Assembly: GCA_026014705.1 (NCBI GenBank) | Contig: JAOZHU010000025.1 | Coordinates: forward strand, 62,001 to 126,000 | Direction: 5' to 3' | Source: Candidatus Bathyarchaeota archaeon | GTDB lineage: Archaea > Thermoproteota > Bathyarchaeia > Bathyarchaeales > Bathycorpusculaceae | DNA length: 64,000 bases | Part shown: positions 1 through 64,000 of the stretch, one piece after another | Layout: every line of letters starts with the position of its first letter | Numbering within the stretch: the stretch's first letter is position 1 | Notes under the pieces: generated by a model | Seen by the model: only the letters and a program-made list of their open reading frames with translations | What the model was told of the DNA's origin: nothing | Database searches by the model: none | Program-made: the position numbers and the translations under genes

Positions 1-1
1 C

Positions 2-283
2 AACAACTGGACCAAATTCACCCTCACAATCAACGGCATCGACCCACTAACAGGCACTGTACGACGCTCAATGATGAGGCAGATGCAATTTAACCCGTTC
101 AAAATAACAGAAGACCTAACAGGCACCACAAGCGATAGCGTGACCAAAGCAGATTTAGCCGCAGTGGCAAAATGCTACGGCAACATGCCAGGCTGGGGCA
201 ACTACGAGCAAAAAATGGACTTCAACTTCAACTACAGAATAGACATAGCCGACTTGGCAACCGTCGCAGCCAACGTGCAATAA
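2..283 (+). CDS. C-terminal end of a secreted protein with dockerin-like paired repeats (5' truncated by window)
   Basis: Frame open from base 2 (NNWTKFTLTINGIDPLTG...); DLTGTTSDSVTKADLAAVAKCYG / DFNFNYRIDIADLATVAANV resembles duplicated dockerin-type loops. Confidence 0.55.
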   Translation, partial: NNWTKFTLTINGIDPLTGTVRRSMMRQMQFNPFKITEDLTGTTSDSVTKADLAAVAKCYGNMPGWGNYEQKMDFNFNYRIDIADLATVAANVQ

Positions 284-344
284 ACAACACCAGCCACTCA
301 ACCCCTCTTTTTTCACAAACAAAAACACACATATGCTTACTAAG

Positions 345-749
345 CTATCTGGAGCCGCTGGCACATAGTTTTTTGATGAAATCCTCACGCAGCGGATAAA
401 AAACATCAAGCATCACAAACGGTTCATCTCCAATGCACACGTCACTGTGAGGCGTGCTAGCAGGAATACAATAAAAATCACCTTTCTTGACAACGCGTTC
501 TTCCTCGCCGATTTTCAAAAGCGCCTGGCCACTGTAAACCACGCCGATTTGCTCATGCGGGTGAGAATGCGTTGGAACACTGTGACTGGGCAGAGTGGCG
601 TTGAGAACCATCATCATCTTCTCGCCATGCAACCCCGTCAAAATCGTAGTTTCCAAACCTTCCATTTGCCGAAACTTCGGCGCGTTCTGCAGGTCGATGA
701 AATACGGTGGTGAGGGTTTCTTCATAATTTTCATCTTCGATAATCTCAT
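345..749 (-). CDS. Cupin domain protein
   Basis: ORF 134 aa; PTHSHPHEQIGVVYSGQALLKIGEEERVVKKGDFYCIPASTPHS cupin motifs. Confidence 0.8.
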   Translation of the reverse strand: MRLSKMKIMKKPSPPYFIDLQNAPKFRQMEGLETTILTGLHGEKMMMVLNATLPSHSVPTHSHPHEQIGVVYSGQALLKIGEEERVVKKGDFYCIPASTPHSDVCIGDEPFVMLDVFYPLREDFIKKLCASGSR

Positions 750-887
750 AGCAGCAAGTGTTTTTAAACGTATACACGCATGAAGAATAAACAGAGCCTT
801 TCCAGCAACTTAACTTATTTACTTGTTACCCATAATAGCTTGAAACACACAACACACCATAACCACACAGAGGAGGTGAAAAGCAGT

Positions 888-1808
888 ATGGAAGAAAGAA
901 AAACAAGAACCTTTTGGTCTCCTAGAAAAAGCACATTCCTAATAGTGACATTGGTATTCCTACTCATTTTTTCAATAGGATTCGGCTTCTCCATGCTGGT
1001 CTCAGTCGGAGTGGGACACGCCGTAATACTGGTGGACCCACTCACGAAATCAACAAGCGACCCGACGATTGGACCAGCATACGTACTGAAGGCACCGTGG
1101 GTTACCGCCGTTGATGTTTACTACGCAACTGACACGTTTGAAGACACAATCGCTTGTTTCTCGTCAGACCAACTTGAAATGCAAATCCAAATCCTAGTCC
1201 GATGGTCACTGAACCCAGACAAACTGAAAGACCTCTACAGCAACTACCCCAGACTAAACTATAAACAAGCAGCAATCGAATCCATAATGGCAGAAACCAT
1301 AAGACTAGTAACCAAAAACTTCACCGCCCTCCAAACAATAGAATTCCGAGACATAGTAAGAAACCAAATCGAAACCACCGTCCGCCAAGAAGTAGATTCT
1401 GAACCGTCACTCGCTGGAGCCCTAACCAACTTCGAATTCGACCTGAGAAACATAGGTTACCCCGCAAAATACACCGCTGCCATAGAAGACAAACTCGTAG
1501 CTGAGCAACAGAAAATCCAAGCAGATTTCGAGAAGCAACGGATACTGATATTAGCCAACGCAACAGCCCAAGAAGTAATAATCAAAGCCTCGGGCGAAGC
1601 AGAAGCCAAAGTAATTGAAGCAAACGCGACAAGGCAAGCCATTGAACTCGTCTTATCCTCAGTAGGGCAAAATGGAAACGAAACACGAATCGCCGAACTT
1701 TACCTGTGGGTCCAAGCACTACAGAAAATCGCGCCCGACATAGACATACTCATAGTAGGCTCAGAAGGAACCCCCGTACTAATCCCAGCAAACTCCACCA
1801 AACCCTAA
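888..1808 (+). CDS. SPFH/Band-7 (prohibitin-like) membrane protein
   Basis: ATG at 888 after aggaggtg RBS; N-terminal TM then SPFH-like domain and EAEAKVIEANATRQAIE coiled coil. Confidence 0.8.
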   Translation: MEERKTRTFWSPRKSTFLIVTLVFLLIFSIGFGFSMLVSVGVGHAVILVDPLTKSTSDPTIGPAYVLKAPWVTAVDVYYATDTFEDTIACFSSDQLEMQIQILVRWSLNPDKLKDLYSNYPRLNYKQAAIESIMAETIRLVTKNFTALQTIEFRDIVRNQIETTVRQEVDSEPSLAGALTNFEFDLRNIGYPAKYTAAIEDKLVAEQQKIQADFEKQRILILANATAQEVIIKASGEAEAKVIEANATRQAIELVLSSVGQNGNETRIAELYLWVQALQKIAPDIDILIVGSEGTPVLIPANSTKP

Positions 1809-1905
1809 TTTCTCACACCAAAAATTTTTCTTAAAACAAACAGAAAGTTAAAAACCACAACCACACAATGGTAAGACAGAACAAGCAAAACAGAAACGGT
1901 CACTC

Positions 1906-2073
1906 ATGAAGAAAACAAACCCACAAACAACAGACCCAGTTACATTGCCCTGCGGTTGCATATACCAAGACAAAGGCTGGATGCTAACCCGCATAAACGA
2001 ATGCGACTACCACAAACGGCGAAGAACAGCAAAACGCCCAAGCAAACCCAAAGCTGAATGCGTGAGACCTTGA
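1906..2073 (+). CDS. Small zinc-binding-like protein (55 aa, CGCIY...CDYH)
   Basis: ORF MKKTNPQTTDPVTLPCGCIYQDKGWMLTRINECDYHKRRRTAKRPSKPKAECVRP*; stop overlaps downstream start (TGATG). Confidence 0.5.
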   Translation: MKKTNPQTTDPVTLPCGCIYQDKGWMLTRINECDYHKRRRTAKRPSKPKAECVRP

Positions 2074-2429
2074 TGAAAAACCACGAAAAGAGCAAGACAA
2101 AAGCCCTGCTAAGACAGCTAGCGTTGTGCAGCATCTACGCGCTGGCAGTTTTGCTGATTGATTTTGCAATTATCCTATTGCTGAAAGTCGAATCGGCACG
2201 GGTTACTTCGTCTCTGTCGCTCATAGGACTACTTGAAGGAGGAACAGCATTAATCATCGGAAGCGCAGTCGCCATGTACTCCCCAATGCTTACCAAGGCA
2301 GGAGAAATAATCTTCCGCTCTGAAACATGGGACGCAAAACGACGAAAACAAGTGGAGCACCAAGGAAAAACACTCATCACCACAGGAGCAATATTGGTGC
2401 TTGCAGCACTCGTGGTATCCGCCCTGTAA
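2073..2429 (+). CDS. Small membrane protein with 3 predicted TM segments
   Basis: ATG at 2073 (ORF track start 2058); hydrophobic segments; coupled to upstream ORF. Confidence 0.6.
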   Translation: MKNHEKSKTKALLRQLALCSIYALAVLLIDFAIILLLKVESARVTSSLSLIGLLEGGTALIIGSAVAMYSPMLTKAGEIIFRSETWDAKRRKQVEHQGKTLITTGAILVLAALVVSAL

Positions 2430-2556
2430 ATCCTCAAAAAAGCAGTTACCCTAAAATTTACCAGCAGCCTCCTTGAGCAGCAGGAGTTCCCCTCAGAACC
2501 GCAACTACGCAACCATTCACTAAACAAAAAAAAGAAAAAGAGATTTTTATTTCGCG

Positions 2557-4425
2557 CTAGCGCCGCTTTTTAAGAGCGTACATCGCTACAACGGCAACTA
2601 CCACTACCACCACGATGACGGCAATGTACAAGCCATACTGCTGCAAGAAATCGCCTGCAGGTGGCGCAACGCCTGTATCGTAGCCAGCCGCTGCCAACAG
2701 AGACTTAGCCAAAGTAACGTCATACGAGTAAGGCTCAAGCGACGTATCGTACCCAGCAGTGACGCGCGTAATCGGCGTCGTCAAGCCCGGGCTACCGTAG
2801 CCTGCAATTATCGTGTCAATTATCTGCTGCCGAGGTATCAAGTGGCTAATTGCCTGCCTAACGTAACGAGCGGCTTCAGCGGCTCTTGACGGGTTCTGCT
2901 TGCCAAGCGGCGTGTCAACTCCTGTTCCAAAGACGGGATGCCTCATGTTGAATCCGAGTTCCTGGACGCCGAACGCATCATAGCTTACGTAGTCACCCCA
3001 CGGCTTCTCAATGCTTGAAAGCTTTGTCTCTAAGTGGTACTGAGAATCTAATACGTCAACCACACCTGTTTTAAGAGCAGATAATGCAGCGTCAGAAGAT
3101 TCTATGTGTTGCACATACAGAACTTCTATTCCGAATGTTCCCTTGCCTTCCAACTCGGCCTTATTCCAGTAATTGGTATTCTTCGTCAGCACGTTAGCGG
3201 CTGTCGTCGGGTCATACGCAGCGTACACATATGGACCTGTGCCTATTGGACCATAAGCAGTGTACGAGCCGACCGTGTAGCTACCTGACGCAGTGTTGAA
3301 GGCATGAGTCTTCCAGTTTGCTGGCGCGACGTTTTGCAAGACATGCTTCGGAATTATGTGGTAGCTAAGGATGCTCTCAACGAAATACGCATAGATCTTC
3401 GGCAGTCTGAACACAACAGTGTTCGAGTCAACAACCTCAACGTTCTCAGGTCCGCCTATGATTTCCTTAATAAAAGCACCCACTGGTGATGAAACCGCGT
3501 CGTTCATGAAAGAATCATACGTGAATTTAACGTCGTCAGCAGTAAAGTCCACACCGTCATGCCACTTCACACCCTGCCTCAGATGCACTGTCCATGTCTT
3601 CTGGTCAGATGCCACTTCCCAGCTTGTAGCAAGCGCTGGCACCATTTTGAAGTCAATTAGGTCCCACCTTTCGGCAAGGCTGTCAAACACGTTGTCATAA
3701 ACCGTCAAGTCGTAGTATGAAGTGCTCAGCAGCGGGTTCAGACCTTCAGATGGAGCGGGGCCTGTTTGGGCAACAACTATCGTAGTCTGAGTGGAGCCAG
3801 AAGCTAATTTCCAGTTTTTCACTCTTGGCCAAGCGGGATAGTGATACGCCGTAAATGGTTCTTTTTGCAGTGCTGTCGGGTCGAAGGCAACAACTTCCTT
3901 TGTGTATAATATGGTAGCGCATGGCTGCTCATCATAAGCTAATTTTTGCCATTCTTTGACGTACTGAAGCCGCTTATTCAAATCAGGCTCTTCCTTGATT
4001 AATCTGCCCAGCCGGTCGTTCTCAGCGTTATTCCACAGGTAGTAGTTCTGTCCCGTCGGCGGAAACTGGCTGCTGTCAAACATCGGGAAGGGATCTGGAT
4101 CCACACCCATAGCGTAGCCGACAAACAGCGCGTCGAAGCCTCCTTCATCGTAAGTCTTGCCCACGGTGTCTTCGTCTGGCGTTAGAGCCCTGCTGTACAC
4201 CGTGTCCCAGTCCAGTTCTACCCTTACTGCGTCGATTCCAACCTCGTCCAAACTGTTTTCCACTATTTGAGCCCACGCTTTTCTGGACGGGTTTGGACCT
4301 GGAACGATCAATGTGATTTTAAAGTAAGGCGCGCTTTGACTCTGGACGAACATTATGCCTGGCAGCGAAAATAAGCTTAGCACTAGCAGCGAACAAAAGA
4401 GCAATGTTTTGGTTTTGGCGGTCAA
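2557..4425 (-). CDS. ABC transporter substrate-binding protein, SBP_bac_5 family, apparently circularly permuted; C-terminal TM anchor
   Basis: Signal peptide; canonical N-lobe (LATSWEVASDQKTWTVHLRQGVKWHDGVDFTADDVKFTYDSF) preceded by segment resembling canonical C-terminal lobe; adjacent to divergent Opp/Dpp genes. Confidence 0.85.
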   Translation of the reverse strand: MTAKTKTLLFCSLLVLSLFSLPGIMFVQSQSAPYFKITLIVPGPNPSRKAWAQIVENSLDEVGIDAVRVELDWDTVYSRALTPDEDTVGKTYDEGGFDALFVGYAMGVDPDPFPMFDSSQFPPTGQNYYLWNNAENDRLGRLIKEEPDLNKRLQYVKEWQKLAYDEQPCATILYTKEVVAFDPTALQKEPFTAYHYPAWPRVKNWKLASGSTQTTIVVAQTGPAPSEGLNPLLSTSYYDLTVYDNVFDSLAERWDLIDFKMVPALATSWEVASDQKTWTVHLRQGVKWHDGVDFTADDVKFTYDSFMNDAVSSPVGAFIKEIIGGPENVEVVDSNTVVFRLPKIYAYFVESILSYHIIPKHVLQNVAPANWKTHAFNTASGSYTVGSYTAYGPIGTGPYVYAAYDPTTAANVLTKNTNYWNKAELEGKGTFGIEVLYVQHIESSDAALSALKTGVVDVLDSQYHLETKLSSIEKPWGDYVSYDAFGVQELGFNMRHPVFGTGVDTPLGKQNPSRAAEAARYVRQAISHLIPRQQIIDTIIAGYGSPGLTTPITRVTAGYDTSLEPYSYDVTLAKSLLAAAGYDTGVAPPAGDFLQQYGLYIAVIVVVVVVAVVAMYALKKRR

Positions 4426-4599
4426 CTCTATTGTAACCTCCAGCGACTATGTTTCTAGGTTTTGCTTTATAACATTTGCCATGAATTCGGGTGGCTGTTG
4501 CTGTAAATGCAAAAGAACATGCTAGCTACGGGCTGTTGCTTTTTCTTAAACAAACTTTATATAATTAGCGCACGAACAGGAATCGATTAGGGGGAGACC

Positions 4600-5640
4600 T
4601 TGTCAATTAAGAGAAAGGTTTTGCATTTTTTTCCAACACGGGTTGCGCATGCAGTGCAAAGTCCTTTGGCAAAGTACGTTCTCAGAAGACTGTTGTATTT
4701 GATTCCGTTGTTCTTTGGAATTCTGATTTTGGTTTTTGTTGCCACGCGGCTGGCAGGTGACCCTGTTAAGCTGATGACCGGGTTGAACCCTCGAATAACA
4801 GCAGAAGCCAGAGAGAGACTAACTCAATATTACGGTTTGGATCAACCTTTGTATTATCAATTCGCAAAATTCTTGTGGGAGCTCTTCCAAGGTAACTTGG
4901 GTAACTCTTACGCGCTTAGAGGCGGCACGCCGGTAACTACGCTCATCGGCGACTACGCTTGGGAAACATTCAAGCTTCAACTAGCAGCGCTTTTCTTTTC
5001 ACTGGTAATAGCAATTCCAATAGGCGTGATGTCAGCTAGACGGCAATATTCCAAATTAGATGTCTCTGTCACGACAACTTCACTAGTAGGCACTTGTATC
5101 CCTATTTTCTACATGGGTATAGTCACTATATTGATATTTTCTTACTTCTTAGGCTGGTTCCCGTATGGGCAAGCACACTCGCTTGAACCTTCACGTTACC
5201 CGTTTGGAAGCTATACTTTGGATGAATTGTGGCATCTTGCTTTGCCGACTGCTGTTTTAACTTTCGCAACACTTGCCCCAGTCGTGCTTCTTGTTCGGTC
5301 AAGCATGCTTGAAATCCTGAGACAAGATTACATACTTGCGGCTAGAGCCAGCGGCTTAAGCGAAAGAACAGTAGTCTACAAGCACGCGTTAAGAAACGCC
5401 CTGATTCCAGTTGTGACGTATGTGGGCCTTTACTTTGGCGGCATGCTTGCAGGCGCGCCTATAACTGAAACAGTTTTTAACTGGCCTGGAGTTGGCCGCC
5501 TGTATGTTGAGGCTACTGCAAAACTTGATTTTCCGTTGATTATGGGAATTACGGTGTTCATTACCTTGATGGTTCTTGTTGCCAACCTGATAACGGACAT
5601 AACCTATGCGTACATTGACCCAAGAATAAGAATTGAGTGA
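4600..5640 (+). CDS. Oligo/dipeptide ABC transporter permease (DppB/OppB family)
   Basis: TTG start after ggggaga; 346 aa, BPD_transp_1-like features (VVYKHALRNALIPVVTYVG). Confidence 0.9.
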   Translation: MSIKRKVLHFFPTRVAHAVQSPLAKYVLRRLLYLIPLFFGILILVFVATRLAGDPVKLMTGLNPRITAEARERLTQYYGLDQPLYYQFAKFLWELFQGNLGNSYALRGGTPVTTLIGDYAWETFKLQLAALFFSLVIAIPIGVMSARRQYSKLDVSVTTTSLVGTCIPIFYMGIVTILIFSYFLGWFPYGQAHSLEPSRYPFGSYTLDELWHLALPTAVLTFATLAPVVLLVRSSMLEILRQDYILAARASGLSERTVVYKHALRNALIPVVTYVGLYFGGMLAGAPITETVFNWPGVGRLYVEATAKLDFPLIMGITVFITLMVLVANLITDITYAYIDPRIRIE

Positions 5641-5659
5641 TGCCGAAATAGGTGATTAC

Positions 5660-6595
5660 ATGAAAATAAGGAAATCAAAGAAAAATGTGCCCGTAAGACA
5701 AGCAGAAACCAAGCAGAAAAAAGGCGTGAGCCAATGGAGCATAGCATGGCGCCGCTTCAAGAAGAACAAGGCTGCCTTAGCGGGGCTAGTCATCATCGGG
5801 GCGATAGTGTTTATGGCAATTTTCAGCCCATTAATCGCGCGTTATCCTCTGAATTATCTCGCAAGTCTCAAAGAAGAAGGCAAGATCAGGATGCCGCCCT
5901 CTGCGAGGTACATTTTTGGTACAGATTATGTCGGTCGCGACGTATTCAGCCAAATCGTCTATGGGGCTGGAAATGTGCTGTACGTTGGATTCGGAGCAGC
6001 AGCAATTGCGATGTCGCTGGCAATCGTGATAGGGCTGATTTCTGGATACATCGGCGGGATTGTGGATAACTTGTTGATGCGGATTACGGAAATTTTCCTT
6101 GTTATACCGTTTCTCCTCATCTTGCTGGTTTTCCTGAAAGTTGCCACAACATTGGCGCCTTCTGGTGTTGGTGGACTCTCAACAGTGACACTCATGATTG
6201 GGTTGTTCTCGTGGGCGGCTAACGCGCGGATTATTCGAGGAGAAGTGCTACGTGTGAAGCAGAACGAGTATATTGAAGCCTCAATGTCGCTTGGCGCCAG
6301 CAAATGGCGAATTATGTTCAGACATGTGCTTCCCAACGTTTTGCATGTGGTAATAGTTTTAACCACGCTTCAGATAGCAACTGCAATCTTGGTTGAGGCA
6401 GCAGTGAGTTTCCTCGGATTCGGCGACCCGAACAGCATCACTTGGGGGCAGCAACTCCAAGGAGCAAGCGAAGCGGTGAAAGAAGCATGGTGGGAAGGAG
6501 TTTTCCCAGGCTTATTCATAACCTTGCTAGTTCTCGGATTTAGTTTACTGGGAAACGGCTTGAGGGATGCTCTTGATCCGAGACTCAGAGAATAG
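5660..6595 (+). CDS. Oligo/dipeptide ABC transporter permease (DppC/OppC family)
   Basis: ORF; IFGTDYVGRDVFSQIVYGA and MFRHVLPNVLHVVIV; start could be 5633 TTG. Confidence 0.9.
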   Translation: MKIRKSKKNVPVRQAETKQKKGVSQWSIAWRRFKKNKAALAGLVIIGAIVFMAIFSPLIARYPLNYLASLKEEGKIRMPPSARYIFGTDYVGRDVFSQIVYGAGNVLYVGFGAAAIAMSLAIVIGLISGYIGGIVDNLLMRITEIFLVIPFLLILLVFLKVATTLAPSGVGGLSTVTLMIGLFSWAANARIIRGEVLRVKQNEYIEASMSLGASKWRIMFRHVLPNVLHVVIVLTTLQIATAILVEAAVSFLGFGDPNSITWGQQLQGASEAVKEAWWEGVFPGLFITLLVLGFSLLGNGLRDALDPRLRE

Positions 6596-6616
6596 AAACA
6601 CGGATGGGAAACAGCA

Positions 6617-7615
6617 ATGACAAATGAACTCTTGAAGATAGAGAACCTTAAGACTTACTTCGATACGTGGGCAGGCGTGGTTAAAGCGGTTGATGGCGTC
6701 AGCCTCAACGTTAAACAGGGAGAAACATTGGGGCTAGTGGGCGAATCAGGGTCTGGAAAATCCGTTACAGCGCTGTCTATCCTCCGAATTGTTCCCCGTC
6801 CTGGGAAAATAGTTGACGGACGCATTCTGTATAAAGGAGAAAGCCTCCTCGAGAAAAAAGAGAATGAAATGCAGAAAATCCGCGGAAAAGAAATCGCTTA
6901 CATCTTTCAAGACCCAGCAACATCGCTAAACCCAGTTTTCAGCATTGCAGACCAACTGGTTGAAATCATACGGCACCACCAGAACCTCAGCAAACAGGAA
7001 GCACTAGAACGAGCAATCGATTTGTTCAAGCTTGTTGAGATACCTGACCCAGAAGTGAAAATATGGAACTACCCGCATCAGCTAAGTGGAGGCATGAAAC
7101 AACGCATCGCAGTTGCCCGAGCCTTATCCTGCCAGCCGAGCCTGCTGCTCGCTGATGAACCTACAACGAACTTGGACGTTACAATTCAAGCTCAAATCCT
7201 CGAGTTAATGAAGAACTTGAAGAAGAAACTGGGCATGTCCATGATATTAATCACACATGACATGGGCGTTGTCGCTGGCGTGGCTGACAGAATATCAGTC
7301 CTGTACGCGGGAAGAGTCTGCGAATCTGCAAGCGCCAGAACCATATTTTACAACCCGAAACACCCCTATACTGTTGCACTTTTGACCGCTGTTCCAAACT
7401 TGGCTATTAAACGAGAAAAACTCAAAGTCATACCTGGAACTATTCCAAACTTGATAGAGCCGCCATCAGGATGCAGATTCCACCCGCGCTGCGAGTACGC
7501 TCAACCTGCCTGCAGCCAAGAAGTGCCACCGCTTGTAGAAATAGAGCCAGAGCACTATGTTGCGTGCTTGCGTGCAAAAGAAATTGATGTTAAGTCACCT
7601 CTCAGGGCTGAATGA
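6617..7615 (+). CDS. Oligo/dipeptide ABC transporter ATPase (DppD/OppD family)
   Basis: Walker A GESGSGKS, LSGGMKQR signature, Walker B LLLADEPTTNLD, C-terminal GCRFHPRC. Confidence 0.93.
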   Translation: MTNELLKIENLKTYFDTWAGVVKAVDGVSLNVKQGETLGLVGESGSGKSVTALSILRIVPRPGKIVDGRILYKGESLLEKKENEMQKIRGKEIAYIFQDPATSLNPVFSIADQLVEIIRHHQNLSKQEALERAIDLFKLVEIPDPEVKIWNYPHQLSGGMKQRIAVARALSCQPSLLLADEPTTNLDVTIQAQILELMKNLKKKLGMSMILITHDMGVVAGVADRISVLYAGRVCESASARTIFYNPKHPYTVALLTAVPNLAIKREKLKVIPGTIPNLIEPPSGCRFHPRCEYAQPACSQEVPPLVEIEPEHYVACLRAKEIDVKSPLRAE

Positions 7616-7616
7616 A

Positions 7617-8615
7617 ATGAGTGAAAAACCAATTCTGGAAGTCAAGAACCTCGTTAAACACTTTCCAATCACAGCAAAAGGAGTTTTGCTGAAGAAACAA
7701 ATCGGCGTTGTGCACGCAGTTGACGGCATAAGCTTCTCAGTGCACAAGGGAGAAACCTACGGTCTGGTAGGCGAAAGCGGATGCGGAAAAACATCCACGG
7801 CAAGAGCAATATTGTATTTGGATTCGCCGACTGAGGGCGAAATCTACTTTGAAGGCGAAGAAATAGGTAAAATCTTCAAATCAAAAAACAAAAAAGAAAT
7901 TCTGAAACTGCGGCGCAAGATGCAATACGTTTTTCAAAATCCCTATGCATCGCTCGACCCAAGGATGACAGTAGCAGACATAATCATGGAGCCCTTAGCG
8001 ATTCACCAACATGTTCCCAGAGACAAATGGCACGACAGACTTTACGAGTTACTCGAACTCGTGGGTTTAGAAGACTATCATGCAGAAAGATACCCGCACG
8101 AATTCAGCGGCGGTCAGCGACAGAGAATCTGCATTGCGCGCGCTTTAGCCGTGGAACCTCAGCTTCTGATCGCAGACGAGCCTGTAGCCTCACTGGATGT
8201 TTCGGTGCGAGCGCAAATATTGAACTTACTGCAGGAACTGCAACGGAAACTCAAAATCACTTACCTTTATATTTCGCATGATTTGAGCACAGTCAGGCAC
8301 ATCTGCAACCGCGTGGCTGTTATGTATTTGGGCAAATTTGTGGAAATAGCGGATACAGATGACCTCTTTAACTCGCCGCTTCACCCTTACACGCAAGCGT
8401 TGATGTCTGCAATTCCGATTCCAGACCCTGACGCAACCAAAAAAAGCCGAATCGTGCTGCCCGGGGAAGTCCCAAGTCCAATAAACCCGCCTTCAGGCTG
8501 CAGGTTCCAGCCGAGATGTATCTACGCGGCAGAGCATAGTTGCGTGGAGCATGCACCTCAACTGGTTGAAGTGGGCAAAGGGCACTTGGTAGCCTGCGAA
8601 AGAGCCTGCAGCTGA
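7617..8615 (+). CDS. Oligo/dipeptide ABC transporter ATPase (DppF/OppF family)
   Basis: GESGCGKT, FSGGQRQR, LLIADEPVASLD; ATG at 7617 (ORF track start 7557). Confidence 0.93.
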   Translation: MSEKPILEVKNLVKHFPITAKGVLLKKQIGVVHAVDGISFSVHKGETYGLVGESGCGKTSTARAILYLDSPTEGEIYFEGEEIGKIFKSKNKKEILKLRRKMQYVFQNPYASLDPRMTVADIIMEPLAIHQHVPRDKWHDRLYELLELVGLEDYHAERYPHEFSGGQRQRICIARALAVEPQLLIADEPVASLDVSVRAQILNLLQELQRKLKITYLYISHDLSTVRHICNRVAVMYLGKFVEIADTDDLFNSPLHPYTQALMSAIPIPDPDATKKSRIVLPGEVPSPINPPSGCRFQPRCIYAAEHSCVEHAPQLVEVGKGHLVACERACS

Positions 8616-8685
8616 TAGATGCAGGGTGCATATCTGCGAGTTTAGGAATGAAGCGGCTGAACTGCTCACAGCGGCGAGTTGATAC

Positions 8686-9897
8686 CTATCGAGGTTGCTC
8701 TTCAGGCATTCGCGTTTTTCTGAAGAAGCCCCAGAACAGCGCTATGGAAACGATGTAAAATAGCCCTGCCACAAAAAACGGTTCAGCAAGCAACCCTAAA
8801 CCCATAAGCCAAGCGCCTATGAACGTGCTTAACGCGTTAGGCAGCCTCCATAAAGCGCCGCTTAAGCCAGAAGCGGCGCCACGTTCGTCCTCAGCCACCA
8901 ATCCCATTATCATCGACTGCTGCAGCGGGCTTGCCATGTTCATGAGCAACGCTCTTATGCTGTAGACAAAACTGGCTAAGGCAAAATCTGGTGCAAGAGG
9001 CGTCGCGAACATGAAAACCATCGAAGCCGTCTGGGTCACGACAATAGCTTTTACGATGCCGAGCCTCTTAGCCAGCGGCGGAGCAACAAGGGTTCCTGCT
9101 CCAATCAGTATGCTGGATATGCCCAACACTGGACCGCTTATGATGTCGGAAACGCCGTAGCGCAGGCTGAACCACGCAGTCATGAGCGGAACCACCATTC
9201 CTGCTCCGAAAGCAATTATGGCGCCGGCAAAAACGTACTTGGACAAAACTGCCTTTGACTTTCTCGGAAGCAAACTGGTAATACCTGTACTGTGTTTTTT
9301 CAACCGTTTGGACTCGCTGACCTTGAGCATAATAAGCGTGGAAGCTAAACTGAAAAGAGCAATCACTACGTAGAGCAGGATGTGGCTTTCTTTCTTCGTG
9401 AAACCGAACACCTCAAAAACCGCCATGCCCGGTATCACTATACTGCCGAGCCCAAAAGCAATGCTTTGGACAAAACCGTACATTGAAAAGGCACTGTTTC
9501 TCTTTTCATTCTCCGCCTTGTCAGCGAGCAGAGCGCTGCTTGACGCCAAGACCGCCGCTTCGGAAACTCCTTCAAGAATAGCCGCAACCAACAGCAACGT
9601 GGGATCGGTTGTTAGGGCAAACACTGCGAGTATTAGACTCGCCAATATGTTGCCTGCTATGAGCATTTTCTTTCTTCCATAAACATCCGCAGCGATTCCC
9701 AGAAATATGCTGGCAACAAAAGTGGACACGCCCATCAAAGTTATTGCTACGCCCATCAATTCATAGGAAACGCCTTGAACCGCAGTTAGAAAGTAAGATA
9801 TGTCCGTGTAGAACATGCCGTAAGCAACTGAAGGCAAAATAGCCGCACATATCAGGTACGTTGCCTCTTTCGGCATACCTCGATAAACGCTAAACAT
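8686..9897 (-). CDS. MFS transporter
   Basis: 403 aa, about 12 hydrophobic segments, ADVYGRKKMLIAGN MFS loop motif. Confidence 0.85.
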   Translation of the reverse strand: MFSVYRGMPKEATYLICAAILPSVAYGMFYTDISYFLTAVQGVSYELMGVAITLMGVSTFVASIFLGIAADVYGRKKMLIAGNILASLILAVFALTTDPTLLLVAAILEGVSEAAVLASSSALLADKAENEKRNSAFSMYGFVQSIAFGLGSIVIPGMAVFEVFGFTKKESHILLYVVIALFSLASTLIMLKVSESKRLKKHSTGITSLLPRKSKAVLSKYVFAGAIIAFGAGMVVPLMTAWFSLRYGVSDIISGPVLGISSILIGAGTLVAPPLAKRLGIVKAIVVTQTASMVFMFATPLAPDFALASFVYSIRALLMNMASPLQQSMIMGLVAEDERGAASGLSGALWRLPNALSTFIGAWLMGLGLLAEPFFVAGLFYIVSIALFWGFFRKTRMPEEQPR

Positions 9898-10096
9898 TAT
9901 TCAGCCAAATCCACTTACGCAAACGATTCAGACTACTTGTATAATTATTTTTGCACACGCTCTGCTTTAGACGCATGCAGCAAAAGCCCAAAACCTGAAC
10001 CACTGAGCCAATTTGCATTTCACGGCAGTAAGTACAAGCTTGCACCTACATCACGCGGCTAACTACGTGCAAACCAAGCAAAAGGGAAAAGAATTT

Positions 10097-10251
10097 TGGT
10101 CGGGAGAGCAGGATTTGAACCTGCGACAGCTCGGTTTCTGTGGCCTGAGCAGGCTAGAATGAAGCCCACCGTGGGTGGACCTCTACAGCCTCTCCGCCAG
10201 CTAAGCAGCGTTAGCTAGCTCGAGAGCTCTGCCAGGCTGAGCTACCTCCCG
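10097..10251 (-). tRNA. tRNA-Tyr(GTA), CCA encoded, two introns (about 10190-10220 and 10136-10182)
   Basis: Acceptor CGGGAGG/TCTCCCG, A73, CCA; D arm TAGCTCAGCCTGGCAGAGC; T arm GCAGGTTCAAATCCTGC; splicing restores CTCGG-CTGTAGA-CCGAG anticodon arm. Confidence 0.85.
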
Positions 10252-10362
10252 ACTGCAAAAAAAGGATATAACAAAAGAATTTATGTGTTACGCATCTAAG
10301 CAGTGCATCAATACATTTAAGCCTGTATGAGTGAATAAGTAACGCTGCGGAGGCAGACTGCC

Positions 10363-10863
10363 TTGGTCTGGGAAAGATTGAAAGTCCTAAAGGTTATGGG
10401 CGAAGTTACAGGGCGCTTAGACCTGAACGAGTTCGCGCGGATGGTCGGGTTAACGCCGAATCAAACCGTAGAGCATATGCAAGAGTTGCTGAAGGCAGAT
10501 TTCCTGAGAAAAATAGGCGGCGGATACGGCATAACCGACGCGGGCAAAACACTGCTTAAAGCCATCACACCTGTTCCAGAAGGCGCAGAGTTCCAGTTCT
10601 ACGCCGCAATCGGACAACCTATTGGCGTAGCAGCAAAAAGCGTTTGGGAGTTCTACGAGGCAGTCAAGCAGGTTGCCGCTTGCTCATTAGAGTTCCATCT
10701 GACCAGAGGCGACTTCGAAAATTGGATGCGCACAACTTTAGACGACGCAGAGTTCGCTGAGGAGCTCGCAAGATTAAAAAAACCAAAACTAAAAGGAGAG
10801 AAACTCCGAAAAGCAATCATCAAGGCAGCAGAAAACAAATACGGCTTCGAAAAACTCCAGTAA
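10363..10863 (+). CDS. N-terminal winged-helix plus DUF5752-like protein
   Basis: 166 aa; wHTH-like N-terminus; SLEFHLTRGDFENWMRTTLDD. Confidence 0.6.
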   Translation: MVWERLKVLKVMGEVTGRLDLNEFARMVGLTPNQTVEHMQELLKADFLRKIGGGYGITDAGKTLLKAITPVPEGAEFQFYAAIGQPIGVAAKSVWEFYEAVKQVAACSLEFHLTRGDFENWMRTTLDDAEFAEELARLKKPKLKGEKLRKAIIKAAENKYGFEKLQ

Positions 10864-10881
10864 CGCGCGCTGCGCTCCGCG

Positions 10882-11367
10882 CTAAAGCTTATGCGTTTTT
10901 TCTCTTTCGAGTTTGCGCCACCACTCAGGCACTTTAGCTTTCTTAGGCGCATCCCAGAAGTCAAAGGGTTTAACGTCCAAAACAGGCGTGTTGTTGAACG
11001 CATCGAGTCCACGAACAGTCAAAACGTTGCCTTCAGCCTTGACAAGCTCAACCAGCGTCAGCCCGATTGGGTTTGGACGAAGTTTTGTTCGGGTGGCAAA
11101 AACACCCAGCAACGGCATGTCCTTTCTACCCCGTGGGTGAACCTTCAGTGTTTCCCGCTCTTCACTTGCGATTTCGTTGAGCCAGAAAAGCACAAACAAA
11201 TGTGAAAAACCTGATATGCCTTCCAAGGCTTCAGTCAATTCGCGCTTGATGATTATTTGCGATGTTCGGTCCTTGTCTTTGACCCCATTGCTTGCGGCTT
11301 CAGTTTTTACGAAACCTATGGGGGTCAGGACGATACTTCCTTCAGAAGCCATAGCGCATCTACACAA
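10882..11367 (-). CDS. trmO: tRNA (adenine37-N6)-methyltransferase TrmO/TsaA family
   Basis: LTPIGFVKTEA...ISGFSHLFVLFWL...HPRGRKDMPLLGVFATRTKLRPNPIGLTLVEL. Confidence 0.85.
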   Translation of the reverse strand: MCRCAMASEGSIVLTPIGFVKTEAASNGVKDKDRTSQIIIKRELTEALEGISGFSHLFVLFWLNEIASEERETLKVHPRGRKDMPLLGVFATRTKLRPNPIGLTLVELVKAEGNVLTVRGLDAFNNTPVLDVKPFDFWDAPKKAKVPEWWRKLEREKTHKL

Positions 11368-11458
11368 GGTTTGAATGTGGATAAAACTATAAAAGTGTTC
11401 CAGTTGGAACCGTAAACTCTATATTTCTTGATGAAGCCTCTCTTTCAATGGCTCCAGC

Positions 11459-11536
11459 GGGCCCGTAGCTCAGTCAGGCCAGAGCGGCGGACTCTTAATC
11501 CGTAGGTCGCGGGTTCAATTCCCGTCGGGCCCGCCA
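11459..11536 (+). tRNA. tRNA-Lys(CTT), CCA encoded
   Basis: GGGCCCG acceptor / CGGGCCC G CCA; anticodon loop CTCTTAA in GCGGA-CTCTTAA-TCCGT; T arm GCGGGTTCAATTCCCGT. Confidence 0.93.
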
Positions 11537-11589
11537 CACACAGAATTCTTACCCCACCATCTTGGATTTGGTTTGTCACGCATAACTTA

Positions 11590-12771
11590 TCAAAAGGGTA
11601 CTTTTGGCTGCTGCAGCGACTTGAGTAGTTTCGAGAATACCGGCAGAACTGTTATCATGGAGCCGATGACGGCTATTGCGGTTACGGTTAAGAAGTCGTC
11701 GCTCACGATGCCCATAGCAACGCCTTCATACGCGATTATGAAAGACATTTCAGCCCTTACCGCAAGCCCCAGAGTTAAAGTCAAAAGGGTTTTGCCGCGG
11801 AATCCTGCCAATCCTCCGCCTGCTAAGCCGCCAATAAGTCGCGCAGCAAGCGCCACGCAGAGGATTATCAGACCAACTGGAAGAATGACAAGCATATCCC
11901 ACGGGCTTATGACCAGCCCGATGCTGATGAAGAAGATGGCTGCGAAAATCTCCTTTGTCATCTGAATTTTGTTGGCTAGTTTCTCGCCTACCTTCTTATA
12001 AGGAATTATGGCACCCATTATGAATGCGCCAGTTACCGCTGCTAGCCCCACTTGAGTTGACACAAAAGCCAGGATCAAGCCCAGCCCAAGAAGCACTGCG
12101 AAAAACACTTCATCCGAAAACGCTCGCTCAAACTTTCTAACCATCAACGGAAATACTTTGCTGCCGACATAGATGGATGCAAGAATAAATAACGCTGCGA
12201 TTAATCCGATTCTGAGAAAACTGGTTGCTGAAAATGTGCCTTCTGCGATCACGCCCAGCGTCACGGTGAGTATCAGGATTCCTTCGATGTCGTCAACTAT
12301 GACCGCGGTAAGCAAAGTAGAGCCATGTCTTGTTTCCACTGCGCCTTCCGAGCTAAGCAGCGCTGCTATCACGCTGGTTCCGCTGGGAGCCAAAACCGCG
12401 CCCAGAAGAAACGCAGCTTGCCACGACCAACCTAACTCGAGCCCAATGAAGTAGCCAAATAGCACAGAAAGAATCACGCCGATCGTGGTTAGTAGGAAAG
12501 CTTTGCTTCCCACTTTCCAAAATGCTGAAGCGTCAAACTCTAACCCAGTTGTGAACAGTATCAGCACTGAGCCTAACACTGCCAGCAGGTTGATAACAGT
12601 GATGTCAGTGACAAGCCCAAGCCCTCCGGGACCGCCTATGAACATGCCGACTAATATGGCGCCGATTACGCCGGGCAGCTTCAATTTCTTGAACAATTCA
12701 GAGCCGAGTGAAGCCACAATTATCAACAAACCTATCTGGAACAAGATAGAAATCGCCGGGTCGTTGGGCAT
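11590..12771 (-). CDS. Cation:proton antiporter (CPA2/NapA-Kef type)
   Basis: 393 aa polytopic; LPGVIGAILVGMFIGGPGG, TGLEFD, GAVLAPSGTSVIAALL. Confidence 0.85.
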   Translation of the reverse strand: MPNDPAISILFQIGLLIIVASLGSELFKKLKLPGVIGAILVGMFIGGPGGLGLVTDITVINLLAVLGSVLILFTTGLEFDASAFWKVGSKAFLLTTIGVILSVLFGYFIGLELGWSWQAAFLLGAVLAPSGTSVIAALLSSEGAVETRHGSTLLTAVIVDDIEGILILTVTLGVIAEGTFSATSFLRIGLIAALFILASIYVGSKVFPLMVRKFERAFSDEVFFAVLLGLGLILAFVSTQVGLAAVTGAFIMGAIIPYKKVGEKLANKIQMTKEIFAAIFFISIGLVISPWDMLVILPVGLIILCVALAARLIGGLAGGGLAGFRGKTLLTLTLGLAVRAEMSFIIAYEGVAMGIVSDDFLTVTAIAVIGSMITVLPVFSKLLKSLQQPKVPF

Positions 12772-12892
12772 AGCTTAGAATTAAGCGTTAAGCCATATGT
12801 GCTTTTCTGCAATTTCCACGGTAACTTGCAGTGCGCTGATTATTTTAAATATGATATTTACATGTTATTTTCAGCATGGAGGAGTAAGCACT

Positions 12893-13918
12893 GTGACTGT
12901 GCATTTCGTTGAGTGGAACACTAAACGTGACCTGATGAAGGAGGTTAATCGGCTTTACGACGTTGCAGGCACGTTTGACTGCGTGGGAAAAGGCGACCTC
13001 GTCGCTGTTAAATTGCACGTGGGCGAGTTAGGTAACCCTTATTATGTGCAGCCTTTTTTCGTGCATGACATTGTGCGCAGAGTCAAAGAGGCGGGTGGCA
13101 AACCGTTCCTTACTGACACCAACACGTACTATCATGCCCAACGCAACAACGGCTACGATCATATGGTTACTGCTTTGATTAATGGGTTTAACATGGCGCC
13201 TTTCATTGTGGCAGATGGGCTTAGAAGCGAGAACTACCGAGCCATAGAAACCAGAGGAATACTATCTGAAATCGAAGTAGCAGGAGTCATCGCCGAAGCT
13301 GACGCCATGATAGTCGTGTCGCATGATAAAGGTCATGAACTCAGTGGTTTCGGCGGCGCCATAAAAAACTTGGGCATGGGCTGCACATCTCGGGCGGGCA
13401 AGCTGCGGCAACACAGAACGGTAGGTTTGGAAATTGACGAAGCTAAATGCATTGGCTGTTGCAAGTGTAAACAAACATGCGAGTTGAGTCTGCCTGAAAT
13501 CGTCAACGGGAAAGCAATTAATGTTTCGCCTTTGTGTATGCGTTGCCCCGTGTGCTCGCAGGAATGCCCAACAGGCGCTATAAGATTAACGCATAAAGAA
13601 AACCTGTGTAGGGCTCTTGCTTCCGCAGCGTACGGCGTTCTTTCCACTTTCGTTAAAGGCAAGGTTTCTTATGTGAGTTTCGCAAAGGACATCACGCAGT
13701 ACTGTGATTGTTTGCCTGGTCCTGGCGAAATCATGATGAAGGATTTAGGCATCTTTGCAGCGGACTCGGCTGTTTCTGTTGACGCTGCGTTCCTAAGCAC
13801 CATAGACCATGAAGTGTTTAACGACGCGTATGGTGTGGATTGCATGTTGCAGGTTAGGGAAGCAAAGGCGTTGGGCATTGAGGGAGAAATTAAGCCTCAA
13901 ATTGTTACGCTGAGTTGA
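12893..13918 (+). CDS. DUF362 domain protein with 4Fe-4S ferredoxin-like cluster motifs
   Basis: GTG start after ggaggag; GDLVAVKLHVGELGNPYYVQP; CIGCCKCKQTCEL and CMRCPVCSQECPTGAI. Confidence 0.85.
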   Translation: MTVHFVEWNTKRDLMKEVNRLYDVAGTFDCVGKGDLVAVKLHVGELGNPYYVQPFFVHDIVRRVKEAGGKPFLTDTNTYYHAQRNNGYDHMVTALINGFNMAPFIVADGLRSENYRAIETRGILSEIEVAGVIAEADAMIVVSHDKGHELSGFGGAIKNLGMGCTSRAGKLRQHRTVGLEIDEAKCIGCCKCKQTCELSLPEIVNGKAINVSPLCMRCPVCSQECPTGAIRLTHKENLCRALASAAYGVLSTFVKGKVSYVSFAKDITQYCDCLPGPGEIMMKDLGIFAADSAVSVDAAFLSTIDHEVFNDAYGVDCMLQVREAKALGIEGEIKPQIVTLS

Positions 13919-14420
13919 AGAGTGAAGCGCGGTTTTTTCGAATAAACGGGGCTGCAGCGTTTTCGGTCTTGAAGTTTGTAGTAGATAGCGTTGAATACTT
14001 GCTTAAATGGAAAAAATGTGATGGAAGCCTTCTCCTTCCACCTTTGCACTGGAAAAGCGTATGTGGAATCGTTAATAAAACGTTTATGTCGGCATCGTTA
14101 TATGTCATGTTTGGCAATATGCGCGGTGCTTCGGCGCGTTGAGCCGCTATGATGGTTTGCGGTTAAGGGTTTCGCCAAATATTGTAGGGGCATTGGCTCC
14201 AACAGTAGGGGCTGCCCTTATAAATGCAGTTTTTGCATTCTAGTCTGTCAAAAAGTCGGCGTCTGCTCAAAAAAGTCCACGTTTTACTGATAGTCACGCA
14301 GCCGTTTTAAGCTTGCGGTTAACGCAGTTGACATGCAGTTGAATTGGCATGTTTTCATGTAAAAGAAGGTTTCTGTGCAGCTAAAAGTTTAAAAACGCGG
14401 TTGAGCCCACAAAGCCAAAA

Positions 14421-14546
14421 ATGGTGAACTATATGCTTGACTTTACAACCATGATTGCAATCGGTTTAGGCGTTGTAGCGTTGGCTGTGTCCTTCGTTGA
14501 ATACGCTTTCGCGAGTAAAAAACGGCTGAAAACAGAAAGTTGCTAA
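14421..14546 (+). CDS. Small single-TM protein (41 aa)
   Basis: MVNYMLDFTTMIAIGLGVVALAVSFVEYAFASKKRLKTESC*. Confidence 0.4.
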   Translation: MVNYMLDFTTMIAIGLGVVALAVSFVEYAFASKKRLKTESC

Positions 14547-14674
14547 GCTAGATACTCAATGAAACAGGCTGTTTAGCCTTGAAGTCAAATAAGCAGTCGT
14601 GGAAATGTTTTTTTGAAACCAAAAAACATAACCATTACTGCGCATTAAAGCCGTATGGAAAGAGGATTGTGAAG

Positions 14675-14857
14675 ATGACTGAGAAAATGGACAAAGAGCA
14701 TATTCAGGAGTTGAAGGAGATGATTCAGGCAAAAAAGCCTCAGGAACCCGTGGAAAAGGTTCTCGTCAACTTCTGCGCACGTCACGCTGTTTCTTTAGAC
14801 ACATGCAGAAAACACTATGAAAAGTTGGTTGCTGAGGGAGAAGTCAAAGAAAAATAG
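14675..14857 (+). CDS. Small conserved-looking protein (60 aa)
   Basis: MTEKMDKEHIQELKEMIQAKKPQEPVEKVLVNFCARHAVSLDTCRKHYEKLVAEGEVKEK*. Confidence 0.45.
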   Translation: MTEKMDKEHIQELKEMIQAKKPQEPVEKVLVNFCARHAVSLDTCRKHYEKLVAEGEVKEK

Positions 14858-14896
14858 CCAGTTCCACGAGCCTTTAGTTCCCTTTTCCGAGTTTTT

Positions 14897-15014
14897 GTGG
14901 GTTTGCTGAGGCTCCGAGCGGTTTAAGGAAGGAGAAAGAGAGGAATGAGACTCTCTAGAAACAACAGCTACTACTGCGTAAACTACTTTTTTCGCTCAGA
15001 GCCCTTTCAGCCCC
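14897..15014. other. Structured element copy A (covarying terminal hairpin)
   Basis: Arms gtgggtttgctgaggctccgagcg / cgctcagagccctttcagcccc; similar elements at 18977 and 22299. Confidence 0.6.
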
Positions 15015-15094
15015 AATCAGTCGATGTTTAATCCATGATTGCGAATTGACTAGGAAAAAGAGGGAAGAGAGTACTGTATAGTTTTTGTGCATGG

Positions 15095-17650
15095 TTATTT
15101 CTTCCTGAGCAATAGTATTCCAACTATAGCCAATGCGAGTATCATCGCGATTCCAACGCCAATTATGGTCAAGGTATTGTCAATTGGTTGCGGATATTCA
15201 GGTGCTGCTGTTGCTGGAGGTGCTTCAACTGCTACTGCGTAGGTTTGAGCATATGAGGGCCAGTAAGATTCAGAACCAGCGAAAGTTGCTATGATAGTGT
15301 ATTTGCCTGATATGTCTGGTTCCCAAACAAAGCCGAAGGTGCCGCTTGCATCCGTTGTGGTTGTGCCTATGCTTCGGTAGTTGCCGTTAGCGTCAAGTAC
15401 ATTCAGTGATACCGCGACGCCAGTGACTTCTGTCGGGCATGGCTTCTGCATGTAAACGTACTGCATCCATTCGCTCATGCTTGCGTCAGAGACCGCTGGG
15501 ACTCCGTTTGGAAAACGTGCTGCCTGTTCTTTTTGCTTTGTGCCAGCAGAGATATCGATCACTGTGCCTCTTATGATTGCGCTGGTTCCCACCGTGACAG
15601 CAGTCATAGGAGCCTCAACCGTAGTGGCGCTGGGACCCTTGCCGAAGCAGTATATTTGTTCGTCAAACAAGTTGAGACCTACAAAGTAGCCATCTGCGAC
15701 AGCGTAACCCCATGGAACATACCCTGAGGCACCGTGGAAAGGTATAGTCCATATTTCATCTCCAGTAGTGGCGTTGAGGCAAATTAGTGGCGCGCCTTTC
15801 CAGTATGGTGCTCCGCATGAGTGCTCATTCGTGTGCAAGTAAAGTTTTCCGTCTGCTACCGCGGCAACGCCGAGTGGGTAGCCTGGATAAGGCGAAGCGA
15901 ATCCAGCCATAGTAGCAGTGCTGTAGTTCCAGACTTGGCGTCCAGTTTTTGTGTCATAGCAGTAGACCATTCCAGAGTAACCTGTAGAGTAAAGCTTGCC
16001 ATATGCCCTGGTCTGTGTCCAAATCGAGCCGCCTCCTCCAGCGTATATGTTGAATGGGTTTTCTGAGGGCGTTGTCCACAATAGGCTTCCATCGTCTAGG
16101 CTGTACCCTGAATATGACACTGTCTCTTTATCCCAGAAAATGAAGACGCGGTTCACGGGGTCTATGAATCTGAAGCTTCGCGTGAGGTTGCCTGCTGGGG
16201 GGTCATAGGTCTTCATCCACAACAACGAACCTCTTGAAGTTGGCTTCAAGCTTATTGCCCACAATGTGTAAGGCGCCCATGATGTACCGACGGCAGGTAA
16301 AGAACCGTTTCTGCCCAGCAGAACATCGTCATAGATAACGTCGAGGGCGGTTGCTCCTGTTGGCAACCAAGGTATGGAAACGTTCCATGTGTAGGCATCG
16401 CTTGAGTCAACTGATTTTCCGATTGGTCGCCATTGATTGAAGCTTGTGCTCGTGAAATCTTTCGGGTCGGTTGAACCTGTTATGTTGTGGGCCGCAGTGT
16501 TGTTCCATAAAGCCAGCCATTTTCCTGACACGTTAATTACATACCTCAATATCTCGCCGTTGGGACCGTAGACTTCAGTGCCTGAGGGAACGTTGGTGAG
16601 GTTGAATAACCATTTTCCTGTTAGCGGATCATATGCATTAGCGAAGTTGGTTGTCCATAAGTAGCCATTCGGGACGGCGCCGTGCTGGTTCATTGATTCG
16701 TAATCGTAAAGTTGACCGAATGATGGCGCTGTTGATCCTGAGACTCCGAGTTTGTCATTGTACCATATGGTTTCTCCTGTACGCAAATCTACGCAGATGT
16801 ATCCTCCGTTTCCGCCTGTGCTGCCAAAAGGCAGGGTGTAATAGAGTCGTCCGTGTATAACTATTGGGTTCTGAAATTGTCCTTCATATTGTGTTCCATC
16901 GTAGTATGTTATGCCATCTACGCCTGTCCTTGTTCCTCCGACAACGCCTCCGTCCCTTATTGGCTTAGTCCACATTATATGGGGACTATTGGGCGCTGTG
17001 CCGTCCATTTGAACCTTCTGAACCACGTGAGCGCCAGCTAGCCAGTTCGAGGATACTTTGTACCATTCTTGGTTTTGTCCTTCTATTGGTCGCGTCCAAT
17101 ATTCTGTTGGAAGGGGATAGATCGGCGGATCAGGTATTGCTTCCTCCTGTACAGTCAGGGTTGCTGTTGCACTGCTGGTCAAGTAAGTGTCATTTTCGTA
17201 AACGCTGGTTGTGCCTGTGAGGCCCGTGGGACCGATTCGTGATAGTACTTGCTCTGGAAACGTGAACACGAAGGTATATGTGCCGCTTTGGGTGGGCGTA
17301 TATTGGTACCATCCGCTTCCCACAGGGTCGGATGTGAATGGACCTAAGGTTTCTTTGGTGCCATCAGGTTTTGTTACTTCTATCTTGAGATTTCGCCATC
17401 TGTCACCCGCGATGCCTGCTGCTGTTGGCATTACTTTGTCAAGCCAAAACACCAGCGTTACCGTTTGTCCGACACCTACAGGGTTTGGTGAAGCAGTGAT
17501 GTAAGCATAAGTGGGTATTTGCCATGCTGGGGTGTGTGAGTTTGCGATTTGCAGAGTCATTGAAGCAGTGATTGTTAGCACCAGAAACAATGCAATTGCT
17601 GTTTTGGTTTTGTTGGCTGTACCTGTTGTTTTGCTTCTTGAAGTTAACAT
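15095..17650 (-). CDS. PQQ-like beta-propeller repeat surface protein, signal peptide and C-terminal TM anchor (paralog 1)
   Basis: 851 aa; signal peptide; VDLRTGETIWYN, YDTKTGRQVWNYS propeller repeats; TM + LLRKK. Confidence 0.85.
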   Translation of the reverse strand: MLTSRSKTTGTANKTKTAIALFLVLTITASMTLQIANSHTPAWQIPTYAYITASPNPVGVGQTVTLVFWLDKVMPTAAGIAGDRWRNLKIEVTKPDGTKETLGPFTSDPVGSGWYQYTPTQSGTYTFVFTFPEQVLSRIGPTGLTGTTSVYENDTYLTSSATATLTVQEEAIPDPPIYPLPTEYWTRPIEGQNQEWYKVSSNWLAGAHVVQKVQMDGTAPNSPHIMWTKPIRDGGVVGGTRTGVDGITYYDGTQYEGQFQNPIVIHGRLYYTLPFGSTGGNGGYICVDLRTGETIWYNDKLGVSGSTAPSFGQLYDYESMNQHGAVPNGYLWTTNFANAYDPLTGKWLFNLTNVPSGTEVYGPNGEILRYVINVSGKWLALWNNTAAHNITGSTDPKDFTSTSFNQWRPIGKSVDSSDAYTWNVSIPWLPTGATALDVIYDDVLLGRNGSLPAVGTSWAPYTLWAISLKPTSRGSLLWMKTYDPPAGNLTRSFRFIDPVNRVFIFWDKETVSYSGYSLDDGSLLWTTPSENPFNIYAGGGGSIWTQTRAYGKLYSTGYSGMVYCYDTKTGRQVWNYSTATMAGFASPYPGYPLGVAAVADGKLYLHTNEHSCGAPYWKGAPLICLNATTGDEIWTIPFHGASGYVPWGYAVADGYFVGLNLFDEQIYCFGKGPSATTVEAPMTAVTVGTSAIIRGTVIDISAGTKQKEQAARFPNGVPAVSDASMSEWMQYVYMQKPCPTEVTGVAVSLNVLDANGNYRSIGTTTTDASGTFGFVWEPDISGKYTIIATFAGSESYWPSYAQTYAVAVEAPPATAAPEYPQPIDNTLTIIGVGIAMILALAIVGILLLRKK

Positions 17651-17786
17651 TTTCTTTTTTCTCCTATTTTCCGTGAGAGAGCACTATTCCGGCGGCACAT
17701 ATTTATAATTTTCCACAAGACGCCAAATAAGCAAAAATAATTAGTCTAAATTAGCCAGTTTGTTGATAGTTTCCACATAAAAAGGA

Positions 17787-17800
17787 GCAGTGCAGACTGC
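17787..17800. promoter_or_regulatory. Inverted repeat GCAGT-GCAG-ACTGC just upstream of TATA-like atatttatt (candidate Lrp operator)
   Basis: Identical sequence at 21984-21997 upstream of the collapsed Lrp remnant. Confidence 0.45.
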
Positions 17801-17843
17801 AGCATATTTATTCAACCGCGACAAGTTAATAACCAGACCAACA

Positions 17844-18317
17844 ATGACCCATAGAGTGGAAATTGACGAAATCGATGTTAAAATTCTGCGTGAATTAATA
17901 AAAGATGCACGCAAAAGATTGAAAGATATTGCAAAAGACTGCGGCATATCATCCACAGCCGTATTCAATCGAATTAAGCGTCTAAAAACTGCAGGAGTAA
18001 TAACTGGAGCAGTTCAGTATGTGAACATGGAACGCTTAGGGTATTTGTTTCCTGCATCTATAGGGATTAGTCTGAATTCTAATCAAGAACCACAGGTCAT
18101 CAGAATAATTAAAGAAAGAGCGAATTTAATTGCATTTGCTCCAAGTATTGGAAAATCTGACCTAACCATATTCTTGGTTGCAAAAAGCATGAATGAATTG
18201 GACTATTTGAAACAACAATTGAAAAAGGAGGCTGGTATAGAGAGAATCACCATCGATCTCTGGACCACGCCATGCCTCAATTTTGAGAACCTTAACCTAC
18301 AACCAATAAGAGCTTGA
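17844..18317 (+). CDS. Lrp/AsnC family transcriptional regulator
   Basis: IDEIDVKILRELIKDARKRLKDIAKDCGISSTAVFNRIKRLKTAGVITG HTH; RAM-like C-terminus. Confidence 0.88.
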   Translation: MTHRVEIDEIDVKILRELIKDARKRLKDIAKDCGISSTAVFNRIKRLKTAGVITGAVQYVNMERLGYLFPASIGISLNSNQEPQVIRIIKERANLIAFAPSIGKSDLTIFLVAKSMNELDYLKQQLKKEAGIERITIDLWTTPCLNFENLNLQPIRA

Positions 18318-18796
18318 AAGATATGGACGAAATTGACCTGCAGATAATAAAAGAATTAACAAGAAACCCGCAGATCTCGTTCTTAAAAATTGCAAAAAAA
18401 ATAGGTGTTTCACCGATAACAGTACAAAGGAAACACACGAAAATGAAGGAAGAGAGAACACTGCTCCAATCCTCAATAACGATTGATTTGTCACAACTGG
18501 GGTACAACGGCAAAGCATACATCATGATAACCAATGCACCGAACCAAGAGCGAACAACCACCATGGAGGCTCTTAGACAAATGCAAGACGTATTTATATG
18601 CACCGAAATTTTAGGAAACTTTGACCTGCTAGCAATCGCAGCAGTCAAAAACTTAAGGAGCATAATTTGTTTAGTAAATTCAATCAGAAAAATACCGAGC
18701 GTTGATCGAGTGGAAATTGCCTTGACGGCAGACACCGCATTTCCAGTTAGCAGAGATTTTAATACACTATTATCTAATATCAATGAATGCCCATGA
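18314..18796 (+). CDS. Lrp/AsnC family transcriptional regulator (second, overlapping)
   Basis: MDEIDLQIIKELTRNPQISFLKIAKKIGVSPITVQRKHTKMKEE; overlaps previous stop. Confidence 0.88.
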   Translation: MKDMDEIDLQIIKELTRNPQISFLKIAKKIGVSPITVQRKHTKMKEERTLLQSSITIDLSQLGYNGKAYIMITNAPNQERTTTMEALRQMQDVFICTEILGNFDLLAIAAVKNLRSIICLVNSIRKIPSVDRVEIALTADTAFPVSRDFNTLLSNINECP

Positions 18797-18976
18797 CACA
18801 AACTCGAACTCGCACAGATTAGAGCTAAATTCACTTATCTTGTGCTCCTGAGAGGACTACTCTTTTGCATTAATCTTGCGCATGCTGTTACACGGAAACC
18901 CAGACGCATAGAAGAACTCAACGAGACGCCAAAAACATGGCTGCTGTACACCTCTTGGTTTTCTTTGTCGTTTCGC

Positions 18977-19097
18977 GGGGTTTGCTGAGGCTCCAGGCGG
19001 CTATATTGGGAGAAAAGAGATGATGCAACCCCTACGAAACAACAGCTACTGCTGTTACTGGTTGTTGCTTTTTTCCGCCTGGAGCCTATTCAGCCCC
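18977..19097. other. Structured element copy B (covarying terminal hairpin)
   Basis: ggggtttgctgaggctccaggcgg / ccgcctggagcctattcagcccc, 12 bp perfect GGCTCCAGGCGG stem; inner AACAGC/GCTGTT hairpin. Confidence 0.65.
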
Positions 19098-19168
19098 AAT
19101 TTTTCTCCTGTTTTTGTTTCTGCTCGAGACTAAGAAAGGGGAAGGTTAATGGTGGCATCGCTGTGCGG

Positions 19169-21847
19169 CTACTTCTTTATCCAGATTCCAACGAGGATTA
19201 TTGCTATCAATAGCATGATTCCTACGCCTATAATAGTCCATGTCGGGTCAATTGGCTGCGGATACTCTGGCGGTGCTGTTGCTGGCGGCGCTTCTTCTAC
19301 GCCGATGGCAGTTTCTGCGTATGATCCGTAATAGGACTTGGAGCCTGCGAACGAAGCAATAATAGTGTACTCGCCTGGTACTTCTGGAGTGAACATCTTC
19401 TTGAACATACCTGTAGCGTCGCTTGTGACTGTATCGATGTGGACGAAGTTGCCGTTCGGGTCAAGAGCGTCGAGAGCTACTTCCACACCTCTGGCGTTTG
19501 TTGGATATGTTTGCTGTTCGTATAGATATTGCATCCAAGCCTGCATGTCGTCATCAGATATCGCTGGAACACCATTCACGTAGCCTAATTGCTCGGCGAT
19601 TGCTTTTGCGCCTGCGCATTGATCGCTGACTGTACCCTGAATTAAAACGCCGTTGCCATGAACCGAAACCTGTGGTGAAGCAGTGACGGTGGTTGCACTT
19701 GGACCCTTGCCAAAACAGTATATTCGGTTATCGTAGAAATTGAGACCGACCACGTAACCGTCTGCGACTACTGCGCCACTTCCAGAGCCCATTCCTGCTC
19801 CCCAGAACAAGCACTTCCACAGTTCCACTCCGTTGGACGCGTCTACGCATCGTAGGTATGAGCCGCGCCATAATGGCTGTGTAGGCGAGTGCTCGCTTGA
19901 GGTCAAGTAGATTTTGCCGTCTGCGATGGCTGTTATACCGATTGGGAAGTTGCCGTATGGAGACTCGTAGCCTTCCTGCGAGGCTGTGTAGTTCCATAAG
20001 ATCTTTCCAGATTTAGCGTCGTAGGCTATCATAACGCCGCCGTAGCCTGTTGACAATAGCATTCCTTTGTAAATGTTTGTGCTCATTCCGTAGAAGTTCC
20101 ATGGTGATTCAGGTTCGCTCTTCCAAACTTGTTGTCCTGTTGCTAAACTGTAACCCCATCTTGTCCTTGTTTTGGTCTCAGTGAAATAGAACATTCCGTT
20201 TTCAGGGTCAACTGTCGGTGCGCTAACTGTTAGGTTGCCTGCTGATGAAGGTGGCGTGTAGGTTATGTTCCATAACAGCGTTCCTATTTGTCCCGGTTTC
20301 AGACTTAGGCACCATAAATGCCCTTGTCTCACACCGTCTTCATTGTTTCTTCCCTCAGGTCCTCCAATGATGAATTCATCTTGGCGAATTGCTCTAATTG
20401 GCGTGGTTACTTGCGGCGAAATCGTGATATTCACGGAGAAGCCTTTGCTGCCGTCTATTGACGCATTTAGGAACGGCCTCCAGCACCAATCAGAATTTCG
20501 CAGTGGATATGCCGAATTCGGGTCATTGTAAAACATCTCAATTGCGCGCGTTGAGTTCCAAATAGTCAAGCGTTGTGCGCCGCCCGTGTTTGGGCGTCCA
20601 TACATTGTTGTGCCAATGTTGTAGTATAGTATGCTTCCGTCTTTTCCGTAGACATTTGTGCCTAAAGTCGACACGTTAAATACGTTAAGCAACCAGTTAC
20701 CTGTCCAAGCATCAAACATCATCCATGTTGCATTGTTATTAGCCCATGTCCGACCACCGCTTGATGGCGTACCCGTTGGCGCGCCAGGACCGTAGGTGCT
20801 CCATAGATAGGGACGTCCGCCATGTTCGTTAGGCGACTCGTAGTTCAGTATTTGACCGAAGCTTAGCCATTCTTGAAGCAAGGCACCTGAAGCGTCGCTG
20901 CGAAGAGCATAATTTACCGGACCAGTAGTGTTGTGGAAGTATAGTGTTTCGCCAGTGTATAAATCGACACAATACCAGCCCATTTTTGGTTGAGCTTGGT
21001 GATTGTAGTACAATCTTCCGTTTAGAATTATTGGCGGGTCGAAGCTGAGACCATCATAGTGTGCAGTTTGATAGCCTATTTCGCCATAGCGAGCGTCCAT
21101 GACGCCGCCTGCCCATAGTGGTTTAGCCCACATGATGTGGGCGCTTTCAGGTCCTGGTCCGTAGCTGTAACTGGTGGTTGTGCCGCCGGAAGCTCCTGAA
21201 GGATGCTGTTGTGCAGCGCCTGCAAGCCAGTTGGCTGCGAGGCAAGCCCAATTCCTGTTTGCTGAGTTTATTGGCCGCATCCAAAACTGTGTTGGCAGAG
21301 GCGTCTCTGGCCATGGCTGTATTTGTTCTTGTTGAACTATTAGATAGAGCGGTTCACTTTCGCTGGCCTTTGCTGTGTCGTTAATGTATTCGGCTCCTTG
21401 CATTGTAGCTGTTGTTCTGCCAGGGTATAAGGGCTCACCAGTAATTTTTTTCTCAGCCATCTTGGCTATTAATTTGTATGTGCCCACTTGGGTAGGTGTG
21501 TATGCAGCCCATCCGCTACCTACAGGATCAGACGTGAATGGGCCGAGGGTTTCCTTGGAGCCGTCGGGTGCTGTTACTTCGACTGTGTAGGTCCATCTGT
21601 CACCGTATGCACCAATTGCGGTAGGAGGAACCTGATTGCTCCAAAAGACAAGAACTACTTCTTGATTGACACCTATTGGATTGGTTGTGGTGGATAGGTA
21701 GGTCCATGTTGGTATTGTCCATGCTGGGGTGTGTGCGTTTGCGATTTGCAGAGTCAGCGAAGCAGTGATTGTTAGCACCAGAAACAGTGCAATTGCTATT
21801 TTGGTTTTGTTGGCTGTACCTGTTGTTTTGCTTCTTGAAGTTAACAT
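19169..21847 (-). CDS. PQQ-like beta-propeller repeat surface protein (paralog 2)
   Basis: 892 aa; signal peptide nearly identical to paralog 1 (MLTSRSKTTGTANKTK.AIALFLVLTITAS); same domain layout. Confidence 0.85.
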   Translation of the reverse strand: MLTSRSKTTGTANKTKIAIALFLVLTITASLTLQIANAHTPAWTIPTWTYLSTTTNPIGVNQEVVLVFWSNQVPPTAIGAYGDRWTYTVEVTAPDGSKETLGPFTSDPVGSGWAAYTPTQVGTYKLIAKMAEKKITGEPLYPGRTTATMQGAEYINDTAKASESEPLYLIVQQEQIQPWPETPLPTQFWMRPINSANRNWACLAANWLAGAAQQHPSGASGGTTTSYSYGPGPESAHIMWAKPLWAGGVMDARYGEIGYQTAHYDGLSFDPPIILNGRLYYNHQAQPKMGWYCVDLYTGETLYFHNTTGPVNYALRSDASGALLQEWLSFGQILNYESPNEHGGRPYLWSTYGPGAPTGTPSSGGRTWANNNATWMMFDAWTGNWLLNVFNVSTLGTNVYGKDGSILYYNIGTTMYGRPNTGGAQRLTIWNSTRAIEMFYNDPNSAYPLRNSDWCWRPFLNASIDGSKGFSVNITISPQVTTPIRAIRQDEFIIGGPEGRNNEDGVRQGHLWCLSLKPGQIGTLLWNITYTPPSSAGNLTVSAPTVDPENGMFYFTETKTRTRWGYSLATGQQVWKSEPESPWNFYGMSTNIYKGMLLSTGYGGVMIAYDAKSGKILWNYTASQEGYESPYGNFPIGITAIADGKIYLTSSEHSPTQPLWRGSYLRCVDASNGVELWKCLFWGAGMGSGSGAVVADGYVVGLNFYDNRIYCFGKGPSATTVTASPQVSVHGNGVLIQGTVSDQCAGAKAIAEQLGYVNGVPAISDDDMQAWMQYLYEQQTYPTNARGVEVALDALDPNGNFVHIDTVTSDATGMFKKMFTPEVPGEYTIIASFAGSKSYYGSYAETAIGVEEAPPATAPPEYPQPIDPTWTIIGVGIMLLIAIILVGIWIKK

Positions 21848-22041
21848 TTTCTTTTTTCTCCTATTTTCCGTGAGAGAGCACTATTCAAACGGCACGTATT
21901 TAAAATTTTCCAGACGAAGCCAAATGAGCAAAAATAATTCTGTAATTTAGTTAAAATAATTGATAGTTTCCACATAAAAAGGAGCAGTGCAGACTGCAGC
22001 ATATTTATTCAACCGCGACAAAGTCAATAACCAGACCAACA

Positions 22042-22140
22042 ATGACCACAAAAGTGGAAATTGCCTTAACTTTGAATAACGCATCCCCAGTTGACAAGGA
22101 GTTCAATAAGCAACTTCGTGATAACAAGAAATTTCCATGA
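22042..22140 (+). pseudogene. Collapsed Lrp remnant: N-terminus of Lrp1 fused to C-terminus of Lrp2 (32 aa)
   Basis: MTTKVEIALTLNNASPVDKEFNKQLRDNKKFP* versus MTHRVEID... (Lrp1 start) and ...VEIALTADTAFPVSRDFNTLLSNINECP (Lrp2 end). Confidence 0.75.
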
Positions 22141-22298
22141 CAACGGCTCTAACCTGCAGAAAGCAGACGCCAAATTAAATCAGCTCATGCAATAGTATTT
22201 CACTGTCACAGCTTGAAAACCAGACGCACCCAAGAATCCAACGACCCCCAAAGAAAACAACGCTTCTGCACACCTCTGGGTTTTCTTTGTCGTTTCGC

Positions 22299-22417
22299 GG
22301 GGTTTGCTGAGGCTCTGAGCAGGCGAAACTATAGGAGAAAAGGAGAAAACGCAACTTCTGCGAAGCAATAGGTGCTGCGTTAGTTGCTTTTTCCGCTCAG
22401 AGTCCCTTTTCAGCCCC
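22299..22417. other. Structured element copy C (covarying terminal hairpin)
   Basis: ggggtttgctgaggctctgagc / gctcagagtcccttttcagcccc; inner GCAACT/AGTTGC. Confidence 0.65.
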
Positions 22418-22483
22418 ATTTTTCTCCATGTTTTGCTTTATTGACTAAAAAAGGGGGGGATTTGATTGATTTTTGTTTGGTAG

Positions 22484-25132
22484 CTATTTTTTCCTGAGGA
22501 TGAGCAAACCAACGATGGCGATTGCGATGATTATGGCGATTACAGCGTACACGAAATGCATAGTATAGTCAAACGGTTGGGGATACTCAGGTGGGGGAGA
22601 CGCAGGTGGGGCTTCTTCGACGCCTATGGCGGTTTGCGCATAGGAACTGCCGTAGGATTTGGAGCCTGCGAATGTGGCGATGATAGTGTATTCGCCTGGA
22701 ACTTCTGGCACGAACATTTTCTTGAACATGCCGCTCATGTCGCTGGTTACCGTGCCAATGTGCACAAAGTTGCCGTTAGGATCAAGAGCATCTAACGTCA
22801 CGTCAACGCCCGTGGCGCTGGTTGGGCATGGTCGCTGCATGTACAAGTATTCCATCCACGCTTTCTGGTCTGCATCAGCAATTGCGGGAACGCCGTTTAC
22901 GTAGCCCATTTTCTCAGCAAGCGCCTTAGCGCCAGCGCACTGGTCAGTCACATAACCCTCTATTAGCACGCTGTCGCCGTGCACTGAAACCTTCGGTGGC
23001 GCTGTAACTGTAGTGGCGCTTGGTCCTTTACCGTAGCAGTATATTCGGTTGTCGTAAGCATTGAGGTCAACGATATAGCCGTCTGCAATACTTGGTCCGT
23101 TACCCCAGTGCGTTATTGTCCATATTTCCTTTCCGTCGGTCAAGTTGACGCATCTCAGCATTGCACCGCGCCATGCAGGTTTGCTGGGAGAGTGCTCACT
23201 ACTGTACAGGTATGCTTTGCCGTCCGCAACAAACGCTAGAGAAATCGGGTAGTTGGCGCCATAGGGAGAGTCGAAGCCGATGGAAGTCGCTGAGTAGTTC
23301 CACAAGGCTTTGCCTGTCTTGATGTCCCAAGCACGCAGCACTCCGCCCATGCCACAGTACAAAAGTTTGCCATCAGCAATTGTGGATGCGCCGAAACCAG
23401 TGGAATAGAAGTCATATTGCGAATCAGAGGGCGGAGTTGGACCCCAAACGAGTTCTCCTGTGGCGAGACTGTAGACCCACTCTTGCATTGTCTCAGCGCA
23501 ACGAATAGAGAAGTAACCATCGTCTATGCTGAAAGCACTCGGCGAATAAGTCAGGTTTTTGTGCCCCATATGGTTGGTGCTGTAGGTGCGACTCCACAGC
23601 AAGTTTCCTTCTTGACCCGGTTTCAGGCTTATTGCCCACATTGCGGTTACATCGTTAGTGCCTGTAGCTCCGAAGCCGGCGAAACCGCTTTTGCCAACCA
23701 TGATCTCTTCGCCTACAACCCATTGTGGAGTGCCAGGCAAGTTCTTGCCAGCCAATGATACGTTCAAAGAATATCCGTTGTTGCCGTCAAACACTGTGCC
23801 CACGTAGGGTCGCCACATCCAGTATTCATTGCTTGAATAGGAAGGTTTGTACCAGATGGCCCTGCTTGAGTTCCAACATTGCAGATAGTAGCTGCGCGTT
23901 GGACCATACGGCGTGAGGTCCACAATACGGTAGATCAGCAAGCTTCCATCTTTGCCAGTTGCAGACGTATCAGCACCGAACATTTCAACAGATGATGAAG
24001 GCACATGGTTTATGCTGCAGATGTAGTTGCCAGTAAACGCATCGTACATATCCCACACGTTGTCAGTAATCTCGTATAGACCGTACCCTGGAATGAACAT
24101 AGAGCCTGTGACGTTAGACCATGTCGACCACAAGTACGGGAAGCCTCCGTGCTGGTTAGGCGATTCATAGTCGTATATTTGACCGAAGCTAATTCCCGGC
24201 CATGTCCCGGAATCAGAGAAAACGCCGCCAACAGTTCCTGGTCGAGTAGCGTTGTGGAACCAATATTCTTCGCCTGTACGCAAGTCTATTCAGTACCAAC
24301 CGTATCTAGGTGGCGTTTGCACGTTGTAGTAGAGTCTGCCGTTGATGATTATTCCGCCTGCTGCACCGAGACCGCCCCAGTAGCCTTCGTAAGATAAACC
24401 GTCATAGTAGGACAAGTCGCCAAATTGGTCGCCCATGATGCCGCCTGACCAATATTCTCTTGTCCACATTATGTGAGCGCTTTCGGGTCCTTTGGTGTAT
24501 TTGGGATAGGTTCCTGTGAGGCTTGCTCGTCCAAGATAGTTTCCTGCCACTTCCCACCAGCCGTGGTTGACCGCGTTGATTGGACGCGTCCAGTAACCTT
24601 CGGGAAGAGGAGTCTCAGCGTAAGTTTCTATTGGTTGCTCTTGCACCGTGAGTGTTACGGGAGCGCTTTGGCTAGCTTTGTATGTATCGTTAATGTAGAC
24701 ATCGCTGCCGAAGAAGTAGCCGCCTGGAGGAACAGGTTGCCCGGTGAGTTTGTCACCGGCAAATTTGAAAACGAAAGTGTATGTGCCGACTTGTGTAGGC
24801 GTGTATGAAGTCCAGTAGCCGCCCACAGGATCAGATGTGAATGGCCCGAGGGTTTCCTTTGAGCCGTCTGGCTTCGTGATATCCACGGTGAACCCGTCCC
24901 ATCTGTCGCCGTAACCGCCCACAGCCGTAGGCGGATACACGTTAAGCCAAAGGTTGACACCTACTGGTTGATTCACGCCTACAGGGTTTGGTCCAACTGC
25001 TATGTAAGCGAAGGTTTCAACTTCCCACGCTGGATAATGTGCACTAGCGAGAGGCAAAGCAAAGCACGAAAAAGTCAGTGCCAGAAACAAAGCAAGCGCC
25101 GTCGCTTTTTTTGCCTATTGAGGTTTTCATTT
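22484..25132 (-). pseudogene. PQQ-like beta-propeller repeat surface protein (paralog 3), interrupted by in-frame TGA (24290-24292) and a +1 frameshift in A7 of the signal peptide
   Basis: ORFs 22484..24283 and 24290..25090 are in the same frame; paralog-like sequence on both sides of TGA (GWY*IDLRTGE); upstream ATG AAA ACC TCA ATA GGC frame rejoins only if one A is removed. Confidence 0.75.
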
Positions 25133-25235
25133 TCTTTTCTCCTTTTTTAGGCGAATTCCTTATCTTCGTCTTTGCTATATAACATTTTTCTCAACGCAGC
25201 CATTTATATCCAAATCATGCACTTTTCGCATTAAG

Positions 25236-25448
25236 ATGGCAAATAGGATCAAAATGACAGAGATAAGCGCTCAACTACTTCGGGTACCCAATCTCGCAGT
25301 ATTCTTGAAGCTCTTAGGATCATACGATCTAAATGTTGATGTTTTCGTAACCAATTTTGAAGATTTGTTCAAATCAATGTACGAGATACGGAAGATTTCA
25401 GGAATCAGCCTCATAGAGATGCACCTAACCATAGTTTGGGAAAAATGA
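25236..25448 (+). CDS. RAM-like (Lrp C-terminal domain) fragment without HTH
   Basis: NLAVFLKLLGSYDLNVDVFVTNFEDLFKSMYEIRKISGISLIEMHLT aligns by eye with Lrp2 VFICTEILGNFDLLAIAAVKNLRSIICLVNSIRKIPSVDRVEIALT. Confidence 0.6.
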   Translation: MANRIKMTEISAQLLRVPNLAVFLKLLGSYDLNVDVFVTNFEDLFKSMYEIRKISGISLIEMHLTIVWEK

Positions 25449-25661
25449 CCGCCCAACATATTCGCCTTACTCTTATAGCTAATTTGAATAACAGAAATTT
25501 TGCCTAAAATAAAGAAAAATGAACCATGCTATTTACTAAACTGAGCGCCAATTTTGCAATTTAATAGCAAACAGTATTTTTCATACAACATCTATGTGAC
25601 AACGGAACAAACGGTTTAATTTAGGAACAACACAAATGATATCCTTTGAGGAACAAACGGC

Positions 25662-26459
25662 TTGAGGGAATTAATCTTCACAGGGTTAGGATTACATGAC
25701 GAAAAAGGCATTAGCTTAAGAGGACTTGAGGAAGCCCGAAACGCGGACCGTGTCTTCTTGGAGTTGTACACGAGCTTGCTGCCTGATTTCTCGCTGGAAA
25801 GACTGGAAGCGTTAATCGGAAAAGAAGTGCAAATACTCTCAAGGCGCAATCTTGAAGAGGAAAACGGTGCCGCAGTGCTAGGTGCTGCTGAAATGGGCAA
25901 AGCTGTGCTTCTGGTTCCCGGTGACCCATTCATTGCCACAACGCATGTTTCATTGCGTATTGAGGCAGAGAAAAGAGGAATCAAGACGCGTATAATACAT
26001 GGAGCCAGCATACTTTCAGCCATAATCGGGTTAAGCGGCTTGCACAACTACAAGTTCGGAAAAACAGTCACTATGCCCTTCCCAGAAAACGCCTCGGAAA
26101 CCCCATACAATGTCATCGCCCAAAACAAGAGACGCGGGCTGCACACGCTGTGTTTATTGGATTTGAAGGCAGATGAAAAGCGCTTTCTGAGCGTCAAAGA
26201 AGCCTTACGGATGCTTTTGGCGATTGAGCAGAAAAAGAAAAAACGCGTAGTCGTGACCAGCACGTTCGCTGTTGGCGCCGCCAGAGTAGGGAGCAACGCT
26301 CCAGTCTTGAAAGCTGATTCTGTTGAAAAGTTAATGGAGTTTGACTTTGGAGAGCCGCCGCACATCTTGATTTTTCTTGGAAAACTCCACTTTATGGAGG
26401 CAGAAGCACTGGTGGCTTTTGCGGGTGCCCCCGCGGAGTTCAGGAGGCTGGCTGAATGA
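25662..26459 (+). CDS. dphB: Diphthine synthase
   Basis: LIFTGLGLHDEKGISLRGLEEA, LYTS, VPGDPFIATTH, GLSGLHNYKFGKTVTMPF. Confidence 0.92.
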   Translation: MRELIFTGLGLHDEKGISLRGLEEARNADRVFLELYTSLLPDFSLERLEALIGKEVQILSRRNLEEENGAAVLGAAEMGKAVLLVPGDPFIATTHVSLRIEAEKRGIKTRIIHGASILSAIIGLSGLHNYKFGKTVTMPFPENASETPYNVIAQNKRRGLHTLCLLDLKADEKRFLSVKEALRMLLAIEQKKKKRVVVTSTFAVGAARVGSNAPVLKADSVEKLMEFDFGEPPHILIFLGKLHFMEAEALVAFAGAPAEFRRLAE

Positions 26460-26737
26460 GCGCTGAAGCGCTTGCTTCGAAGTATATTGCTTCCGCGGAG
26501 AAGGTTTTCGGCGGACTCCAGCAAGCCAAAGGCGCCTTGACTGTGACTGAAGAAAACGTAAATAGCGTTCTAGCGTACGCGGCAGATTACCTCGCGGATG
26601 CAAAGTATTATAAGGCTCAAAAAAGGTTTGAGACAAGTTTAACCTCCATCGCGTACTGCGAGGGACTGTTGGACGCTTTGAAACTGTTAGGAGCTGTGAA
26701 ATTCGAGTGGCCCGCAAACACGCAAAACGCAAAGTAG
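26456..26737 (+). CDS. DUF357 domain protein
   Basis: YLADAKYYKAQKRFETSLTSIAYCEGLLDALKLLG; overlaps dphB and next gene. Confidence 0.8.
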   Translation: MSAEALASKYIASAEKVFGGLQQAKGALTVTEENVNSVLAYAADYLADAKYYKAQKRFETSLTSIAYCEGLLDALKLLGAVKFEWPANTQNAK

Positions 26738-27168
26738 TCTTAGCTTCAGGCGTGTTCGACCTCCTGCATCTGGGGCACGTGAGGTTTCTGGAAGAAGCAA
26801 AAAAAGCAGGCGGAAAAAACGCCGAGCTAATAGTAATAATCGCGAGAGACAGCACGGTTCAAGAAATGAAAGGCAGAAAACCCGTAATGTCCGAGAGCCA
26901 ACGGCGCACACTCGTGGAGTCACTGAAAGTGGTCGATGAAGCAGTGTTAGGCTTCGAAGACTTCGACATCGCAGACGTCATAGAGAGAATCAAGCCTGAC
27001 GTAATAGCGTTAGGCTATGACCAAGCTGCTATGGAACGGCAAGTGCGCGAGTACATTGGCAAGAAGGGCTTAAACATTAAGGTTATTCAAGTAGGCAAGT
27101 TCGAAGAGGACGAGTTAGACAGTTCCTCAAAGATAAGGCAGAAAATCGTTGAAAAATTCTCCAGATGA
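26707..27168 (+). CDS. ribL: FAD synthase (archaeal RibL, cytidylyltransferase-like)
   Basis: VFDLLHLGHVRFLEEAKK (HxGH), SSSKIRQ. Confidence 0.88.
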   Translation: MARKHAKRKVVLASGVFDLLHLGHVRFLEEAKKAGGKNAELIVIIARDSTVQEMKGRKPVMSESQRRTLVESLKVVDEAVLGFEDFDIADVIERIKPDVIALGYDQAAMERQVREYIGKKGLNIKVIQVGKFEEDELDSSSKIRQKIVEKFSR

Positions 27169-27787
27169 ACACGCCATGCCAGACAGCCAAAAATTTAAGC
27201 CCACGTACATTCTAATCGCCGTGAACATTGCGGTTTACGTTTACACGTCAGTTGCAGGCGGAGATTTTCTGAACACAAGCGTAGACATGATTTGGCAGTA
27301 TGGTCAAGTTAACGGTTTAGTCCTGTATTACGGGTGGTATTGGCAGCTTTTCACGTCTATGTTCGTTCACGCCAGCATCACGCATTTGGTAGGCAACATG
27401 CTGTTCCTGTTCATTTTCGGGTTAAGAGGCGAAGAAATGTTTTCGCTTTCTGAGTATTTGGCAGTTTACTTTTTAGGCGGCTTAACCGGGAACGTTTTGT
27501 CGCTTGTGTTCTTGCCTATCGACATTCCGTCGGCTGGAGCTTCAGGCGCCATCTTCGCGTTGTTCGGAGCCTGCACGGTCTACGCGCGGCGCGCTGTAGG
27601 GCAATCCATTATAGGCGCGTTGATTTACGCGTTCTTTCTGGTGCTGCTCAGTTCAGGACCGAATGTGAATAACTCCGCGCACATTGGTGGGCTCCTCGCT
27701 GGGCTCCTAATCGGGTACGTGTTAGCCATGAAGCGCAAGCCTGCTGCAGTGTATAAAATCCGCTACTCATACACGTATGGTTTCTGA
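27149..27787 (+). CDS. Rhomboid family intramembrane serine protease
   Basis: FVHASITHLVGNMLFL, GASGAIFALFGA, NNSAHIGGLLAG. Confidence 0.9.
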   Translation: MKNSPDEHAMPDSQKFKPTYILIAVNIAVYVYTSVAGGDFLNTSVDMIWQYGQVNGLVLYYGWYWQLFTSMFVHASITHLVGNMLFLFIFGLRGEEMFSLSEYLAVYFLGGLTGNVLSLVFLPIDIPSAGASGAIFALFGACTVYARRAVGQSIIGALIYAFFLVLLSSGPNVNNSAHIGGLLAGLLIGYVLAMKRKPAAVYKIRYSYTYGF

Positions 27788-27791
27788 GAGC

Positions 27792-28496
27792 TTAGGGAAG
27801 TGTGACTTCAACTTTCACCTTGTGACCGTCTTTGAGGTTAAGGTGTTTCCTGATGCAGATGGGCGCGATTATTTCTAATACTGAATTGTCGTAGTGGCTG
27901 CGCAAGGCAAAAATCAAAGCTCCCTTAACTTTGTTGCCGATTATGGCGGGGTAACATTTGACCACGCCGAAGGTGCGGTCTTCGTTCTTGAAGCCTTCAA
28001 TTTCGATTGTTGGGTACGCGTCTAACTCTGCACGTGTCTTGAGGTCGTACTCTGTTGCAAGCTTAAGGTTAAGCGTTCCCGGATAAGGAACGAAGCCTAG
28101 CTTTTCTATGAATTGTTTCTTGTAATGCTCTTTCGAAGTGTAGTAGGCGCCTTCGCCTAGTCCTGTGAAAACTGTGCCTTCAAGCGTCACGGAAGGTGGA
28201 TACGAGGTTTCCATTAGAAAGCGCAAGTTTGAATACAGCTTCTTGAGCTCTCCTGTGCCTTTGTCACTGATTCTTATCAAGCTGCCTTCGGGCGTTATTG
28301 TCCGTTTAATCCAGCCGCCGCGTTCAAGTTCAATCAAATAGCGGGAAGCTGTTTGCTGGGAAATTTCCAGTTTTTCAGCTAAATACTCGGTTGAAATCTT
28401 TGCTGTCCGCTTGTGTGCGCCTATTTCCGCTAACGCGAGAAGCGTGTTTAGATGCCGCCAAAGGTGCTTGTCGGTCAATTCGCCACTTTGCTCCAT
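27792..28496 (-). CDS. ribK: CTP-dependent riboflavin kinase with N-terminal wHTH
   Basis: HTH N-terminus; GTVFTGLGEGAYYTS...LGFVPYPGTLNLKL. Confidence 0.9.
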   Translation of the reverse strand: MEQSGELTDKHLWRHLNTLLALAEIGAHKRTAKISTEYLAEKLEISQQTASRYLIELERGGWIKRTITPEGSLIRISDKGTGELKKLYSNLRFLMETSYPPSVTLEGTVFTGLGEGAYYTSKEHYKKQFIEKLGFVPYPGTLNLKLATEYDLKTRAELDAYPTIEIEGFKNEDRTFGVVKCYPAIIGNKVKGALIFALRSHYDNSVLEIIAPICIRKHLNLKDGHKVKVEVTLP

Positions 28497-28740
28497 TCTT
28501 AGCTAGTGAGTATAGGTTGCAGGTTAATATTTAAACGACGCTGCATTCATTGTTCCAGCACTGTGTGAACTGGTGTGCTGTGCTTGACTATAGCCACCTT
28601 TTTGTTTGTCAAGAAATCTGATTAATAAGCAGACCGTTGTTCATACAAATTCTTCACCAGCGCCCACTATATTGCGTTGTCATAAATTGGGAAAATGAAT
28701 ATAAGTTGCCGTTAATCAGAGAAGCATAGTGAAGTAAGTA

Positions 28741-29700
28741 ATGAGTTTATGGAAACTTCGACTCTCAATGGTAGGCACACTAGCCCTCATCATAGGCTTA
28801 TCAACCCTAGTGTTCACGCTGATACTGAGTTGGGCAGGAGTCTTCGACCTCATCACACTAGGCGCACTCGTGGTAACCATCAACATAGTCCAGTGGCTAA
28901 TTGCACCGTACATGGTTGACGCCATCTACAAAGTCCGCGCACTCCCAGAAAACGAAAACCCCCAACTTCACCAAGCCGTGAACAACATCAGCCAAAAAAG
29001 CGGCATCAAAAAACCAAAACTCATGATAGCCCAAATTCCCCTGCCTAACGCCTTCGCTTATGGTTCACCTTTGACAGGCAACCGCGTCGCAGTAACCCAA
29101 GGTTTACTAAAAGAATTAGACGAAGGCGAAGTTGAAGCAGTAATAGGACACGAAATAGGACATTTGAAGCACAAAGACGTACAAATCATGATGACAGTTT
29201 CACTGCTGCCTGCACTATTCACGTACATTGGGTACTCGCTGATGTGGTCATCCATGTACCAAGGCAACCGCAGAAACGAAGGCGGTAGCAGCGCACTGAT
29301 AGGCATAGCATTCATAGCGTTCGCATGGGTGCTGAACATGTTCACGCTTTACTTGAGCCGACTTCGCGAGTACTACGCGGATAGACACAGCGTAGGAGTG
29401 GTAAACAACGGCGCACAGAAGCTTTCCACTGGCTTGGCGAAAATAGTCTACAGCACAAAAAACATCCGCAAACCTCAACAGCAGAAGCAAAGCTTGGCGT
29501 TCAAGTCGCTATTCATTTCTGACCCAGAACGGGCAAACACCGATGCAGCAGCCATAGATGCACTGCGAGCGAGCGGCAAATCAGACTTGGTTCAGGAAAT
29601 CCTGTCGCAGAAGGTTACGACTGAAGCGAAGATTGCCGAAGCCTTTTCGACGCATCCAAACATTATCAAGCGCCTGCGAGCCCTGCAAAACCTAATGTAA
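28741..29700 (+). CDS. htpX: M48 family zinc metalloprotease HtpX
   Basis: VIGHEIGHLKHKD, TM segments, EYYADRHSV. Confidence 0.92.
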   Translation: MSLWKLRLSMVGTLALIIGLSTLVFTLILSWAGVFDLITLGALVVTINIVQWLIAPYMVDAIYKVRALPENENPQLHQAVNNISQKSGIKKPKLMIAQIPLPNAFAYGSPLTGNRVAVTQGLLKELDEGEVEAVIGHEIGHLKHKDVQIMMTVSLLPALFTYIGYSLMWSSMYQGNRRNEGGSSALIGIAFIAFAWVLNMFTLYLSRLREYYADRHSVGVVNNGAQKLSTGLAKIVYSTKNIRKPQQQKQSLAFKSLFISDPERANTDAAAIDALRASGKSDLVQEILSQKVTTEAKIAEAFSTHPNIIKRLRALQNLM

Positions 29701-29794
29701 AAGCGTAAACGCTGTCTCTGCATGGTTGCGTTTTTGGGAAAACGTTAAAGCAGCAACAGCCAGTTATTCTAACGCATAAAGGGGTGAGAAGACA

Positions 29795-31024
29795 ATGTCT
29801 CACGAGGCGCTATTCCGAGAAATCGAAAAGTTAAGAACCGAAATGACAAAGGCATTGATGGAGCTTATCCGTGTGCCTGCAATCGCTCCAGAAAACGGTG
29901 GCGACGGCGAAATGCAGAAAGCAGAAAAACTCATGAAGATTCTGGAAACCGTAGGCTTTGACAGGATAGAGCGCCATGACGCTGAAGACCAACGCGTTTC
30001 AGCACGCAAGAGACCGAACATAGTTGCCTATTACCATGGAAAAACAGATGCCGAACGGTTATGGATAGTCACGCATTTGGATGTTGTACCGCCAGGAGAC
30101 GAAAACCACTGGGCAACCACGAAGCCTTTTGAGCCTTTATTAAAAGATGGTTGTGTGTATGGGAGGGGAAGTGAAGACAATGGGCAATCGTTGACCGCCT
30201 CAGTTTTCGCCGTCTACGCCCTGAAACGTTTGGGTATAAAGCCTCACAGAACTGTTTGTTTGGCTTTCGTTGCGGATGAGGAGCAAGGAAGCGTCATGGG
30301 CATAAAACACTTGATGAACAAGGGGATTTTTAGAAAAAACGACCTAATCGTAGTGCCTGACAGCGGCACCAGTGACGGAAGCTTCATAGAGACCGCTGAA
30401 AAAAGCGTTCTTTGGTTTAAAATTCGCACGGTTGGGAAGCAAGTTCACGCCAGCTTACCCAATAAGGGCTTAAATGCGCATCGAATCGGCATGCAGTTGG
30501 CGGTGGCTTTGGACAAGAGGCTGCACGAGAAATACGCCTTAAAAGACGATACTTTCGACATGCCTGAAAGCACATTTGAACCCACAAAGAAGGAGCGAAA
30601 CGTTGAAGCGGTGAACATAATTCCCGGCGAAGACATAACCTATTTTGACTGCCGAATCTTGCCCAACTACAATGTTGATGACGTGCTTGCGGATATCAAC
30701 GGTGTCGCCGAGGAGTTTCAGAGCAAAACAGGCGCCAAGATTGCACTGGAAATTCTCCAGAAACAGCCTGCGCCCAAGCTGAAGGCGGATAACGCCCAGA
30801 TAACCGCGCTACTGAAAAAGGCGCTTAAGGAAGCCCGAGGATTAGAAGCCCGAGTGGGAGGTGTTGGAGGCGGAACATGCGCTGCTTTCTTCAGGCAGGT
30901 AGGCATTCCAGCAGTAGTGTGGAGTACTGTGGACGAAGTGATGCATCAGCCTAACGAGTACTCTAAAGTGGAAAACATGGTGGATGACGCCAAGGTATTC
31001 GCGTTGCTTGCCATCAACCCGTAG
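29795..31024 (+). CDS. M20 family metallopeptidase
   Basis: VTHLDVVPPGDENHW, YGRGSEDNGQS, DEEQGS. Confidence 0.9.
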   Translation: MSHEALFREIEKLRTEMTKALMELIRVPAIAPENGGDGEMQKAEKLMKILETVGFDRIERHDAEDQRVSARKRPNIVAYYHGKTDAERLWIVTHLDVVPPGDENHWATTKPFEPLLKDGCVYGRGSEDNGQSLTASVFAVYALKRLGIKPHRTVCLAFVADEEQGSVMGIKHLMNKGIFRKNDLIVVPDSGTSDGSFIETAEKSVLWFKIRTVGKQVHASLPNKGLNAHRIGMQLAVALDKRLHEKYALKDDTFDMPESTFEPTKKERNVEAVNIIPGEDITYFDCRILPNYNVDDVLADINGVAEEFQSKTGAKIALEILQKQPAPKLKADNAQITALLKKALKEARGLEARVGGVGGGTCAAFFRQVGIPAVVWSTVDEVMHQPNEYSKVENMVDDAKVFALLAINP

Positions 31025-31081
31025 TAAGCAGCAGCAAAACAATTTTAAACTTCTAAACGTTTGTTACCCATTAGCACATTA

Positions 31082-31792
31082 ATGGAAGTTATTGTCTTGA
31101 ACGAAACAGCGAAAATAATCAGTCAAGCCCAAAATGAGGGCAGAAAAGCGCTTCTGGAAACTGAAGCAAAAACCATCTGCACAGAATACAGCATTCCAGT
31201 CACTAGGTTCAAACTGGCGAAAAACGCGGGGGAAGCAGCCGACTTCGCCGAGCAACTTGGTTACCCAGTGGTTTTAAAAATCGTTTCTCCAGACATCATT
31301 CACAAATCTGACGCAGGAGGCGTCATAGTCAACTTGAAAAACAAGACAGAAGTGCAAAGCGCCTGCGTGAAAATCTTGGAAAACGCCAAGAAATATAAGG
31401 CAACCGCAGAAATCGCAGGAGTCTTAGTCCAAGAGATGGCGCCGCAATCCACCGAAGTCATCATCGGCGCAATCAAGGATCCACAGTTCGGGCAAACCTT
31501 GATGTTCGGCTTAGGCGGCGTATTCGTTGAAATCCTCAAAGACGTCACCTTCAGAATCGCGCCTATAACGCGGGAAGATGCCTTGGAAATGGTGACGGGC
31601 ATCAGGGCTTACCCGTTGCTTAAGGGCTACAGGAATACGCCGCCTGTGGATGTTGAAGCCATAGTGGATACGCTTGTGAATACGTCGCGGTTGGTGATGG
31701 ATAACCCGCAGATTAAGGAGTTAGACCTTAATCCTGTGTTGGTTTATGAGAAAGGCGCAAAGACGGTGGACGCACGAATAATACTCGAATAA
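31082..31792 (+). CDS. Acyl/acetyl-CoA synthetase (ADP-forming) beta-subunit-like, ATP-grasp
   Basis: GYPVVLKIVSPDIIHKSDAGGVIVNL...ELDLNPVLV; ATG at 31082. Confidence 0.9.
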   Translation: MEVIVLNETAKIISQAQNEGRKALLETEAKTICTEYSIPVTRFKLAKNAGEAADFAEQLGYPVVLKIVSPDIIHKSDAGGVIVNLKNKTEVQSACVKILENAKKYKATAEIAGVLVQEMAPQSTEVIIGAIKDPQFGQTLMFGLGGVFVEILKDVTFRIAPITREDALEMVTGIRAYPLLKGYRNTPPVDVEAIVDTLVNTSRLVMDNPQIKELDLNPVLVYEKGAKTVDARIILE

Positions 31793-31925
31793 CCATCACG
31801 CACGCAGCCTTTTCGTGTCTTAAGATCACATCAACTCCTCTTTAGACAGAGGGTCATGGTTAATGCATTGAAACGCGAAGGATTTTTCCCAAAAAGCATT
31901 AGAGGAAGTTCGATAGATTAGTATC

Positions 31926-33218
31926 TTGGTGCATGCGGTGAGGACAGAAACCGCAATTTTCATACTGGTTTTCCTAATTGTGAGCGCAGTTGTTGTGCAA
32001 TCTTCGAATTTAAGCAAAGCTAACTTTATGCCGCCCATCCCAGATTTGCAGCATATTTACATACGGAACGATGGAACCGTCGAGCCTTCAAACGCGCCTA
32101 TGCAGAGAAATGGAAACACCTACATCTTGACAAGAAACCTCATAGCTGAATACGTAATCGAGGTTCAAATGGACAACGCAGTCCTCGATGGAGGAAGTCA
32201 CACTATACAGGGAATTGCTCCTTCAGGCATAATTCTTCTAGGCAGAAGCAACATCGTGATAAAGAATTTTGACGTGAGAAAATTCAACGCGGGTATCAGC
32301 ATCAGAAACTCCTACAACATTGTAGTCACAGCGAATACAATCTCGGGAAACGATATTGGCATAGCGCTGGACTATGCTGTTAATAACACAATCAGCGGAA
32401 ACGTCATTACGGGAAATGGCGCAGCAATTTTAACCTACAACGACTGCGATTACAATCGAATAATGAAAAACCAATTGACGAGCAACAAGTACGCGGGCAT
32501 CTGGTTTGAAAGTTCCCGAGATGGTTACTGCGATTTTAACAGTATCGTTCAGAACACAATTAGTTCAAATATTCAAGAGGGAATCATGTGCCGTTCTGCT
32601 GTCAGCAGCATCTTTATCGGGAACACCATAGCCGACAATGGCTACGGTTCCGCCGACACTGTTGATGGCTACGGAATATTTCTGTCATCATCTAATAACA
32701 CGCTCTTTCTTAACAATTTCATCAATAACCGCGAGCAAACAAACAACTTTGGAAAGAATAATGTGTGGGATAACGGTTCAAAAGGTAACCATTGGAGCGA
32801 TTACAATGGCACTGACGCAAACATTGACGGCATAGGAGACACAGCTTATCTGCTTAAAAACGCTCAGGACAATTATCCGTTAATGAAACCGATTGACACT
32901 TCCACCCTGACGCTTCCCGAACTTCCCGTTGCATCCAGCATATCGATCCCTCCTGTTGAAAGCACACCTTCGCCATCACCCAGCCCATCTCCCTCCGTTA
33001 CTGCTAGCCCAAATCCCTTGTCTTCGCCTACTCCCAATCCATCTGCGTCTCCAACACAACAACCCGCGCCGACGCCCTCAGATAGCTTCATGGAGCAGTC
33101 GCAATCTGTAGGCAGTAATTTGCCGACAGAACCAGAATATTTCATAATAGCAGCAGGAGTCACGGTGACTGCCTTAAGCGCAGGCTTTCTGATCTACTTC
33201 AGGAAACGCAAACAGTAA
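31926..33218 (+). CDS. NosD-like right-handed beta-helix surface protein with Pro/Ser-rich stalk and TM anchor
   Basis: Parallel beta-helix repeats (NTISGN, NVITGN), SPSPSPS linker, C-terminal TM + RKRKQ. Confidence 0.8.
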   Translation: MVHAVRTETAIFILVFLIVSAVVVQSSNLSKANFMPPIPDLQHIYIRNDGTVEPSNAPMQRNGNTYILTRNLIAEYVIEVQMDNAVLDGGSHTIQGIAPSGIILLGRSNIVIKNFDVRKFNAGISIRNSYNIVVTANTISGNDIGIALDYAVNNTISGNVITGNGAAILTYNDCDYNRIMKNQLTSNKYAGIWFESSRDGYCDFNSIVQNTISSNIQEGIMCRSAVSSIFIGNTIADNGYGSADTVDGYGIFLSSSNNTLFLNNFINNREQTNNFGKNNVWDNGSKGNHWSDYNGTDANIDGIGDTAYLLKNAQDNYPLMKPIDTSTLTLPELPVASSISIPPVESTPSPSPSPSPSVTASPNPLSSPTPNPSASPTQQPAPTPSDSFMEQSQSVGSNLPTEPEYFIIAAGVTVTALSAGFLIYFRKRKQ

Positions 33219-33287
33219 CTAATCCTCCACAGGTTCGCTTAGTCACATAGGTCCTGTGAGAGCAACGTAAATAATTGAAAATTTGAA

Positions 33288-34064
33288 TTATGTCTCCAAC
33301 AGTGTCTTCAGCAGTTTTATCGCTGACCATGCGGCAAGCGCGCTGGTATGCGGGTTCTCTGGGTGAGGGTCATTCGCAAACCGCAGAAGCATCTCGCCGA
33401 ACCGCCATTTCACCTTAATCTCATGCGTGTTACGCTGCACCGCTGGGTCAGACAACACCTGAACTTTCACTTTCGCAGGCTTAACAGCCAAAGCCAATGT
33501 AGCTGCAACGTTCATTTCCCGCGGAAACCGCTGAACCGCCTCTTCAGCGCTGCCTTCGTACACGAGTTTTACCTCTTGGTTGTCCAATCCAAACGCTCGG
33601 GGATTCTTTCTCGAAGTCAAAACCGCCTCGTCTATTCCAGCTAGAGCAGCGCTGGCTATGGCGTCTAACCCGCCGATGGCGCCTGAAGGCACATACACCT
33701 TGCTCAGGTCAACGTTCAAACCCAGCAATGCACCAGTGCTTAGGACAATTAATGCAATGTCCTCGGCTACTATTCGAGGCGCGTAGTCTTTGGCTGCTTG
33801 CTGCGAAGCCGCTTCGATGATGACCGTGGGCTTCCGTTCTAGTAGTTCATCGAAGCTTGCTGCAATCGTTACGGGGAACCGCAAAGACTTCTTCAGCTGC
33901 TGAGCCTTTGCAGTGTCAACATCATACACTGTCAGTTCGTCGCACACTATGAGTTTGCGGGCGATGGCTTCGGCGAGGACTGTGCCGATGGCGCCGCAGC
34001 CGATTAAGCCGACAATCCTTGGCGGAGAAGTTTTAGTCTTCCTTTGAGCTTTCGGTTGCTTCAT
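33288..34064 (-). CDS. nadX: L-aspartate dehydrogenase-like
   Basis: IVGLIGCGAIGTVLAEAIA, IIEAASQQAAKDYA, VPSGAIGGLDAI. Confidence 0.82.
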   Translation of the reverse strand: MKQPKAQRKTKTSPPRIVGLIGCGAIGTVLAEAIARKLIVCDELTVYDVDTAKAQQLKKSLRFPVTIAASFDELLERKPTVIIEAASQQAAKDYAPRIVAEDIALIVLSTGALLGLNVDLSKVYVPSGAIGGLDAIASAALAGIDEAVLTSRKNPRAFGLDNQEVKLVYEGSAEEAVQRFPREMNVAATLALAVKPAKVKVQVLSDPAVQRNTHEIKVKWRFGEMLLRFANDPHPENPHTSALAAWSAIKLLKTLLET

Positions 34065-34203
34065 TTGGTTTTCATCCTCTGTAAAGTTTGTTTATTCTTA
34101 GCTTTAACTTGTTCGCCGCTATTGTCGTTCGCTGTCACATATGGTCAAAGGAGCATCATAAGTTACTGTTTTAACTGCCCTTTCGTCAATAAGCATGGTA
34201 GCC

Positions 34204-35205
34204 TTATGACGGGGTTGTTGCTTCTTCGTTTGCCTCTTTTTTGGTTGTGTTGCGGCGTCTCCTGTGAAGCAGGAAAGCGCTGGGCAGAATGATCAATACT
34301 GCGATTGTGCTAACAGCAATTAGTATGAGTCCCTCGAAGGGTAATCCGTGGGAAACGCTGTTTTCGGGTGTCGGGATATGCGCAGAGGTATCAATTGGCG
34401 AGATGAGGGGGTAATAGTCTGTGTTGTTCCAGTCTATTACGTGTGGTGTGTCTCCGACGCCGTCTTTGTTGGTGTCTGAGCCCGTATAGTTGCTCCAGTA
34501 GTTGCCCCATTGTTTGTAATGCCAATTGGTTGCTGAGGGGTCATAATCGTAATTCATCTGGGCATGGGCAGTGTTATTGAAGAAATTGTTTGCGTAGACG
34601 TAATTGTCGTTGGAGGCTGCAAAGCCGATGGCTACGTTGTTTTCTGAAAGGTTGTTTCCGTAAATGAAAATTTGGCTTGAGAGGAAAACTGAGATGCCTC
34701 GTTTGCTGCAGTTTGAGATGTTATTTCTGGAGATGGTTATGTTGATTGATAGGTAGCAGTATATTCCCCATTGGCAGTTCAGGATGTTGTTTGACAAAAG
34801 CGCGTTGTTTTTGCTGTCACTGAACATTTCGCGGTAGTAAGAGTATTCTATGCCTCTTTCGAAGTTGCTGATGGTTAAGTTCTTAACAGTTACGTTTTGT
34901 CTGCCTTCCATGAAGATTCCAGTTGAACCGCCATTTCCCGTGAGGCTATATCCGTTGCCGTTGATTGTTATGTTGTCGCATGAAACCAATATGCTTCCAG
35001 AAACATTTGCTGTAAACTCGTAGCTGCTGCCAACCCGTGTGATGTTGTCGGTTCCAGTCACGGTTCCGTTAGCCATGATTTCGATATTATGGGGTGGAAT
35101 ATTGAGCGGCATAAAGTTAGCTGCAGCCCGTTCAATGTCCAAGACAGCTGCTAAGGAGACCAAAAGTGCAATAGTAGTCAGCAATGCCAAAGCCTTGTTC
35201 TTCAT
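34204..35205 (-). CDS. NosD-like right-handed beta-helix surface protein
   Basis: Signal peptide, beta-helix repeats, NYWSNYTGSDTNKDGVGDTPHV, C-terminal TM. Confidence 0.8.
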   Translation of the reverse strand: MKNKALALLTTIALLVSLAAVLDIERAAANFMPLNIPPHNIEIMANGTVTGTDNITRVGSSYEFTANVSGSILVSCDNITINGNGYSLTGNGGSTGIFMEGRQNVTVKNLTISNFERGIEYSYYREMFSDSKNNALLSNNILNCQWGIYCYLSINITISRNNISNCSKRGISVFLSSQIFIYGNNLSENNVAIGFAASNDNYVYANNFFNNTAHAQMNYDYDPSATNWHYKQWGNYWSNYTGSDTNKDGVGDTPHVIDWNNTDYYPLISPIDTSAHIPTPENSVSHGLPFEGLILIAVSTIAVLIILPSAFLLHRRRRNTTKKEANEEATTPS

Positions 35206-35418
35206 GGGTATTTATTTCCCTGTTTGTGCTTAGCTGAGCCTTTCTCTAAGCCAAGGGATTTCCTTCAAAACACTATTGGAGGCTATGAACGGTAAAAATG
35301 TTTCGAAGAAGCCTAGCGCAAAGAGCCTACGCGACGGGGCTTTCGTTGGTCAGTTTTCCAGTTCAATTTTTTTTAAAGTTCAAATTGTCAGTGCGCGGTG
35401 ATTTTGGCATGTCTTTTA

Positions 35419-37884
35419 CTATTGGTATTCTGAAACGAAGCATACGTTGCTGAACTGGGTAACTTCCCGCCCAGCGCCTTTTTCTGCGAGCACTTCGAGA
35501 CAGGCAACTTTGCAGGTTCCAACGATGTCGCCGCTGGCTTCCGTGATTACTGTTGCTGCTGCTTTGTCTCCAGCATAGACCGTTAACTTCTTGATTTGCG
35601 TGTTCAGAGACAGGCGCTTCTCAGCTTTTTCCCGCCTAACCTCGGTAATCAAAGCCGCTATCAGGTCTCCGCGTTTTTCTGTCTCTTCATCTACAAGCTG
35701 CATGTTGAATTTAGGCCAAAGAGCCACTTGCAGACTCCTGTAGCCTTTGCCGTCAGCATACATTGCTTGATAGATTTCTTCTGTCAAGTGCGGCGTTACA
35801 GGCGCCAACAACTGCAGAATGCGATAGAGCACTTCGTAAAGCGTCTGCTGCGCAGCAGTCTTGGCTTCTTCTCCTTGCGCTTCGGGTCTGTAAAGCCTGT
35901 CTTTCACTGCTTCAACGTAGGCGTCGCAGAACACGTGCCAAGTGAAATTGCGGATTTCCTCCACGGCGATGTTGAACTGGCATTTTTCGTAGGCGTCTGT
36001 TACTTTTTTGGTGAGAGTTTCGGCTTTGCTGATTATCCACTTGTCCAACAGTTGAAGCTTGACGTTTTTCGTTTTTTCAGGTGAGTAGTCTGTCAAGAGT
36101 TTGCTTGTGAAACCCGAAACGTTCCACAGTTTAACCAGAAACCGTCTGCCATACTCCACGTCAGGCGCTCGGAAAGGAATATCCGAACCTGTGGCTCCGC
36201 CTGCAGCAGCCCACTGCCGCGTCGCGTCCGCACCGAACTTGTTCAAAACTTCAGGCGCTGCAACGTAGTTCTTTAGCGACTTGCTCATTTTTCTGCCGTC
36301 TGCGCCGAGCACCATGCCGTTGATGAGGCAGCTTTTGTAGGGCGTCTCGTCGAAGAGCGCCAGATGTCTGACCATGAGGTAGTATGCCCATGTGCGGATG
36401 ATGTCTATGCCTGAGGGGTGCATGTCAGCGGGGAAAAGCCGTTTCCAATCGGCTCGGTCAGGCCAGCCAGCGTGCACTGCGCATGTGATTGATGAGTCCA
36501 TCCATGTGTCGAAGACGTCGCGTTCGCCGATGAATTCTTTGCCGCCGCATTTGGGGCACTTGTCAATGCGTGGGTTTTCCAGTTTCGGGTCGACGGGCAC
36601 CCATTCAGGTTCTGCGAGAATTAGTTCGCCGCAGGTTTTGCAGTACCAGACTGGAATCGGCGTGGCGAAAAGTCGTTGTCTGCTGATTACCCAGTCCCAA
36701 TCCAGTGACCGTGCCCAGTCAATCAGCCGCGTTTTCATGTAGTCAGGATACCAGACAACCTCGTTGGCGGTTTTTTCCACTGCGTCGGTTAGTTGGCGGG
36801 TTTTCATGAACCACTGTTTCCGTTCAAGAATCTCAACATGCGCTTTGCAGCGGTCGCATCTGCCGACTTCTTGTGTTATCTTCTCGGTTTTCTCGAGTAA
36901 GCCAGCTTCTGTGAGGTCTTGCACTATGGCGGCGCGTGCTTGGTTAATGGTTAAGCCGGCGTATTTGCCGCCGTTCTCGGTGATGCGCCCGTTCTCAGTC
37001 AACAGCGGGATTACTGGAAGCTTGTGTTTCATGACGGTTTTGACGTCTTCTTTGTCGCCGTAAGTGCAAATCTGCACCACGCCTGTGCCGAAGGCAGGGT
37101 CAACGGTTTCTTCGCCGATTATGGGCACAGCGCGGTTGACGATTGGCACGACGATTTTTTTGCCGATGTACTTGTTGAAGCGTTTATCTTGCGGGTTCAC
37201 TTCAACCGCCACACAAGCAGGGATAAACTCAGGACGCGAAGTCGCAATCAACAAGTACTCGCTGCTGCCCTCCAATGGATAACGGATGTAGTGCAGTGTG
37301 CCTTCGCGTTTGTCATAATCCACTTCTGCGTCGGCTATGGCGGTTTCGCAGCGGGGACACCAGTTGACTGGGTGCGTGCCTTGGTACATGAAGCCCTTCT
37401 GGTGCAGGATTATGAAGCTGAGCTGTGTTTTGCGCCAGTAGTCCGGATTCATCGTGCGGTACTCGGTTGTCCAGTCAATACTGCAGCCCAATTGCAAGAT
37501 GCCTTCTTTCATCAGTGCGATGTATTTTTCCACGGTTTCTGCGCACCATTTGCGGAATTGGTCAGGCGGCACATCCCGTTTGCGCACGTTATGCGTTTTT
37601 TCGACTTGTATTTCGATGCCTAAGCCGTGGCAGTCCCAGCCTTGCGGGAAAAGCACGTTGTAGCCGCCCATGCGTTTGTAGCGGGCTACCATGTCGAAGT
37701 ATGTCCAGTTTAGCACGTTGCCCATGTGGAGTTCGCCTGACGGGTAAGGCGGTGGGGTGTCTATGCTGAACACTGGACGCTTAGCGTCGTTCCAGTCGAA
37801 ACGGTAAATGCCCATCTCTTCCCATTTCTGCTGCCATTTCCGCTCGATTTCCGCGAAGTTATATTCTCTAGGCAAAGGCTGCAT
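35419..37884 (-). CDS. valS: Valyl-tRNA synthetase
   Basis: PPPYPSGELHMGN (HIGH), GRKMSKSLKN (KMSKS); likely ATG at 37884 (MQPLPREYNF). Confidence 0.93.
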   Translation of the reverse strand: MQPLPREYNFAEIERKWQQKWEEMGIYRFDWNDAKRPVFSIDTPPPYPSGELHMGNVLNWTYFDMVARYKRMGGYNVLFPQGWDCHGLGIEIQVEKTHNVRKRDVPPDQFRKWCAETVEKYIALMKEGILQLGCSIDWTTEYRTMNPDYWRKTQLSFIILHQKGFMYQGTHPVNWCPRCETAIADAEVDYDKREGTLHYIRYPLEGSSEYLLIATSRPEFIPACVAVEVNPQDKRFNKYIGKKIVVPIVNRAVPIIGEETVDPAFGTGVVQICTYGDKEDVKTVMKHKLPVIPLLTENGRITENGGKYAGLTINQARAAIVQDLTEAGLLEKTEKITQEVGRCDRCKAHVEILERKQWFMKTRQLTDAVEKTANEVVWYPDYMKTRLIDWARSLDWDWVISRQRLFATPIPVWYCKTCGELILAEPEWVPVDPKLENPRIDKCPKCGGKEFIGERDVFDTWMDSSITCAVHAGWPDRADWKRLFPADMHPSGIDIIRTWAYYLMVRHLALFDETPYKSCLINGMVLGADGRKMSKSLKNYVAAPEVLNKFGADATRQWAAAGGATGSDIPFRAPDVEYGRRFLVKLWNVSGFTSKLLTDYSPEKTKNVKLQLLDKWIISKAETLTKKVTDAYEKCQFNIAVEEIRNFTWHVFCDAYVEAVKDRLYRPEAQGEEAKTAAQQTLYEVLYRILQLLAPVTPHLTEEIYQAMYADGKGYRSLQVALWPKFNMQLVDEETEKRGDLIAALITEVRREKAEKRLSLNTQIKKLTVYAGDKAAATVITEASGDIVGTCKVACLEVLAEKGAGREVTQFSNVCFVSEYQ

Positions 37885-37962
37885 GCTGTTACATTTCTCC
37901 TTTGAGCGCTTATAGGCTTTAGGAAAATTAAAATACAACTAAATAACATTATCCCCTTCAAG

Positions 37963-38060
37963 GTTTTCGGGGAGCTGGGGAAAAGTGACCCGGCTGAGAG
38001 GACGGCTGAATTGCTGTCGACCCAATGAACCTGAACCAGATAATACTGGCGGAGGGAAAA
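37963..38060 (+). promoter_or_regulatory. TPP (thiamine pyrophosphate) riboswitch / THI box
   Basis: GGCTGAGAG ... ATGAACCTGAACCAGATAATACTGGCGGAGGGAAA; P1 ttttc/gaaaa, P3 gctggg/cccggc, extra hairpin gacggc/gctgtc. Confidence 0.92.
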
Positions 38061-38066
38061 GAAACA

Positions 38067-38594
38067 ATGACAGAAGCTAGGCTAAATGCTATAAAAGTCA
38101 GAGTTCTCGCAGAAGCAACAGTTTTCATCGCGTTGACCATAGTGCTGAAGGATGTCTTGCCGCCGATTTACCATATGCCGCAGGGCGGTTCAGTCACCAT
38201 TGCTGGGCTAGTGCCGCTCATTTGGTTCGCGCTGCGCAGAGGCGTCAAATACGGAGTTTTCGCTGGCTTCGTTTACGGGCTGATTCACGCGTTTCTTCCA
38301 GGCGCTTACATAATGCACCCAGTGCAGGGATTGCTGGATTACCCGTTGGCTTTCGCTGCTTTAGGCTTGGCTGGCGCTTTCAAGAAACCCGCTGTAGTCG
38401 GCGTTGCAGTGGGCATCATTGGAAGATTTCTGTGCTCGTTCGCTGCAGGCATAATATTCTTCACCTCGTTCTCCATCGACGGCGTGGTTGGCTCAGCAAC
38501 ATACAACGGCGTCTACTTGATTCCCGAGTTCATCATTACTGCAGTCGTCATTTACATTCTGCTGAAGCGAAAACTGTTGACAATATACATGTAA
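38067..38594 (+). CDS. ThiT-like thiamine transporter (ECF S component family)
   Basis: MPQGGSVTIAGLVPLIWFALRRGVKYGVFAGFVYGLIHAF; downstream of TPP riboswitch. Confidence 0.85.
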   Translation: MTEARLNAIKVRVLAEATVFIALTIVLKDVLPPIYHMPQGGSVTIAGLVPLIWFALRRGVKYGVFAGFVYGLIHAFLPGAYIMHPVQGLLDYPLAFAALGLAGAFKKPAVVGVAVGIIGRFLCSFAAGIIFFTSFSIDGVVGSATYNGVYLIPEFIITAVVIYILLKRKLLTIYM

Positions 38595-38616
38595 AATGCA
38601 CATTGCCCTCTTTTTT

Positions 38617-39510
38617 CTACTTTTTCAGTTCAGAGAGCACAAAATCCACGATTTGCTCGGCAATGTTCACTTTAGTCACCATTTGCAAGCCTTTCCAGCC
38701 TGGCTGGCTGTTCACGTCGCAGATTTTTGGTCCATCTGGTCCTTCAAGGATGTCTACTCCTGCAATTTTGCAGCCTACAGCCTTGGCGGCTTTAATTGCT
38801 AAAGCTTCGAATTCTTTGCTCAGCGTCGTCGGTGCTGGTCTTGCACCTTGGCTGTAGTTTGTTTTCCAGCTTTGGGCTTCGCGGCGCATTGCAGCGATTA
38901 CGTTGCCGTTGATGACGAATGCGCGGATGTCCGAGTGCCCATGCGGCACGAATTCTTGGAGGTAGATTACGCCGTGCTGGAAGGTTATGGCTTTGAATAC
39001 CGTCAAGGCGATTTCGGGGTCTACGATGCGGGTTGCGCCCATGCCGCGTGAGCCGAATACGGGTTTGACTACTACATCGCTGCCTAGCTCTGCGAATGCT
39101 TTCAGGGCTTCGTTTGCGTTTTCGGTGGCTACTGTTTTTGGTATGGGTATGTTGTTGTCTTCGAGTATGGCGAGTATGTCGTATTTGTCTACGCAGTGTT
39201 CTATGGCTTCTGGCGGGTTCACGACGTAGAAGCCTAAGCGTTCAAGCTTGTAGAGCATGTCCATGCGGAAAACCAGTTCTTCCAGAGAACCTCTTCCAAT
39301 TGGGCGGATTATGAGGGCATTCAGGTCTTCGGTTATGTTAATGTCTTGAAGATTTGTGTCTTTGGTTTTGAAGTAGGGCTTGCTTGCAAGTTGAGCTACG
39401 AGTTTTGGGAATGTGAAGCATGCGTACGCTATGCCGCGTTTGGTTAGGGCTTCGCGCAGTTGCGTGCTGCTCCATGCCTCCATGTTTCGGGTTGCGATTC
39501 CGATTTTCAC
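38617..39510 (-). CDS. RimK-like ATP-grasp ligase (possibly tetrahydromethanopterin/coenzyme glutamate ligase type)
   Basis: VVKPVFGSRGMGATRI, IYLQEFVPHGHSDIRAFVING, ICDVNSQPGWKGLQ; likely GTG start near VKIGIATRN. Confidence 0.8.
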   Translation of the reverse strand: MKIGIATRNMEAWSSTQLREALTKRGIAYACFTFPKLVAQLASKPYFKTKDTNLQDINITEDLNALIIRPIGRGSLEELVFRMDMLYKLERLGFYVVNPPEAIEHCVDKYDILAILEDNNIPIPKTVATENANEALKAFAELGSDVVVKPVFGSRGMGATRIVDPEIALTVFKAITFQHGVIYLQEFVPHGHSDIRAFVINGNVIAAMRREAQSWKTNYSQGARPAPTTLSKEFEALAIKAAKAVGCKIAGVDILEGPDGPKICDVNSQPGWKGLQMVTKVNIAEQIVDFVLSELKK

Positions 39511-39780
39511 GTGCCAAGCCTTCTTTTGCGTGGTTGTATGCAAAAGGTGCAGGCGGGTTGGGTTCTTAAAGTTTCCGTGAAAAAACCGCCGTTTAAGGCT
39601 CGGTTGAATGGAAAAATTGAAGAGCGCCAAGAAACAGAGTATGTTGAAGACTATGACCATCAGAGAAATCGGGTGTTGCGGTGCATACTGCAGAACGTGC
39701 ATGCTACAGCAGAAGCAGAAGTACCCAGATGAGCGGCTCTGCCGCACTGCAAGCTAGGTTACAACTCAGGCGAACGAAAC

Positions 39781-40098
39781 TTGAACAAGGCCAAGTGCGA
39801 AATCAAACTCTGCTGCTTCAGAGATAGAAAACTGGAAACTTGCGCCGACTGCACGGATTACCCCTGCAGGATTTTGGAAGCGTTTTGGGGCAAAAACGGC
39901 TGGAAATACGGGCAGGACAAAAGACAACTGGAGTTTATCAGACAGCACGGATACAAGGAGTTTTTGAAGAAAGCTAACACATGGAAAACTGAAGCCGAAC
40001 TATCGCATAGAGAAAACAACAATCCCCATATTTATAGTATATATAAGGGGGGTATAGAAAAAAATCGCGCTAGCGCAACAGCAGCCTTTCAGCAATAA
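39781..40098 (+). CDS. DUF3795-like protein, possibly N-terminally truncated
   Basis: CEIKLCCFRDRKLETCADCTDYPCRILEAFW. Confidence 0.5.
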   Translation: MNKAKCEIKLCCFRDRKLETCADCTDYPCRILEAFWGKNGWKYGQDKRQLEFIRQHGYKEFLKKANTWKTEAELSHRENNNPHIYSIYKGGIEKNRASATAAFQQ

Positions 40099-40105
40099 GT
40101 CTTAA

Positions 40106-40615
40106 ATGCCAATTCTACATCAACAGTACAAAGGGTTACCTTTGAGTGTAAAATTACATCCTTATGTAGTATTTCTTCCATCAGAAGAGAAAAACAAAAT
40201 CCTAAGCGCCATCTTCGGCTCAAAAGCAGCAGTAGACATCCTGCACTTCTCGCTGAAACAAGGCATATCAAAAAACCTGTACCAACAAGACCTATGCCGA
40301 AAACTGAACTACTCAAACAAAACCATCATCGAAAACCTCAAAGCCCTCACAAAACTCGGTGTACTAAACGAAGAAATGGAAAAAAACGAACGCGACGGAC
40401 GCATAATCTGGGTCAAAGCATACCAACTCACGGACGCAGGAAAATGGTTCGCACTGCTACTAGCAGAAGAAAAAGAGCTTACAGAACAGGAAAAAGCCGA
40501 AATCCTCCAAAGCCTATTCCGCACCTACGTAAAAATGCTCAAAGGCTTATCAGAAGAACTCGGAATAAACAAACAAACCCTCGCAAAAATCTTCCAAGAA
40601 GAAATGAAACAGTGA
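40106..40615 (+). CDS. Winged-helix transcriptional regulator
   Basis: ILHFSLKQGISKNLYQQDLCRKLNYSNKTIIENLKALTKLGVLNEE. Confidence 0.7.
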   Translation: MPILHQQYKGLPLSVKLHPYVVFLPSEEKNKILSAIFGSKAAVDILHFSLKQGISKNLYQQDLCRKLNYSNKTIIENLKALTKLGVLNEEMEKNERDGRIIWVKAYQLTDAGKWFALLLAEEKELTEQEKAEILQSLFRTYVKMLKGLSEELGINKQTLAKIFQEEMKQ

Positions 40616-40622
40616 CACAAAA

Positions 40623-41153
40623 ATGAAACCCAAAACCATCGCAGTCATCGGCACCAAAAAAACAGGAAAAACCACCACAATCGAAAACCTCACCCGCGAA
40701 CTCACAAAACGCGGCTACAAAGTCGCAGCCATAAAACACATAAACGAACCAAACTTCACCATAGACACACCAGGCAAAGACACATGGAAATACGCCCAAG
40801 CAGGCGCAAAAACCATAATCACAATCGCCGACAACGAAACCGCAACCATACAAAAAACACCCACAGAAAACATAACCCTAAACACGCTGCTAAAAAAATG
40901 CACAGGAAACGACATCGTCCTCATCGAAGGACTAAAAAAACACACAGCCACAAACAAAAACATCCCAAAAATAGTAACCACAAAAACCACAGAACAAGCC
41001 ACACACGCACTACAAAAATACACGCCAATACTCGCCTTCAGCGGACCAAACCCAACAAACACCCTAAACCGCAAAATCCCCTACATCGACGCCACAAAAA
41101 ACCCACAACAACTCGCAACCCTAATCGAAAACAAACTCCAACTCAAAAAATAA
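40623..41153 (+). CDS. mobB: Molybdopterin-guanine dinucleotide biosynthesis protein MobB-like GTPase
   Basis: VIGTKKTGKTTTIENLTRELTKRGYKVAAIKH, DTPGKDTWKYAQAGA. Confidence 0.85.
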   Translation: MKPKTIAVIGTKKTGKTTTIENLTRELTKRGYKVAAIKHINEPNFTIDTPGKDTWKYAQAGAKTIITIADNETATIQKTPTENITLNTLLKKCTGNDIVLIEGLKKHTATNKNIPKIVTTKTTEQATHALQKYTPILAFSGPNPTNTLNRKIPYIDATKNPQQLATLIENKLQLKK

Positions 41154-41293
41154 CTCATTGTTGGGTTGTGGGGTTTGGAGACACTACTTTAGGGGGAGAA
41201 AGGGAGAGCGTGCAAAAAGGAAAAATTCTTCTCCAAACCATTCCACCCAACTTCACTACCTAATTCCCGTTTCCCCGCCCTTCAACCTCCTTC

Positions 41294-42481
41294 CTACAAC
41301 GCCTTAAACGCTTCAAACCAACGATTATACATCGTCAACATATCCAACGAAACACTCGGCTTCCTATCCTCCAAAATCTGCCGAAAATCACCCATCGTCA
41401 ACAACCTCGGCTTAGCCTCCTTATCCGCTGCTTTACCAGACTCAAAGAACTCACCGATAAGACTCAACTGCGCAGCCTGACACACATCACGAATATCACT
41501 GCCTGAAAAGCCCTCCGAAAGCCTAGCCAACTCATGCAAATCCACATCACGCGCAATCTGCAAATTACCCGTATACAACTTAAACATCGTCAACCGCGTG
41601 TGATGATCAGGAAGCGGCACAAGAATACGCTTCTGAAAACGCCGAATAAACGCCCAATCCAAATCCCACGGCTTATTCGTAGCCCCAATAACATAAACAT
41701 GCAAATTCTTACCCTTATCCACAATACCGTCCATCTCCTTCAAAAACTGGTTCCGCACGCGGATTTCGCCGCCAACCTCATTCTGATGCTGACCCATAAG
41801 CGAATCCAACTCATCCACAAACACAATCGCAGGCTTACCCTCATTCGAAGACTTCCGCGCAGAACCAAACAACTTAGCCACATTCTGCTCCGCCTCACCC
41901 AGCCACTTAGACATAATCGACGCAGCATCAATCGAATAAAAATTCGCATCAATCTCAGTCGCAACAGCAGCCGCCAACAAAGTCTTACCGCAACCAGGAG
42001 GACCAAACAACAAAATACCACGAGGCCAACCCAGCGGAAACAAATCAGGCCTTTGAACAGGATAAACAATAGCCTCCTTAACGGCTTTCTTGGCAGTATC
42101 TAAACCCACAACTTCGTCCCAGTTAACCTCAGGCTTCTCAGTAACCACAAGCTCAGTAGCAGCAGCCGATTTCCCACCACTGGCTTCGGCTGGTTTTTCA
42201 CCGCCTTCTCCACCATTATTCGACTCCATCTGCATATCAAGCGGCGAAACCGCACCCTGCAACGCTTTTATACGCTCTTGATAAGCGATGGCTCTTTGAA
42301 CATACACTTTGTTCAAGCCGTATTCAGGATAAAGCTGGACAAGCTGCAAGAGGCTCTCTATGGCTTTCTGATACAGCGTAATCGCTCTGCCTTTTGCGCC
42401 TTGCTTGTCCAAACGCACGGCATCCAACGCGTAAGCTGTTGCCGCTTTTTCAAGTTCCTGTGAAGCGCTCATGTTATTCAT
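41294..42481 (-). CDS. cdvC: CdvC/Vps4 AAA ATPase with N-terminal MIT domain
   Basis: MIT-like helix bundle; GILLFGPPGCGKTLLAAAVATE, IVFVDELDSLMG. Confidence 0.92.
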   Translation of the reverse strand: MNNMSASQELEKAATAYALDAVRLDKQGAKGRAITLYQKAIESLLQLVQLYPEYGLNKVYVQRAIAYQERIKALQGAVSPLDMQMESNNGGEGGEKPAEASGGKSAAATELVVTEKPEVNWDEVVGLDTAKKAVKEAIVYPVQRPDLFPLGWPRGILLFGPPGCGKTLLAAAVATEIDANFYSIDAASIMSKWLGEAEQNVAKLFGSARKSSNEGKPAIVFVDELDSLMGQHQNEVGGEIRVRNQFLKEMDGIVDKGKNLHVYVIGATNKPWDLDWAFIRRFQKRILVPLPDHHTRLTMFKLYTGNLQIARDVDLHELARLSEGFSGSDIRDVCQAAQLSLIGEFFESGKAADKEAKPRLLTMGDFRQILEDRKPSVSLDMLTMYNRWFEAFKAL

Positions 42482-42487
42482 CCATCT

Positions 42488-43399
42488 TTATTCAGGCGAT
42501 TTCAACTCGATCCTAATTTTTCCTTTACTGCCCAAATTTTCAAGGGCTCGCTCAATTTCCTCATTCGAAGTTTTCAAGTCACTCGAACAACGGGTCAAAT
42601 CTATTTCCCCATTGCTTTTACGCACGTACTCCAAAAGCATATCCTCAATCGAGGGCTTTTCAACAGTCAAAGAGATTTCTTTAATTTCAGATTTCTTATA
42701 AGAAAAGAGGGTTTGAGAAGGATCATTACCAACCTCAACGCCGCTTCTGCGCCCAACCACCTGCGAACTTGTCGCCGACAACGCAACAAGCTCCTTAACC
42801 GCAGTTTTCTCAGTTTGCACAGGCGAAGTTGCAGGCGGTTCAGGCAAAGCATCAGCAAGTTTCTGCTCGAGAAAACTGGAGACCTCTTTCAGTATTTCTT
42901 CGCCGCCAACCGTCTTCGTTCCCACAGGTATCACTGACTCATCAGTCGTAATCTTCGTGGCATGAAGCGTCTCAGTTATCGCAGCGTTAACATTATTCAA
43001 CTCGTTCGAGACATCAGGCAACACTTGAAACAGGTCCTGCGAAACGCTCTGCAGAAGCTTCAAAGCAGGCTTGAGGTCGACAACTATTTCGCTAAGCTCC
43101 TTTATAGTTTCAAGCCTAAGAACAACACGCTCAATCGCTAACTGCACATTGTAAAGAAACTTTATCAGCTTTCTAAGCTCAGCAAGCTCGTTGGCGCATA
43201 TCGCGGCTTTCTCCTTGTTGTTCCGCTTCAAAGCACCCATGCAGGACTCGAACAGGACTTTGTCGCGTTCTTTGAGCCTGTAGCTTGCTTGCTCCAGCTT
43301 GTTCTGCTGCACTCTAAGCGTAAGTATCGACCTTGCAGCGACTTCGCGGATGGGTGGAGGGGTGGGATTTAGTAAGCCTTTGATGTTTTTTCCCTCCAC
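42488..43399 (-). CDS. cdvB: CdvB ESCRT-III protein with C-terminal winged helix
   Basis: ESCRT-III-like helices; LPEPPATSPV linker; C-terminal SIEDMLLEYVRKSNGEIDLTRCSSDLKTSNEEIERALENLGSKGKI. Confidence 0.88.
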   Translation of the reverse strand: MEGKNIKGLLNPTPPPIREVAARSILTLRVQQNKLEQASYRLKERDKVLFESCMGALKRNNKEKAAICANELAELRKLIKFLYNVQLAIERVVLRLETIKELSEIVVDLKPALKLLQSVSQDLFQVLPDVSNELNNVNAAITETLHATKITTDESVIPVGTKTVGGEEILKEVSSFLEQKLADALPEPPATSPVQTEKTAVKELVALSATSSQVVGRRSGVEVGNDPSQTLFSYKKSEIKEISLTVEKPSIEDMLLEYVRKSNGEIDLTRCSSDLKTSNEEIERALENLGSKGKIRIELKSPE

Positions 43400-43423
43400 C
43401 TGTTGTTTGCCCGTTTTTTTGGG

Positions 43424-44164
43424 CTATATTCCAGCCTTTCCGACTTCTTTCACGTAGACTACTACTGGGGGTTCTGGGAGTTCGGGTGCTTCGTTGACTG
43501 GTTCAATGTTGACTTTTGCTTCAGGGGCGATTTTTGATTTGATTTTTTGTTCGATTTCCGGGGAGTCGCCAAGCATTATGTTTGAGATTTTGCTTTTTGT
43601 TTGTTCCATGTCGCTTTTTTGTGCATTTATGCGTTTGAGGGTTTCCTGTAGTAATGCGAATGCTGATTTGTAGGCTGCTTCGTCGATTTTTCCTATTTCG
43701 TGTTCCAGTTCGAGGTTGACGACTGCGTAGCTTAGGGTTTTGAGTTGTTCGTCGCAGTTGTCGATTTGGTCTGCTATTTCGTCTGTGAGGATTTGGGCGT
43801 CTTTTTTCAGTTGGTTGAGGATGCTGTCGAAGCTGGTGTGGAGTTCTTGGTAGATTTCGGGTGAGATTTTCTTTTTTTCAGCCAAGTCTTTGAGGGCTTG
43901 GTCTTTGCGCCATATTAGTGGGATTTGGTCGCAGAGGACGCTTGCGCGTGATTTGACTGTTGAGATGAATGTTACTTCAGCGCCATCGAATTTCAGGTGT
44001 TCCATGGGCTGTTTTGAGAATTTTCCGTCGTTGAACTCGATAAATACTGCATCGAATTGTCCTTTTGGGGTTAGGGCGAATGAGGCAACTTTGCCGATTG
44101 TGCGTCCGTATTCATCTTTTACGGGTTTGCCGATGGAAAGAAAAAGATTGGAGAGTTGAGACAA
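43424..44164 (-). CDS. cdvA: CdvA-like protein (PRC-barrel N-terminus, coiled coil, C-terminal peptide)
   Basis: VKDEYGRTIGKVASFALTPKGQFDAVFIEF; coiled coil; ends ELPEPPVVVYVKEVGKAGI. Confidence 0.82.
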   Translation of the reverse strand: MSQLSNLFLSIGKPVKDEYGRTIGKVASFALTPKGQFDAVFIEFNDGKFSKQPMEHLKFDGAEVTFISTVKSRASVLCDQIPLIWRKDQALKDLAEKKKISPEIYQELHTSFDSILNQLKKDAQILTDEIADQIDNCDEQLKTLSYAVVNLELEHEIGKIDEAAYKSAFALLQETLKRINAQKSDMEQTKSKISNIMLGDSPEIEQKIKSKIAPEAKVNIEPVNEAPELPEPPVVVYVKEVGKAGI

Positions 44165-44181
44165 ATTTTTTCCTCCTTATT

Positions 44182-44868
44182 TTAGTATCCTTCTGTTGCT
44201 GTTTTCTCTGTTTGGGGCACTGCTGGCATTCCTGCTGGCAGGTCTGGGAATTTGTCTTTGATTTTCTGTTCAGCTACGGTTGCGGCTTCTGTGAGGATTT
44301 TCTGGGCGTCTTCGTTTACTGCGTCGAAGTTCAGTGTCATTCCTGAGCCTTGTCCTGCTTCGATCATGATTCCGCTGAGCATGTTGCCGATTTCGCCGAG
44401 TTCGTTTTCTGCTTCTGGGAACACGCTGACTAATCCTGCTCTGACGGAGCGTAGAACTCCAACTGCTGGTCCTAGCGTGGACACTACGTCTCCTAGTTCG
44501 GATACTGTTCGTAACCTTAAGACGATTTGTTCGAGAGCGAGTCTGGCGTTTATGATGAGGCGTTCCATTTTGCGGACTTCTGCGAGTTCGTTGGCGAAGA
44601 CGTTTGCGCGTGAGGTGTCGTGTTTTGTGTAGGCGTCAACTATTCTAGCGAAGATTGCTTTGTCGCGTTGGGTGAAGCGGTCTGTGGCTTGGTCGAGTTT
44701 TTGCACTTGGAGTTCGATGCGTCTGACGGCGAAGTCTAAGCGTGGTTTCAGTGGACCTGGCGGTTTCACCGTGTCTTTTATGCGGTCTGTGAATGGTTGG
44801 TCGTTTCTCCTAGTTTCCCATTTCTTTGCGAATCTTTCTGACAAATTAATACCTCCAGAAAACAACAC
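44182..44868 (-). CDS. CdvB paralog (ESCRT-III) lacking winged helix
   Basis: ESCRT-III-like helices parallel to CdvB; C-term FPDLPAGMPAVPQTEKTATEGY. Confidence 0.85.
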   Translation of the reverse strand: MLFSGGINLSERFAKKWETRRNDQPFTDRIKDTVKPPGPLKPRLDFAVRRIELQVQKLDQATDRFTQRDKAIFARIVDAYTKHDTSRANVFANELAEVRKMERLIINARLALEQIVLRLRTVSELGDVVSTLGPAVGVLRSVRAGLVSVFPEAENELGEIGNMLSGIMIEAGQGSGMTLNFDAVNEDAQKILTEAATVAEQKIKDKFPDLPAGMPAVPQTEKTATEGY

Positions 44869-45071
44869 ATGCGTCGAAGTGTCTTATACGTTGTTAATAT
44901 GTTGTCAATATGCACGTATATATGTAGAGATATACGGGTTGTCTGAAGGTGTTTTAAGCTTTAATTGGAAAATTAAAAGAGTGAGGGGTTAGTTTTCGGG
45001 TATTAGACATAAATGTGTAAGTTAGACTAAAAAGAAGCGTGGTCTAATGCTAAATTGCATAGGTGAATTGA

Positions 45072-45293
45072 ATGAGTGACAGGTTAAAAGTGTTCGGTAT
45101 AATTGCCCTGTTGGGGTTCATGGCTGGAGTGGTTGCGCAGTTGACGGCGGATTACGTGATTCCTTGGCTGATGACTGTTTTGCCGGCGTTGATGCAGGTT
45201 AGGTTTGTGGTTTCAGGCGTGGCTGGTGCGGTGCTGACGCTTGTTTTGGTAAGCGCTTGGGCTTACTTCTCAAGAAGCAGAGACCAACCATAG
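45072..45293 (+). CDS. Small two-TM protein
   Basis: 73 aa, two hydrophobic segments. Confidence 0.5.
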   Translation: MSDRLKVFGIIALLGFMAGVVAQLTADYVIPWLMTVLPALMQVRFVVSGVAGAVLTLVLVSAWAYFSRSRDQP

Positions 45294-45488
45294 CAAGCTG
45301 CTATAACCTCTTTCTTTTACCCCTGCAGATTCATAGTTTACAGTCTCAATTGCCTTTTTTCAACTTGCCGATATTATGGTTCAGTTTTTTGCGTTGGCAG
45401 AACTAGTGCTTGGAAAAAACTATAGCCCCCTTATATATACTATTTATTTGGTGTAAGTTTTTTGGGTGTTGGGGGCGTTTTTTGGGGT

Positions 45489-45683
45489 TTAGAGTTCTTC
45501 GATTTTGCATTTGAGCTTTTTGATGGTTTCTTCTGCTTTTAGTGGTTCGACTTTCAGTGTGTAGAGTTTGTTTGGCATGCGGAGTTTGAGTTTTACGGTG
45601 TCTTTTAGTCTTTTGACTGAGCATGATTCGGCTTTTGCGCTCATGGCTACGAATTTTTCTACGTCGAATATTTCGGATGGCAT
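45489..45683 (-). CDS. rpl38e: Ribosomal protein eL38 (L38e)
   Basis: MPSEIFDVEKFVAMSAKAESCSVKRLKDTVKLKLRMPNKLYTLKVEPLKAEETIKKLKCKIEEL matches eukaryotic L38e pattern (VKFKVR..LYTL). Confidence 0.85.
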   Translation of the reverse strand: MPSEIFDVEKFVAMSAKAESCSVKRLKDTVKLKLRMPNKLYTLKVEPLKAEETIKKLKCKIEEL

Positions 45684-45929
45684 ACTCTTATCCCCGTGTT
45701 AAACGCTTTCATGGATACTGTGCCCGTTTTTATCTGTTTTGGTGTCTTTTTCTATTCATTTCTGAGGTCTGAGGGAAAAAGCGCGAAAGTTCTGCCATCA
45801 GAGCCGTGTGGCAAGCTTCCAGCGTTTTGGGGAATGAGAAAATATATTTGTTTAGGCGACCAATTAGTCATGTGGCCTGTGAAGCAACAGTGCACATCGG
45901 CTGGAAGCTAGAAGGAACACTGATGTAGA

Positions 45930-47162
45930 ATGAAATATGTGCTCATTATTTGTTTAATGCTCATAGTGCTGATAGTAACAGTTTCGTTTTTAGTTCCCTG
46001 TTATAACCCGGTGAGCGTTCAAAAGAAGCCGAGACAATTCTACGTTGGTGTAACCTACTGCGGCAATTCTACTGCAGAAGCCAAACTCCTGATTGACAGG
46101 GTTAAAACCTACACTAACCTTTTTGTCTTGCAGTCTTTCAACATAAGCAGAAATGAAACTGCTACAAAAGAAATCTGTGATTACGCCGTGGCTCAAGGGC
46201 TTAATCTAATAGTGAATTTGGGTATCCACAACGAAAGCACCTTCGCGTGGCAGCAGCCCCTACTTGAAACCGCGAAACAGCGATGGGGTGACAAGTTTCT
46301 TGGCGTTTACTATGATGACGAGCCCGGAGGAATACAACTCGACTGCAACTGGAATGAATGGTTTGAATCCGCTTACTTTGCCAGATACCGGCAATTCCTT
46401 GTCAATTCCACTTTAATCAAAATATATTATGACCTGTTGAAAGCAAATGCCAGTGACTTCAGACCTGACAGCTATGAGAAAGAAGCATTCTGGTTCACTG
46501 GCGCGCTTAGCCGATGGAATGGTCCTGCCCGTTGGAAGGCTGCCGGGTTTACTCTTTTCATTTCTGATTATGCGCTTTACTGGTGGGACTACTTAGCTGG
46601 ATACGACGTTCTGCTTGCCCAGTTTGGCTGGAATCACACTATAACGCAAGACATAGCCCTAGTTCGCGGTGCAGCACGGTTGCAAAATAAAACATGGGGT
46701 GCAATCATGACGTGGACTTATACTGAAGAACCTTACCTTGCCAATGGAACAGAAATTTACAATCAGTTACTTATGGCATATGAAGCAGGTGCCACCTACG
46801 CGGTAATTTTTAATCACCCAAAAATCGGCGATAACCCTTATGGTGTCCTGATGGATGAGCATTTCGAGGCGCTCGAGCGATTCTGGAATGACGTAATGGT
46901 CAAACCAAACATCCAGATTCAGGATTTCAGTCAAGCTGAGGCAGCGCTGATTCTGCCTAAAGATTACGGTTGGGGAATTAGGCGCCCCGACGATAGAATT
47001 TGGGGTTTCTGGGGACCAGACGAAAAGTCTCCACAAATATGGGATATCTCACGCCGTCTTCTTGAGCAATACGGCTTGAATTTGGACATAGTCTACGATG
47101 ACCCTGGTTTCCCAGCCGTGGGCAAATATCCAAAAATTTACTACTGGAACCAGACAACCTAA
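45930..47162 (+). CDS. Secreted/anchored protein, possibly TIM-barrel glycosidase-like
   Basis: Signal peptide; RQFYVGVTYCGNSTAEAK...LGVYYDDEPGG. Confidence 0.5.
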   Translation: MKYVLIICLMLIVLIVTVSFLVPCYNPVSVQKKPRQFYVGVTYCGNSTAEAKLLIDRVKTYTNLFVLQSFNISRNETATKEICDYAVAQGLNLIVNLGIHNESTFAWQQPLLETAKQRWGDKFLGVYYDDEPGGIQLDCNWNEWFESAYFARYRQFLVNSTLIKIYYDLLKANASDFRPDSYEKEAFWFTGALSRWNGPARWKAAGFTLFISDYALYWWDYLAGYDVLLAQFGWNHTITQDIALVRGAARLQNKTWGAIMTWTYTEEPYLANGTEIYNQLLMAYEAGATYAVIFNHPKIGDNPYGVLMDEHFEALERFWNDVMVKPNIQIQDFSQAEAALILPKDYGWGIRRPDDRIWGFWGPDEKSPQIWDISRRLLEQYGLNLDIVYDDPGFPAVGKYPKIYYWNQTT

Positions 47163-47855
47163 CCCCGCCAGCAAGGTTTCTGAACATCTTTGATGAGAAA
47201 ACCTATTCTGAGCTGGTTCCGCCTACTTAAATTGCAACTGCTTCCCTCAAATCTGCAGTGGTGGTTCCAAATTTAGACTACGTATTGAACGGCTTTGTCA
47301 AAGTTTCCTGCAATGCCTCTGGCTTGTTTCAACAACCAAACGGACAATTTTTCACATTTGTTCGGGTCGCAGGAGAAGTTTTTTGTTTCTTGATTCCGCA
47401 ACATACAAGTGGAACACGGAATCTCGGTTTCGCTTTGCATTTTAATCAGTGGTATCTCGGCTTCAAGCCAATTTATTACTTGTGAATTATGGGTAATTTT
47501 TAGTAATCAGGTTTTTAGGTGTTCTTGATTCGGTAATGTAAATATTCTCTTCACCTGAATCTACAGAACATGAGGCAAGTTCTGCAGATATTGCTTACCA
47601 AATCCGAATTAGAGAAGGTGCTCAAGTTTGACTGGCTCTGCCTGTTCAAGAAGCGTTCGCGAGTTCCACTTTTTATTGGGCATATAGGTTTACAGAGCAC
47701 ATACGGCAGACTTTGATTGAAGTGGCTAAGCTAATATAGGTAGTATGCTTCTTTATGTGGTTGCTGGAATTGTCTGAATAAAGCATGAAATCCGAATTTG
47801 CGGCATCTTGCTTTTTTCAGAAAGATTCTGACAATTAGAGCAGGCGAAGAAAAGT

Positions 47856-48482
47856 TTGAGAGAAAAAAAGGTGCCTCTAGGCGAATATCTCGCGTTTTTT
47901 TCAGTCAAGTATAGTGTTGATTCTGACAGCTTTTTCCAGACTCTGTCTTCAATAAAAGAGCATCAAAAAGCCAGCTGCGGCGACCTTTCGGTTGAGTGTC
48001 GAGGCAAAATAGCTGATGAAAGAATTTTTTTGATCACAGATGCTTCCGGGGTCGTCGCGCAGTTAAGGATTCCTGAAAGCTTCCTCTTTGAAAAGAATAA
48101 TCCCCTTAGAAAGTTTATGAATTCTGATAGAATCCGCAAATACACTCTCAGAAAAAACAGTGCCCTTCAGTCAAGCGTAATCAAAGATTTGCAGGTTGGG
48201 GCGCGTCACGTTAATCTTGACGCTCGCGTTTTGGAAATTCCAGAGCCCTCTTGCGTTTATACTCGGTTTGGGAACAACGCGGTTGTAACTAACGCTTTGA
48301 TTGGGGACGCCACAGGGACTATTAAACTCTGTCTTTGGAATGACCAGATAGACTGCGTGTCTGTGGGAGATATCGTCCAGATCAGGAACGCACGTGCCTT
48401 TGCGTTTAAAGGTGAGACCCAGCTGCGGGTTGGAACCAAAGGAACGCTGAAAGTGTGGCAAGACAAAACGATTAAAGCTTAA
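47856..48482 (+). CDS. OB-fold (RPA-like) nucleic-acid-binding protein
   Basis: VNLDARVLEIPEPSCVYTRFGNNAVVTNALIGDATGTIKLCLWNDQIDCVSVGDIVQIRNA. Confidence 0.78.
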   Translation: MREKKVPLGEYLAFFSVKYSVDSDSFFQTLSSIKEHQKASCGDLSVECRGKIADERIFLITDASGVVAQLRIPESFLFEKNNPLRKFMNSDRIRKYTLRKNSALQSSVIKDLQVGARHVNLDARVLEIPEPSCVYTRFGNNAVVTNALIGDATGTIKLCLWNDQIDCVSVGDIVQIRNARAFAFKGETQLRVGTKGTLKVWQDKTIKA

Positions 48483-48599
48483 ACGTCAATTTTCTCCTCA
48501 TTCAAGCTAAATTTGATGCCATAGTTACTATGCAAACGCAGCAACCACCCCTATTTACGTCATAGCGCATTTTAGCGAAGCATGCTTGTTTCAGATTCC

Positions 48600-49154
48600 T
48601 TACAGTTGGCTCCGCTCAGGCAATTTCGGCAGTGTATTCATCCAACTGGTCAATTCTTGAAACATTTCATTGAAAATTGAGTCTTCACTTGCCATTAACT
48701 GCGCATACTGCGCAAGCGTGTCGTCGTCCAATTCTTCGGTTAGTTTTGGCAGTTTGAACTCGTATTTGTCGATTATTTTCAGTCCTATGTCAAATGTTGC
48801 GTCAGAAAGGAATGGAGCAATGTCTTTTCTCTTTTGCTCCAGTTGGACATACAAGTCCTTCCGTACATCAGAAATCATGATCTTCATTTTTTCATCAGCT
48901 TCGGGCAGTTTTTGTTTGATTTCTTTTTTTACTCCCTCCCCTGCGGCTTCTCCGTTTATTGCTTCAACCATTTCTGAAGCCACAGCGCCTGTTACGTTCA
49001 CCATTAACTCTGTCAATCCACCCATCAATGTACTCATCAGCATTATGCTTGTGTTTACAATTATGTTCATGATTTTTTTCTCCCGCACCGCCTTGCTCTG
49101 TAAAGCTTCATCCTTGCGGCCTGCTTGTCGATTTGTCATCATTGAACTACCCAC
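48600..49154 (-). CDS. Hypothetical protein
   Basis: 184 aa ORF, no recognised motif. Confidence 0.5.
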   Translation of the reverse strand: MGSSMMTNRQAGRKDEALQSKAVREKKIMNIIVNTSIMLMSTLMGGLTELMVNVTGAVASEMVEAINGEAAGEGVKKEIKQKLPEADEKMKIMISDVRKDLYVQLEQKRKDIAPFLSDATFDIGLKIIDKYEFKLPKLTEELDDDTLAQYAQLMASEDSIFNEMFQELTSWMNTLPKLPERSQL

Positions 49155-49580
49155 GCATTGTCAACCTTATCTTCATGCTTGCCTAATAACTCTTTAAGAC
49201 CGTCGCTACAACCAGTAATTTTCAAGTTCGTTCATGCGCTTTACGTAGTGGGGTAGCTTGAAAACCTGTGTTGCATTTTTCGTGCTGAGGCGCGGTTGTC
49301 TGTGCTGCTTTTTTTTTGTTGGAAGAGTATGCGTTTGGTTATCTGGGTGGGATTGTCTTGGCGTAGAGCGTTGCAGTACGGTATTGCGTTGGAAAGCTGT
49401 TTCTGGCACGCTATCTTCTTGTCAATGACTCAGAGGACATAGCTACTCAGGACAAAATCGAAAAACAGTTCAGAGACCTGTTGAGGTCACTTATCGAAAA
49501 ATAACTCTTCTTCAAGTACAAATCTACGCTTTGGCGGCAATAATTCGCCCAACCGCGTCTCTGAAGCTCCAAACCAAGGA

Positions 49581-50171
49581 TTATGGAAGATTGCACTCAG
49601 CCTCGCGAATTTGTTGATGCCTGAAGCAGTTAATCAGGTGGTCATTTACCAGACCTGCTGCTTGCATGAACGCGTAACATATTGTGGGTCCAACGAACTT
49701 GAATCCTCTTCTTTTCAGTTCCGTACTCATAGCTTTTGACTCTTCGGTTTCGGCTGGAATCTGTGACAGAGACGTAAAATTGTTGTTGATTGTTTTTCCG
49801 TTGACAAACTTCCAGATGAAAGCGTCAAATGACCCGAATTCGGCTTGGATTTTAAGAAACTGCTGTGCATTGCTTATGGCTGAAAGTATTTTGGCTTTGT
49901 TTTTGATTACGCCTGAGGCGCTCATTATGCGGTCAACGTCGTCATGTGAGTATTTCGCTACTTTCGCGGGGTCAAAATTGTCGAAAGCTTCTCTCAGCGT
50001 GTTTCGTTTTTCAAGAATTATCCACCATGACAATCCTGCTTGAAAGCCGTCAAGAATCAGGAACTCGAAGAGTTTGTTGTCATCATGTAATGGAACGCCC
50101 CATTCTTCATCATGGTATCTAATGTAAAGCGGCTTTTCCGTGCTCCAACATCTCTGAACTTTAGCATCCAT
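49581..50171 (-). CDS. tag: DNA-3-methyladenine glycosylase I
   Basis: RCWSTEKPLYIRYHDEEWGVPLHDDNKLFEFLILDGFQAGLSWWIILEKR. Confidence 0.92.
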   Translation of the reverse strand: MDAKVQRCWSTEKPLYIRYHDEEWGVPLHDDNKLFEFLILDGFQAGLSWWIILEKRNTLREAFDNFDPAKVAKYSHDDVDRIMSASGVIKNKAKILSAISNAQQFLKIQAEFGSFDAFIWKFVNGKTINNNFTSLSQIPAETEESKAMSTELKRRGFKFVGPTICYAFMQAAGLVNDHLINCFRHQQIREAECNLP

Positions 50172-50505
50172 GGACTGAGATAAAATCAATTGCCAAATTT
50201 AAACTCGCATGTTCTTCATGGAAGCACAAACAACTTCAAACATCGCACGTGATGGTCAAGGCAATGACTAGACATCAACATCACCTGATTTCTAAGCGCT
50301 TTCTTCCCTTTCCTCAAAAACTGCAACTGAACAGGATAAGATAATGTTAATTTTGTCGGTTCTTTCACTTCATAGTGTTCTTGCTCTTTGTAGGAAACAT
50401 ATTGGGTGAATGACTAACTCTGAAAACTGCGCTGTTTAGATTCAGGTGTACTTAGCAAGTTGTTGGGATAATGTCGCTTTCTAATTCGTTGCCAAATGGC
50501 TGAAA

Positions 50506-51633
50506 CTATGGCTTTCTGAACTTGAGGAATAAAATTATTGTAGCTATCACAGTGAAGGCGAGCGTTGCCAGAAATAAGAGCGGAAGGATGTACTCTTCGA
50601 TGCTCCATGTGTCGCGGTTAAGTATTTTAGCTAGAAATGGTTCTAATGATTGGCGCACTACAAAGTTTTCTGTCTCGCTGGTCAATATGTCGTGGTCTCC
50701 GTCTTCCACTCTGACGAAAAGGGTTTCGACTCCTACCGCTTGAAGTTTGGCGTTGAATGATTCAGCCACGGCTATAGGGACAATGGTGTCATTTGTTCCA
50801 TGTACGATGCAGAAGCTTGGGTCTCCTGCGGAAACGTAAGTCGCAGGCGATGCTTCTATCCACAGGTTCGGGTTCTCGGTGTAACTCACGTTTCCTAAAG
50901 CGTTTCTTGCTATGCGATAGATGAGCGACGTACTCAAGTTTTCTCCGATGAACTGCAAATCCGTAGCACCTGAGTAAGTGACTACTAAACAGACTTGTTT
51001 CCTTATTTCCTCGTTACCGCTTGAACCTTTAAGAAATGGCTCGTCTCCGTAAAGCGTTCCTGCCAACGATGCGAGGTGTGCTCCAGAACTGCTGCCCATT
51101 ATCGCAATTTTCTTGTTGTCAATATGGTAAAGCTGTGCGTGCGCTCTTATGTATCGGATTGCCTCGATGATGTCTCGGATGTTTTCTGGCCACGCAGTGT
51201 GGTTCCGTGTTGAAAGCGTGTAGTCGATTGAGAATCCTGCTATGCCTCGTTTGGCGTAGAAAAGTGCGGTTTCGCTGAAGTCAACGCGGCTTCCTCCGCT
51301 CCACCCGCCTCCATGAATGTATATCATTGCTGGGAAAAGCCCTTCGCCGACAGGGAGATAAACGTCCATGACGCGGTATGGGCTGTACGGCTCTGAATAC
51401 GGGATACCATATTGAACCGTGCAGTTTGTGATTTCAGGAAGCAAGCCGCCTTCGGTTTCAAGTTTCAGCGTGGCTGGTTGCCGTGAAATTACCAAAAGGG
51501 TTCCTAAGGTTGCCGTTGTGGCTAGAAGAAAGATGAGCACAATTACGCTGTTTTTTTGTTGCACGGCTCTCTTCCCTCTTACACCGCGTCTATAATGTGT
51601 CTTACAACGTTCGAGGTTAAATGGTTTGTCCAA
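50506..51633 (-). CDS. Alpha/beta hydrolase (esterase/lipase-like), membrane anchored
   Basis: MIYIHGGGWSGGSR, GSSSGAHLASL; TM segments at both ends. Confidence 0.85.
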   Translation of the reverse strand: MDKPFNLERCKTHYRRGVRGKRAVQQKNSVIVLIFLLATTATLGTLLVISRQPATLKLETEGGLLPEITNCTVQYGIPYSEPYSPYRVMDVYLPVGEGLFPAMIYIHGGGWSGGSRVDFSETALFYAKRGIAGFSIDYTLSTRNHTAWPENIRDIIEAIRYIRAHAQLYHIDNKKIAIMGSSSGAHLASLAGTLYGDEPFLKGSSGNEEIRKQVCLVVTYSGATDLQFIGENLSTSLIYRIARNALGNVSYTENPNLWIEASPATYVSAGDPSFCIVHGTNDTIVPIAVAESFNAKLQAVGVETLFVRVEDGDHDILTSETENFVVRQSLEPFLAKILNRDTWSIEEYILPLLFLATLAFTVIATIILFLKFRKP

Positions 51634-52729
51634 TCAGCTTTTGAGGTTTAATTGTTCGAGAATTTGCCGCGTTTCTTTTTTCATAGGCCTTTTTCAAAGC
51701 CATGCCTGTGAATGGTATTAGAACAAAGAAAACTAGAACGCGTACAACTTGATAGAGATAAAATTCGGCGCCGTCTGTAAAGAGAACATTGTCTGGTTTG
51801 TTGAACAAATAGCTCAGTATCAGAAAGCTTAGGAAGGGTTCCGAGAGGTAGATAAAAGCGCTTCTTGAAGAAATTTCTTTTATGAAGCCATTCTTTCCGA
51901 CCCCTGCTTTTCTAAAGAATAGCAGCATGATCAGCACTAAACCCATTGTGAGCATGATGATTCGTGTGTCTAAATATAGCGACGCTTTGAAGGCTTCCGC
52001 TGGGTTGCTATAATTGAAGAACTCCGAAAAATCGAATGAAAAAACCGCGACAAGGAGAATGGATAGGAAAGCGGTTTTGTAGTTCATTATTCTTTCATAC
52101 ATGTTTAGCTTATTGACGTAGAAGCCGACTAGGAAAACTATTAGAAATTGGCTGAAAAGTTCGCCCAGCCTGAGAGGCGACGCGAAAACCCAGAGCAAAA
52201 TTGTTGTGAGCCAAACAAGTGAGACGATGAGCAACTGAGCCTTCAGGCTTTTGACGTATTTCTCCACTGAGCAAATGATGAGCATGAAAACCAAAAGGTA
52301 GGGTATGAACCAGAGGGCACCCCAATTGTAAATGGTATTTAACTCGTCGAAGATGTTTAACATGGAAACTTGCGAGATTAGTTTCAGCGAATCAGCTGTT
52401 GCGCCCATGGCTACCTGCATTAAAAAATAGAATATCGTTGCAATCAAGAACGGAACGTACAATTTCTTAGCCTTGGACTTGAAAAAGCGGCGAAGGCTTT
52501 TTTGCCGTTTGAGAAACGAGTTGTACGCTAGAAATCCGCTTACGAAGAAGAAGGCGCTGAGCAGGAACCATTGCACCGGGTAAATGATTTCGGGATGGGA
52601 GAAGATGAGGTCGCTGTGGACAAAAAGCAGCAGGAACAAGGCGACAACTTTAAGGTAATTGAACTCAACAATTGAGCGCCGCGGCAACGTATTCAGCGTC
52701 TGCGTTTTCTCCAACATCTCGCCCTTCAA
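51617..52729 (-). CDS. Acyltransferase family 3 membrane protein
   Basis: 370 aa polytopic; FNYLKVVALFLLLFVHSDLIF...FFVSGFLAYNSFLKR. Confidence 0.75.
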   Translation of the reverse strand: MKGEMLEKTQTLNTLPRRSIVEFNYLKVVALFLLLFVHSDLIFSHPEIIYPVQWFLLSAFFFVSGFLAYNSFLKRQKSLRRFFKSKAKKLYVPFLIATIFYFLMQVAMGATADSLKLISQVSMLNIFDELNTIYNWGALWFIPYLLVFMLIICSVEKYVKSLKAQLLIVSLVWLTTILLWVFASPLRLGELFSQFLIVFLVGFYVNKLNMYERIMNYKTAFLSILLVAVFSFDFSEFFNYSNPAEAFKASLYLDTRIIMLTMGLVLIMLLFFRKAGVGKNGFIKEISSRSAFIYLSEPFLSFLILSYLFNKPDNVLFTDGAEFYLYQVVRVLVFFVLIPFTGMALKKAYEKRNAANSRTIKPQKLIGQTI

Positions 52730-53131
52730 AGCACAGCCAGTTTACACTTCAAAAATCGCAATATGTTATTAGCTGTTGCGGTAAAGAAAGCAAACTTTTT
52801 CAAGCACAGTTGATAGGCAAAAAGGTAATTGTTTGTGGCAGTGGCAAACGAGCGTTGGCATGCTTTGGTCAAGTTTTCAGATGAAGTCCATCTTGAGGTT
52901 TATCGCCATCGTCGAATCTGTGTTTAAACAATTTCGGTGTCGCTTTGAAGCTGAAACTGCAACTGAAGCGTGAGGGTTTAAGCTCCTCTTTAGGAAAAAC
53001 AAGTTAGGATCACATTTCTGATAATTCGGACTGAGAAAACATAAAATACTCCAGCCATTTTCTCTCCCATGTCCAATTTTTTAAGAGCCTTAGCTTTGAC
53101 TTTTCAGTATAGGTTTCGTTTTAGCAGAGAA

Positions 53132-53296
53132 TTAATCTGAATCTTCATCTTCGTACATGAAGTCTTTCAATTTGACTTCCCCGTCCGTAACTGCGATTTT
53201 GTAAGCCGCTTCGCATACGGGGCAGATAGCAACCTCTTTATCGCGAGGGGTGTCTATCTTGAAGGTATTCCCGCGTTCTGTACATTTTACTATCAT
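53132..53296 (-). CDS. Small acidic zinc-ribbon-like protein (54 aa)
   Basis: [54 protein letters not shown]; next to aIF1A. Confidence 0.55.
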
Positions 53297-53349
53297 ACCC
53301 TTACTCGCCTACCGACTTTTTGTGTCCTTTTTCTGCATCGTTTTGTTTT

Positions 53350-53655
53350 TCACATAGTGAGGTAATCGTGCGCTCTGAGCCAGTCCGACTGGTTTCTCCT
53401 GTAGCGCCAGAAAATGTCGCCTCGCTTGTCTGACTGAAAATCCCATGGAGAAACTAAAACAACATCTCCTTCTCTGATCCATACTCGCCTTTTTAGCTTG
53501 CCTCGAACTCGGCATAACCGTTCTTTGCCATCTTGGCACTTTACCATGATTCTGTCCGCGCCAAGCATCTTGATGGCTATGCCTAAAACATCGCTTGCTG
53601 CGGGCAACACCATGTTTTCAAGGCTTCCTTCGTTTGTGATTTTTCTTTTACCCAT
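53350..53655 (-). CDS. eif1A: Translation initiation factor aIF1A
   Basis: IKMLGADRIMVKCQDGKERLCRVRGKLKRRVWIREGDVVLVSPWDFQSDKRGDIFWRY. Confidence 0.92.
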   Translation of the reverse strand: MGKRKITNEGSLENMVLPAASDVLGIAIKMLGADRIMVKCQDGKERLCRVRGKLKRRVWIREGDVVLVSPWDFQSDKRGDIFWRYRRNQSDWLRAHDYLTM

Positions 53656-53679
53656 TTTTCAACACCATCCAAGGCAATG

Positions 53680-54255
53680 TCATGCTTTAATGGCTTTGTT
53701 CAGCAGCAAGAGTTGTCTAAGGTCGTTTATTAGAAGGTTAATCCATCCGCGCTCAAAATGAAATAATGCGTCATCACTGATTGACCTGACTCTGCAGAGA
53801 TTTTCCTTAAGGCGTGCTTTGCAGTCAGTTTCCTTCAGAGGTGTTGCGCCGCATTTTGTTCTGCACAAATTGTCTACGGCGTCACTTATGGCGAGGAGTA
53901 TGTTTTCTGATTTGATTGGTGGCATGTATTCATCTGAGATTTGTTGAATGTTACACACTACCATTTCTTGGGTTGCCGCGTCAGTGAATCTTTTGCCTAT
54001 GAGAACTCCGCTGTTGCAATCCTTGCGTTTCATGGCTTTCCGCATGCTTTTTACATCGTCGGCACCAACGAATCCTGCTCTATTCTGCGGCGAAATCAAA
54101 CGCAATAATACTTTTTCATCGCATATAGCGTCTGTCGCCACAAGATCTGTTCCACCCGACCATTTTTCTCTATATTCACACTTGTAGTTTTTCACAGCCA
54201 TTAAAAACTCCGCTTTGTCCTCAACGCTCATTTCTTTTTCACTCATTTTAATCAA
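53680..54255 (-). CDS. Hypothetical protein, possibly restriction-endonuclease-like fold
   Basis: GTDLVATDAICDEKVLLRLISPQ...SGVLIGKRFTDAATQEM (weak). Confidence 0.4.
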   Translation of the reverse strand: MIKMSEKEMSVEDKAEFLMAVKNYKCEYREKWSGGTDLVATDAICDEKVLLRLISPQNRAGFVGADDVKSMRKAMKRKDCNSGVLIGKRFTDAATQEMVVCNIQQISDEYMPPIKSENILLAISDAVDNLCRTKCGATPLKETDCKARLKENLCRVRSISDDALFHFERGWINLLINDLRQLLLLNKAIKA

Positions 54256-54479
54256 CTTTGACCAAATAGTTTCAAATTAGAATAGTCTGGAGAAAAAGGA
54301 AAACGCAAACATGCAGGATCTATGCGTCTGTCCGATCTGACTCTTCCTCTAAAGAATTCTAACAGTTACTATACAGTTCGTAACCGACTATATTAGTATA
54401 GCTGCTGTGAAACGCCTTTTCTACGGTTATAGATACAAAGCTATTTTAGCTTGCTTCAGCGCTCTCTGCAGAACGGTGC

Positions 54480-54761
54480 GTGAATCCGCCTATTGTTGCC
54501 GAGTTATTTGGCGCATGGGTTTATATGTGTGGCAGTGCACTTCTATGTAAAGAGTTTCTTTTATCCTCTGGGCTGAACCTACCGAATAATCGAATCTTTT
54601 CGAATAAGATAGACAAGAGGCAACTGGAAATGTGTATGTTGAGAGCGGGTTTAGTGAAAAACTGCAGAAGATGTAAATCATCAGTGCGAACTACTTGCAC
54701 GCTAAGAAAGAAATCTGGAAAGAAAATTTTCGTAGATAACAAGAAGAAGGGGGAAAAATAA
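54480..54761 (+). CDS. Small Cys-containing ORF of uncertain start
   Basis: NCRRCKSSVRTTC; in frame with downstream zinc-ribbon segment across a TAA. Confidence 0.3.
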   Translation: MNPPIVAELFGAWVYMCGSALLCKEFLLSSGLNLPNNRIFSNKIDKRQLEMCMLRAGLVKNCRRCKSSVRTTCTLRKKSGKKIFVDNKKKGEK

Positions 54762-54967
54762 AACATAGTCAATGTTGGCGACCATGCAGCTTGTCCTGAA
54801 TGCAGCAGGATGGGTCGTGTTGTGTGGGTTTCGAAAGATGGAGAGACCGTTGGAATTCAATGTCCTGCAAGTCACCGCCTAACGAGTCGTCCTACTTCAA
54901 GATTTGGTACAATTGACCGCCCCTTGTCTAAAACCAGTAAAAACATGGTTTTCATAACGGAAGTTAA

Positions 54968-55630
54968 ATGAGAACTGCTGTATCCCAGTTAAAGAGTGGC
55001 TGTTTAATGATGAACGAAGCCTTTTCGCTTTCTGGTAAAATAAAAATAAATGTTGAGTCCAAGAAAATTGGGAATTTCTCTCAGAACCAAGTTAGGTTTT
55101 ACTTGAAATACTCTTCTTTCGTATTCAGAGTCTTAAAGAAAACCTCGTTCCAAAATTTTCTCAACTGGATGTTGAAAAAGGAAAGAATAGCAGAGCAAGC
55201 AGTCAGCGCTGTGCATGTTAAGGTTCTTCCATTGAGGAGGAATAATGGGAAAAGCATCGCTGGAATCTGCGACACTGTCCGAGGAAGAATTCGGATTTAC
55301 CCAAAGACAATCAAGTTCTGTCAAGCTTTCACGCAAAAGTTTGGACGAGGTAGTCTATTGAAGTATGCTGGAAACAGGGCAAGAGCTGCATTAATTCATG
55401 AGTTGTTACATTTAAAATACGTAGAGGACGAGAAAACGGTTAGAGAATTAGCCAGAGAATATTTTTACCTATTCACACAAAAACAATACGCCCCGAGTTC
55501 GCATTCGCTCCGCCTCTGCACGATGATATTTGCGGCAAGATTAGTTGAGGCAGTTCCCTCAAGCGTCTCGAATGGACTAAGTGCAGAGTTAGGTGCTGCA
55601 TGTTTAAGAGCAAGTGATGCCTCTAAGTGA
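54968..55630 (+). CDS. HExxH-type zincin-like protein
   Basis: ARAALIHELLHLKYVEDEKTVRELAREYF. Confidence 0.6.
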   Translation: MRTAVSQLKSGCLMMNEAFSLSGKIKINVESKKIGNFSQNQVRFYLKYSSFVFRVLKKTSFQNFLNWMLKKERIAEQAVSAVHVKVLPLRRNNGKSIAGICDTVRGRIRIYPKTIKFCQAFTQKFGRGSLLKYAGNRARAALIHELLHLKYVEDEKTVRELAREYFYLFTQKQYAPSSHSLRLCTMIFAARLVEAVPSSVSNGLSAELGAACLRASDASK

Positions 55631-55920
55631 GCGGTATACGGGTGAATGTTTTGTCTCAACCAGTTTATGGAAGAATAGTGAACTATCGAATAGGAATCAG
55701 AACACAGTTTTCACGTGAATGCCTAATTCAATTTGCCACTGTAGATTCAATCGCTCAGGCAGGACAATTAATAGGTCACAAAGTGGCTTGGAAGGGCGAA
55801 AACAAGCAGCTCACGGGCAAAATTGTGGGTTTTCACGGAAAGAACGGTGTTGTTAGAGTCAAGTTCAAGAAGGGAGTGCCTGGTCAAGCTTTGGGGGCAA
55901 TTGTCGAATTAGTCGGCTAA
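55627..55920 (+). CDS. rpl35ae: Ribosomal protein eL33 (L35Ae)
   Basis: VAWKGENKQLTGKIVGFHGKNGVVRVKFKKGVPGQALGAIVELV. Confidence 0.85.
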   Translation: MSGIRVNVLSQPVYGRIVNYRIGIRTQFSRECLIQFATVDSIAQAGQLIGHKVAWKGENKQLTGKIVGFHGKNGVVRVKFKKGVPGQALGAIVELVG

Positions 55921-56274
55921 AGATTATAGTCGGTCTATAATAGTATCAAAAGTGTTGATGACCTTCAAGTTTTGGGGCACAAAAGTAACTTGAGGATTCT
56001 GTGCGCGAACCATTGACTAGCGAGTTTTTCGGATAGACTTGAGCGCTTTAACAAATAGACTGCACGGGTTATGACTGGCGCGTTTACTTCCTATGTCTTA
56101 CTTTGTAAATAGTACCATGAGTATTTCGATATAGTTTTCTGCCTCTGTGAGTCATTTTCCTTTTATGCGCCATTTCTCATAATTCCCCATATCTTTGTTC
56201 GGTGTAAAATCCGATAACACGTGATGCAATAAGTTTCACCGCGCGGTATATATGTGTTGCATGTGTTTGTCAAC

Positions 56275-56395
56275 GATATGCGATGGGGAGTTGTGCGGAG
56301 CTTAAGGCAATTACCGATTGCGCTTGTTGCCTGTTTTGCCGGTGAGGTAGCACGAAAGTGTTAAAGCGGATGAGCTTTGTTAGCTTTCGTCTAAA
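56275..56395 (+). ncRNA. Candidate structured ncRNA downstream of a TATA box
   Basis: ggtatatatg at 56245; serial hairpins ggcaa/ttgcc, agcac-GAAA-gtgtt, aaagc/gcttt; no supported ORF. Confidence 0.3.
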
Positions 56396-56492
56396 AGCCG
56401 AGCACTAGTTTATTAGCAACGGAGCCATTGCTTAATGAAGCTTGCAAGAAACGGTTTTTTGCAAAGTCAATTTGAGGAGTTGAGATAATCGA

Positions 56493-56633
56493 ATGTTTAC
56501 CTACAAAGAAAAATATAGAGTAAATTGCTCTGAGTGCAATATAGAATTTCAGATTTTCGCCAAGCATGACGCAAGCAAGCCAATATACTGTCAAGAATGT
56601 TACTGGAAACGGAGACAAAGTGGAGAACTATAG
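56493..56633 (+). CDS. Small CxxC...CxxC zinc-ribbon protein (46 aa)
   Basis: MFTYKEKYRVNCSECNIEFQIFAKHDASKPIYCQECYWKRRQSGEL*. Confidence 0.6.
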   Translation: MFTYKEKYRVNCSECNIEFQIFAKHDASKPIYCQECYWKRRQSGEL

Positions 56634-56848
56634 ACTTCGCTTTAAACATCGCTCACTTAGAGACAACAAAAAGGTGGTTACTGGACTGTTATGGACGTAC
56701 CGTTCAGAAACGCATACGTGAGCTTGTTTTGTCCTTGGCTTTATTAAGAAAAGGATGGGAACCTTTATGTCTGAGACTACCCCATAAGTTGATAGTAATT
56801 GGAAATTTACTTTTCAATTATAGCTCGCAGCAAATAGAGGTGATTACA

Positions 56849-57097
56849 ATGTACCAGAAACCTATGTTCGAAGTTAAATGTACTGATTGTGGTAGTATGA
56901 CCACGGTTCCTTTCAAACCTACTCCAGGCAAACCAGTTTACTGTAGGACGTGCTTCTCAAAGCACATGACCAAACGGCCAGAGATTACTGGCAGTGGCAA
57001 CTCTGGATTTGCCCAGAAACAAGCTTGGGCGCGACGAAGAGACAACGGGCACACTGTGAAAGAAGAAACACCTACCAGTATTTTCCATCGCCGCTAG
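56849..57097 (+). CDS. CxxC-x17-CxxC zinc-ribbon protein
   Basis: FEVKCTDCGSMTTVPFKPTPGKPVYCRTCFSKH; ATG after gaggtg. Confidence 0.8.
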   Translation: MYQKPMFEVKCTDCGSMTTVPFKPTPGKPVYCRTCFSKHMTKRPEITGSGNSGFAQKQAWARRRDNGHTVKEETPTSIFHRR

Positions 57098-57355
57098 GCT
57101 TTTTTGAAATCGAAAGCTAAAGTTACTTTCAATTAAAGCCCTGTGGATTCAACCTATAGTCCCTACAGGCGTTCTTCTGAAAACATGATAAGTTAGGAAT
57201 ATACTCCTGATAATTCGGACTGCGAGGAACTCAATAGTCCAAACTATTTCACCTGTACAACTTCTCTTTTTTGCTTTAAAGTAGCTGCAATCTGTCAATT
57301 TGGAGTAATCACCATTACAGAAATTCACATAAACGAAAAATTTATACGTGTTGTA

Positions 57356-58222
57356 ATGGTAAAGAAGCTCATGCGTGTAATCAAAAGAAAGAAAGGCGGA
57401 AAGGAGTATTTTTATCTGCAGCACTCTTTCAGAAAAGATGGAAAAGTCACCACAAAAGAAGTATATTTAGGCAAAAAAGTCCCAGAAAACATCGGAGAAA
57501 TTAAAGCTGAACTGGCGGTTGCAGCTAGAGAGGCTTTGTCACAGAAACTTGAGAAAATAAGAAGCCGTTTTCAAGAGGAATGGGTGCGGTATCCTGAATC
57601 TGCAAAAGAAAAAGAACTTCAGGAGATAGCAATTGCTTTCACCTATAACACTAACGCCATAGAAGGCTCTACTATCACGCTTGAGGAAGCGAGACAGATA
57701 CTGGAAGACAGCATTGCTCCGAGCAAGCCTCTTAAGGATATTAAAGAAACTGAATCCCATGCAAAAGTGTTCTTAGCAATGCTAAAAACGGAAGAGAAAA
57801 TATCCGAAAGGCTTTTGCTGAAATGGCATAAAGGCATTTTCGAAGAGACAAAACCTGATATTGCTGGGCAATTCTGCCATTACATGGTGCGCGTGGGATC
57901 TTACGTGGCACCTGATTGGCGTGATTTGGAAAAGCTGATGAAGCAATTAATTGCATTCGTGAACCAATCAAAACTAAATCCAGTCGAAACAGCTGCAAGA
58001 GCGCATTTCATGTTTGAAAAGATACATCCATTCGGGGATGGCAACGGCAGAATAGGCAGACTCTTGATGAACTACATTTTGTGGAGAAACGGTTATCCAA
58101 TGCTTATATTCGAATACCGAAAAAGGAAAACCTATTACAGAGCACTACAACGAACCGAAGAAGGCTTCACGAACTACTTCGTCCGAAGATACATCGCAGT
58201 ACACAAAAAACGATTAAAATAG
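57356..58222 (+). CDS. Fic family protein
   Basis: HPFGDGNGRIGRLLMN FIC motif; TNAIEG inhibitory motif. Confidence 0.92.
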   Translation: MVKKLMRVIKRKKGGKEYFYLQHSFRKDGKVTTKEVYLGKKVPENIGEIKAELAVAAREALSQKLEKIRSRFQEEWVRYPESAKEKELQEIAIAFTYNTNAIEGSTITLEEARQILEDSIAPSKPLKDIKETESHAKVFLAMLKTEEKISERLLLKWHKGIFEETKPDIAGQFCHYMVRVGSYVAPDWRDLEKLMKQLIAFVNQSKLNPVETAARAHFMFEKIHPFGDGNGRIGRLLMNYILWRNGYPMLIFEYRKRKTYYRALQRTEEGFTNYFVRRYIAVHKKRLK

Positions 58223-59034
58223 ACGAACTTGGCGGAAAAGTGCACACAAGCGCCGATTAGTAAACAAATAAAGTCATGGCTAATTTCAAACAACTTCAGA
58301 TAACAAGGAACTATCGAGTGTGAAGCATAACTTAAAAAATGGAATACCCAAGTAGAGATATTGGCTACAATTTCAGCAATTTTTGCTATTGGAGAAATTA
58401 TGTCTGCTATTTCTGAGGTTTATTATACGAAGTTAAGATCTTGACCTTGTCTATGTCAATTTTGGCCAGGCCGTTTTTCCTTAGCTATTCGCAGAACCAA
58501 TCGCAATCGCAGTTTTGATATATTTGTTAGTTCAACGAGCAAAATGCAAGAGATAAACCTGCTTTAATGAAGATACTCGTCCCTATATTCACGTAGAACT
58601 TCGAAGTTAGACGTTTTGATGCCAAGTTTTGATTTTTTCGCCAGTCACAGACATGAAAAGCAGATCCAGATAACATACACATTGAACGATCTATTCACCA
58701 AGTAAGCGTCAAAGACGAATAGTTCATCAAAGCCGCCCAAGACAGTTGAAGAAGCTTCAGTGCTTCATATGCGTGGGCTTCGAGTACGTCGCTGGGGTTG
58801 AAGGCTTTGGTTCTTCGGAAAACCCAAATAAGTTGGACGATGTTCCTAATATTCTGGACGATGAGGAAATCGAGGTACGCCGAGGCTGAAGGCGGGGAAT
58901 TTAGGCTGGAGGCTTATGAGCGCTTTTTCCGCTACTGAGTCCAAATAATTAAGGGTGTAGCTCCATTCTGCGAAAAGAAAAAACGGGAGCAATATGCGCC
59001 GTACCGTTCTGTTAATGCAGCCTCTATCACGCAA

Positions 59035-59355
59035 TTATGGATGCGGTGCTTTGAGCACTTTGGCGCCTTCGGCTTCCGTCCACGCCTTCATGGTTGTCGT
59101 GCGCACATTTCCCATGCTGCCGAGACACAGGAGAACCGCCATAGCCGCGTCATCACTGGGAACTTCAATAACCATCACGAAATCATATTTCCCCATCGTG
59201 TAAAAGAGCTGCATTTTTCCTCCCGCTTTCTCCACCATGCTGTGCGTCTCCTTGATCCTCTTAGGCGCCTCATGAACATTCCGTATGCCTTGCTCAGTCC
59301 AATTTCCAAGAACTACAAAACTGGGCAAAACTTTCACCTGCAAATAACTCTGCAC
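59035..59355 (-). CDS. GYD domain protein
   Basis: MGKYDFVMVIEVPSDDAAMAVLLCLGSMGNVRTTTMKA. Confidence 0.82.
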   Translation of the reverse strand: MQSYLQVKVLPSFVVLGNWTEQGIRNVHEAPKRIKETHSMVEKAGGKMQLFYTMGKYDFVMVIEVPSDDAAMAVLLCLGSMGNVRTTTMKAWTEAEGAKVLKAPHP

Positions 59356-59549
59356 GCCATAAATATAAAAAACTTACCGCAAGTCAAACTTGACCAAGCA
59401 ACAGTTAAACCCATCTACCCTTTTAATAATGGCATATAGACTACTCCGAACAGCTAGCCACTGCTGCGGCTCTCAGAACTATATAAAAGAACTATAAATA
59501 AGGGGGCTATAGACTGCAGACAGCACTTCAGCGCAGAACCCAGCGAGCA

Positions 59550-60908
59550 TCAACTCAGAAAACGCTTAACCACTTCATAAAGCACACTTGCCCCAAAAAC
59601 AAGATTCTCAACAGAAATACGCTCATCAACACCATGCTCCCTCCTAACAACCCTGCCATTCAGCACTTCTGGCCGCATAGGATGAAAACCGTAGCACACG
59701 CTGCCAATTCTCCTGAAAAACCGAGAATCAGTCCCACCAGTCATAAGCGCAGGCGCAACACCGCAACCATGTTCAAACGCTTTGAGAACACTTGTGATAA
59801 CCTCGTAAAGCGGAGTCTCCATCGGCGACTCTGAAGGCTCATTCGCCTGTATAACCTCAAAATCAAGCTTGCCAACGCCCGCTTCTTTGAGAAGGTTTTT
59901 GATCAACCCAAAAGCCTCTGCCGTATTTTGCCCAGGAAGAATCCTGCAATCAAAAACCGCTTCGCACTCTGACGGAACCACATTCTCTTTCATCCCACCA
60001 CGAATCACAGTAGGCGTGATGGTTATCCTGGTTCTCGGCCAAATTTCATCCGCAAGAGGCTTCGCTGATGCCGCCAATTCACACAACAATTGGTCGCTCA
60101 AGTAAGGATTCGCAAGTAACCGCGAAAACAACTCCTGCAAATTCAAATCCTCAACCGCAACTTCACTCAGAAACTTTCTCACAGTCGGTGGAAACAAGAC
60201 TTCAAAACGGCAGTTCCCAAGCGTCTCAATAACCCTGTTCATCCGCAGTATAGCATTATCCGCCAAATGAGGCAAAGAACCGTGACCAGGAATCCCTTTC
60301 GCCTTAACCTTAAACCACAGCAGCCCCTTTTCAGCCGTCTGCACCGTGTACACGTTTCTGCCCCGAACAGGAACCGCTAATCCGCCACCTTCATTCAAAA
60401 CATAATCAGCAACCACCTTTTCGCGATAATTACGCAGAAGAAAATCTGCGCCTGCTAATCCACCTTGCTCTTCATCCGCTGTCGCAGCCAAAACAACGTC
60501 GCCCTTGAGTTTCACATTGTTTCTCTTCAGAAGCAGCAGAGTCATCACTTCGATAGCCGTCATGCCCTTCATGTCTAAAGCACCACGACCCCAAACATAA
60601 CCGTCTTTGACTATGCCACCGAAGGGATTCACGCTCCATTCTTCCGCGTTAGCCGCAACCACATCCAAATGCGAAAGCAAAAGCAAACTGGGTTTTTCAC
60701 CAGTGCCCTTGAGGCGAGTAACTATGTTGCCTCTGTTTGGCTCAGACTCGTAAATCTTGCAGTCCAAGCCTTCTCTGCTCAGGTATTCGCTTAGGTATTG
60801 CGCGGCTTGTGTTTCGTTTCCAGGAGGATTAGTAGTGTCTATGCGTATTAAGCCGCTTAGAAGCTGCGTTACTTCCTCTTCGATTTCCTTCAACAGTCGA
60901 GCCTGCAT
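59550..60908 (-). CDS. M20 family metallopeptidase
   Basis: LLSHLDVVAANAEEW, WGRGALDMKG, ADEEQGG. Confidence 0.9.
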   Translation of the reverse strand: MQARLLKEIEEEVTQLLSGLIRIDTTNPPGNETQAAQYLSEYLSREGLDCKIYESEPNRGNIVTRLKGTGEKPSLLLLSHLDVVAANAEEWSVNPFGGIVKDGYVWGRGALDMKGMTAIEVMTLLLLKRNNVKLKGDVVLAATADEEQGGLAGADFLLRNYREKVVADYVLNEGGGLAVPVRGRNVYTVQTAEKGLLWFKVKAKGIPGHGSLPHLADNAILRMNRVIETLGNCRFEVLFPPTVRKFLSEVAVEDLNLQELFSRLLANPYLSDQLLCELAASAKPLADEIWPRTRITITPTVIRGGMKENVVPSECEAVFDCRILPGQNTAEAFGLIKNLLKEAGVGKLDFEVIQANEPSESPMETPLYEVITSVLKAFEHGCGVAPALMTGGTDSRFFRRIGSVCYGFHPMRPEVLNGRVVRREHGVDERISVENLVFGASVLYEVVKRFLS

Positions 60909-61049
60909 CTTGCTGCCTTCTTTAACAGACCTTGAACAGCTTTAATTCTCTTAAAACTTTCTCGCGCCGTCGTGTTTGCGTGAATAATTTATTAAGAGCG
61001 ATACGCCATGTTTATATATGCAAACTAAAATGTTATCTGCGCATTTAAA

Positions 61050-61562
61050 GTGATGAAAATGAAGGAATTAAAACCCATAGATTACAAGCTTCTGTTCGAA
61101 TTGATGAAGGATTCGCATAGAAGCGATAGGCAGTTAGCAAAAGCGTTAGGAGTTTCTCAACCCACAGTGACACGCAGAAGAACAATGCTTGAATCAAACA
61201 TCATCGAAGGATACACGATTACGCCAACATTCGGAAAAATCGGTTTCGAAATCGCAGCATTCACCTTCGTAAAAAGCAAACTGCACAAAGCAGGCAAAGA
61301 AAAAGAAGAAGCATCAAAGAAACTGAAGGATTGGTACATGAAACAACCGAACGTTGTCATGGCTCTAGATGGTCGCGGAATGGGCTGGGATGTTGTCTGC
61401 GTTTCACTCCACAAGAAGTATACAGATTTCGCCCAATTCGTCAGAACACACGATTCAGAACTAGCAGACCTCATAACTGAAAGTCAAAGTTTCACAGCGG
61501 ACTTGACTCCTGGCGTAATAATAAAGCCGTTCAGCTTGAAGTATCTGGCAGCGTCTGAATAA
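61050..61562 (+). CDS. Lrp/AsnC-type HTH regulator
   Basis: DYKLLFELMKDSHRSDRQLAKALGVSQPTVTRRRTMLE. Confidence 0.82.
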   Translation: MMKMKELKPIDYKLLFELMKDSHRSDRQLAKALGVSQPTVTRRRTMLESNIIEGYTITPTFGKIGFEIAAFTFVKSKLHKAGKEKEEASKKLKDWYMKQPNVVMALDGRGMGWDVVCVSLHKKYTDFAQFVRTHDSELADLITESQSFTADLTPGVIIKPFSLKYLAASE

Positions 61563-61979
61563 TCAGTTAGAATTTAACGCGCTTTTCCAAAAAGTGCGTC
61601 TTTTTTTTTATTCTTTTGGAAGCTTTAAGGCTAGTTTCCCGACTTCCAGAATAAATGCATCTCGGTAACCGCAGTTTTTGAATTGTCAGAGTGACCACAG
61701 TTGCGGCAGTCCTGAAGCCCCTAAGATGTCGTTTGAACCGCATCTTGCAAAACTTCATGTATTTTTGTTTTCGCGGCTCTTATTCGTTATCTGGACATGT
61801 GCGTCAAGGTGTCATTTTCTTTTCAGGGTTTTCTTGATGAGTCTTTTCTTTGGAAGTTTGGGTTTTTTCACGCGTTCGGCATCTTTTACAGCCAATGGTT
61901 TTACCCGTTAGACCGGTGTGTTACCGCGTTTAAAAGTTTTATGCAAGTTGGTTGATGGTGAGAACACCCTTAGCCTGAT

Positions 61980-62603
61980 TTGGACGGTAAATGTGAATAT
62001 TTATTATCTCTCGGAAACTATCTAAGCGAACATGCAGTGCTTCAGATGGTGGATGCTGTGAGTAACGAGCAAGCAACGGTTCCAAAGGAAACGGTTGACT
62101 TTAAAGTGGCGAAGATTGTGGGTTTGATTTCCGATACTCATGTACCTGTTAGAGCCAAGTGCATTCCCCAGATGGTGTTCAAGGTTTTTGAGAATGTGGA
62201 TTTCATTGTGCACGCAGGTGACCTAGTGGAGTTGTCTGTCATCGATGAATTGGAGCAGCTTGCGCCTGTTTTGGCTGTTCACGGCAACATGGATGGACCA
62301 CAGGTTAGCGGTGCTTTGCCCAAGCTTAATTCCTTGAAAGTTTCTGATTGGAAGATCGGTGTCATGCATGATCCGAGCGTTTTGTTCGGGATGCGCAAGA
62401 TGCGGGAACTTGCCAAGCAGAACAGTTTCAACGTTTTTGTTTATGGGCACACGCATAATGCAAGCATTAGGTGGGAAGGAAAAATATTGTACGTTAATCC
62501 TGGAAGTGCCACGAATCCTGTGCCTGCGTTCCTAAACAAACCTTCAGTTGCGCTGTTGAAAGTAACGAGAGAGGCTATAGCGCCTCAAATAGTTTATATA
62601 TAG
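61980..62603 (+). CDS. YfcE/MJ0936-type metallophosphodiesterase
   Basis: IVGLISDTHVPVR, DFIVHAGDL, AVHGNMD, FVYGHTHNA, VNPGSATNP. Confidence 0.9.
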   Translation: MDGKCEYLLSLGNYLSEHAVLQMVDAVSNEQATVPKETVDFKVAKIVGLISDTHVPVRAKCIPQMVFKVFENVDFIVHAGDLVELSVIDELEQLAPVLAVHGNMDGPQVSGALPKLNSLKVSDWKIGVMHDPSVLFGMRKMRELAKQNSFNVFVYGHTHNASIRWEGKILYVNPGSATNPVPAFLNKPSVALLKVTREAIAPQIVYI

Positions 62604-62747
62604 AGTGGTGTAGCTGTTTTCTAATTTTTCTGTTGAAATTGTGTTCTAACTCGTAACGATCACGAGAGACTGTTGAGGATCAGTGGAAAAACGTAGAAGG
62701 GAAACAAAAGTGGGAATATTTGTGCGTGGCCGCTGGTGTTTAATGGC

Positions 62748-63167
62748 TCATACTACGTACAACAGGATGGCAAGGATGACCGTGAGCACCCATAAGATTA
62801 GCGTTATGCGCATCAGTTTCTTTTTCGGAGCGCAATGTTCCAGTGATTGGCGCAGTCGCCATGCGACTACGATCCATGCTGCCAGCGCTGTTGTGAGGAT
62901 ACCGAGTATGCCGTGGATTAGCACGATGATGTAGATTGTGCTTGTAGTTCCTTCGGCGATTAGCGGTAGCACGCTTATGAAGGAAGGCATCATCACAGCT
63001 ATTACGGATATTAAGTGTAGCATGACTGCAGTAAGCATTGTGATGCCGTGCAAGCGGAGTTTTTTCTGTGCTTTTAGTCCGAGGCTGACGAAAACTAGTG
63101 CTAAGAACAGGATTTGCAGGTAGAGATTTGACTGTTGTATGAAGGTGTATACGTCCATAGAATTCAC
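62748..63167 (-). CDS. DUF420-like membrane protein
   Basis: 139 aa, about 4 TM segments. Confidence 0.5.
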   Translation of the reverse strand: MNSMDVYTFIQQSNLYLQILFLALVFVSLGLKAQKKLRLHGITMLTAVMLHLISVIAVMMPSFISVLPLIAEGTTSTIYIIVLIHGILGILTTALAAWIVVAWRLRQSLEHCAPKKKLMRITLILWVLTVILAILLYVV

Positions 63168-63308
63168 ATGTTAATGTTGGGTTGTCAATGTATAAAAGGT
63201 TCACTTTAACTCACCTCTCTCTGAGGAACGCAATTGTCGTTTCATGATGAGTTTTAAAAGCGTTTTTTGTGCAGATTATTAGGTGCAAAATAATGGAGGT
63301 TGAATGGA

Positions 63309-63452
63309 TTGGAGCATTGCAAGAACCCTTGGAAAGAAAAATGCAAAAGTGAGGACATTAAGCTTTACATTCTTGTTAAAGGAGAGAAATTGCCCATTTG
63401 CAAGCAGTGCTGGGGCAGCATAGCGGAGAAGGAAATTGAGTGGGGCGATTAA
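63309..63452 (+). CDS. Small Cys-rich zinc-ribbon-like protein (47 aa)
   Basis: (M)EHCKNPWKEKCKSEDIKLYILVKGEKLPICKQCWGSIAEKEIEWGD*, overlaps start of next ORF. Confidence 0.45.
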   Translation: MEHCKNPWKEKCKSEDIKLYILVKGEKLPICKQCWGSIAEKEIEWGD

Positions 63453-63694
63453 CGGTGGAGCATTTCAGTTTGAACACTGCTAAGTCGTTTCTTGGCAAGA
63501 ACGTTAATTTACATTTGAAGGATGGTTCAGTAATAGTTAATGTGCAGTTGACTGGGATTCGGAAGAGCGATTTTGGGAAAGGCAGCTTTGTTGAGTATGT
63601 GCCTTACGGGAACTGCGATGTTAGTAAGGTGCCGTTGAGGAGTATTGCTTGGGCTGAATTGCTGAATTTGTTGCTTCTGCAGACAGCAGGCTGA
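63440..63694 (+). CDS. Hypothetical protein (possible Sm-like small beta-barrel)
   Basis: FLGKNVNLHLKDGSVIVNVQLTGI. Confidence 0.4.
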   Translation: MGRLTVEHFSLNTAKSFLGKNVNLHLKDGSVIVNVQLTGIRKSDFGKGSFVEYVPYGNCDVSKVPLRSIAWAELLNLLLLQTAG

Positions 63695-63779
63695 AGCATG
63701 CAGTACATGTTTGTTTGTGAGAAGCATTGTGGAAGGGAAATGATGGAGCAGCGAGTTAAGGCTGGAGGGAGAATGTGTG

Positions 63780-64000
63780 TTGCCTAAAGTTATTGTTCAT
63801 AACTCTGTTAGTGTAGACGGTTCGCTGACTAATTTTGTGCCGGATATGGGGTTGCATTATCAGATTGCTGGGAGCTATAAGGCCGATGTGCATTTGATTG
63901 GTTCGAACACGGTTCGAGTAGGTCTGGATTTGTACGGTGGAGGCGTTCCTGCTGAAGAGCGAAAGGATTTCGAGAAACCAGAGAGGGATAGGAGTCTTCC
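63780..64000 (+). CDS. RibD C-terminal/dihydrofolate-reductase-like domain protein (3' truncated by window)
   Basis: PKVIVHNSVSVDGSLTNFVPDMGLHYQIAGSYKADVHLIGSNT. Confidence 0.75.
   Translation, partial: MPKVIVHNSVSVDGSLTNFVPDMGLHYQIAGSYKADVHLIGSNTVRVGLDLYGGGVPAEERKDFEKPERDRSL

Follow-up and report, generated by a model that had tools for sequence, protein, structure and literature searches.

The window analysed here, a stretch of 64,000 nt, lies on one of the 44 contigs (C38) of a Bathyarchaeota genome of 1.99 Mb that is 96% complete. Protein searches retrieved relatives under the names Candidatus Bathyarchaeota, Bathycorpusculum and Bathyarchaeum. Open reading frames and profile searches delimit three units between 14.9 and 25.5 kb of this window (Table 1). 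As described in the original prediction, all three units share the same layout: an element, a minus-strand gene encoding a PQQ-like propeller protein and a plus-strand Lrp-related sequence that points away from the common intergenic region. Unit 1 carries the two intact Lrp/AsnC genes that had been announced, with an AsnC-type HTH above the cut-off in both and a RAM domain that is above the cut-off in lrp2 and below it in lrp1. Unit 2 retains only a 32-aa ORF. The RAM-like fragment reported for unit 3 is also present; it matches positions 70–125 of LysM and is 41% identical to residues 247–328 of a double Lrp encoded on contig C4 of the same genome.

Table 1. Features of the three propeller units and of the related element in the window.
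Feature	Position	Strand	Evidence
Element 1 (structured), located 3′ of propeller 1	14890..15022	-	R1 106.4 bits; 73 nt past propeller stop
Propeller gene 1, 851 aa	15095..17650	-	Pfam PQQ_2 E=7.9e-11; ORF
Patch common to units 1 and 2, from the lrp1 start across the divergent promoter to the end of the signal peptide; core 93–95% identical	17515..17865		Sliding identity; repeats D2, D4, D5
lrp1, Lrp/AsnC regulator, likely ATG 17844	17790..18317	+	HTH_AsnC-type E=2.2e-12; NCBIfam AsnC-like
lrp2, Lrp/AsnC regulator with RAM domain	18314..18796	+	HTH_AsnC-type E=2e-11; AsnC_trans_reg E=8e-7
Element 2	18969..19105	-	R1 106.8 bits; 64 nt past propeller stop
Propeller gene 2, 892 aa	19169..21847	-	PQQ_2 E=1.8e-9
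32-aa ORF, apparent deletion product of a former lrp1-lrp2 pair	22042..22140	+	Join at AGTGGAAATTG; D4 repeat
Element 3	22291..22425	-	R1 111.5 bits; 59 nt past propeller stop
Propeller gene 3, broken	22484..25131	-	ORFs 22484-24283 and 24290-25090; stops within match
Remnant (RAM domain) of a former double Lrp	25236..25448	+	LysM profile 70-125, E=5.3e-5
Look-alike element behind cdvC	41154..41256	-	R1 25.3 bits; pattern and synteny in relatives

The protein encoded by propeller gene 1 consists of a signal peptide, a PQQ-like propeller, a C-terminal Ig-like domain and a membrane helix. The PQQ_2 scores of the three propellers (42.5, 38.1 and 29.6 bits) all exceed the Pfam cut-off (27.6 bits), and this match relates them to the PQQ-like (BamB-type) beta-propeller surface proteins. 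They differ from these in being archaeal and secreted, each with a signal peptide as well as a membrane helix at the C-terminus, and in belonging to a family of about 20 paralogues in the host genome. Propeller matches were found in 28 of 61 relatives, several of which have 15 or more. The propeller sequence gave no match in PDB, and the predicted structure, with a pLDDT of 49.8 from an alignment of six sequences, is too poor to serve as evidence on the fold. A CCCCTTTTTT-like tract lies directly past the propeller stops of the window (15050–15095, 19130–19169 and 22440–22484). This tract is found at propellers both with and without the element and looks like an archaeal U-tract terminator placed ahead of the element.

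Besides the Lrp remnants described in the original prediction, the propeller gene of unit 3 is broken too. It contains an in-frame TGA (24287–24289), where propellers 1 and 2 have a Cys codon, and its reading frame shifts at a run of seven A (A7) near 25106–25112, just past the start. Either of these might be a real lesion or an assembly error. A selenocysteine at the TGA was considered and is deemed unlikely, as no Sec system is known in this archaeal group and the gene also carries the second lesion. The A7 run might act as an on/off switch through slippage or, again, reflect an error of assembly.

The promoter and signal-peptide regions of units 1 and 2 are indeed nearly identical (93–95% over about 350 nt), and a 62-nt block beside the Lrp start (repeat D5) is 100% identical between them. 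According to sliding identity, this likeness drops to 55% at about position 17515, where the signal peptide ends. The propeller bodies of the three units are only 48–53% identical to one another, and copies 1 and 2 have their nearest relatives on other contigs (65% identity on C6; 64% on C18 and C20), so that the units do not stem from a recent triplication as wholes. Of the partly recent triplication proposed earlier, there remains a recent exchange of the promoter/signal-peptide patch, whose pattern would fit gene conversion or the exchange of bodies under a fixed promoter/signal-peptide head. The 32-aa ORF of unit 2, although present as predicted, does not correspond to a decayed domain. 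The 11-mer AGTGGAAATTG occurs twice in unit 1, 854 nt apart, at the start of lrp1 and at the end of lrp2, and the ORF of unit 2 is the exact join of this start to this end at the same 11-mer. Unit 2 therefore formerly had both Lrps, and its remnant, as read from the sequence, is the result of a deletion between the 11-bp repeats.

The search for adjacent propeller and Lrp genes suggested along with the original prediction detected Lrp homology (at most 700 nt upstream) at 14 of 83 propellers versus 2 of 211 control ORFs. Such adjacency was found in two families, and 12 of the 14 Lrps are divergent and located 140–262 nt from the propeller. Tandem or fused double Lrps also adjoin propellers in other genera, and were seen in four further genomes (G017, G048, G054 and G057). 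Fused and split versions of the double Lrp are found across the relatives; the C4 copy of the host genome is a fused one (348 aa; L094:6476–7522, plus strand) located away from any propeller. These proteins share AsnC-type HTH and RAM domains with the Lrp/AsnC regulators LysM and AsnC, from which they differ by their tandem or fused double organization and by their position, mostly divergent from a propeller gene. Some of the propeller-adjacent Lrps have internal stops, so that their decay at this place is recurrent.

In the host genome, only one of the 20 assessed propellers (that of unit 1) has an intact Lrp pair, and one more (that of unit 3) has a fragment; no pairing was found at the 12 propellers assessed in G012, nor at the nine assessed in G032. 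The pairing of propeller and Lrp is therefore real, optional and frequently decayed, and it concerns a minority of copies, so that the attribution of its own regulator to each surface protein is not supported. The adjacency counts given above would agree with propellers switched each by their own amino-acid-responsive Lrp. Most propellers have no Lrp, those of units 2 and 3 have been destroyed, and the hairpin has a wider distribution than the pair of Lrps, which together make this model highly improbable. Nothing was found in favour of surface-antigen switching or of a response to amino acids.

The original prediction counted a hairpin among the components of each unit, where it is indeed found. 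This hairpin belongs to the propeller gene, at its 3′ end and on its strand, and it is the widespread and conserved component of the module, which the prediction overlooked. Read on the propeller strand, the element has the form GGGGCUGA-AA-GGCUC(...)GAGCC-UCAGC-AAA-CCC. It folds over ~125 nt into a stem of 10–13 bp above a conserved stem of 4 bp with two offset A-rich bulges on its flanks, and contains an inner hairpin followed by a 3′ pyrimidine tract. In an alignment of 25 copies, which were picked by their arm motifs and aligned without use of structure, both partners vary in 11 of 21 pairs. This gives a covariation score of 0.279, versus 0.155 for shuffled alignments (none of 500 reaches the observed value) and at most 0.128 when the partners are slid; the conserved core is partly selected by the choice of copies on arm motifs, and the covariation sits in the variable upper stem. 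The element thus has the covarying stem expected of a conserved structured RNA family. Rfam gave no gathering-level match at the elements and none that was credible at E ≤ 5. A model of the element (R1) finds it in 19 of the 61 relatives (E ≤ 0.01) and in 49 of 260 genomes of the class (E ≤ 0.001), mainly from two families.

Most of the examined copies (69 of 96) are located directly downstream of a propeller stop and on the propeller strand, at a distance of 32–94 nt, except for a single second copy that lies 199 nt away. Copies without a gene also exist. At one locus (L163, element at 1201–1316, minus strand), a propeller-like promoter with its ribosome-binding site almost abuts the element, as if the gene had been deleted between them. 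REP sequences (PMC12306157) are likewise repeated intergenic hairpins found just past ORFs. The element differs from them in being longer and covarying, in being bound to one gene family and one strand and in being antisense to the starts of this family; as 69 of its 96 copies follow one gene family on a fixed strand, instead of being scattered behind unrelated genes, it was not assigned to REP.

No promoter signal was found beside the element on either strand, so that read-through from the propeller gene would be the simplest source of an RNA. This is weakened by the U-rich, terminator-like tract that sits between the stop codon and the element. Furthermore, selection on a single RNA strand should favour G.U over A.C mismatches, and the stem columns show no clear preference (98 G.U versus 81 A.C), which counts against an RNA function (the tRNA control, 7 versus 2, is too small to calibrate this ratio). 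Such nearly equal numbers would be expected if the element acted as DNA, for example as a site of recombination or exchange through which propeller bodies pass from one promoter to another, or as a transcription terminator that works in both directions between convergent genes. The copies without gene and the patch exchanged between units 1 and 2 would also fit this scenario. However, it is at the 5′ end of the gene, and not at the element, that exchange is observed, propellers devoid of element have the same U-rich tract past their stop, and a DNA site would leave unexplained both the antisense content of the element and its match between lineages (see below). A function as DNA is therefore considered unlikely.

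The inner 3′ strand of the element is antisense to the region of the propeller family that includes the Shine-Dalgarno sequence, the AUG and the first codons: it contains CAU...UCUCUUUUCUCC, i.e. the complement of GGAGAAAA...AUG. Weak R1 matches outside the true copies lie for the most part antisense to propeller starts. The controls were genes of the same genomes that have a Shine-Dalgarno site and an ATG, compared over the region from −25 to +3. In six of six genomes, the reverse complement of the elements matches the starts of propellers other than their own above these controls (p from 8e-9 to 0.008), and a weaker excess extends to the first codons in five of the six. Propellers without element fit equally well (z of 3.24 vs 3.35), and secretory-like control genes show almost no excess (z of 0.19).

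The motifs themselves vary between lineages. In family f1, GGAGAA is present in 21 of 35 propellers, 31 of 37 elements and 13 of 175 controls; in family f6, it is found in none of the 23 propellers, none of the 33 elements and 10 of 81 controls, and GAAGG occurs there in 14 of 23 propellers, 20 of 33 elements and 6 of 81 controls. The control genes hardly differ between the two families. The tract of the element thus tracks the Shine-Dalgarno type of the propellers between lineages, a relationship that rests on one deep split and some weaker cases. In G010, a genome without elements, the propeller starts mostly carry GGAGG.

The fit of the element to its own gene is no better than that to the paralogues, and even slightly worse (permutation p of 0.73–0.99); a strict autoregulation in cis was therefore dropped. 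Duplex energies (−24.4 kcal/mol with the own gene, −27.3 with other propellers and −22.3 with controls) were dropped as a sole measure, as they are dominated by composition and give a weak signal; alignment scores and motif counts were used instead. A local pseudoknot in which the tract would pair with the flank just 5′ of the stem was also rejected: no pair-specific fit was found (p = 0.22–0.25), and the GAAGG type is absent from the flanks in f6.

Taken as a whole, these data would be explained, with a probability that we put at about 0.45, by a 3′-UTR RNA able to mask the translation starts of propellers family-wide, in trans rather than only in cis, and accompanied by an optional Lrp pair. 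Its action can be imagined as follows: read-through of the propeller message would produce the element as an RNA, whose exposed anti-start strand would pair with the start regions of propeller mRNAs across the family and not of its own message alone; this pairing would block the loading of ribosomes and thereby limit the amount, or the choice, of the propellers that are made. The divergent Lrp pair would act as a local regulator of transcription that has been repeatedly lost, as in unit 2, where the deletion between 11-bp repeats would have removed it. The fit to the own gene, which is not better and is slightly worse, was counted against the model.

Two known systems come close to this scheme. 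In Staphylococcus aureus, pairing between the 3′-UTR and the 5′-UTR of the icaR mRNA was shown to block translation (PMC3868564). As in icaR, the motif located in the 3′-UTR is complementary to a Shine-Dalgarno region, and the complementarity between 3′ element and start region goes beyond chance in the six genomes and in the motif counts; a preference for pairing within the same message was not detected (permutation p of 0.73–0.99). Whereas icaR is a single bacterial gene regulated in cis through a short UCCCCUG motif (PMC3868564), the sequence described here is a folded element associated with a large archaeal paralogous family, and its anti-start strand is longer and has no preference for its own gene. 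In Methanosarcina mazei, a single-stranded region of sRNA162 masks a ribosome-binding site both in cis and in trans (PMC3510493). This archaeal RNA is free-standing, unlike the element, which is repeated in 3′ position behind the members of a gene family.

The same complementarity would be explained equally well if the opposite strand was the active one, the hairpin then enclosing a ribosome-binding site of propeller type together with a start codon and a tiny ORF, which would serve as a decoy or as a leader peptide. A Shine-Dalgarno sequence, an ATG and a short ORF can indeed be read on this strand in most copies, and the lack of G.U preference on the propeller strand agrees with such a role. 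However, several copies (e.g. those of unit 3, L091 and L093) have no start codon, neither the length nor the frame of the ORF is conserved, and no promoter signal precedes it. As the orientation of the element is also fixed relative to the propeller gene, activity of the opposite strand appears quite improbable.

A sister element was found behind cdvC, which encodes a Vps4-like AAA protein with an MIT-like domain and belongs to an ESCRT cell-division operon. The exact stem pattern has one site per genome in 20 of the 61 genomes, and the reversed control pattern has no match. At all 15 loci checked (L265–L279), the element lies 19–68 nt past the stop of cdvC and on the same strand. It shares the two-bulge plan (GUGG-AAA-stem / stem-CCAC-AA), includes a conserved pyrimidine tract (CUCUCCUUUCUCCCCCUC) and also occurs in genomes without detected propellers. 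This tract was not found to be antisense to the start of its own operon, neither at the operon start that was read nor by a tract window scan, and the tract of the propeller element may thus have another job. Both elements could be 3′ RNA hairpins bound by a protein involved in stability or processing; this protein would bind the tract, whose resemblance to an anti-start sequence would be secondary. The conserved plan and tract behind cdvC, including in genomes without detected propellers, would favour such a function, as would the absence of match to the cdv start that was checked. It would not account for a propeller-element tract that follows the Shine-Dalgarno type of the propellers and that also covers their start codon and, more weakly, their first codons, and it is likewise judged to have a low probability, below that of a DNA site.

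Among open-licence papers, no report was found of a family of hairpins that is tied to paralogous genes and contains their start region in antisense; these papers also gave nothing relevant on surface proteins, Lrp or cdvC RNA elements of Bathyarchaeia. The masking of propeller starts leads to a testable rule: whichever propeller message is taken, its start is expected to pair with the inner strand of an element. It is little known how the surface protein to be displayed is picked in uncultured archaea that have large families of them, and the element bears on this question. A more speculative extension, which we hold to be rather doubtful, would be a new archaeal class of RNAs, namely 3′-UTR hairpins with an antisense copy of the translation start of a gene family, through which paralogues would silence one another and leave one or a few surface proteins dominant; the cdvC hairpin would tie synthesis of the surface layer to cell division through a shared binding factor. 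The look-alike behind cdvC makes this link between envelope and division testable. Among the 49 element-bearing genomes (of 260) are close relatives of Bathyarchaeum tardum, a cultivated archaeon with an S-layer and an outer sheath around its cells (PMC10477458).

Elsewhere in the window, a TPP riboswitch (Rfam, 61.6 bits; 37958–38074, plus strand) overlaps the start of an ORF for a small membrane protein at 38025.
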